A stretch of DNA of 33,851 nucleotides, taken from contig JAFUJA010000031.1 of assembly GCA_017473905.1 (NCBI GenBank), positions 74,914 through 108,764 of the forward strand, given 5' to 3'. Of the stretch, positions 1 through 33,851 are shown in pieces. Under the pieces are notes generated by a model. That model was not told the DNA's origin and did not search any database. It saw only the letters and a program-made list of their open reading frames with translations. The position numbers and the translations under genes are program-made. Numbering within the stretch: position 1 is the stretch's first letter; each line of letters begins with the position of its first letter. Source of the DNA: Lachnospiraceae bacterium. Lineage in GTDB: Bacteria; Bacillota; Clostridia; Lachnospirales; Lachnospiraceae.

Positions 1-194
1 TGATCGGTATTCTTACTTCTTCCAAGCTTGTTCCTACCAGAAGTGAAGGAAGACGTGCCATTGAACAGGGTGGCGTTTCCGTTAATGACGAAAAGATTAC
101 CGATATTAAGAAAACATACACCAAAGATGAAATTGGTGCAGGAGAGTTCATTGTAAGAAGAGGAAAAAAGAATTTCTGTAAAATTTTAGTTTAA
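1..194 (+). CDS. tyrS: Tyrosine--tRNA ligase, C-terminal fragment (5' end outside window)
   Basis: Charges tRNA-Tyr with tyrosine in the cytoplasm. Only the last 63 or so residues are present, read in the frame beginning at base 3 and ending at the TAA at 192-194. They form the S4-type RNA-binding domain that closes bacterial TyrS: a segment like SKLVPTRSEGRRAIEQGG, then VSVNDEKI, then the short basic end RRGKKNFCKILV. In this family the S4 domain contacts the long variable arm of tRNA-Tyr. The catalytic domain with its HIGH and KMSKS motifs lies upstream of the window. The gene converges with the HD-GYP gene, with a terminator in the gap. Another S4-domain protein is possible from this fragment alone, but the RSEGRRAIEQGGVSVND pattern fits TyrS best. 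Confidence 0.85.
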   Translation, partial: IGILTSSKLVPTRSEGRRAIEQGGVSVNDEKITDIKKTYTKDEIGAGEFIVRRGKKNFCKILV

Positions 195-202
195 TGAAAC
201 TT

Positions 203-233
203 AAAAAAGCCGTATTATGTACGGCTTTTTTTA
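203..233. terminator. Bidirectional intrinsic terminator between tyrS and the HD-GYP gene
   Basis: A near-perfect hairpin: arm AAAAAAGCCGTA (203-214), loop TTATG, arm TACGGCTTTTTT (220-231). The A-tract on one side and T-tract on the other let it work in both directions, which suits the convergent genes on either side. Confidence 0.85.
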
Positions 234-283
234 TTGCTTCCTGCACGTTATAATCTTTTTGTTATTGTTGCCAGGAAAGTATA

Positions 284-2347
284 TTATAAATGGTTTAGCT
301 TCGTCATGGTGTGCACAACTTCTTTTACGAGAAGAGGGTGGAAAGGTTTGGTAATATAGTCTGAATAGTTATAAGGCGAAAAGAGTTCATCTACATCGAG
401 GGTTCTGTCACTTGTCATAAGAACCACGGGAGTCTGATATTGTTCCCTGATTTTTTGGAGCGTTTCCAAACCGTTCATTTCAGACATTTTTATATCCAGG
501 ATAATTAAGTCGAAGTCATGAATTTTGATAAGCTCCAACGCCTGTTTGCCGCTGAGGGCGGAAACCATTTCGTACATGGGCTCGTTTTGCATGATTTCAA
601 GGATTGATTGATGGTTTTTTTCTTCGTCATCCACAATCAGGATTTTACGATGCATGGAATCGGTTTGTTTTAAGGTATATTCCTTATCTTCATCAATCAT
701 TCTTAACATGATATCAGCAATATCAGGGTCGAACTGTGTGCCTTTTCCTTTTTCGATTTCGGAGCGGACTATTTCCTGAGGGAGTGCTTTACGATAACTT
801 CTGTTACTTGCCATGGCATCATAGGAGTCTGCAATTCCCAAAATTCTTGCAACCTCCGGTATTTTCTCTCCGGCAAGCCCATGGGGATATCCTTTGCCGT
901 CGTACCGTTCGTGATGATATTTTGCGGCAAGGGCAATTTTGTCGTCGGTTGAGATTCCTTTTAGAATATGGTATCCGGTAACGGGATGTATTTTTATAAT
1001 ATTATATTCTTCGTCTGTCAGCTTTCCGGGCTTATTAATTATTTCGTCGGGAATACGTATTTTTCCCACATCATGCAATAATCCCGCACGGTAAATTTCA
1101 TCCTGTTCTTCCTTTGTTTTTCCCATCTGACGGGCTATCATACGGGCGTATTGTGCAACACGGGTTGAATGACCGCTTGTGTATCTGTCTTTGGCATCTA
1201 CAGCCTCGCTCAGGGCAGTAACGGTTCGCAGAAACAACCCGTTGATTCTTTCCTGACGGAGGCGCAATTCCACGGTCTGCTCGTCTACCTTTTGTTCCAG
1301 TTCTGCCTGAAATTTCTCTAAATCGCTGTTGTGTTTTGCAAGCAGATTCATATATTTCCATTTATCGGTATCTTCGCGAAGTTCCAGCACATATCCCTTG
1401 ATTTTTTTGCGGTTCCATATTTTCTCTATGTGGCATTCATAGTGTTTTTCTGCAGTTTTATAACTGAAATTAACGGTGTTAGTTTCCGTAAAAGCATCCA
1501 GCCATTGGGAAATTTTGTCCAGTTCCTGAATTTTTCGGATTCCCCTGTCTACAATGCATTGAGAGAGTGCAGGAAAGATTTCCAGAGCGATTTCATTGCA
1601 TCCGATGTAATTTAATTTTTTATCGAACATAATATAACCGTAAGTATCCTGTTTTTTTAAGGAAGCTGTTATGTTATCTTCAAAATTATAATTCATGCAC
1701 CTCTGGTACATATACAGCATAATCCAACTGTCGATGGTATAAGCAATCGGCATGATTTCCAGCGCAGAGTTAACGGAACGTCCTACGATAAAAAGAATAA
1801 TATTTACCGTAACCATTCCGATTAAGGTCCATATGCTGTATCGGGACACGGCGCGCTTTTTATAAAATGTATAAATGAGCAGAACAATCTGGGCAATAAT
1901 ATAGCCGTATAATATTACATAAAACAGATTATGACCAATGCCGTAGGTGCGTCCCAGTACAGTTGCACCGTTATAAGAATCAAGGTATACGTCAGCATAG
2001 TAAAAATTGCTGCTTCCGATGGTCAGTGCCAGCGCGTAAACAAACATACTGTAGGAAACAAGCAGAAACTTTAACCAGGTCCGGAGCCGGTAATTGCAAA
2101 TGGCACATATCAGAAACAAAGTAACCGGCGGAACAAAAATACCGCCTATATAGGCTATTTTGTTGGCAAGGATTGCTTCTTCCAGGTTACCGGAAAGTGC
2201 CAGTGCAAGATAACCGCCGTTTGATATTGTCATTAAAAGAACGAGCATCAAAAAGTAAAAATTTACTTTTTTCACTTCAAAGTTTGAAAGCAACAAAACA
2301 AAACAGGTGAATGTGAGTAAAGCGGTTGTAATGTATACATAAACCAT
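284..2347 (-). CDS. Membrane HD-GYP phosphodiesterase with C-terminal receiver domain
   Basis: Probably hydrolyses the second messenger cyclic di-GMP and responds to a membrane or phosphorelay signal. Residues 1-220 form a seven-helix membrane region like the histidine-kinase N-terminal 7TM type. A PAS-like segment (about 235-325) and a coiled coil (about 335-375) follow. The HD-GYP domain (about 375-560) has GHSTRV, the HD pair in LLHDVGKIRIPD (H425, D426) and HHERYDGKGYP (478-488), all intact. A receiver domain (about 568-687) has the acidic pair D573/D574, phospho-acceptor D618 (LIILDIKM) and K667 (ITKP). I chose the ATG at 2347 (MVYVYITT) because AGGAAAGGAG lies 7-8 bases upstream; an in-frame ATG at 2401 has no such site. 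A receiver domain after HD-GYP, rather than before it, is the less usual order. Substrate specificity is inferred from the intact motifs. Confidence 0.88.
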   Translation of the reverse strand: MVYVYITTALLTFTCFVLLLSNFEVKKVNFYFLMLVLLMTISNGGYLALALSGNLEEAILANKIAYIGGIFVPPVTLFLICAICNYRLRTWLKFLLVSYSMFVYALALTIGSSNFYYADVYLDSYNGATVLGRTYGIGHNLFYVILYGYIIAQIVLLIYTFYKKRAVSRYSIWTLIGMVTVNIILFIVGRSVNSALEIMPIAYTIDSWIMLYMYQRCMNYNFEDNITASLKKQDTYGYIMFDKKLNYIGCNEIALEIFPALSQCIVDRGIRKIQELDKISQWLDAFTETNTVNFSYKTAEKHYECHIEKIWNRKKIKGYVLELREDTDKWKYMNLLAKHNSDLEKFQAELEQKVDEQTVELRLRQERINGLFLRTVTALSEAVDAKDRYTSGHSTRVAQYARMIARQMGKTKEEQDEIYRAGLLHDVGKIRIPDEIINKPGKLTDEEYNIIKIHPVTGYHILKGISTDDKIALAAKYHHERYDGKGYPHGLAGEKIPEVARILGIADSYDAMASNRSYRKALPQEIVRSEIEKGKGTQFDPDIADIMLRMIDEDKEYTLKQTDSMHRKILIVDDEEKNHQSILEIMQNEPMYEMVSALSGKQALELIKIHDFDLIILDIKMSEMNGLETLQKIREQYQTPVVLMTSDRTLDVDELFSPYNYSDYITKPFHPLLVKEVVHTMTKLNHL

Positions 2348-2375
2348 GGCAACGGGCTCCTTTCCTGATAAAAAT

Positions 2376-2410
2376 CTGACAGTAAATGTCAGGTTATGCA
2401 TATTATATCA
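2376..2410 (-). promoter_or_regulatory. Candidate promoter and leader hairpin of the HD-GYP gene
   Basis: On the minus strand TATAAT (2402-2407) is preceded by TGA (2408-2410), an extended -10 element; no good -35 is seen. The short leader holds the hairpin CTGACA (2387-2392), 5-base loop, TGTCAG (2376-2381), followed by a short U-run before the ribosome binding site. It could be an operator palindrome or a weak attenuator. No cyclic di-GMP riboswitch fits in this length. Confidence 0.4.
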
Positions 2411-2472
2411 TATTAAATAGAGGAATGCGCGATACAATGTAAAAGAATTTTTTAAAACAAATAAAATAATAG

Positions 2473-2501
2473 TTGACAACTTTCTTTGTCAATGATAGGA
2501 T
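2473..2501 (+). promoter_or_regulatory. Sigma-A promoter of the CPBP-XRE-DUF3169 operon
   Basis: TTGACA (2473-2478), 17 bases, TAGGAT (2496-2501). The -35 box lies inside the first operator repeat. A second possible -10 (TATAAT, 2535-2540) has no -35 at proper spacing. Confidence 0.55.
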
Positions 2502-2546
2502 TGATTTGACAATAAAAGTTGTCAAATTGCAAAATATAATTGTCAA
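2473..2546. repeat. Tandem inverted-repeat operators TTGACAA-N6-TTGTCAA
   Basis: Half-sites TTGACAA at 2473-2479 and 2506-2512, and TTGTCAA at 2486-2492, 2519-2525 and 2540-2546. The first four make two identical palindromes (7-6-7) spaced 33 bases apart, about three helical turns, with a fifth half-site downstream. They span the promoter and end 21 bases before the CPBP start. The likely binder is the XRE repressor encoded in the same operon; that link is inference. Confidence 0.7.
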
Positions 2547-2567
2547 ATTAAGTGAGAGGGAATGAAA

Positions 2568-3659
2568 ATGGAAGTAAATGAAAAGAATGTAAGTGAAATG
2601 GCTCCTGAAATGGTGTCCGAAACGGCAGTTGATGCTGTAAGTACCAAATCACAGCGTAAGGTTGCGACGGCAATCGGATGGAGATATGCCGTGTTTGCAG
2701 TGGTGGTGATTTTGGTTCAGACTTTATTGTTAAACATAATTGCATTGGTGAATGAAGCATTTTATATGGAACATGCTATATCCCTGAATTTTTTGTCTAT
2801 TGTTTTAGGCGTGGATTGTATCGGTTTTCCACTTTTGTTACTTTTGGGGAAAGGTATGGAGAAAACCAAAATTGAAAAGCGTAAAATGTCTTTCGGCAAA
2901 CTGATTCTTTCTGTTCTTCTTATGGCAGGGCTGGCAGGTGTCGGAACTTCCGTCGGTACAGTCATTCATCTGGCATTGACGCTTCCTTTTGGTGTAGAGG
3001 GCGCCGAAGCAAATGCTGTTGCAACATTAATGCTTGAATCCGGATTTTTCCTCCGTGTACTGGTGGTGGGAATTCTTGCACCTATCGTAGAAGAGTTGAT
3101 TTTCCGTAAATTACTGATTGACAGAGTGGTAAAACACGGCGAATTTCTTGCAATTGCTTTGTCTGCTTTGATGTTTGGACTTTTCCATGGTAATTTTTCA
3201 CAGTTTTTTATGGCAACATTAATTGGCGGATTGTTCGCTTTTATTTATATCAGAACCGGCAAAGTCTGGTACACCATTTTTCTTCATATGGCAATGAATC
3301 TTACAACCTCCGTTGTTACTGTATGGCTTGCAGGATATTATATGGATGCGGCAATGGAACTTGCCATGGCAAAGACAGAAGAGCAGATGGTTACCGCAAT
3401 GACAGAAAATATTCTTCCCCTCGGCGCATATCTTGGCTGGCTTGGAATTTTGGGATTGATTGCTTTCGTTGGTTTTATTCTGTTCTGGGTATTTTTCAAG
3501 AAATTCCGTCTTACGGATAAAGCGAGAGGAATTAAGGCAGGTTCTTCTATGGCAGCTGCTTACGGAAACTGGGGATTTGTATTATTCCTGCTTGTTTGTC
3601 TTTTCCTTTTCGGAATGAATTATATTCCGAATATTGTAATGTGGATTATGAGCTTATAA
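2568..3659 (+). CDS. CPBP family intramembrane metalloprotease
   Basis: A polytopic membrane protein of 363 residues in the CPBP (CAAX protease and bacteriocin-processing, or Abi) family. Members are intramembrane metalloproteases linked to peptide processing, immunity to bacteriocins, or protein maturation. The diagnostic motifs are present: EELIFR with E175, E176 and R180 (EExxxR), FGLFH with H207, and HMAMN with H240 and N244. About eight hydrophobic helices start near residue 40 after a polar tail. I chose the ATG at 2568: the GAGGG at 2556-2560 is 7 bases from it but only one base from the in-frame ATG at 2562. It is the first gene of an operon with the XRE regulator and the DUF3169 protein. 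The substrate is unknown. Confidence 0.88.
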   Translation: MEVNEKNVSEMAPEMVSETAVDAVSTKSQRKVATAIGWRYAVFAVVVILVQTLLLNIIALVNEAFYMEHAISLNFLSIVLGVDCIGFPLLLLLGKGMEKTKIEKRKMSFGKLILSVLLMAGLAGVGTSVGTVIHLALTLPFGVEGAEANAVATLMLESGFFLRVLVVGILAPIVEELIFRKLLIDRVVKHGEFLAIALSALMFGLFHGNFSQFFMATLIGGLFAFIYIRTGKVWYTIFLHMAMNLTTSVVTVWLAGYYMDAAMELAMAKTEEQMVTAMTENILPLGAYLGWLGILGLIAFVGFILFWVFFKKFRLTDKARGIKAGSSMAAAYGNWGFVLFLLVCLFLFGMNYIPNIVMWIMSL

Positions 3660-3674
3660 AAGGAGGCAGGGGAT

Positions 3675-3893
3675 ATGCCGCTTTACAACCATCTAAAAGA
3701 GTACAGGGTGCGCCTGAATATCAATCAGCAGGAACTTGGTTCCAGGGTGGGCGCCAGTCGTCAGACCATCAGTCTGATTGAAAGAGGGGATTATTCCCCC
3801 TCTGTTACCCTTGCGTTAAAAATTGCCAAAGTCTTTGATGCATCCGTGGAAGATATTTTTCAATATACGGAAGAGGACGAGGCTGAGAAATAA
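3675..3893 (+). CDS. XRE-family HTH transcriptional regulator (short, YozG-like)
   Basis: A 72-residue protein that is almost entirely one Cro/C1-type helix-turn-helix. The helices run through LKEYRVRLNINQQELGSRVG and SRQTISLIERGDYSPS, followed by a short acidic tail. Small stand-alone regulators of this type normally bind DNA as dimers and repress their own operon. AGGAGG at 3661-3666 gives an 8-base spacer to the ATG. It sits 15 bases after the CPBP stop and before the DUF3169 gene, so all three are probably cotranscribed. The paired palindromes at 2473-2546 are the obvious target, giving negative autoregulation. There is no ligand-binding or sensor domain, so induction must come from elsewhere, perhaps from a membrane partner. 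The family call is firm; the target is inferred. Confidence 0.9.
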   Translation: MPLYNHLKEYRVRLNINQQELGSRVGASRQTISLIERGDYSPSVTLALKIAKVFDASVEDIFQYTEEDEAEK

Positions 3894-3922
3894 GACAGGA
3901 AACAGGATGAGAGGATATTGAT

Positions 3923-4780
3923 ATGAAAAGAGAAATCAGTTCTGAGGAACAGCATATTATAGAGGGAATACGTCAGGAAGACCGTAAAAAAAGTCCGTTG
4001 TTTGTCCTTATCTGTGTATTGTCAGGTTTTGGTGGCGGTGCGATTGGAATGTTCGGTATGATTCTGGTGGCGTTTGTTACATATTATTTCAGGGATGGAG
4101 TTTCCTTTGTGGAATGGTTTGCGCGATTGCAACGGAATGCAGGTATTTTTGCATTGCCGGTAATGATTCTTGTAGGAGTTGTATTGTCCGTTCTTTGTAT
4201 TGTTTATTATAATAAAGCACGTAAAATCTGGTATGGTGACGGAGATGAGGATGAAAAATATGAAAAGGCAGATGCTTTTCTTTCGACGGTTCTCATTTTA
4301 AGTAATTGTATGTTTCTTTCTGTTATGATGTTGTTTGGTGTGGTTTTTTACGCGGCACTGGTACGGATAAGAATAGATGATTATCATTTATTTTCTGTTG
4401 CGGGAACTACCGTTACCGGGTTGCTTTTTTACTTCGCTTTTTTGTTTATTTATTCTAAAATGCAACATTTGGCAGTTAACTTTAGCAAATTGATACATCC
4501 GGAGAAAAGAGGAAGCTTTTTTGATTTTAAATTCCAGAAGGTATGGTTTAACAGTTGTGATGAGGCGGAAAGACAGCAAATCGGATACGCTTCTTATATC
4601 ACCGTTAAGATGTTAAATTTTGTTTTATTGGGTCTGATGGTTGTGCTTGTAATTCTGGGCATGTTTGTTGAAATCGGAATATTACCCTTGTTGATTACCG
4701 GAACGATTTCCCTGGTTTTAAACATTACTTACGGTATCGCGTCAAAAAATGCCACAGGTGTAAATTCGATGAGAGTATAA
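3923..4780 (+). CDS. DUF3169 family multi-pass membrane protein
   Basis: A 285-residue integral membrane protein that I recognise as DUF3169-like from its length, its membrane layout and its place directly after a short XRE regulator. A charged N-terminus (MKREISSEEQHIIEGIRQED) precedes helices at about 23-50, 70-93, 117-143, 155-177, 227-250 and 254-273, separated by a charged loop near 95-115. No catalytic motif is visible. The start follows a GAGAGGATATTG stretch, a modest ribosome binding site. The 29-base gap to the XRE gene and the terminator right after the stop make it the last gene of the operon. Its function is unknown; in similar cassettes such proteins are suspected to sense or resist membrane stress, but nothing in the sequence proves it. 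Confidence 0.72.
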   Translation: MKREISSEEQHIIEGIRQEDRKKSPLFVLICVLSGFGGGAIGMFGMILVAFVTYYFRDGVSFVEWFARLQRNAGIFALPVMILVGVVLSVLCIVYYNKARKIWYGDGDEDEKYEKADAFLSTVLILSNCMFLSVMMLFGVVFYAALVRIRIDDYHLFSVAGTTVTGLLFYFAFLFIYSKMQHLAVNFSKLIHPEKRGSFFDFKFQKVWFNSCDEAERQQIGYASYITVKMLNFVLLGLMVVLVILGMFVEIGILPLLITGTISLVLNITYGIASKNATGVNSMRV

Positions 4781-4782
4781 AT

Positions 4783-4812
4783 AAAAAAATCCCATTTTCA
4801 TGGGATTTTTTT
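4783..4812. terminator. Bidirectional terminator between the DUF3169 gene and prs
   Basis: AAAAAAATCCCAT (4783-4795), loop TTTC, ATGGGATTTTTTT (4800-4812). It is a perfect stem with A- and T-tracts and serves the convergent genes from both sides. Confidence 0.88.
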
Positions 4813-4815
4813 ATT

Positions 4816-6009
4816 TTAGAAATCTAATTCATTGTTGTTACGTTCATTGTAATGAGCAACGATCCTCTGGATTTTTTCCGTAGGTGTTAATGCATTGGTT
4901 AACGAACTGTCATGATTCATAAAATCAATGATGGAAGCTACGAATTTACTCATGTCTGCCTGAAGATAATAGGGTCTTTGAAGCAGGGCAGGAGGAGTAT
5001 AGTTTAAGTTGGTTGTGATGATTTTATCGAAGTAACACTTTTCGTATGCTTCATCGAATGCTGCGAGACCGTTGGTAAATAATCCGAATGTACAGCAGAT
5101 AAAAACTCTCTTGGCATTCATTGCTTTTAACTGTCTTGAAGTATCAATCATACTGTCACCAGAAGAAATCATATCGTCAATGATGATAACATCCTTGCCG
5201 TCTACGGAATCACCGAGAAATTCATGAGCAACGATAGGATTTTTGCCGTTTACAATCTTGGTATAATCCCGGCGTTTATAGAACATACCGGTATCAACAC
5301 CGAGAACGGTAGCAAAGTAAATTGCACGGTTTAATGCACCTTCATCCGGACTGATGACTACGGTGTGATTTTTATCAATGATAAGGTCTTCTTCATTGTT
5401 TAAAAGGGTTCTTGCGAACTGATAATTCGGTGTGAAGTTATCAAAACCGCAAAGGGGAGTCGCGTTCTGTACTCTGGGATCATGGGCATCAAAGGTTATG
5501 AAGTTGTTTACGCCCATCTGGCTTAATTCTTCCAACGCATACGCACAGTCTAAGGATTCACGGCCGTTTCTTTTGTGCTGGCGTCCTTCGTACATAAAAG
5601 GCATGATGACATTGATTCTGTGTGCCTTGCCGTTGGCAGCGGCAATCAGTCTTTTTAAATCCTGATAATGGTCATCGGGAGACATGTGGTTCTCGTAGCC
5701 GTGCATTTTATATGTAAGGCTGTGATTGCATACATCAACGATAAAATATAAGTCTTTACCACGGGCAGTTTCGTGAAGTTCCGCTTTTGCTTCACCGCTT
5801 CCGAATCTGGGAAGCGCAAAGTCTAAAAGATAATTATCTTCAATATAACCGTGGAATGCGGGATCGTTTCGATGAACATTGTTAATCTGTCTTCTGTATT
5901 CCACCAGATATCTGTTTACGGTTTCCCCCAGTTTCTGTGCGCCGGGAAGTGCGACAATTTTAACCGGAGCTACCGGCATTGCGTTTTCAAGTGCAAATAA
6001 ATTAGGCAT
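4816..6009 (-). CDS. prs: Divergent ribose-phosphate pyrophosphokinase (PRPP synthetase)
   Basis: Makes 5-phosphoribosyl-1-pyrophosphate from ribose-5-phosphate and ATP for purine, pyrimidine, NAD, histidine and tryptophan synthesis. It is 397 residues against about 310-320 for the usual enzyme. Recognisable parts are FGSGEAKAELHE (about 69-80, matching the FSDGE region), the RQ..K segment near 143-146, KRRDY (246-250, flexible-loop position) and the PRPP/ribose-phosphate loop VIIIDDMISSGDS (274-286). The classic DLHADQIQGFF signature is replaced by FDAHDPRVQNATPLCGF (173-189). Extra length lies near 30-60, 100-118 and the C-terminus. Start at 6009 follows AGAAAGGA. It is transcribed alone from a sigma-A promoter back-to-back with the DUF512 operon. 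The PRPP-binding loop makes a phosphoribosyltransferase-fold enzyme certain; PRPP synthetase is the best call. Confidence 0.82.
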   Translation of the reverse strand: MPNLFALENAMPVAPVKIVALPGAQKLGETVNRYLVEYRRQINNVHRNDPAFHGYIEDNYLLDFALPRFGSGEAKAELHETARGKDLYFIVDVCNHSLTYKMHGYENHMSPDDHYQDLKRLIAAANGKAHRINVIMPFMYEGRQHKRNGRESLDCAYALEELSQMGVNNFITFDAHDPRVQNATPLCGFDNFTPNYQFARTLLNNEEDLIIDKNHTVVISPDEGALNRAIYFATVLGVDTGMFYKRRDYTKIVNGKNPIVAHEFLGDSVDGKDVIIIDDMISSGDSMIDTSRQLKAMNAKRVFICCTFGLFTNGLAAFDEAYEKCYFDKIITTNLNYTPPALLQRPYYLQADMSKFVASIIDFMNHDSSLTNALTPTEKIQRIVAHYNERNNNELDF

Positions 6010-6065
6010 GTCTAAGAGTCCTTTCTCTTGTGTTAATGGGATAAAATACCCCTAAAACCATACTA

Positions 6066-6094
6066 AATATATCTTAAACCGCGTTTGCGGTCAA
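6066..6094 (-). promoter_or_regulatory. Sigma-A promoter of prs
   Basis: On the minus strand: TTGACC (6089-6094), 17-base spacer, TATATT (6066-6071). Transcription should start near 6059, giving a leader of about 50 bases. Confidence 0.75.
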
Positions 6095-6095
6095 G

Positions 6096-6124
6096 TTGCT
6101 TTTTAAAGTAGTGTATTATATAAT
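6096..6124 (+). promoter_or_regulatory. Sigma-A promoter of the DUF512-der operon
   Basis: TTGCTT (6096-6101), 17-base spacer, TATAAT (6119-6124). The -35 box is one base away from the -35 box of prs on the other strand. The predicted start near 6131 leaves almost no leader before the ATG at 6138. Confidence 0.72.
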
Positions 6125-6137
6125 ATAAAAAAAAGAA

Positions 6138-7511
6138 ATGGGATTTTTTATGAAAAAAAGAGAGCATATTATCAAAAATGTATGTCCCGGCAGTATCGGA
6201 GAAGAATGCGGATTTGAACCCGGAGACATTTTATTAACCATAAACGGTGAAGAAATCGAGGATATTTTTGACTATCGTTTTATGATTCAGGAAGAGGAAC
6301 TTGTTCTTGAGGTAAAAAGCAAACAGGGAGAAATTGTTGAGATAGAAATCGAAAAAGACAGTGATGAAGAACTGGGGCTGGAATTTGAAAACCAGTTTAT
6401 GGATGATTATCATTCCTGCTGTAATAAATGCATTTTCTGTTTCATAGACCAGATGCCTCCCGGCATGAGAGAGACCCTGTATTTTAAGGATGATGACGCC
6501 AGATTGTCATTTTTACAGGGGAATTATGTGACACTTACCAATATGTCGGACAAGGATGTTGAAAGAATCATCCGTTATCACCTGGAACCGATTAACATAT
6601 CTTTCCAGACCATGAACAGAGAGTTGCGTTGTAAAATGTTGAATAACCGTTTTGCGGGACAGGCACTGGATAAAGTGGACCGTTTTGCGGATGCCGGTAT
6701 CACAATGAACGGTCAGATAGTTTTATGTAAAAATGTAAATGACGGCGCAGAACTGGAGTATTCCATTTCCGAACTGACGAAATATATTCCGTTGCTGGAA
6801 AGTGTTTCCGTAGTGCCGGTAGGCTTGTCCAAATACAGGGATGGTTTATATCCTTTGGAACCCTTCAGTAAAGAAGATGCCTGTGCCGTATTGGATCTGA
6901 TTCATTCCTGGCAGGATAAATGTATGAAAGAGCACGGAATTCATTTTGTCCATGCTTCGGACGAGTGGTATCTTCTTGCGGAGCGGGAACTTCCCACGGA
7001 AGATAATTATGACGGTTATTTACAACTTGAAAACGGTGTTGGTATGCTCCGTCTTTTCCATGATGAATTTGTGGAAGCTCTTGAAGAGGTTAAGGAGAAA
7101 GCAGCATCGGATGAGGCGTTCCGGAAGGCTTTGGAGCAGGCCGGACCCGTCAGCATTGCAACGGGACGGTTGCCTTATCACAATTTGGAATCTCTTGTAG
7201 GTATGGTAAAAGAGTATCTTCCTTCTTTTAAAGTGAGCATTTATCCCATAAGAAACGACTTTTTCGGAGAGAATATTACCGTGTCGGGTCTTGTAACGGG
7301 ACAGGATTTGATTGCCCAGTTAAAAGGCAAAGAGTTAGGAAGCAGACTTCTTTTACCGGAGAATATGCTTCGGTGTAATGAGGACGTTTTTTTGGACGAT
7401 GTCCGCACCGGTGAGGTGGAAAAGACTTTACAAGTTTTGGTAGATATTGTAAAATCAAGCGGGCGAGATTTTTTATTCAGAATGTTGGATATTAGCCCTT
7501 ATTTTATGTAA
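6138..7511 (+). CDS. DUF512 family radical SAM protein with N-terminal PDZ domain
   Basis: A 457-residue protein of the DUF512 group, found in many clostridia directly before der. Residues about 10-75 form a PDZ-like domain (PGSIGEECGFEPGDILLTING). The radical SAM type cluster motif follows: CCNKCIFCF, with C94, C98 and C101 spaced CxxxCxxC, then a barrel with INISFQTMN. The C-terminal DUF512 part starts around SVSVVPVGLSKYRDGLYPL. It would bind a 4Fe-4S cluster and S-adenosylmethionine; the reaction is not known. Two starts are possible: ATG 6138 with almost no leader, or ATG 6150 (MKKREHI) with a weak GGGA in front. With the promoter at 6096-6124, 6150 gives the more normal leader. It heads the operon with der, plsY and gpsA. 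Confidence 0.85.
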   Translation: MGFFMKKREHIIKNVCPGSIGEECGFEPGDILLTINGEEIEDIFDYRFMIQEEELVLEVKSKQGEIVEIEIEKDSDEELGLEFENQFMDDYHSCCNKCIFCFIDQMPPGMRETLYFKDDDARLSFLQGNYVTLTNMSDKDVERIIRYHLEPINISFQTMNRELRCKMLNNRFAGQALDKVDRFADAGITMNGQIVLCKNVNDGAELEYSISELTKYIPLLESVSVVPVGLSKYRDGLYPLEPFSKEDACAVLDLIHSWQDKCMKEHGIHFVHASDEWYLLAERELPTEDNYDGYLQLENGVGMLRLFHDEFVEALEEVKEKAASDEAFRKALEQAGPVSIATGRLPYHNLESLVGMVKEYLPSFKVSIYPIRNDFFGENITVSGLVTGQDLIAQLKGKELGSRLLLPENMLRCNEDVFLDDVRTGEVEKTLQVLVDIVKSSGRDFLFRMLDISPYFM

Positions 7512-7549
7512 AAATGTATATGTAGTAATGCAATAAAGGAAGGTAAAAA

Positions 7550-8884
7550 ATGGCAAAAAAGAAAAAGAAACCCATTGTTGCCGTGGTAGGTAGACCCAAT
7601 GTGGGAAAATCTACATTGTTTAACTGTCTGGCAGGAGAACGTATCTCCATCGTAAAAGATACGCCGGGCATTACACGAGACAGAATTTATGCGGATATCA
7701 ACTGGCTTGATAAAAGCTTTACAATGATTGATACAGGCGGTATTGAACCGGACAGCAAGGATATTATTCTTTCACAGATGCGTGAACAGGCGGAAATCGC
7801 TATTTTTACCGCAGATGTGATTATTTTCCTGGTTGATGTGAAGCAGGGACTGGTAGATGCGGATGCCAAAGTGGCAGATATGCTCAGAAGAAGTAAAAAA
7901 CCCGTGCTTCTGGTTGTAAACAAGGTTGATAACTTTGATAAGTATATGCCGGATGTTTATGAATTTTATAATTTAGGAATCGGAGAACCGATTCCTGTTT
8001 CTGCTGCTAACCGTCTTGGTTTGGGAGATATGCTTGATAAAGTTATGGAGTTCTTCCCGGAAGATGCGTTTACGGAAGAAGAGGATGAAAGACCTAAGGT
8101 AGCCATTGTAGGTAAGCCTAATGTGGGTAAGTCCTCTATTATTAATAAACTTGTGGGTGAGAACCGCGTGATTGTATCCGATATTGCAGGAACAACCCGT
8201 GATGCCGTTGACACGGAAGTTACCTATGACGGCAAAGAATATGTGCTGATTGATACGGCCGGAGTCCGCAGAAAGAATAAAATCAAAGAAGAACTGGAAC
8301 ATTTTATGATTGTACGTACCGTTAGTGCGGTGGAGCGTGCGGATGTGGTTGTTCTTGTTATTGATGCAACGGAAGGTGTTACGGATCAGGATACCAAGAT
8401 TGCCGGTATTGCCCATGAAAGAGGCAAAGCGGTTATTATTGCCGTAAATAAATGGGACGCTATTGAAAAAGACGATAAAACCACGAATCGTTTTACGGAA
8501 AATATCCGGGATATGCTGGCATTTATGCCTTATGCGGAAATTATGTTTATTTCTGCCAAAACCGGACAGCGTCTGCCGAAGTTATTCGGCCTGATTGATG
8601 TGGTTATGGAAAACCATGCAATGCGTGTGGCTACAGGTGTATTGAACGAGATTATGATGGAAGCGGTTGCAATGCAGCAGCCGCCTTCAGATAAAGGGAA
8701 GAGACTGAAGCTGTTTTATATTACACAGGTATCGGTGAAGCCGCCTACCTTTGTTATTTTTGTAAATGACAAAGAACTGATGCATTTCTCTTATACCAGA
8801 TATATAGAAAACAGAATCCGCGATGCCTTCGGCTTCAGAGGAACGCCTCTTCACTTCATTATACGAGAGAGAAAGGAAGACTGA
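7550..8884 (+). CDS. der: Ribosome biogenesis GTPase Der (EngA)
   Basis: An essential double-GTPase needed for maturation of the 50S ribosomal subunit. Its 444 residues match the usual length. GTPase domain 1 starts with GRPNVGKST (about 14-22), followed by DTGG and NKVD. Domain 2 starts with GKPNVGKSS (about 188), followed by DTAG and NKWD. A KH-like RNA-binding domain ends the protein (about 355-444). A lysine-rich start ([14 protein letters not shown]) is typical for clostridial Der. AAAGGAAGG before the ATG is a strong ribosome binding site. The gene sits 38 bases after the DUF512 gene, and its stop overlaps the start of plsY, so translation is probably coupled. Confidence 0.97.
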
Positions 8885-9939
8885 TGATGGAGATTTTAAT
8901 CAGAATAGTTTGTCTTGTTGTGGGATATGCGTTTGGATTAATCGAAACCGGTCTGCTTTACAGTAAAGCCAGAGGCGTTGATTTGAGAAAACACGGAAGC
9001 GGTAATGTGGGAACCACAAATACCCTTCGAACCATGGGAAAACGAGCCGGAGCAATTGTGCTTGCGGGAGATATGCTTAAAACATTTATTCCTGTTTTAC
9101 TTGCATGGGTAATTTGTCATCAGTTTGTGCCTGAAATGGATTATCTTGTACGGCTTTATACTGCTGCAGGTGTTATTCTCGGCCATGATTTTCCCTTTTA
9201 TATGAAGTTTAAGGGAGGAAAGGGAATTGCCTGCTCCGCTGCCATGATTCTGGCATTTTATTGGGGTGTACTTCCCGGAGAAGCTGTCATTTTCTTCGGT
9301 ATTTACCTGCTTACAAGATATGTTTCCCTTGCTTCGCTGTTTATGTATTTCGGTTTTCTTGCACAGATTATCGTATTTGGTCAGTTTGGATTCCTCGGCA
9401 TGTCTCAGGGAATGTTAATTGAAGTATACATTATTATTTTTATCCTTACTTTAATTGCCATGTTCTGTCACAGGGAAAACATCAAAAAGCTGTTAAAAGG
9501 CGAGGAAAGAAGAACTTATCTGAAACGTTCCAAAAACGAAGAAGTTGCAACTGCGGCAGCTGTGGCTACGGAAGAGCCGGAAACGGTCTCTCTTGATGAT
9601 GAGGATTTGGCCAGAATTCTTGCTTCCGACGAAGATAAGGATCAGGAAGTCAAAGAAAAGGAAACAGATAAAATTACGGATAAAAAAACCCGTTATGTAC
9701 CGCCTGAGACAACAACCCTTGTTCCCAGAGAAGAAGTGGAACGGGAAGAAGCAGAGAAGGCTGCCCGTCTTGCGGCAGAAGGTGTTGTTCAGGAAGCTGA
9801 TCCTCCTTCGGATATTGCCGACAGAATGTCGGAAGTATTTCAGGCACTTCACGGGGAAAAAGAAGCTGTTGTGGAAGGAAATACCATTCTTCCCGCAGGA
9901 TATGTAAAAAAAGAAAATAATACAGAAGGTAGGGAATGA
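8884..9939 (+). CDS. plsY: Acyl-phosphate:glycerol-3-phosphate acyltransferase PlsY with long charged tail
   Basis: First acylation step of phospholipid synthesis in the membrane: transfers an acyl group from acyl-phosphate to glycerol-3-phosphate. Residues 1-200 are a normal five-helix PlsY with its conserved loops: GSGNVGTTNTLRTMG (near 38-52), GHDFPFYMKFKGGKG (near 99-113) and the third loop near CHRENIKKLLKG. After that comes about 145 extra residues, rich in E, D, K and A and without hydrophobic helices, containing DDEDLARILASDED and REEVEREEAEKAARLAAEG. The family is usually about 200 residues, so this tail is an addition. The ATG overlaps the der stop (ATGA type), with AAAGGAAG just upstream. 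gpsA, which makes the substrate, starts two bases after the stop. Confidence 0.94.
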   Translation: MMEILIRIVCLVVGYAFGLIETGLLYSKARGVDLRKHGSGNVGTTNTLRTMGKRAGAIVLAGDMLKTFIPVLLAWVICHQFVPEMDYLVRLYTAAGVILGHDFPFYMKFKGGKGIACSAAMILAFYWGVLPGEAVIFFGIYLLTRYVSLASLFMYFGFLAQIIVFGQFGFLGMSQGMLIEVYIIIFILTLIAMFCHRENIKKLLKGEERRTYLKRSKNEEVATAAAVATEEPETVSLDDEDLARILASDEDKDQEVKEKETDKITDKKTRYVPPETTTLVPREEVEREEAEKAARLAAEGVVQEADPPSDIADRMSEVFQALHGEKEAVVEGNTILPAGYVKKENNTEGRE

Positions 9940-9940
9940 T

Positions 9941-10951
9941 ATGGCAAAAGTTAGTGTATTAGGAGCCGGCAGTTGGGGGATTGCATTGGCGAGAGTACTT
10001 CATACAAACGGAAATGAGGTAACTGTATGGTCAGCGCTGGGAGATGAAATCAGCATGCTTTGTGAGCACAGAGAGCATCTTACAAAGCTTCCCGGTGTAA
10101 AGTTGCCGGATGATATGATTTTTACACAGAATCTGGAAGAAGCGGTAAAAGAGAAAGAATTGCTGGTTATGGCAGTTCCTTCCCCTTTTGTTCGTTCAAC
10201 CGCCGGACAGATTGCTGCTTTTTATGATAAAAAGCAGATTATTGTGAATGTTGCGAAGGGAATTGAGGAGGCTACCTTAAAAACCCTTTCTGATGTTATC
10301 AAAGATGAAATTCCCGGTGCGAATGTGGCAGTTTTGTCCGGTCCTTCCCATGCAGAGGAAGTAGGAAGAGGCATTCCCACCACGATTGTTGCAGGCGCAG
10401 ATGACAGGGATACGGCACATTTTGTACAGAATCTTTTTATGAATGATGTATTCCGTGTTTATACAAGCCCTGATGTGTTGGGAATTGAAATCGGTGCTGC
10501 ATTGAAGAATGTGGTTGCCCTTGCCGCAGGTGTGGCAGACGGACTCGGTTACGGAGATAATACGAAAGCGGCCCTGATTACAAGGGGGATGGCGGAAATT
10601 ACCCGTCTCGGATGTAAAATGGGAGGCAGACCGGAAACCTTTTATGGTTTATCCGGTGTAGGCGATTTGATTGTAACCTGTGCAAGTATGCATTCCAGAA
10701 ACCGCAGAGCCGGCATTTTAATCGGCCAGGGAAAAACCATGGCTGAAGCCATGGAAGAAGTAAAAATGGTTGTGGAAGGTGTTCATTCTGCCAAGGCAGC
10801 CAAAGCACTTGCGGACAAATATCAGGTTTCCATGCCTATCGTGGAGCAGGTAAACCAGGTTCTTTTCAATAATCAGTCTGCGGCAGACAGCGTAGGTGAA
10901 TTGATGCTTCGTGACAAGAAGATGGAAATCAGCGTTGATGGTTGGAAGTAA
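9941..10951 (+). CDS. gpsA: NAD(P)-dependent glycerol-3-phosphate dehydrogenase
   Basis: Reduces dihydroxyacetone phosphate to sn-glycerol-3-phosphate, the backbone for phospholipids. At 336 residues it has the normal length. The Rossmann fold begins at once with GAGSWGIALA (8-17). NVAKGIE and VLSGPSHAEEV are the usual GpsA blocks, and the substrate region includes IEIGAALKNVVALAAG with the catalytic lysine, followed by GLGYGDNTKAALITRG. AGGTAGGGA precedes the ATG. It directly follows plsY, the enzyme that consumes its product, which supports a functional pair in one operon. Confidence 0.97.
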   Translation: MAKVSVLGAGSWGIALARVLHTNGNEVTVWSALGDEISMLCEHREHLTKLPGVKLPDDMIFTQNLEEAVKEKELLVMAVPSPFVRSTAGQIAAFYDKKQIIVNVAKGIEEATLKTLSDVIKDEIPGANVAVLSGPSHAEEVGRGIPTTIVAGADDRDTAHFVQNLFMNDVFRVYTSPDVLGIEIGAALKNVVALAAGVADGLGYGDNTKAALITRGMAEITRLGCKMGGRPETFYGLSGVGDLIVTCASMHSRNRRAGILIGQGKTMAEAMEEVKMVVEGVHSAKAAKALADKYQVSMPIVEQVNQVLFNNQSAADSVGELMLRDKKMEISVDGWK

Positions 10952-10963
10952 ACAGGTAATATT

Positions 10964-11212
10964 ATGAGAGTTGAAGAATTTAAAATGGAGCGGGAAAATC
11001 TTGTTTCCGTGGGTGATCGTGTAAATATCACCGAAGGAGCTCTTCCTGCCAGTTATTATTATACTGTAGAGCCTGCAGTTGCAATGTCCGGCAATTATGC
11101 CTATTTTGAACGTATTAAAAGCCGGGAAGGTGTGGTTCAGGGCATTGTTGAGAAGCCTGCAGGATTTTATGTGCAGGTGGCTTTTGATGAAGAAGTTCCC
11201 GAAAAAAGATAA
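10964..11212 (+). CDS. Small uncharacterised protein
   Basis: An 82-residue soluble protein that I do not recognise. It is rich in beta-prone segments (NLVSVGDRVNITEGAL, YYYTVEPAVAM, GVVQGIVEKPAGFYVQVAF) and may fold as a small SH3- or OB-like barrel; that is only a guess from composition. It has no signal peptide, membrane helix or metal motif. The start at 10964 is preceded by a weak GGTAAT; the second in-frame ATG at 10985 (MERENLV) has no better site. It lies 12 bases after gpsA and 15 bases before the HAD gene on the same strand, so it belongs to the operon. Codon use matches its neighbours, which argues for a real gene. Confidence 0.7.
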   Translation: MRVEEFKMERENLVSVGDRVNITEGALPASYYYTVEPAVAMSGNYAYFERIKSREGVVQGIVEKPAGFYVQVAFDEEVPEKR

Positions 11213-11227
11213 AGAAAGAGGTTTTTG

Positions 11228-11938
11228 ATGAAATATCGTTACCTGCTTTTTGATGCAGACCAGACTTTATTTGATTATAATAAGGCACAGCGTCAGGCGT
11301 TGACGTCCATTATGGATACGTATGGCTTTCCCAAAGAAGAAGAGGTATACAAATATTTTCATTCTTTGAACGATGGATTGTGGAAGCAGCTTGAAAAGGG
11401 AGAACTTACCAGGGATGAATTGTTAAATACCCGTTTTGTCCGTTTCTTTGAAGCTTACGGGGTTTCTTATCCCGGGCCGGGAATTGTTGAAGAGCATTAT
11501 ATCAATGCCTTATCACAGGGCTGTTTTCTGCTTCCGGATGCGGAAATGGTTTGCGGGAGACTCAGCAGACATTTTCATTTGTCACTGGTTACCAATGGAA
11601 TTACCCGTGCCCAGAACGGAAGACTGGACAAAAGTGGTTTGAGACCTTACTTTCAGCATATTTTTATCTCGGAAGAGGTAGGGGCTGATAAGCCTTCGGA
11701 AGCCTTTTTTGACAAGGTTTATGAAACACTTGGATGTCCTGATAAGGAATCCATGATTATCATCGGGGATTCTCTTTCTTCGGATATCAGAGGCGGTGTG
11801 AATTTCGGTATTCATACCTGTCATGTGGTGTTGGATGGAGATATTCCGGAATATAAGGAAATACAGCCTACATATACCATAAAAGAGTTAAAAGAATTAT
11901 TTACAATTTTATATGAACAGCCGGTGGAAACCGAGTAG
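11228..11938 (+). CDS. HAD-family phosphatase, YjjG type (pyrimidine nucleotidase-like)
   Basis: A 236-residue haloacid dehalogenase-type hydrolase. Motif I is FDADQTLFDYNKAQ (DxDxT), motif II VTNG, motif III the lysine in GADKPSEAFF, and motif IV IGDSLSSDIRGG. The helical cap after motif I is the C1 type. The FDADQTLFDY form is typical of the YjjG group, noncanonical pyrimidine nucleotidases that dephosphorylate nucleotides such as dUMP and modified pyrimidine monophosphates. Start: AAGAGG (11216-11221) sits 6 bases from the ATG at 11228, better than the TTG at 11225. It is the last vegetative gene of the der operon, before the spoIVA hairpin. The exact substrate is not decided by the sequence. 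Confidence 0.87.
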   Translation: MKYRYLLFDADQTLFDYNKAQRQALTSIMDTYGFPKEEEVYKYFHSLNDGLWKQLEKGELTRDELLNTRFVRFFEAYGVSYPGPGIVEEHYINALSQGCFLLPDAEMVCGRLSRHFHLSLVTNGITRAQNGRLDKSGLRPYFQHIFISEEVGADKPSEAFFDKVYETLGCPDKESMIIIGDSLSSDIRGGVNFGIHTCHVVLDGDIPEYKEIQPTYTIKELKELFTILYEQPVETE

Positions 11939-11966
11939 GAATAAAACAAGACCTTCTGCATAAAAT
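11939..11966 (+). promoter_or_regulatory. Candidate sigma-E promoter of spoIVA
   Basis: GAATAAA (11939-11945), 13 bases, CATAAAAT (11959-11966) resembles the mother-cell sigma-E consensus as known from Bacillus (GHATATT / CATACAHT). spoIVA is a sigma-E gene in B. subtilis. The predicted start near 11973 lies inside the loop of the hairpin described separately. Confidence 0.42.
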
Positions 11967-11993
11967 GTAACAGTAACGGCAGGAGGTCTTTTT
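11948..11993 (+). terminator. Terminator-like hairpin that contains the spoIVA ribosome binding site
   Basis: AAGACCTTCTGC (11948-11959), 19-base loop, GCAGGAGGTCTT (11979-11990): 12 pairs with one G-U, then a run of T to 11993. The AGGAGG (11981-11986) used by spoIVA is inside the right arm. In mRNA read through from the HAD gene the site would be paired or transcription would stop. Confidence 0.68.
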
Positions 11994-11995
11994 AT

Positions 11996-13480
11996 ATGGA
12001 TTTAAAAAACGGAACTACCTATGATCTCTATCGCGATATTCAAAAACGGTGCAACGGAGAGATTTATATCGGTGTGGTTGGCCCGGTCAGAACCGGCAAA
12101 AGCACTTTTATTAAAAGATTTATGGATCTTTTGGTTTTGCCTAATATATCCGATGAAAATGAGAAAATAAGAACAACAGATGAATTGCCCCAGAGCGGAG
12201 CGGGTAAAACCATTACAACCACAGAGCCTAAGTTTATTCCCAAAGAAGGGGTTAGCGTACATTTGACAGAAGATGTGGATATCAAGGTGCGTTTGATTGA
12301 TTGTGTGGGCTATATGGTAGAAGGCGCCGGCGGTCATATGGAAGGAGATTCGGAACGACTGGTAAAAACCCCGTGGTTTGAGCAGGCAATTCCTTTTTCA
12401 CAGGCAGCTGAACTTGGTACCAGAAAAGTCATTACGGACCATTCCACAATCGGAATTGTAGTATTAAGTGACGGAAGCTTTACGGATTTAGAGAAAGACG
12501 CTTACATGGAAGCCGGTAAAAGAGCAATTTTAGAATTAAAGGCATTAAAAAAACCCTTCGTTGTGCTTGTAAATACAACCAGACCTTATGGGGAAGATGC
12601 TTTGGAATTTGCCCGTAATATTAGTGAAACCTATAAAGTAAACGCATTTCCCGTAAACTGTGCCCAGTTGAAAAAAGAGGACATTAATGAGATTTTAAGG
12701 AAGGTTTTATACGCTTTTCCTATTTCTAAAATTTGTTTCCACAGTCCGAAATGGGTGGAACTTTTAGATTGTAACCATGAATTGAAAAGAGGGCTTTGCC
12801 AGCGGATTGCTTCCTTTGTGGAAAACCTGGAGTGCATGGAAGATGTTTTGCGCAAGGAAGAACTTTCCCCTTGTGATTACATAAAAGCTTGTAAAATAGA
12901 TAAAATTAATATGGCAGACGGATGTATTTCTATGCGTCTGGATGTGGAGGATTCCGTATATTTTACCATGTTAAGTGAAATTTTGGGGGAAGAAGTAGAC
13001 AGTGAATGGAAGCTTCTTGCGGTTTTAAAAGAACTTGGCAGACGTAAAAAAGAATATGAAAAAGTGGAAGATGCCATGGAAGCGGTACGGAACAAAGGAT
13101 ATGGGGTCATCATTCCGGAGAAGGATGAAATTTCTTTGCAGCAGCCGGAGGTCATTCATCACGGAAATAAGTTTGGTATTAAAATTACAGCCCATAGTCC
13201 CAGCATTCACCTGATTAAGGCGGATATTGAAAGTGAAATTTCACCTATTGTGGGAAGCGAAGCCCAGGCGGAAGATTTAATCCGTTTTATCGGAAACGGA
13301 GAAGAAAACGGCGGCATGTGGGAGACAAATATCTTCGGTAAAACCATTGAACAGCTTGTACGGGACGGAATCGACCAGAAAGTTGCCAATATCGGGGAAG
13401 AAAGTCAGGTGAAATTGCAGGAAACCATGCAAAAAATTGTCAATGAGTCAAACGGTGGTATGGTTTGTATTATTATTTGA
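11996..13480 (+). CDS. spoIVA: Stage IV sporulation protein A
   Basis: The ATP-hydrolysing protein that polymerises on the mother-cell side of the forespore membrane and forms the basement layer of the spore coat. At 494 residues it matches the family. The N-terminal GTPase-like domain has the Walker A GPVRTGKST (about 28-36) and the switch segment DCVGYMVEGAGGHMEGD. A middle domain and a C-terminal oligomerisation and targeting region follow, ending in GGMVCIII, the usual hydrophobic end. AGGAGG at 11981-11986 lies 9 bases before the ATG. Expression is probably restricted to the mother cell. Its presence shows the organism has, or recently had, the capacity to sporulate. Confidence 0.97.
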   Translation: MDLKNGTTYDLYRDIQKRCNGEIYIGVVGPVRTGKSTFIKRFMDLLVLPNISDENEKIRTTDELPQSGAGKTITTTEPKFIPKEGVSVHLTEDVDIKVRLIDCVGYMVEGAGGHMEGDSERLVKTPWFEQAIPFSQAAELGTRKVITDHSTIGIVVLSDGSFTDLEKDAYMEAGKRAILELKALKKPFVVLVNTTRPYGEDALEFARNISETYKVNAFPVNCAQLKKEDINEILRKVLYAFPISKICFHSPKWVELLDCNHELKRGLCQRIASFVENLECMEDVLRKEELSPCDYIKACKIDKINMADGCISMRLDVEDSVYFTMLSEILGEEVDSEWKLLAVLKELGRRKKEYEKVEDAMEAVRNKGYGVIIPEKDEISLQQPEVIHHGNKFGIKITAHSPSIHLIKADIESEISPIVGSEAQAEDLIRFIGNGEENGGMWETNIFGKTIEQLVRDGIDQKVANIGEESQVKLQETMQKIVNESNGGMVCIII

Positions 13481-13492
13481 CAGACTTTTACT

Positions 13493-13520
13493 TTGAAAAC
13501 TATATAATGTATGGTAAAAT
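13493..13520 (+). promoter_or_regulatory. Candidate promoter of the pnp operon
   Basis: TTGAAA (13493-13498), 16 bases, TAAAAT (13515-13520). A TATAAT at 13503-13508 is also present but is 20 bases from the TTGACA at 13477. The -10 sits at the base of the following terminator stem. Confidence 0.4.
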
Positions 13521-13556
13521 AAGGGAGTGGGAGTATATTTCACTTCCTTTATTTTT
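13521..13556 (+). terminator. Intrinsic terminator after spoIVA
   Basis: AAGGGAGTG (13521-13529), 11-base loop, CACTTCCTT (13541-13549), one G-U pair, then TATTTTT. It is placed 40 bases after the spoIVA stop and before the pnp ribosome binding site. Confidence 0.6.
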
Positions 13557-13598
13557 GTGGGTAACCGCAAAAAAATCATCTTTTGGGAGGGTTTTACT

Positions 13599-14432
13599 AT
13601 GAATGATATTTATAAGAAATTACAGGATTGCTACGCTTGTGTACGGGCAAAAACCGATTTTGAGCCAAAGGTTGCAATTGTACTCGGGTCCGGTCTTGGA
13701 GATTATGCAAAGGATATTGAAGTGGTAAGTGAAATTTCCTATTCCGAAATCGAAGGATTTCCTGTTTCCACCGTTCCGGGACATGCGGGAAAGTTTATTT
13801 TCGGATATGTAAAAGGAGTTCCTGTGGTTTGTATGAAGGGAAGAGTTCATTTTTATGAGGGATATCCCATTTCGGATGTTGTGCTTCCCATTCGTCTTAT
13901 GAAACTTCTGGGAGCAAAAGTACTGTTTTTGACCAATGCCTCCGGTGGCATTAATCCTGCTTTTTCCGCAGGAGATTTTATGCTGATTAAAGACCAGATT
14001 GCATGTTTTGCACCCAATCCCCTGATTGGACCTAACATCGATGAATTGGGAGTTCGCTTCCCTGATATGACCCATGTGTATGATTTGGATTTACAGCAGG
14101 CCATTAAAGATGCTGCCGCAGAGAATGAAATTAAACTTCAGGAAGGGGTTTATATTCAGCTGACAGGACCTTCTTTTGAGTCACCTGCAGAAATTAAAAT
14201 GTTGCGCACGCTGGGCGGAGATGCGGTTGGTATGAGTACTGTTGTGGAAGCCATTGCGGCAAATCATATGGGTATGAAAATCTGCGGTATTTCCTGTGTA
14301 TGCAATCTTGCAGCCGGTATGACAGATAATCCCCTGACCCATGATGAGGTGCAGGAAGCGGCAAATAAGGCAGCACCGTTATTTAAAAAGCTTGTTACGG
14401 AATCCGTTGCCAAATTTGAAAATCTTTTGTAG
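13599..14432 (+). CDS. punA: Purine-nucleoside phosphorylase (trimeric PNP-I type)
   Basis: Splits inosine, guanosine and their deoxy forms with phosphate into base and ribose-1-phosphate. It is 277 residues long. Family blocks in order are VLGSGLGDYAKDI (phosphate loop), PGHAGKF, GRVHFYEGYP, TNASGGINPAFSAGD, QLTGPSFESPAEIKML, GMSTVVEAIAANHMGM and ISCVCNLAAGM, the last holding the Asn that reads the 6-oxopurine. This pattern is the trimeric PunA class rather than hexameric DeoD. The start at ATG 13599 has GGGAGG 8 bases upstream; the frame stays open further upstream but without a ribosome binding site. It begins a nucleoside-salvage run with cdd and mtaD. Confidence 0.95.
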   Translation: MNDIYKKLQDCYACVRAKTDFEPKVAIVLGSGLGDYAKDIEVVSEISYSEIEGFPVSTVPGHAGKFIFGYVKGVPVVCMKGRVHFYEGYPISDVVLPIRLMKLLGAKVLFLTNASGGINPAFSAGDFMLIKDQIACFAPNPLIGPNIDELGVRFPDMTHVYDLDLQQAIKDAAAENEIKLQEGVYIQLTGPSFESPAEIKMLRTLGGDAVGMSTVVEAIAANHMGMKICGISCVCNLAAGMTDNPLTHDEVQEAANKAAPLFKKLVTESVAKFENLL

Positions 14433-14482
14433 AGAATAACAGAAAAGATTCTGGATAAAAGTTTGGACCGGAGGATAGTTTT

Positions 14483-14884
14483 ATGGATGATAAAAGTCTG
14501 ATAAAAGAAGCGTTTCTCGCAAGGGAAGCAGCATATGCACCTTATTCCGGTTTTACGGTGGGTGCAGCGCTTTTAACTGCCGAAGGAGAGGTGTACAGGG
14601 GCTGCAATATAGAGAATGCAACATACGGTGCTACCAATTGTGCGGAACGAACTGCGGTATTTAAGGCGGTTTCGGAAGGTGTGGCGGATTTTACCGCCAT
14701 TGCCATTGCGGGCGGTATAAAAGGTGAGAAGCCTGTCGATTATTGTTATCCCTGCGGTATTTGCAGGCAGGTTCTGGCAGAATTTGATAAAAACGGTGCG
14801 CTTCGGATTATTTGTGCCAAATCAGAGGAAGACTATAAGGTATATTCTTTAAAAGATTTATTGCCGGAGTGTTTCAGTCTGTAG
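14483..14884 (+). CDS. cdd: Cytidine deaminase
   Basis: Deaminates cytidine and deoxycytidine to uridine and deoxyuridine for pyrimidine salvage. At 133 residues it is the usual short, tetrameric form. The zinc site is complete: C53 and E55 in NCAERTAVF (the catalytic Glu), and C91 and C94 in PCGICRQ. The substrate-binding FTVGAALL and CNIENATYG segments are also present. CCGGAGGA precedes the ATG. It lies about 50 bases downstream of punA on the same strand and 29 bases before mtaD, so the three salvage enzymes are probably cotranscribed. Confidence 0.96.
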   Translation: MDDKSLIKEAFLAREAAYAPYSGFTVGAALLTAEGEVYRGCNIENATYGATNCAERTAVFKAVSEGVADFTAIAIAGGIKGEKPVDYCYPCGICRQVLAEFDKNGALRIICAKSEEDYKVYSLKDLLPECFSL

Positions 14885-14913
14885 ACAGGAAGGTTTTATA
14901 AGAGGGTCAGTGT

Positions 14914-16209
14914 ATGAAGATATGCTTTCGGAATGCATCCCTTCTGGACATGGTTCAGGGAATGCAGATAAAAGAAAATATGCAGGTGTGGACGGAAGAC
15001 GGTAAAATATCCTTTGTCGGGACGGATGCGTCGGCAGAGTTGTTTTTACGGGAGAATGATGTAACCTTCCAGCGGATTGTGGACTGTAAAAATAATCTTT
15101 TAATGCCCGGTTTTAAAAATGCCCATACACATTCTGCCATGACTTTTTTACGGTCAAAAGCAGATAATCTGCCGTTACAGGAATGGCTGAATCATCTTGT
15201 ATTTCCGGCAGAGGCCAAATTGAGCGAAAAAGATATTTATGCATTGACGAAACTTGGGATTCTTGAATATCTGCAAAGCGGTATCACAGGAATCTGTGAA
15301 ATGTATCTCACTCCGGATTCCATAGCAGCGGCCTGTGTTGATATGGGAATGCGTTGTACCTTAACCGGGGGTGTCAATAATTTTTCCCAGTCTGTAGATG
15401 ATTTAAAACGTTGGAACAAAGAATTGAATAAAATGAATGAATTAATCCGTTTTGTACCCGGTTTTCATGCGGAATATACCTGTGATAAGTCGCTTTTATG
15501 TGAAATTGCCGGACTTGCGGAAGAATTAAAAACTCCTGTTTTTGCCCATGTTTCCGAAACCCGGAAAGAAGTGGAGGAGTGCATTGCGCGTTACGGTATG
15601 ACACCGGTGGCTTTTCTGGATTCCTTGGGAATGTTTCGTTACGGCGGCTGCGGCTACCATCTTGTGCATTTGCAGGAAGACGATTATGAAATCCTGAAAA
15701 AGCGCGGGGTTTATGCAGTTACCAATCCTGCCTCTAATCTAAAACTTGCAAGCGGGATTGCTCCGGTAAGCCGTATGTTGAAGGAAGGCATTCCCGTAGC
15801 AATCGGAACCGACGGACCGGCAAGTAACAATGCACTGGATTTCTTCAGGGAAATGTATTTGGTTTCTGCGCTTGCCAAAGTAAGGGAAGAAGACCCTTCT
15901 GCAGTATCCGGAGAAGAGGTGCTTGTTATGGCATGTAAAAACGGTGCATATGCCTGCGCAACCCCGGATAGTGACTGTATTGCTCCGGGTAAAAATGCAG
16001 ACATGGTTTTAATTGATTTAACCCAACCGAATATGCGACCTCTTCACAATATTGTTGATAATCTTGTGTATGCAGGTAGTAAAATAAATGTTAAACTTAC
16101 CATGGTTGCAGGAAGGATTTTATATGAGGACGGTGTTTTTTATACCGGTACGGAACAAGAGGAAATTTACGAAGAGGCAGAACGTATCGCCAATCGTATC
16201 TTAGGATAA
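14914..16209 (+). CDS. mtaD: 5-methylthioadenosine/S-adenosylhomocysteine deaminase (amidohydrolase)
   Basis: Removes the 6-amino group of methylthioadenosine, S-adenosylhomocysteine and often adenosine, giving the inosine analogue. At 431 residues it is an amidohydrolase of the MtaD/SsnA/TrzN group. The metal-binding HTH sits at residues 71-73 (NAHTHSAMTFLR), FHAEYTCD and HVSET supply further ligands, and GTDGPASNNALDFFREM near residue 300 holds the metal-binding Asp. Flanking beta-sandwich strands (residues 1-65 and about 375-431) are normal for the superfamily. It has GAGGG in front of the ATG and is 29 bases from cdd. With the phosphorylase punA in the same group it could carry adenosine-type nucleosides to hypoxanthine. 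Related guanine or chlorohydrolase-type enzymes look similar, so the precise substrate is likely but not proven. Confidence 0.86.
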   Translation: MKICFRNASLLDMVQGMQIKENMQVWTEDGKISFVGTDASAELFLRENDVTFQRIVDCKNNLLMPGFKNAHTHSAMTFLRSKADNLPLQEWLNHLVFPAEAKLSEKDIYALTKLGILEYLQSGITGICEMYLTPDSIAAACVDMGMRCTLTGGVNNFSQSVDDLKRWNKELNKMNELIRFVPGFHAEYTCDKSLLCEIAGLAEELKTPVFAHVSETRKEVEECIARYGMTPVAFLDSLGMFRYGGCGYHLVHLQEDDYEILKKRGVYAVTNPASNLKLASGIAPVSRMLKEGIPVAIGTDGPASNNALDFFREMYLVSALAKVREEDPSAVSGEEVLVMACKNGAYACATPDSDCIAPGKNADMVLIDLTQPNMRPLHNIVDNLVYAGSKINVKLTMVAGRILYEDGVFYTGTEQEEIYEEAERIANRILG

Positions 16210-16243
16210 ATGACAGAAATTTTATGACAGGAAGGCTTTTGAC

Positions 16244-17914
16244 ATGGCATATGTTTTATTGGGAACCGGTGTTGCTGCAGTACTCATTTTTATGATGATT
16301 CAAAGTTATCTGGAGGAAAAAAGGCGGGCAGCACAATTTAAAAAGCGTTTGCAAAAGGAATATGGGACGGTATTAAAATACGAATACAGTGAAGAGCGGG
16401 TTTCCGCATTAAAGGGATATTATGACACCCATGAAAAGTCCGTCGGACATGTGGATGATATTTCCTGGAATGATATTGATGGCGAAAGATTGTTTCGCAG
16501 AATTAATTACTGTTATTCCTCGGCGGGAGAAGAGTATCTGTATTACCGTCTGAGAAACCTGCAATTTGATGCTGAGCCTGAGCAGATGCAGGTCTTTGAG
16601 GATAAAATCAACTGGCTTGATTCCCATGAGGAAGAACGAATCCGCATGCAGATTGAGTTTGCCAAGCTGGGGAGAACCGGAAAATATTCCCTTTTCCGTT
16701 ATATTGATTATTTGTGCCAGCTGGTTTGTATCCCTGCTTACCGGTTTTTGTGGATTCCTTTGGCATACATTATTACCGTAATTCTGATTTTTACGTTTCC
16801 CAAGGCAGGCGTTTTTGCCATTGTGGGTTTGTTTACTGCATTGATGTTCGTTCATCTGAAAAAGAAAAAGGAAGTAGAGCCTTATCTGATTAGTTTTAAA
16901 TATATCATCCGGGTTTTAAAACTGGCGGAACGTCTGGGCAAACATCCGGTGGAATGCTGGCAGGAGGAATGCAGTAAGCTTTTGGAACTCCGTAAAAAAG
17001 TAAGCGGAATTTCCGATTTATCCATGTCGGTTTTTCCTACGGAATCTTCTTCCGGAGATGCTCTTGCGGATTCCATTCGCGGATTTAGCAATATGCTTAC
17101 TCATATCGATATTTTTGTTTTTTACAGAATGTTAAAACAGGTAAATCAAAACAAGGATATTATTGATGAAATGGTTACCCTTATGGGTAAGATGGAGTCT
17201 CAGATCAGTATTGCTTCTTTCCGTCGTTCCCTGCCTCATTATGCAGTGCCTGTTTTTAAGGACAGAGAGGGAATGAAAATAGTGGACGGCATTCATCCCC
17301 TTATAGAGGAAGCGGTTCCGAATTCCTTTGATATTTCAGGGAGTATGCTTCTTACCGGTTCCAATGCTTCCGGTAAATCTACTTTCCTGAAAATGGTTGA
17401 AATCTGTATGATTTTAGCCCAGACCATTCAGACGGTTCCGGCTAAGTTCTATGAAGCAAAGGAATACAGGGTATATTCCTCCATGTCCCTGCGGGATGAT
17501 TTGGAAAGCGGAGAAAGCTATTATATGGTGGAAATAAAAGCCATTAAGAGGATTCTTGAGGCAACAAAGGAGACGGGACATCCTGTTGCCGGTTTTGTTG
17601 ATGAAGTGCTTCGCGGTACAAATACCGTAGAACGAATTGCTGCGGCTTCGGAAATTATGGAGTCATTTACCGATAATGGCATGCTTTCTTTTGCAGCAAC
17701 CCATGATATTGAACTAACCAATCTTTTGGCCCATAAATATGATAATTATCATTTTGAAGAAGTGATTGAGAATGATGATATTTTATTCCCGTATATTCTT
17801 TTGGAGGGACCGGCACGTACAAGAAATGCCATAAAACTTCTTCGGTTGATGGGATATCCGGATGAGCTGACGGAGCGAGCGGATCGTCGTGCATCGGAAC
17901 TGTTAAAATCATAA
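16244..17914 (+). CDS. Membrane-anchored MutS-like ATPase
   Basis: A 556-residue protein with the MutS-type ABC ATPase at its C-terminus but no mismatch-recognition domain. One hydrophobic helix lies at residues 2-20, followed by the charged stretch SYLEEKRRA. A second hydrophobic block at about 163-200 can form two helices. A MutS-core-like helical lever region follows (about 205-350). The ATPase has Walker A GSNASGKST (372-380), a signature-type segment around SSMSLRDDLESGESYYMVE, Walker B with D453 and E454 (AGFVDEVLRGTNTVER) and the H-loop AATHDIEL. Canonical MutS is about 850-900 residues and soluble. This is one of the poorly characterised MutS-related membrane proteins found in Firmicutes and Bacteroidetes, usually annotated simply as MutS. 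It lies between mtaD and rnhA in the same direction. A role in mismatch repair is doubtful. Confidence 0.82.
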   Translation: MAYVLLGTGVAAVLIFMMIQSYLEEKRRAAQFKKRLQKEYGTVLKYEYSEERVSALKGYYDTHEKSVGHVDDISWNDIDGERLFRRINYCYSSAGEEYLYYRLRNLQFDAEPEQMQVFEDKINWLDSHEEERIRMQIEFAKLGRTGKYSLFRYIDYLCQLVCIPAYRFLWIPLAYIITVILIFTFPKAGVFAIVGLFTALMFVHLKKKKEVEPYLISFKYIIRVLKLAERLGKHPVECWQEECSKLLELRKKVSGISDLSMSVFPTESSSGDALADSIRGFSNMLTHIDIFVFYRMLKQVNQNKDIIDEMVTLMGKMESQISIASFRRSLPHYAVPVFKDREGMKIVDGIHPLIEEAVPNSFDISGSMLLTGSNASGKSTFLKMVEICMILAQTIQTVPAKFYEAKEYRVYSSMSLRDDLESGESYYMVEIKAIKRILEATKETGHPVAGFVDEVLRGTNTVERIAAASEIMESFTDNGMLSFAATHDIELTNLLAHKYDNYHFEEVIENDDILFPYILLEGPARTRNAIKLLRLMGYPDELTERADRRASELLKS

Positions 17915-17929
17915 AATGAGGTATTGAGA

Positions 17930-18412
17930 ATGAAAGTAAAATTATATTCTGACGGCTCTGCCAGAGGAAATCCCAATGGTCCGGGAGGATACGGATGTGT
18001 ATTGCATTACGTGGATCCTGCAGGCAAGCTTCATGTAAGGGAATTTTCGGCAGGGTATAAGCTCACAACCAATAACCGTATGGAATTGATGGGAGTGATT
18101 ACAGGGTTTGAGGCTTTGACGAAACCCTGTGAAGTGGAAGTGATTTCCGATTCCAAGTATGTGACGGATGCTTTCAATGCGGGCTGGATGGATTCCTGGT
18201 TGAAAAACAACTGGAAGACCGCAGGGAAAAAGCCTGTTAAAAATGTGGATTTGTGGAAGCGTCTGCTGGATGCAATGAAGCCTCATCAGGTTACTTTTAT
18301 ATGGGTAAAAGGGCATGCGGGACATCCTGAAAATGAACGCTGTGATGCCCTTGCAACCGCAGCTGCGGATGGGGACAATCTTCTTGACGATGTAATTTCG
18401 GAAGTGGTATAA
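17930..18412 (+). CDS. rnhA: Ribonuclease HI
   Basis: Cuts the RNA strand of RNA-DNA hybrids during replication and R-loop removal. The 160-residue protein carries all catalytic residues: D8 (YSDGSARGNPNGPGGYG), E52 (NNRMELMGV), D74 (SDSKYV), H129 (KGHAGHPENERCD) and D139. The basic protrusion WLKNNWKTAGKKPVKN is present, as in E. coli RNase HI. The ATG at 17930 is 7 bases after GAGGT (17918-17922); the TTG at 17924 is too close to it. It is 15 bases after the MutS-like gene, so the two are cotranscribed and may share a DNA-maintenance role, though the neighbour is membrane-bound. Confidence 0.96.
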   Translation: MKVKLYSDGSARGNPNGPGGYGCVLHYVDPAGKLHVREFSAGYKLTTNNRMELMGVITGFEALTKPCEVEVISDSKYVTDAFNAGWMDSWLKNNWKTAGKKPVKNVDLWKRLLDAMKPHQVTFIWVKGHAGHPENERCDALATAAADGDNLLDDVISEVV

Positions 18413-18450
18413 TAATTAAGTGTTTTTACTAAAAATAAGGAGTAATTTTT

Positions 18451-18636
18451 ATGGCATCATTTTCTTTTCTTAGTGCGTTTTTATCTTATTTTATTGTATT
18501 TCTTGTATTCGCTGTAGTGGTTGTTGTTGCGGTTGCCATTGGCGTTACCTGTGCAATCATTATTTCTAAAGCCAAAAAGAACAAACAGGTACCCGAAAAC
18601 GATGAGGAATATATGGAGTATACAACCGAAGAATAA
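18451..18636 (+). CDS. Small single-pass membrane protein
   Basis: A 61-residue protein that I do not recognise. Residues 3-40 are strongly hydrophobic (two short helices or one long one, with a VVVVVAVAIGV core), followed by the basic SKAKKNKQV and an acidic end (NDEEYMEYTTEE). The positive stretch after the helix suggests that the C-terminus is in the cytoplasm. AAGGAG upstream of the ATG is a good ribosome binding site. It lies between rnhA and the WYL regulator in one direction with gaps of about 40 bases. Function unknown. Confidence 0.72.
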   Translation: MASFSFLSAFLSYFIVFLVFAVVVVVAVAIGVTCAIIISKAKKNKQVPENDEEYMEYTTEE

Positions 18637-18677
18637 TGATTGTATCGTGATATTTTAACTGTTTTTTGGAGGTTTCT

Positions 18678-19664
18678 ATGCCGAAATCTGAGAATCAGAA
18701 ACAAAAACTTTTATATCTTGTAAAACTTCTGCGGGAAAGAAGTGATGAGAAACATCCGCTTCCCATGGCGGATATTATTCTTGCACTTGAACAAGAAGGT
18801 ATTAAAGCGGAACGCAAGAGTATTTATACCGATATGGAAGCTTTGCGTGATTTCGGATATGATATTATCCTGCAAAAAGGAAAGAACGGCGGATATTATT
18901 TAGGCTCCAGAGAATTCGAAACAGCAGAGTTAAAACTGCTTGTGGATGCGGTTTCCGCTTCCCGTTTTATTACAAAGAAAAAATCCAGAGAATTAATCAG
19001 TAAGCTCTCATCCATGGCAAGCAACCATGATGCGGGAGAGTTGAAACGTGAAGTGTATGTGGTTAACAGGATTAAATCCGAGAATGAAGGTATTTTATAC
19101 AATATAGATGCCATTCATGATGCAATTCAGAAAAATTGCCGGATTACATACAGGTATCTGGAATATACGTTAAACAAAGAAGAACATTTCAGGAGAGGCG
19201 GGAAGCTTTATGAGGTGAGTCCCGTTGCTCTTACCTGGAGTGACGAGAATTATTATCTCATTGCTTTTGATGAGGAAGCAGATTCCTTAAAGCACTACAG
19301 AGTGGATAAAATCAAAGGGATTGCCCTCAGTAAAAAGAAGCGTAGTACAAGGCTGAAAGAAAAAGACTTTAAGCTTGCAGACTACTGTAATAAGACTTTC
19401 GGTATGTTTGCAGGACGGGATGAGGTTCTTAAAATAAACCTGCCCAACAGTCTTGTGGGTGTCATCATTGACCGATTCGGCAAAGACGTCACCATACATA
19501 AAGAAAATGAAGATACTTTTACTGCACGTATTTCCGTAAAAGTCAGCAATCAGTTTTTTGGCTGGCTGACAGGTTTGGGACCTGAAGTAAGGCTTATATC
19601 ACCGGAACATGTAGTGGAAGAATATAAAGAGTATCTTGCACGGATACAGAATCGTTATCATTAG
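18678..19664 (+). CDS. WYL-domain transcriptional regulator (DeoR/YafY-like)
   Basis: A 328-residue DNA-binding regulator. An N-terminal winged helix-turn-helix (about 8-75) has the KSIYTDMEALRDFGYDI recognition segment and a GGYYLG wing. A WYL domain lies at about 125-230, with SPVALTWSDENYYLIAFDEE and a KHYRVDKIKGI strand, and a WCX-type C-terminal extension follows. WYL proteins sense ligands, often nucleic acid or small molecules, and control DNA damage, defence or metabolic genes. The ATG at 18678 follows GGAGG (18668-18672). The TTG at 18666 lies within or ahead of that site and is not a credible start. A terminator follows the stop. The regulated genes cannot be named from the window; no matching operator was recognised nearby. 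Confidence 0.87.
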   Translation: MPKSENQKQKLLYLVKLLRERSDEKHPLPMADIILALEQEGIKAERKSIYTDMEALRDFGYDIILQKGKNGGYYLGSREFETAELKLLVDAVSASRFITKKKSRELISKLSSMASNHDAGELKREVYVVNRIKSENEGILYNIDAIHDAIQKNCRITYRYLEYTLNKEEHFRRGGKLYEVSPVALTWSDENYYLIAFDEEADSLKHYRVDKIKGIALSKKKRSTRLKEKDFKLADYCNKTFGMFAGRDEVLKINLPNSLVGVIIDRFGKDVTIHKENEDTFTARISVKVSNQFFGWLTGLGPEVRLISPEHVVEEYKEYLARIQNRYH

Positions 19665-19680
19665 CAATATTGTATGAATC

Positions 19681-19707
19681 AGAGCAGTCAGTTTGGCTGC
19701 TCTTTTT
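19681..19707 (+). terminator. Intrinsic terminator after the WYL regulator
   Basis: AGAGCAGTC (19681-19689), loop AGTTT, GGCTGCTCT (19695-19703), one G-U pair, then TTTTT. It closes the pnp-to-WYL transcription unit. Confidence 0.85.
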
Positions 19708-19733
19708 GCATGCATAAAAATTTCCGGTTTGTA

Positions 19734-19762
19734 TTGACAGACGACACGCCTATAAATATACT
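19734..19762 (+). promoter_or_regulatory. Sigma-A promoter of nrdD-nrdG-dut
   Basis: TTGACA (19734-19739), 17-base spacer, TATACT (19757-19762). The -35 is perfect. The -10 overlaps the candidate NrdR box. Confidence 0.8.
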
Positions 19763-19773
19763 ATATGTTGTGT
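19758..19773. promoter_or_regulatory. Candidate NrdR box
   Basis: ATACTATATGTTGTGT matches the NrdR-box consensus ACACWATATATWGTGT at 14 of 16 positions. It covers the -10 box and start site of the reductase operon, the normal place for repression by the ATP/dATP-sensing repressor NrdR. I found no second box at 21 or 31-32 bases, although NrdR boxes often come in pairs. Confidence 0.6.
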
Positions 19774-19820
19774 TGTTGGAATTGAAAATCACAAATTCAT
19801 GTAGAAATGAGGAGATTGAC

Positions 19821-22010
19821 ATGGACAAGAATAGAGCGATGGAGCAGGAAAGTAATATCAATTACGGAGAAATCTATAAACCCAAATTACCGGTTAAAGT
19901 AGTCAAAAAAGACGGAAGCCAGGAAAATTTTAATGTGCAAAAGGTAATTGATGCGGTAAATAAGTCTGCTTATCGTGCCCTGACACGTTTTACGGAGGAA
20001 GAGAAGAAGGCAATCTGTATCAGTGTTGTTTCCAAAATCGATGAAATGAATGAAGAACTGATTCCGATTCCCTATATGCATAATGTGGTGGAAAGTGCAT
20101 TGGAAGATGTAAAACCCATCGTGGCAAAGAGTTATCGGGATTACCGGAATTATAAGCAGGATTTTGTCCGTATGCTGGATGATGTTTATAAAAAAAGCCA
20201 GTCTATCATGTATATCGGTGATAAGGAAAACGCCAATACGGACTCTGCTCTGGTTTCCACCAAGAGAAGCCTGATTTTTAATCAGTTAAACAAGGAATTG
20301 TACCAGAAGTTTTTCCTTACCACGGAAGAAATTCAGGCCTGCAGGGACGGATACCTGTATATTCACGATATGTCAGCAAGAAGAGATACCATGAACTGTT
20401 GTCTTTTCGACGCTGCCAATGTTCTAAAAGGCGGATTTGAAATGGGCAATATCTTTTATAATGAGCCTAAAAGTCTGGATACGGCATTTGACGTTATCGG
20501 GGATATTGTTTTAAGTGCGGCAAGCCAGCAGTACGGCGGATTTACCGTACCTGAAGTGGAGCGCATTTTAAAACCTTATGCAGAAAAGTCCTATGAGAAA
20601 TATATGAAAAAATATCAGGCGCTGGGTATCGGGAAAGACCTTGCCCATAAAACAGCCATGGAAGATATTGAAAGAGATTTTGAACAGGGCTTCCAGGGCT
20701 GGGAATATAAGTTTAATACCGTTGCAAGCAGCCGTGGTGACTATCCTTTTATTACCGTAACCGCAGGACTTGGTACGGATGTGTTTGAACAGATGTGTAA
20801 CATTGCAATGTTCCGTGTGCGTCGGAAGGGGCAGGGTAAGGACGGATGCAAGAAGCCTGTTTTGTTCCCTAAAATTGTCTTTTTATATGATGAAGAACTT
20901 CACGGACCGGGCAAAGAGCTGGAACATGTTTTTGAAGCAGGTGTGGAATGCAGCTCCAAGAGCATGTATCCTGACTGGTTAAGTCTTACCGGTAAAGGCT
21001 ATGTTGCCAGTATGTATAAGCAATATAAGAAGGTTATTTCACCCATGGGATGCAGAGCTTTTCTTTCGCCCTGGTATGAAAGAGGGGGAATGTATCCTGC
21101 AGATGAAAAGGATGTTCCTGTTTTTGTGGGAAGATTTAATATCGGTGCGGTGTCCCTTCATTTGCCTATGATTTATGCAAGAGCCAAGCATGAAAGCAGG
21201 GATTTTTATGAGGTGCTTGATTACTATCTTGAGCTGATTAGAGCCCTTCACATCAGAACCTATGCCTATCTTGGAGAAATGCGTGCATCCACCAATCCAC
21301 TGGCATATTGCGAGGGCGGTTTTCTGGGAGGAAACCTTGCGCTTACGGATAAAATCAAACCGCTTTTAAAATCAGCAACCGCTTCCTTCGGTATTACCGC
21401 ATTAAATGAACTGCAGAAACTTCATAACGGAAAATCCCTTGTGGAAGACGGTAAATTTGCCATTGAAGTAATGGAATATATTAATAAGCAGGTGAACCGT
21501 TTCAAAGAAGAAGACGGTAATTTATATGCAATCTACGGAACTCCCGCAGAGAGTCTTTGCGGTCTTCAGATTAAGCAGTTCCGTAAAAAATACGGTATTG
21601 TGGAGGGTGTTTCCGATAGGGAATATGTATCCAATTCCTTCCACTGTCATGTTACGGAGGATATTACCCCGATTGAAAAGCAGGATGCGGAAAGCCGCTT
21701 CTGGGATTTGTGCAATGGCGGTAAAATCCAGTATGTACGTTACCCTGTAGATTATAATCTGGAAGCAATCAAAACCATTATCAGACGTGCCATGGACATG
21801 GGCTTTTATGAAGGATTAAACATGTCCCTTGCATACTGTGATGATTGCGGTCATCAGGAACTTGAGATGGATGTCTGTCCTAAGTGTAAAAGCCGTAATC
21901 TGACCAAAATTGACCGTATGAACGGCTATCTGTCTTATTCCCGTGTACACGGGGATACCCGCTTAAATGCAGCGAAAATGGCTGAAATAGCGGAACGTAA
22001 ATCCATGTAA
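19821..22010 (+). CDS. nrdD: Anaerobic ribonucleoside-triphosphate reductase (class III)
   Basis: Reduces ribonucleoside triphosphates to deoxy forms using a glycyl radical, so it works only without oxygen. The 729-residue protein has an N-terminal ATP-cone (about 22-110, VKKDGSQENFNVQKVIDAVNKS), the ten-stranded barrel with conserved blocks such as HDMSARRDTMNCCLFD and GGFTVPEVE, and a C-terminal zinc ribbon (CDDCGHQE...CPKCKS). The glycyl-radical loop RMNGYLS puts the radical on Gly702. The ATG at 19821 has GAGGAG about 7 bases upstream; the longer open frame from 19674 would run through the terminator and promoter and is rejected. The activase gene nrdG follows after about 18 bases. Confidence 0.97.
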   Translation: MDKNRAMEQESNINYGEIYKPKLPVKVVKKDGSQENFNVQKVIDAVNKSAYRALTRFTEEEKKAICISVVSKIDEMNEELIPIPYMHNVVESALEDVKPIVAKSYRDYRNYKQDFVRMLDDVYKKSQSIMYIGDKENANTDSALVSTKRSLIFNQLNKELYQKFFLTTEEIQACRDGYLYIHDMSARRDTMNCCLFDAANVLKGGFEMGNIFYNEPKSLDTAFDVIGDIVLSAASQQYGGFTVPEVERILKPYAEKSYEKYMKKYQALGIGKDLAHKTAMEDIERDFEQGFQGWEYKFNTVASSRGDYPFITVTAGLGTDVFEQMCNIAMFRVRRKGQGKDGCKKPVLFPKIVFLYDEELHGPGKELEHVFEAGVECSSKSMYPDWLSLTGKGYVASMYKQYKKVISPMGCRAFLSPWYERGGMYPADEKDVPVFVGRFNIGAVSLHLPMIYARAKHESRDFYEVLDYYLELIRALHIRTYAYLGEMRASTNPLAYCEGGFLGGNLALTDKIKPLLKSATASFGITALNELQKLHNGKSLVEDGKFAIEVMEYINKQVNRFKEEDGNLYAIYGTPAESLCGLQIKQFRKKYGIVEGVSDREYVSNSFHCHVTEDITPIEKQDAESRFWDLCNGGKIQYVRYPVDYNLEAIKTIIRRAMDMGFYEGLNMSLAYCDDCGHQELEMDVCPKCKSRNLTKIDRMNGYLSYSRVHGDTRLNAAKMAEIAERKSM

Positions 22011-22028
22011 TGAAATGAGGAAATAAAA

Positions 22029-22595
22029 TTGCGTTATCATAATATCACCAAAGATGACATGTTAAACGGAGACGGTCTGCGTGTCGTTTTATGGCTTTCG
22101 GGCTGTTCTCATTGTTGTAAAGGCTGTCATAATCCCATTACCTGGGATCCGAACGGTGGGATTCCCTTTGACGAAAATGCCAAAAAAGAATTGTTTGAGC
22201 AATTGGAGAAAGAGTATATTTCCGGAATCACTTTTTCCGGCGGAGATCCTCTTCATGTGGCGAATCGCAGGGATGTAACCGCTCTGGCAAAGGAAATCAG
22301 GGAAAAATATCCTGATAAAACCATTTGGCTTTATACCGGTTCCCTTTGGGAAGAGGTTTGTCATGAAGAAGTATTCCGTTATACAGATGTCTGTGTGGAC
22401 GGAGAGTTTGTTTTGGAAGAAAAAGACACGCTTCTTATGTGGAAAGGAAGCAGAAATCAACGTGTCATTGATGTACAGGCTTCCTTACATCAGGGGGCGG
22501 GCGCGGCACCTGTTTTACATTGCGGTAATTATTCACCCTTTGGAAATCAGGCATACGAAGAAGGAAAAGATAAGAAAGGATACCTGGATACATGA
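22029..22595 (+). CDS. nrdG: Anaerobic ribonucleotide reductase activating protein (radical SAM)
   Basis: Generates the glycyl radical on NrdD using S-adenosylmethionine and a 4Fe-4S cluster. The 188-residue protein has the radical SAM motif [16 protein letters not shown] with cysteines spaced CxxxCxxC, preceded by [21 protein letters not shown] is the GGD-type SAM-binding segment, and [11 protein letters not shown] follows. The start is a TTG at 22029, with GAGG (22017-22020) eight bases upstream and no ATG in a suitable place. Its end overlaps the dut start by four bases. The gene order nrdD-nrdG is standard. Confidence 0.95.
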
Positions 22596-23026
22596 AAGAA
22601 ATTAAAATAAAATATTTTGATGATGAAATTGAAAAGTTATGTTATATCGACGGAAAATCCGACTGGATTGATTTGCGGTCTGCAAAAGACGTAGATTTAA
22701 AAAAAGGAGAGTTTGCCCTGATTCCTTTGGGAATCGGCATGGAACTTCCGAAGGGATATGAAGCACATGTGGTGCCCAGAAGTTCTACTTTTAAAAATTT
22801 CGGTATCATTCAGACCAATCATCAGGGTGTCATTGACTGCTCTTATTGCGGTGACAATGACCAGTGGTTTATGCCGGTTCTTGCGGTTCGTGATACCAGT
22901 ATTCATAAAAATGACCGGATCTGTCAGTTCCGTATTATGGAGAATCAGCCGAAGCTTGTTTTTACGGAAGTTTCCCATTTGGGTGAGACTGACCGGGGCG
23001 GACACGGAAGCACCGGACGTAATTAA
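22592..23026 (+). CDS. dut: dUTP diphosphatase (dUTPase)
   Basis: Hydrolyses dUTP to dUMP and pyrophosphate, which keeps uracil out of DNA and supplies the thymidylate precursor. The 144-residue protein has the five trimeric dUTPase motifs: IDLRSAKD (about 27-34), [11 protein letters not shown] (about 62-72), [13 protein letters not shown] (with the catalytic Asp), RICQFRI, and the C-terminal lid RGGHGSTG. The start overlaps the nrdG stop (ATGA), so translation is probably coupled. Sharing an operon with the reductase gives joint control of dNTP supply. The motif set fits Dut better than dCTP deaminase. Confidence 0.92.
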
Positions 23027-23055
23027 TTTATTTACTTTGTGAAACTTGTGTGAAA

Positions 23056-23078
23056 GGCAAAAAAAACATTGCCATTTT
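23056..23078 (+). terminator. Weak terminator-like hairpin after dut
   Basis: GGCAA (23056-23060), A-rich loop, TTGCC (23069-23073), then ATTTT. The stem has only five pairs, and its right arm overlaps the next -35 box. Confidence 0.35.
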
Positions 23079-23096
23079 CAATTTTAATGCTATACT
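23069..23096 (+). promoter_or_regulatory. Sigma-A promoter of the small membrane protein gene
   Basis: TTGCCA (23069-23074), 16-base spacer, TATACT (23091-23096); predicted start near 23103, leaving a leader of about 44 bases. Confidence 0.65.
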
Positions 23097-23146
23097 TATA
23101 TGGTGTGTAACTATTTACTATTTTAGTTAAAAAGGAAGGTTTAATT

Positions 23147-23593
23147 ATGAAAACAAAATTTGGTGTATCAGTAGCTTTATTAAGTGTTTTATGTTTCTTT
23201 GCAGGTTATTTCAATTACGCTGCATGTATCGTGCTTTTTGCACTTTGCATTGCATTCTGTGATAACGCAATTGTAAAGAAAAATGCAGCAAGCGCAACAA
23301 TTTTCTCTACTATTATTGCAGCTGTATGCTTTGTACTTAATAAGGTTTCCTATTTTTATTCCAGTCTTATTACAACTATTTTCAATACCGTATATAAGAT
23401 TACGGAAAATTACGATGCTTACGAATGGGCTGATGTATTACGTAACATCGACATCGCAGAAATCGCAAGCAATCTGATTAACTTCGTGTTCTTTATCATG
23501 ACAATTATCTTCATTATCAGTGCAGCTAAGGGTAACGTTGTAAAGGTTCCCTTCGTAGGCAAGCTTGTTGAAAAGCACGTTGATGCTGAATAA
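23147..23593 (+). CDS. Uncharacterised four-helix membrane protein
   Basis: A 148-residue protein with about four membrane helices: about 6-22, 25-42, 46-68 and 106-128. A polar loop (about 80-105, ITENYDAYEWADVLRNID) lies between helices 3 and 4. The C-terminal KGNVVKVPFVGKLVEKH has the look of the basic, proline-containing end seen in DUF4870/Tic20-like small membrane proteins, but the match is too weak to name the family. GGAAGG precedes the ATG. It has its own promoter and is followed 78 bases later by the ABC transporter. Cys and Phe are frequent in the helices. Function unknown. Confidence 0.72.
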   Translation: MKTKFGVSVALLSVLCFFAGYFNYAACIVLFALCIAFCDNAIVKKNAASATIFSTIIAAVCFVLNKVSYFYSSLITTIFNTVYKITENYDAYEWADVLRNIDIAEIASNLINFVFFIMTIIFIISAAKGNVVKVPFVGKLVEKHVDAE

Positions 23594-23619
23594 GAATCTG
23601 CATAAATAAGTTATGAGGC

Positions 23620-23653
23620 GGACACTGTATCCCATAAGGATATGGTGTCCTTT
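23620..23653 (+). promoter_or_regulatory. Stable leader hairpin before the ABC transporter operon
   Basis: GGACACTGTATCC (23620-23632), loop CATAA, GGATATGGTGTCC (23638-23650): 13 pairs including two G-U, followed by TTT. It ends just before the ribosome binding site AAAGGAG (23656-23662). It may be an inefficient terminator that trims read-through, or an mRNA-stabilising element. Confidence 0.62.
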
Positions 23654-23670
23654 ATAAAGGAGTTAAAAAT

Positions 23671-24732
23671 ATGATTAAAGTTGAAAATCTTACAAAAAGA
23701 TACGGTGATCATGTGGCACTGGATGGTGTGACTTTTACCGTAAAAGAAGGTCATATTTACGGTCTTTTAGGCCCGAACGGAGCCGGTAAGAGTACTACCA
23801 TGAACCTGATTACAGGTTATATTGTACCTACGGCGGGAAGTGTTACCGTAGATGGTTTCAATATGGGTAAAGATCCCATGAAGGCGAAGAAGAGTATCGG
23901 CTATTTGCCGGAAATTCCCCCTTTATATCCTGATATGACCGTAAAAGAGTATCTTTCTTTTGTTGCTGATTTAAAGAAAGTACCTAAAAGTGAAAAACAG
24001 CTTGAACTGGACCGTGTTATGGGGCTTACCCATATTACGGATATGCAGAAGCGTCTGATTAAGCACCTTTCCAAAGGTTATAAGCAGCGTGTTGGTATTG
24101 CCCAGGCTCTGCTTGGTTCTCCCAAGGTTATTATTCTGGATGAGCCTACAGTTGGTCTTGACCCTGAGCAGATTATCGAAATTCGTGATCTGATTAAAAG
24201 CTTAAAAGGAAGACATACGGTTATTTTAAGTTCTCATATTTTATCCGAAATCAGTGCAGTCTGTGAAGAAGTGCTTATGATTGCAAAGGGTAAGGTTGTG
24301 GCTATGGATACCACAGAGAATATTCTTAAGATGAGTAAAACAGGTCAGAAACTGAACGTAATCTTAAAAGGTGCGGCAGATAAGATTGAGGAAACTTTGA
24401 AGGGGCTTGCTTTTGTAAAAGACTTCGAGAAGCTTTCCGAAGACGGAGAGAAGTGTACCTACGAGATTACTGCAACTGAAGAGAAAGAGGATATTCGTGA
24501 GGAATTATCTTTCGCTCTTTCCGATGCGAGAATTCTGATTATTGAAATGAAGTCTTCCCTTGCATCACTGGAAGATATTTATCTTGAAATTATTCAGGAT
24601 ACCAAGGCTTCTTCCGGCGTAAGCTTTGTGGAGTCTGAAACGAAGGAAGAAACTATCGTTACAGAAACCGATGAAGAATCTGAGGCGGCAGAATCAGAAT
24701 CCGAAAACGAAGACAATAAGGAGGAGGCATAA
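23671..24732 (+). CDS. ABC transporter ATP-binding protein (Gld/ABC-2 type)
   Basis: The cytoplasmic ATPase of an ABC-2 type exporter. Residues 1-215 are the ATPase: Walker A GLLGPNGAGKSTTM (about 32-45), Q-loop region LPEIPPLYPDMT, signature HLSKGYKQR (about 134), Walker B VIILDEPTVGLDP (about 150-162) and the H-loop SSHILSE. A C-terminal DrrA/GldA-like accessory region (215-320) follows. The end, about 325-353, is a strongly acidic tail rich in E, D and S (EESEAAESESENEDNKEEA), unusual for this family and possibly disordered. The protein most resembles GldA and its clostridial relatives. The permease gene begins three bases after the stop, so the two are translationally linked. Confidence 0.92.
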   Translation: MIKVENLTKRYGDHVALDGVTFTVKEGHIYGLLGPNGAGKSTTMNLITGYIVPTAGSVTVDGFNMGKDPMKAKKSIGYLPEIPPLYPDMTVKEYLSFVADLKKVPKSEKQLELDRVMGLTHITDMQKRLIKHLSKGYKQRVGIAQALLGSPKVIILDEPTVGLDPEQIIEIRDLIKSLKGRHTVILSSHILSEISAVCEEVLMIAKGKVVAMDTTENILKMSKTGQKLNVILKGAADKIEETLKGLAFVKDFEKLSEDGEKCTYEITATEEKEDIREELSFALSDARILIIEMKSSLASLEDIYLEIIQDTKASSGVSFVESETKEETIVTETDEESEAAESESENEDNKEEA

Positions 24733-24734
24733 GC

Positions 24735-26846
24735 ATGATAGCAATTTATTTAAAAGAGTTAAAAGGCCTCTTACATTCTTTTACGGGCTGGTTATTCCTG
24801 GCGGTAATGACCTTCTTCTCAAGCCTTTATTTTATTGTTTATAACTTCAGTCAGGGCAGTGCTTACGCATCTTCCACATTGGGAAGCCTGATTATCATTC
24901 TTTTATTCATTCTTCCCTTACTTACCATGCGTATTTATGCGGAAGAGAAGAGACAGAAAACAGACCAGCTTCTGATTACGGCACCGATTCGTATCAGCGA
25001 TATTATTTTCGGTAAGTTTTTTGCTCTTGCAACCATTTTGCTTATTTCCTGCCTTATTTTTATTGCAGGTATTGTGGTAATGTCCTTTTACGGTGAGATT
25101 CCTATGGTACAGAACTTCCTTTCACTTTTGGGATTCTTCCTGTTTGGATGTCTCTGTATTGCAATCGGATTGTTTTTATCCTCTATTACCGAGCATCAGT
25201 TTATTGCAGCGCTTCTTACCTACGGACTTTACATTTTTGTAATGCTGGTACCTTCATTTATTTATCTTTTATTCCCTGCTGATTCATGGATTGTAAAAGT
25301 AATAAATGTGGTTGATTTTATGGTTCCCTTTGACTGTTTCTTCAGTGGCGTTATTGTGGTAACCGACGTTGCATACATTGTTTCTGCACTGATTATTTTC
25401 CTGGTATTGTCTCATTTTACCATTGGTAAAAATTCATTTCAGCCTAATTCCCAGGGAAAGAAGAAGTTCTTCCTTTCACTTGGCGGAACCATTCTTTTGA
25501 TTGCAATTATTGTTGCAGCAAACATTGGTTTAACATTCCTTCCTTCTGAGTATTCTCAGTTTGACTTTACCAAGAATCAGTTGTTCTCCATTACGGATGA
25601 AACCAAAAACGTTCTGGACCGTCTGGAAGATAAGGTAACCATTAATGTTATCGGTGAGGAAGAGACTGTTGATGAGTTCGTCAGCATGTATGTAGGCAAT
25701 TATAAAAAGTATTCATCCAACGTGGATGTGGTTTACAGATCTGAAACCAAGGAACCCGGTTTTTATATGGATTACTCGGAAACTACATTATACAATTCCA
25801 GTATGGTTGTAACCTATAAGGATTTATTCCGTGTTATTAACTATGCTGACTGCTATGAATATACCTATGATTACAATACCGGTGCCAATACCATAACCGG
25901 TATTGATGTGGAAGGTCAGTTGACCGCAGCAATTAATTCCATGCTTGGCGGCGAATCTAATGTGATTTATGAATTAATCGGTCACAACGATATTTCTCTT
26001 CAGGAGTATATTACAAAACGTTTTAATAAAGGCGGTTATGTTCATCAGTATTTGAATCTTCTTCAGGAAGAAGCAGTGCCTGAAGATGCAGACGTAGTAA
26101 TTGTAAGTTCACCTACTACGGATTTATCTAAGGATGAAATTAACAAGTTAAATGAATTCGTTAATAAGGGTGGAGATTTGATTATGCTGGCATCTTACAG
26201 CACAACGGATTCTCCCAATTATGATGCATTTATCGAAAGCTTCGGCGTAGAAATGACAGAAGGTGTTGTTGTTGAAGGCGGCGGAAATATTTACGGTCAG
26301 ATTCCTATTTATATTTATGGTGAAAGACAGCCTCATCAGATTACTTCCATTATGTCAGATACACGTTTGTGTCTCTTCCCTGAGACTGTTGGTTTTACCG
26401 TAAAAGAAAATCTGGATGAATCTTTGAATGTATTACCTTTATTTACCAGCTCCGATCAGTCTTATGCGAAAAAGATTGAAGCGGGAACCATTGCAGAGAA
26501 AGAGGAAGGAGACCCTGTCGGACCTTTTGATATTGCATTTGTTGCAGGTAAACGTATCAGTGATGGTGTTTACAGCGAAGTTGTGGTAATCGGTTGTACG
26601 GAATTCCTTATTTCAGATGTAGACAGTGCATGTGCATCAGCCAACTCCGAATTCTTCTTCAATGCATTGAACTATATTTCAGAAGTTGAATTTACAACAA
26701 CCATTCCTGTAAAATCAGATTCCTACGAGCCTATTGTAGTGCCTACCGGTTCTGTACTTCTTTACGCGGCAATTTCAGTGGTTCTTTTACCTCTTGCAAT
26801 GCTTGTAACCGGAATTGTTATTTTCATTGTGAGAAGAAGAAAATAG
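24735..26846 (+). CDS. ABC permease fused to GldG-like extracytoplasmic domain
   Basis: A 703-residue protein joining two parts that are separate proteins (GldF and GldG) in Bacteroidetes. Residues 1-240 are an ABC-2 permease with six helices (near 14-36, 50-72, 96-120, 132-155, 163-190 and 212-234) and the MRIYAEEKRQKTDQLLITAP segment typical of the class. Another helix near 255-275 begins the GldG-like part, an extracytoplasmic region of about 390 residues (FTKNQLFSITDETKNVLDRL, NGV-like ELIGHNDISL and an ADVVIVSSPTTDLS strand), and a last helix at about 675-697 ends in a basic tail. GGAGG is about 9 bases before the ATG. In many Lachnospiraceae a third gene for a DUF4340 protein follows; here gltX follows instead. 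The substrate is unknown. Confidence 0.88.
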   Translation: MIAIYLKELKGLLHSFTGWLFLAVMTFFSSLYFIVYNFSQGSAYASSTLGSLIIILLFILPLLTMRIYAEEKRQKTDQLLITAPIRISDIIFGKFFALATILLISCLIFIAGIVVMSFYGEIPMVQNFLSLLGFFLFGCLCIAIGLFLSSITEHQFIAALLTYGLYIFVMLVPSFIYLLFPADSWIVKVINVVDFMVPFDCFFSGVIVVTDVAYIVSALIIFLVLSHFTIGKNSFQPNSQGKKKFFLSLGGTILLIAIIVAANIGLTFLPSEYSQFDFTKNQLFSITDETKNVLDRLEDKVTINVIGEEETVDEFVSMYVGNYKKYSSNVDVVYRSETKEPGFYMDYSETTLYNSSMVVTYKDLFRVINYADCYEYTYDYNTGANTITGIDVEGQLTAAINSMLGGESNVIYELIGHNDISLQEYITKRFNKGGYVHQYLNLLQEEAVPEDADVVIVSSPTTDLSKDEINKLNEFVNKGGDLIMLASYSTTDSPNYDAFIESFGVEMTEGVVVEGGGNIYGQIPIYIYGERQPHQITSIMSDTRLCLFPETVGFTVKENLDESLNVLPLFTSSDQSYAKKIEAGTIAEKEEGDPVGPFDIAFVAGKRISDGVYSEVVVIGCTEFLISDVDSACASANSEFFFNALNYISEVEFTTTIPVKSDSYEPIVVPTGSVLLYAAISVVLLPLAMLVTGIVIFIVRRRK

Positions 26847-26916
26847 TGAGTTTTCAGTTGTTGATTGTCATTTGTTTTATATGAAAACAAGTTAAATTTT
26901 TAGAGAGGTAACCTGA

Positions 26917-28371
26917 ATGGATAAAGTAAGAACAAGATTCGCTCCTTCTCCTACGGGCAGAATGCATGTCGGTAACCTTCGTACTGCATTGTATGCATAT
27001 TTGATTACCAAGCATGAGGGCGGCGATTTTATCTTAAGAATTGAAGATACGGATCAGGAACGTCTTGTTGAGGGCGCGGTGGATATTATCTACCGTACCC
27101 TTGAAAAAACAGGATTGATTCACGATGAAGGTCCGGATAAGGATAAGGGCGTTGGTCCTTATGTCCAGAGTGAACGTCAGGCAAGCGGCATTTATCTTGA
27201 GTATGCCAAGAAACTTGTGGAAAAAGGAGAAGCATATTATTGCTTCTGTGACAAAGAACGTCTTGCAACTCTGGAAAGAGAAGTGGAAGGGAAAAAGATT
27301 AATGTTTATGATAAGCATTGTCTGAAACTTTCCAAAGAAGAAGTGGAAGCAAAGTTAGCTGCCGGTGTTCCCTATGTAATCCGTCAGAACAATCCTACGG
27401 AAGGAACAACCACATTCCATGATGAAATTTACGGGGATATTACCGTTAATAATGATGAATTGGATGATATGATTCTCATTAAGTCTGACGGTTTCCCTAC
27501 TTATAATTTCGCTAACGTAGTAGATGATCATCTTATGGGCATTACACATGTTGTAAGAGGAAATGAATACCTTTCTTCCTCACCTAAGTACAATCGTCTC
27601 TATGATGCTTTTGGCTGGGAAGTTCCCGTGTATGTGCATTGTCCGTTGATTACGGATGAGCAGCACAACAAGTTATCCAAACGTTGCGGACATTCTTCTT
27701 ACGAAGATTTGATTGAACAGGGATTTTTAAGTGAAGCAGTAGTAAACTTTGTTGCAATGCTTGGCTGGTCTTGTCCGGATAACAGGGAAATTTTTACGCT
27801 GGAAGAATTGGTAGAAGCTTTCGATTACCGTCATATGTCCAAGTCTCCCGCAGTATTTGACTATACCAAGTTAAAATGGTTAAACGGCGAGTACATTAAG
27901 GCTATGGATTTTGATGCTTTTTATGAAAAAGCTCTTCCGTATCTGGAAGAAACCCTTCCTGCAAGTCTTGATTATAAAAAGATTGCAGAGATGGTTAAGA
28001 CCAGAATCGAAATCTTCCCGGATATTCCTGAATTGATTGATTTCTTCAAGGAAGTACCGGAATATGATTCCGAAATGTACGTTCATAAAAAAATGAAAAC
28101 AGACAAGGAATCCTCTTTGGCTGTATTAAAAGAAATTCTTCCCGCTTTGGAAGAGATGGATGATTACTCAAATGATGCACTTTATCAGGCGCTGGTTGCC
28201 TTCTGCCAAGAGAAAGGATATAAAAACGGTTATGTTTTATGGCCGATCCGTACCGCATTGTCCGGTAAGCAGATGACACCTGCCGGTGCTACCGAAATTC
28301 TTGAAATTCTTGGCAAGGAAGAATCACTTGCAAGAATCAGAAAGGCAATTGAGAAGTTATCCAATGAATAA
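26917..28371 (+). CDS. gltX: Glutamate--tRNA ligase
   Basis: Charges tRNA-Glu, and in many Firmicutes also tRNA-Gln before amidation. At 484 residues it has the normal length. The class I signature 1 is [13 protein letters not shown] (about 8-20, the HIGH equivalent); [18 protein letters not shown] follows, then the KMSKS equivalent KLSKR (near residue 249) and the helical anticodon-binding domain. GAGAGGTAACC precedes the ATG. The leader of about 70 bases holds only an AT-rich imperfect hairpin (TTGTTTT/AAAACAA) and no T-box. The last eight bases overlap the start of the helicase gene, so the two are cotranscribed. Confidence 0.96.
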
Positions 28372-30190
28372 ATTGTCTTTTCATGCAGATGAGCTGCAAT
28401 TAAAAGCAATACATCACGGAGAAGGGGCCATGCTGGTAACGGCAGGGCCCGGCTCCGGGAAAACAACAGTAATCACCCATCGTATCCATTATCTGATTCA
28501 TCATCTCGGGGTTTCTCCCGAACAAATTCTCGTTATTACATTTACCAAATCTGCTGCAGTTGAAATGCAGAAACGTTTTATTTCTTTGTGTAACAATCAA
28601 ATGCTACCGGTCTTTTTTGGCACATTTCATGCCTTCTTTTACGGAATTTTAAAGGAACAGTCTGAATTCCGGACAATTTCACTGATACAGGAAAAAGAGA
28701 AAAACAGTCTTTTAAAAGAAGTGATTTATTTACATGCAGGATTTTATCCGGAAGAGGAGATGCTGCAGGAGTTTTTGCGTCAATTTTCATACATAAGGAA
28801 TCATGATATTAAGCCGGAGGAATATGAGCCTTTATATTATGAGAAAGAGTTATTTTTAAAGGTATACCGTGAATTTTACGGAAAACTTTGTCATGTAAAA
28901 AAAATAGACTTCGACGACATGATGCTTATGTGCAGAAAGCTTTTTAAGGATAATCCGGCTTTTTTAGATAAAATAAGAGCAAGATATTCTTATATTCTGA
29001 TTGATGAGTTTCAGGATATTAATGCTGTTCAGTATGAATTGATGCATGCAATTGCCGGAGCGGAAGGTAATATTTTTGCTGTTGGAGACGAGGACCAGGC
29101 AATTTACGGATTCCGTGGCTCGGACCCAATGTTAATGTTCCGTTTTTTAGAGGACTATAGAGAACCGCAGCATGTATTTTTGACGAAGAATTACAGATGC
29201 GACGGTGAAATTGTGAAGCTGGCGGATTGTTTTATCCGGCGTAATACCAAGCGTTTTCAAAAGGATTTCTTCGCAGTACAAACAAGGGATAAGAAAAGTG
29301 TTTTTCTCGGAAATTATAAAAACAGTAAAAAATGTTACGAAGACATGGCATGTAAAATAAAGGAGTTGCTTTTAAATTGTAAGCCGGAGCAGATAGGTGT
29401 GTTATTCCGGACAAATGCTTCTGACCCGGCATTGATAAAATGTTTGGAAGAGAACTGTATCCCGGTAAAGGGCATAAACAGAAAAAAGAAGGAAGACATT
29501 CCTTCGGTCATAAAAGATATACATGCATATTTATATCTTGGAGAAAAGGTGCCGGAGAAAAATGCACTTTTAAGAATTCTAAATAAGCCCTGCCGTTATC
29601 TGCCTACGGATTTATTAAGAGAAAATGATGTATCCTGGGATTCTTTGGAGGTTTTGTTACAAAACGATCCAATATCCTTAAATCAGCTTTTACGGTTAAA
29701 AGAGCATATTACAACACTCCACGGCATGTGTCCCTACGCAGGTGTATTATACATTCGTAAAGCGATTGGTTATGAGAAATATCTTATGGAGGAAGGAAAT
29801 CAAAAGGATTTAGAGATTCTTTCCTTGCTACAGCATAAAATAAAAGAATATGATTGCTTTCAACACTTCGAAAGTGCTTTGGAGGAAGGCGGGGCAGTAT
29901 TTACCGGAGAGAAAAAATGGCATGAGAATGGGATAGTTATGTCAACCATTCATCAGGCAAAAGGACTGGAATATGAATATGTTTTTATACCGGATATTTT
30001 AGAAGGCATGTATCCTTTTCATAAAGCAAAGACGAAAGAAGCATTGGAAGAAGAACGTAGAATTTTTTATGTGGCAATGACCAGGGCAAAGAAAGGATTG
30101 TTTCTGTATACGGTGGAAGAGAAAGCAGAAGAAAAGAAACCGGGAATCTTCTATGAAGAAATAAAAAAAGACCGGAATCACATTGGGTAA
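28364..30190 (+). CDS. UvrD/PcrA-like superfamily 1 DNA helicase
   Basis: An ATP-driven 3'-5' type helicase of 608 residues, shorter than UvrD or PcrA (about 720-750). Motifs in order: Walker A GPGSGKTT (28-35), Ia [31 protein letters not shown] (DEFQD in place of the usual DEYQD), [21 protein letters not shown]-like [29 protein letters not shown] and [19 protein letters not shown]. The 2B subdomain (about 360-500) is reduced. No nuclease domain or C-terminal RNA polymerase-binding tail is visible. The ATG at 28364 ([10 protein letters not shown]) overlaps the gltX end with GAGAAG seven bases before it; the earlier in-frame start is inside gltX without a ribosome binding site. It is likely a repair helicase. 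It is not clearly PcrA itself, so I give no symbol. Confidence 0.9.
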
Positions 30191-30202
30191 TTCCGGCCGT
30201 TT
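30172..30202. terminator. Hairpin terminator between helicase and DUF1292 genes
   Basis: CCGGAAT (30172-30178), 11-base loop, ATTCCGG (30190-30196), with a run of T after (GTTTT) and A before. It overlaps the helicase stop codon and serves the two convergent genes. Confidence 0.6.
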
Positions 30203-30208
30203 TCATAC

Positions 30209-30550
30209 TTATTCAGCATCTTCATCGGGAATAATTTCATCAAATTCCTGTTTGTCCAGGAATTCATCGAAAGCATCCGCTACTGCATCATATACAGAGT
30301 CATCATCAATGTACTTTAATTCAGGCTCTTTGCTTTCATCATTTTCGTCCTCGATATATTCGTAGAACCATACTTCACCGAAGTTTTCGTCTTCTTCATC
30401 CACCATGGGAAGCAGTGCAATATAGTCCTTATCATTTACGGTTAAAATTGTAATAATGGCACAGCTTACTTTTGTACCGTCCTCTAATTCAAGATCAACT
30501 GTAATTTCTTCTGTTTCTTCTGACACGTTGTTATCCATAAAATCTGCCAT
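30209..30550 (-). CDS. DUF1292 family protein (YrzB-like)
   Basis: A 113-residue, very acidic cytoplasmic protein. The DUF1292 signature region is ITVDLELEDGTKVSCAIITILTVNDKDYIALLPM (about 16-49; strands with a conserved YIALLP), then an acidic loop, EVWFYEYIED, and a C-terminal helix EFDEFLDKQEF. YrzB-type proteins are widespread in Firmicutes and are often next to genes of the yrrK-yrzB set; their job is unknown. Here the gene stands alone on the minus strand between the helicase and GH13 genes. AAGGGAGGA precedes the ATG, and a good sigma-A promoter lies at 30581-30609. Confidence 0.88.
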   Translation of the reverse strand: MADFMDNNVSEETEEITVDLELEDGTKVSCAIITILTVNDKDYIALLPMVDEEDENFGEVWFYEYIEDENDESKEPELKYIDDDSVYDAVADAFDEFLDKQEFDEIIPDEDAE

Positions 30551-30580
30551 AAGAAATCCTCCCTTTTGTTATTTTTTACT

Positions 30581-30609
30581 ATTTTATCAGTGTGCAATAT
30601 AAAAAGCAA
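30581..30609 (-). promoter_or_regulatory. Sigma-A promoter of the DUF1292 gene
   Basis: On the minus strand: TTGCTT (30604-30609), 17 bases, TAAAAT (30581-30586). Confidence 0.7.
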
Positions 30610-30646
30610 GGGGAACCGGGTTTTTTTAAAAGTATTTTGTAAGGGG

Positions 30647-30675
30647 TTACAATACATATAAAACTGTGATAAAAT
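30647..30675 (+). promoter_or_regulatory. Sigma-A promoter of the GH13 gene
   Basis: TTACAA (30647-30652), 17 bases, TAAAAT (30670-30675). The predicted start near 30682 leaves a leader of about 28 bases with AAGGAG at 30696-30701. Confidence 0.65.
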
Positions 30676-30709
30676 AACTTTGTATGGAAACAATTAAGGA
30701 GTATTCTGA

Positions 30710-32527
30710 ATGGAGAATTTTATAATAAAAAAAGGACAAACATATTCTCTTGGCGCAACCCCGGTTTGTAACGGGATTCAGTTTGCCGCAGTGGTAAAGG
30801 ATGCGTCAGCTGAAGGAATTGTCTTGATTCATAAAGCTTCCGGAGAACGAAGCAGGATTCCTTTTACGCAGGGGAATTGTGTCGGTAATATTGCCTCTCT
30901 TTTGGCAGAAGGCTTGAATCCGGAAGAATTTGAATATAACTTTTACAATGAAACCGGCGAGTATACGGATCCTTATGCGAAAAGGGTGTTCGGTAATGAA
31001 CTCTGGGGTAAAAAAGAACAGGCTCCTTTGTTGCGGGGCGGCTTTGCGGAAGATGCGGATGGTGTAAAAGAAGTACCTTTGTGTATTCCTTTTCATGAAA
31101 GTATTTTATACTGTCTGCATGTAAGAGGCTTTACAAAGCATGAATCTTCAGGAGTAAAACACAAAGGCACTTTTTTGGGTCTCGCAGAAAAGGTGAAATA
31201 TTTAAAAAAGCTCGGTATTACTGCAGTAGAGCTTTTGCCGGCATATGAATTTGAAGAATATGAAATTCCAGCTAAAAAGAAAGACGGAATGATGTTTTTA
31301 CAGGAAAAAAACATTCCTTCCTTAAATTACTGGGGATTTAAAAAAGGATTTTATTTTGCGCCGAAGGCTTCTTATGCAGCCGGCACAGACGCGGTAGCAG
31401 AATTTAAAGATATGGTGAAAACACTTCACCAAAACGGAATAGAAGTTGTGATGCAGTTTTATTTTCCGGATTCCGTTCAACAGGGAATGATTCCTGAGGT
31501 GATCCGGTATTGGGTAACCCAATACGGAATTGACGGAGTTCATCTGAAAGGAAATAAAGTCCCCATTGCACTTCTTGCAACCGACCCTCTGCTTGCCAAA
31601 ACAAAGATTTTTTATCATTATATCCCGGAAGGGGAACTTTGCGGATACGATTCCGGTTACAGGAATCTCTGTGTGTATTCCGATGATTTTATGTATAAAA
31701 TGCGCCGGTTTTTAAAGGGTGATGAGGACATGCTTATGACAATGGCCGGATTGACCCGAAATACTCCGCCTCATTGGGGTTGCGTTAATTTCATAACCAA
31801 TTATTATGGATTTACCCTGCAGGATCTTGTTTCTTATGACAGAAAGCATAATGAGATGAATGGTGAAGAAAATAGGGACGGTGCTGAATTCAATTACAGC
31901 TGGAACTGCGGAATGGAAGGAAAGACCCGTAAAAAGGCGATTCTGGCATTACGTAAAAAAATGATGCAGAATGCATTTTTGTTGATGCTACTTTCCGGAG
32001 GAACCCCGGTTTTGAATGCGGGAGATGAGTTCTGCAATTCCCAGGAAGGAAATAATAATCCTTATTGTCAGGATAATGAGATTACATGGCTTAACTGGAA
32101 TGCTGGAAAAGCAGGAAAAGAGATGACTGAGTTTGTAGCGAACATGATTGCTTACAGAAAACAGTGCTTTTATCTGCAAAGAACGAATGATTTTACCATG
32201 CTTGACCGTTACCATTGCGGATATCCGGATTTGTCTTATCATGGGGAAGAGGCCTGGAAGGCTGATTTTTCTTCGTATCAAAGACATATCGGAATGCTTT
32301 ACAGTAAGTCTGATGTATCCAAGAAAGAAACAGAACTGGAATATGTTGCTTACAATATGCATTGGGAGGAGAAAAACTTTTATCTTCCCGCACCGCCCAG
32401 GCAAAAATGCTGGTGTTGCAGGTATTCTACCGATGAAGTGAATGAATTGGAAGAAAACGGTTTTTGCGTGTCCGGCAGAAGTATTGCTATTTTTACATTA
32501 AAAGATGCACCAAAGGAGAAGAAGTGA
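30710..32527 (+). CDS. GH13 debranching-enzyme homologue lacking catalytic residues (probable pseudoenzyme)
   Basis: A 605-residue homologue of glycogen debranching enzymes and isoamylases (GlgX/TreX/pullulanase group). It has an N-terminal CBM48-like domain (about 10-95), a barrel with the family blocks HVRGFTKHESSGVKHKGTFLG (137-157), NYWGF and FYFAPKASYA (206-224), and the block QDLVSYDRKHNEMNGEENRD (371-390) that in GlgX follows catalytic region IV. Yet the catalytic positions differ. Region I, normally DVVYNH, reads MQFYFPD (248-254). Region II, normally GVDGFRFD, is GIDGVHLKG with Lys280 at the nucleophile. Region III has FYHYIPEG in place of the acid/base segment (AEPW). Region IV has TNYYGF, with Tyr365-Tyr366 at the HD pair. 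The frame is intact with a good promoter and ribosome binding site, so it is not a decaying pseudogene. It may bind glycogen or regulate it rather than cleave it. Confidence 0.85.
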   Translation: MENFIIKKGQTYSLGATPVCNGIQFAAVVKDASAEGIVLIHKASGERSRIPFTQGNCVGNIASLLAEGLNPEEFEYNFYNETGEYTDPYAKRVFGNELWGKKEQAPLLRGGFAEDADGVKEVPLCIPFHESILYCLHVRGFTKHESSGVKHKGTFLGLAEKVKYLKKLGITAVELLPAYEFEEYEIPAKKKDGMMFLQEKNIPSLNYWGFKKGFYFAPKASYAAGTDAVAEFKDMVKTLHQNGIEVVMQFYFPDSVQQGMIPEVIRYWVTQYGIDGVHLKGNKVPIALLATDPLLAKTKIFYHYIPEGELCGYDSGYRNLCVYSDDFMYKMRRFLKGDEDMLMTMAGLTRNTPPHWGCVNFITNYYGFTLQDLVSYDRKHNEMNGEENRDGAEFNYSWNCGMEGKTRKKAILALRKKMMQNAFLLMLLSGGTPVLNAGDEFCNSQEGNNNPYCQDNEITWLNWNAGKAGKEMTEFVANMIAYRKQCFYLQRTNDFTMLDRYHCGYPDLSYHGEEAWKADFSSYQRHIGMLYSKSDVSKKETELEYVAYNMHWEEKNFYLPAPPRQKCWCCRYSTDEVNELEENGFCVSGRSIAIFTLKDAPKEKK

Positions 32528-32535
32528 ATATGATA
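32509..32535 (+). promoter_or_regulatory. Possible sigma-K-like promoter before the cysteine-rich gene
   Basis: AC (32509-32510), 16 bases, AATATGATA (32527-32535) fits the late mother-cell sigma-K pattern AC / CATANNNTA with one change. It overlaps the end of the GH13 gene. The pattern is short, so chance is possible. Confidence 0.28.
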
Positions 32536-32564
32536 AAGTAAAGTCATGAAACGGAGATGTTTCT

Positions 32565-32915
32565 ATGAATTCTTGTTTATTTTCACTTTTATTACTTTGC
32601 TGTTGCGGCGGTAATTCAGGCTGCGGTAACAACTACGGAGGTTCCTGTGGTAACAGTCACAAACATTACGGATGTACCGGTAATTTTAACGGATACAAAT
32701 GTACCTGCTATGAAAATGGCAATAACTGCTATACCTGCAACTGTTACAAGGATTGCTGCTGTGAAGCAATGGAAGCAGCTGCCCAGTGCGCAGCGGTAAC
32801 TGATTGCAATAAGAAAGCATGTATTTGCAACAATAACTACAACAAGTGTTGTAATAACACAATTCCGGCATATCCCGGATACGGCTCAACAATCGGCTGC
32901 GGTTGTGATGATTAA
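32565..32915 (+). CDS. Cysteine-rich, asparagine-rich small protein
   Basis: A 116-residue protein with 23 cysteines (20%), many Asn, Gly and Tyr, and little else. A short hydrophobic start (SCLFSLLLLCCCGG) runs into repeats such as CGNNYGGSCGN, CTCYENGNNCYTCNC and CICNNNYNKCCNN, with a brief helical stretch EAMEAAAQCAAV near 67-78. There is no CXXCH haem motif or clear zinc finger. Composition resembles spore-coat or exosporium Cys-rich proteins, or a metal- or disulfide-crosslinked structural protein, but I cannot place it in a known family. CGGAGA precedes the ATG. It lies between the GH13 gene and trpS on the same strand. Because the frame is long, has a ribosome binding site and a stable composition, I think it is a real gene. 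Confidence 0.7.
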   Translation: MNSCLFSLLLLCCCGGNSGCGNNYGGSCGNSHKHYGCTGNFNGYKCTCYENGNNCYTCNCYKDCCCEAMEAAAQCAAVTDCNKKACICNNNYNKCCNNTIPAYPGYGSTIGCGCDD

Positions 32916-32930
32916 TTAAAATAATAAGAG

Positions 32931-32951
32931 GGGAGGGCTGTAAGCCCTTCC
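32931..32951 (+). terminator. Hairpin after the cysteine-rich gene
   Basis: GGGAGGGCT (32931-32939), loop GTA, AGCCCTTCC (32943-32951), with one G-U pair. It has no T-run after it, so it may only stabilise the mRNA end or end transcription weakly. Confidence 0.45.
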
Positions 32952-32982
32952 GTACATATTGATTACAGTCCGAGGACTTTAA

Positions 32983-33851
<869 letters not shown>

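Follow-up and report, generated by a model that had tools for sequence, protein, structure and literature searches.

A GlgX-Like Clade of Lachnospiraceae That Lacks the Catalytic Nucleophile and May Bind Glycogen Rather Than Cut It

The Locus

The window analyzed here, a stretch of 33,851 nucleotides from a Lachnospiraceae bacterium, carries toward its end a gene for a GlgX/isoamylase homolog with a dead active site, referred to below as pseudo-GlgX (Table 1). As a preliminary description of this DNA had stated, the frame is intact; it has an ATG start, 605 residues, and a stop codon. The same description was right that the GlgX/isoamylase scaffold is kept: NCBIfam TIGR02100 (GlgX) matches the protein in two long stretches (E 2.9e-88), plant isoamylase 1 and GlgX are the nearest solved structures by sequence in the PDB, and the EENRD segment that it had singled out lies at E386-E-N-R-D390. 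The equivalog level of TIGR02100 is not reached (297 bits, with a cut-off of 641), and Pfam recognizes the alpha-amylase barrel only in part (E 9.2e-07). By eye, no signal peptide is apparent at the N-terminus, and the protein is probably cytoplasmic. Its own genome, a 71% complete assembly, gives one match, the window gene itself; active GlgX was not seen there, which at this completeness proves nothing.

Neighboring genes were compared at 48 loci, each taken with as much as 8 kb of flanking sequence. Nine clusters recur at more than 10 of these loci, including the UvrD-like and DUF1292 genes, glutamyl-tRNA synthetase (gltX, 28 loci), DUF5662 (20 loci), and the W/Y-type synthetase that is cut by the window end and that we take, from a motif, to be trpS-like. 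The remaining clusters, read from the N-termini of their members, are ABC ATPases (including ABC-F), ABC permeases, a substrate-binding lipoprotein, and a LuxS-like protein. A link to a glg operon was sought at all 48 loci and not seen; there is no glg gene among the nine recurrent clusters, and the smaller clusters are named in part. At eight loci (L097, L098, L105-L109, and L119), a gene of a lipoprotein cluster lies directly upstream on the same strand, its end no more than 30 bases from the pseudo-GlgX start, which may reflect an operon; the cluster is designated Peripla_BP_4 from the Pfam match of its L097 member. Downstream of pseudo-GlgX, six of the 48 loci have a gene from a cluster whose scanned member matches TraX. 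In the window, the space between pseudo-GlgX and the synthetase is occupied by a Cys- and Asn-rich protein of 116 residues with no match in Pfam or NCBIfam.

Table 1. Features at the pseudo-GlgX locus, in window coordinates; residue numbers are those of the window protein.
Feature	Coordinates	Strand	Basis or occurrence
UvrD/PcrA-like helicase gene, recurrent upstream neighbor	28286..30190	+	33/48 loci
DUF1292 gene, recurrent neighbor on the opposite strand	30209..30550	-	32/48 loci
Pseudo-GlgX gene	30710..32527	+	605-aa GlgX/isoamylase homolog with dead active site
W208, equivalent of Trp222 (-1 sugar contact)	31331..31333	+	126/126 in clade; contact list in available part of PMC9530166
Region I, QFYFPD (Q249-D254) replacing DVV(Y/F)NH	31454..31471	+	Alignment to active-type GlgX
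Loop I-II, shortened to 21 residues	31472..31534	+	20-24 in clade, 64-67 in active-type GlgX
Region II, GVHLKG replacing GFRFDL; V277-H278-L279-K280 at FRFD	31535..31552	+	Alignment
Lys280, at the nucleophile position	31547-31549	+	Alignment
Region III, IFYHYI (I300-I305) replacing LIAEVW; His303 at the acid/base position	31607..31624	+	Alignment
Region IV, NYYGF replacing (C/A)HDGF; Y365-Y366-G-F at HDGF	31799..31813	+	Alignment
E386 of NGEENRDG, equivalent of the Glu470 contact	31865..31867	+	126/126 in clade; available part of PMC9530166
GNNNPY motif; N450 = Asn534, Y452 = Tyr536	32048..32065	+	N450 126/126 in clade; available part of PMC9530166
Cys- and Asn-rich 116-aa protein	32565-32912	+	
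W/Y-type class I tRNA synthetase, cut by window end, recurrent downstream neighbor	32998..33849	+	21/48 loci

Loss of the Catalytic Residues

Regions I to IV were placed by aligning the window protein with active-type GlgX from Lachnospiraceae. The Asp nucleophile, the Glu acid/base, and the Asp stabilizer are all absent, and K280, H303, and Y366 stand at their positions. For a wider view, GlgX-like frames were sorted by whichever whole-protein profile scored higher, that of the clade (130 frames) or that of active GlgX (32 frames); these profiles take in the catalytic columns, and since loci were selected from the top matches, the sample is not random. Where proteins agreed completely across the final 400 residues, one was entered. 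The rows dropped were L028 and L029, which are cut by contig ends, the pullulanase-like L173 (120 and 192 bits), and L076, whose frame is split. The alignment then held 157 proteins, 126 of the clade and 31 of the active type. The split relative (L076:5869-8183) runs over two overlapping frames, through either an assembly frameshift or real decay.

While every active-type GlgX has the nucleophile Asp (31/31), none of the 126 clade members does, a contrast too complete to be chance, and the position is filled by K (42), L (18), N (18), M (17), and other residues, never by D or E. The other signature residues, each present in 31/31 active-type proteins, are retained only by minorities of the clade: the region I His in 2/126, the region II Arg in 7/126, the region IV His and Asp in 31/126 and 18/126, and the region III Glu and Trp in 17/126 each, this last column being the least surely aligned. 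Counted by protein, 93 clade members keep none of the three catalytic carboxylates, 31 keep one, and two keep two, the nucleophile never being among them. The preliminary description had named the replaced residues of regions I to IV correctly, and its statement that every catalytic position is replaced holds for the window protein but not for the clade as a whole, given the 31 of 126 members with one carboxylate and the two with a pair. Two proteins, L075 and L179, have the region II Arg together with the region IV His and Asp and lack the nucleophile; they may represent intermediate steps of loss. Altogether, 18 positions that are conserved in active-type GlgX are lost in the clade, 15 of them between residues 249 and 329.

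The active-site loops are altered as well. Between regions I and II, all 126 clade members have 20-24 residues, as opposed to 64-67 in the active type, and between regions II and III they have 18-19 as opposed to 32-33; the ranges do not overlap in either case, and the medians (21 vs 65 and 19 vs 33) place the clade loops about 44 and 14 residues shorter. The full-length loops that characterize GlgX (GH13_11) are thus missing. The stretch from region III to region IV is variable in the clade (39-145 residues vs 66-75), and the spacing from region IV to the GNNN block is 78 residues in every protein of both groups. Loss of GlgX-type catalysis in the clade is well supported by these alignments. 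Membership in GlgX itself was rejected because of the sub-cut-off TIGR02100 score, the lost catalytic residues, and the short loops.

A Single Clade Within Lachnospiraceae

In a tree of 61 clade members, drawn at random from the 126 and excluding the window protein, together with the 31 active-type proteins, the clade forms one side of a single branch with an SH-aLRT of 100. The same branch has a local support of 100 in a FastTree phylogeny of all 157 proteins; the tree programs flag long branches inside the clade.

In one set of 61 genomes (that of the window included), 39 have a match at E 0.001, and in a sample across Lachnospiraceae 252 of 299 do; active GlgX and pullulanases are counted in both figures. 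A stricter hand count, in which the score serves as a proxy, finds 232 of the 299 genomes with a best match below E 1e-74, beyond the best of active GlgX (6.6e-67), and this proxy misses G183 and G242, both later placed in the clade. Profile searches gave matches in 73 of 295 genomes of the order at E 1e-60, and in 21 of 391 genomes of the class and three of 388 of the phylum at E 1e-85. At these thresholds, below which fragments would escape, no long unbroken match of the clade type was seen outside Lachnospiraceae; matches beyond the family are either broken at the I-II loop, like active GlgX, or partial. The named loci are assigned to Lachnospiraceae or to the genera Butyrivibrio and Eisenbergiella, with one labeled Eubacteriales only. 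In the sampled genomes, a large clade of dead GlgX-like proteins is therefore found in Lachnospiraceae only.

Selection on the Altered Protein

For 30 clade pairs above 78% identity, dN/dS lies at 0.031-0.096 in 29 and at 0.171 in one, with a median of 0.066; six active-type pairs give 0.038-0.115. These values were obtained by the Nei-Gojobori method within the span of the window protein, from pairs that share members, with dS below 1 in 11 of the 30 clade pairs and in none of the six active-type pairs. They bear out the purifying selection that the preliminary description had proposed to look for. Its further question, whether the altered regions are conserved among orthologs, receives a divided answer. 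Within the genus of the window (24 proteins), where the median column conservation is 0.67, nine residues of these regions (Q249, Y251, F252, P253, H278, K280, G281, Y365, and Y366) are each found in 24/24. Across genera, H278 is kept in 104/126 clade proteins, but the nucleophile position varies, making a single conserved replacement less likely. Over the whole clade, 29 of the 605 columns are invariant, and two residues are clade-specific at a level of 90%, K219 (115/126) and D499 (123/126).

The clade thus combines GH13 homology with missing catalytic residues and retention by selection, the marks of a GH13 pseudoenzyme. The view that the protein is conserved and non-catalytic is strongly supported at the level of sequence, by the nucleophile that is lacking in every member, the single branch, and the low dN/dS.

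Surviving Glucan Contacts

According to the available part of the report on Streptomyces venezuelae GlgX, acarbose is contacted at the -1 sugar by Trp222, Tyr224, His271, Asp342, Glu378, Trp380, and His449, and at its other sugars by Arg212, Glu470, Asn534, and Tyr536 (PMC9530166). These residues were placed through PDB entry 7u39, whose chain numbering runs 3 higher than that of the paper, aligned to active-type GlgX. At the -1 sugar, the Trp222 equivalent is invariant and that of Tyr224 is always aromatic (Y 96, F 30), and the other five contacts are lost or mostly lost in the clade. Beyond the -1 sugar, the equivalents of Glu470, Asn534, and Tyr536 are kept, the last as Y in 117 and W in nine proteins and hence aromatic in all 126; the Arg212 equivalent falls in a segment of varying length and is not placeable. 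With the Trp222, Glu470, and Asn534 equivalents invariant and the catalytic residues lost, what survives is the cleft beyond the cutting point along with two aromatic -1 contacts.

This pattern suggests that the clade still binds alpha-glucan, and it lends indirect support to the glucan-binding role put forward in the preliminary description. The retained residues may serve folding instead. N450 and the GNNN block are conserved in active-type GlgX too, and the Glu470 equivalent is not universal there (11 of the 31 proteins have E there, and 20 have W). As for recognizable domains, Pfam finds Alpha-amylase in all 67 clade members scanned at E 0.01 and CBM_48 in nine of the 67.

Co-occurrence With Glycogen Genes

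Eighty genomes of 91-100% completeness were compared: 12 from the genus of the window, 60 more drawn from the match lists, and eight chosen for having no match to the window protein, so that the set is not random. GlgA and GlgD are present in all 80 and GlgP in 78 (at E 1e-150), and glycogen metabolism can accordingly be taken as present in nearly all of them; being near-universal, these genes do not discriminate for or against the dead clade. One GlgA-like match below the cut-off lies within an open frame of 947 residues (G076:C72:14810-16477), possibly a fusion. The dead copy occurs in 67 genomes and active-type GlgX in 24, with 21 genomes having both, 46 the dead copy only, three the active type only, and 10 neither. 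Most of these genomes were assigned by the shape of their profile match; through the matching of loci to genomes, catalytic residues were inspected in 46 of the 67 dead-copy genomes and eight of the 24 active-type ones, and G183 was assigned to the clade from the full protein L167, whereas for G242 and G149 the assignment used fragments truncated at contig ends. A type I pullulanase exceeds its cut-off in 13 genomes, and GDE_C matches occur in 11, six of them with E below 1e-100. The dead copy is evidently not needed for glycogen metabolism as such, since 13 of the 80 GlgA-bearing genomes are without it, a figure affected by the eight genomes selected for having no match.

Possible Functions

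A dead version of the protein that is kept under strong selection across Lachnospiraceae probably holds or senses glycogen and does not cut it. The explanation we favor, with rather more confidence than doubt, is that pseudo-GlgX is a cytoplasmic non-catalytic pseudoenzyme that binds alpha-glucan and probably acts as an adaptor or regulator of glycogen metabolism; both the link to glycogen and the adaptor or regulator role are what we infer for the clade from the evidence above. In mechanistic terms, a protein derived from GlgX has lost GlgX-type catalysis and would still bind alpha-glucan chains with that portion of the former cleft where sugars past the cleavage site are contacted. Pseudo-GlgX could then, for example, keep glycogen or limit dextrin close to GlgP, GlgA, or GlgB, or keep it apart from them; alternatively, it could report the state of the glucan chains to a partner. 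A more ambitious version is tentative and, to us, somewhat doubtful: that the clade is an undescribed bacterial counterpart of plant ISA2 which works without active isoamylase, reads glycogen through its remodeled pocket, sets storage or breakdown in most Lachnospiraceae, and has been misnamed a debrancher in surveys of gut glycogen.

Two rivals are live. The first, which we consider unlikely, is a metabolite sensor that signals via a partner and whose pocket, opened and remodeled, takes up not glucan but some small sugar or a sugar phosphate. Six pocket replacements that do not vary in the window's genus (Q249, Y251, H278, K280, Y365, and Y366) and the wide retention of H278 across the clade would suit such a pocket, and the Peripla_BP_4-cluster gene directly upstream at eight of the 48 loci is a possible hint of sugar sensing; as the nucleophile position varies between genera, one shared ligand contact there is improbable.

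The second, to which we give still less weight, is a subunit in the manner of plant ISA2, in which the dead protein pairs with an active GlgX and tunes its activity. ISA2 is, in the available text of two papers, a dead GH13_11 paralog that joins ISA1 (PMC12510319, PMC12892837), and 21 of the 24 genomes with active-type GlgX also carry the dead copy. However, the dead copy is the commoner of the two, and 46 of its 67 carriers, including five of the 12 genomes tested from the window's genus, have no active-type GlgX, so an obligate partnership of the ISA1/ISA2 type with GlgX is unlikely. Of these 46 genomes, 37 are also without a type I pullulanase over the cut-off and without a strong GDE_C match. 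Moreover, the clade profile scores ISA1 chains at up to 426 bits and ISA2 chains at 226 and 216, which makes the clade unlike an ISA2 ortholog; orthology to ISA2 was rejected on these profile scores.

Those same 37 genomes raise the question of a rewired enzyme acting on alpha-glucans, which might even supply their debranching activity. All have GlgA and GlgD and 36 have GlgP, and none of the three debranching families sought is found at the thresholds used, G152 having a weak GDE_C match (E 5.1e-06). Candidate carboxylates exist, since the clade never varies at D275, D372, E386, E403, D439, E440, and D455, and the clade-specific D499 is nearly invariant. All of the invariant ones apart from E386 are, however, conserved in active-type GlgX too and probably have a structural role, none of the 126 proteins has a carboxylate in place of the nucleophile, and two active-site loops are shortened, so we regard a rewired enzyme as very unlikely. 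That the gene is a decaying former debranching gene without function is rejected with near certainty, for although catalytic residues are lost and the frame of one relative (L076) is broken in two, dN/dS in the clade resembles that of the active type, 29 residues are invariant, matches stronger than active GlgX occur in 232 of 299 genomes by the hand count, the frames form one clade and are mostly intact, and the replacements are conserved within the genus.

If the favored explanation of a non-catalytic glucan-binding protein is right, some genes have been wrongly called debranching enzymes, and a non-catalytic glycogen protein of wide occurrence has escaped study. Lachnospiraceae belong to the core bacteria of the gut. 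Glycogen storage has been proposed as a trait of gut niche adaptation, in a survey that, in its available part, looked for glycogen genes with BLASTP, asking for 20% identity across half of the length, and combined this with profiling of functional annotations; such a search could take a dead protein for a debranching enzyme (PMC10395257).

Comparison With Known Systems

Our literature searches, which covered open-license papers only, turned up no description that we recognized as that of a dead GlgX-like clade. Proteins that may belong to it have been listed under other names. In the available portion of the source, glgX2 of Butyrivibrio hungatei MB2003 (bhn_I1315) is a GH13 "glycogen debranching enzyme" of 648 residues without CBM48, given beside glgX1, which has 726 residues and CBM48 (PMC5716241); the size of glgX2 and its missing CBM48 fit the clade, a comparison made by description only. 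A gene called glgX2, there tagged bhn_I1336, is upregulated on pectin in monoculture (log2 3.27) in the accessible part of a second study (PMC6344614), and two glgX homologs are mentioned for Blautia obeum in the text at hand of the gut survey (PMC10395257). Both the Blautia obeum homologs and B. hungatei glgX2 may include a protein of the clade. Dead isoforms in prokaryotic glycogen metabolism would not be unheard of, as a table legend marks archaea with one inactive isoform (PMC11046441, legend only).

With GlgX, TreX, and isoamylase (GH13_11) the clade shares sequence homology over the barrel and its flanks and the contacts W208, E386, N450, and Y452. It differs in having no nucleophile, with the window protein also lacking the acid/base and the second Asp, and in its shortened loops; alpha-1,6 hydrolysis is not expected from such a sequence. 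A likeness is also offered by 4F2hc and rBAT, which occur in animals and stand nearer to alpha-glucosidases than to GlgX. Their ectodomains are described, in the available section of a review, as "fake or orphan" glucosidases of the alpha-amylase family with another job, although that job is to serve as subunits of amino-acid transporters (PMC8537225). A further parallel is plant ISA2, a dead GH13_11 paralog kept by selection, with the nucleophile site of the clade likewise dead. The accessible passages report that the nucleophile varied in every ISA2 examined (PMC12510319) and that four glucose units, in the C-terminal segment, are all that ISA2 binds (PMC12892837). Unlike ISA2, the clade belongs to a separate taxon, is not nearest to ISA2 by sequence, and mostly occurs in genomes without active GlgX. 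Selection for the dead isoamylase ISA2 is called not understood in the text available to us (PMC12510319), and the clade gives a bacterial system in which to ask what would favor the retention of a dead isoamylase.
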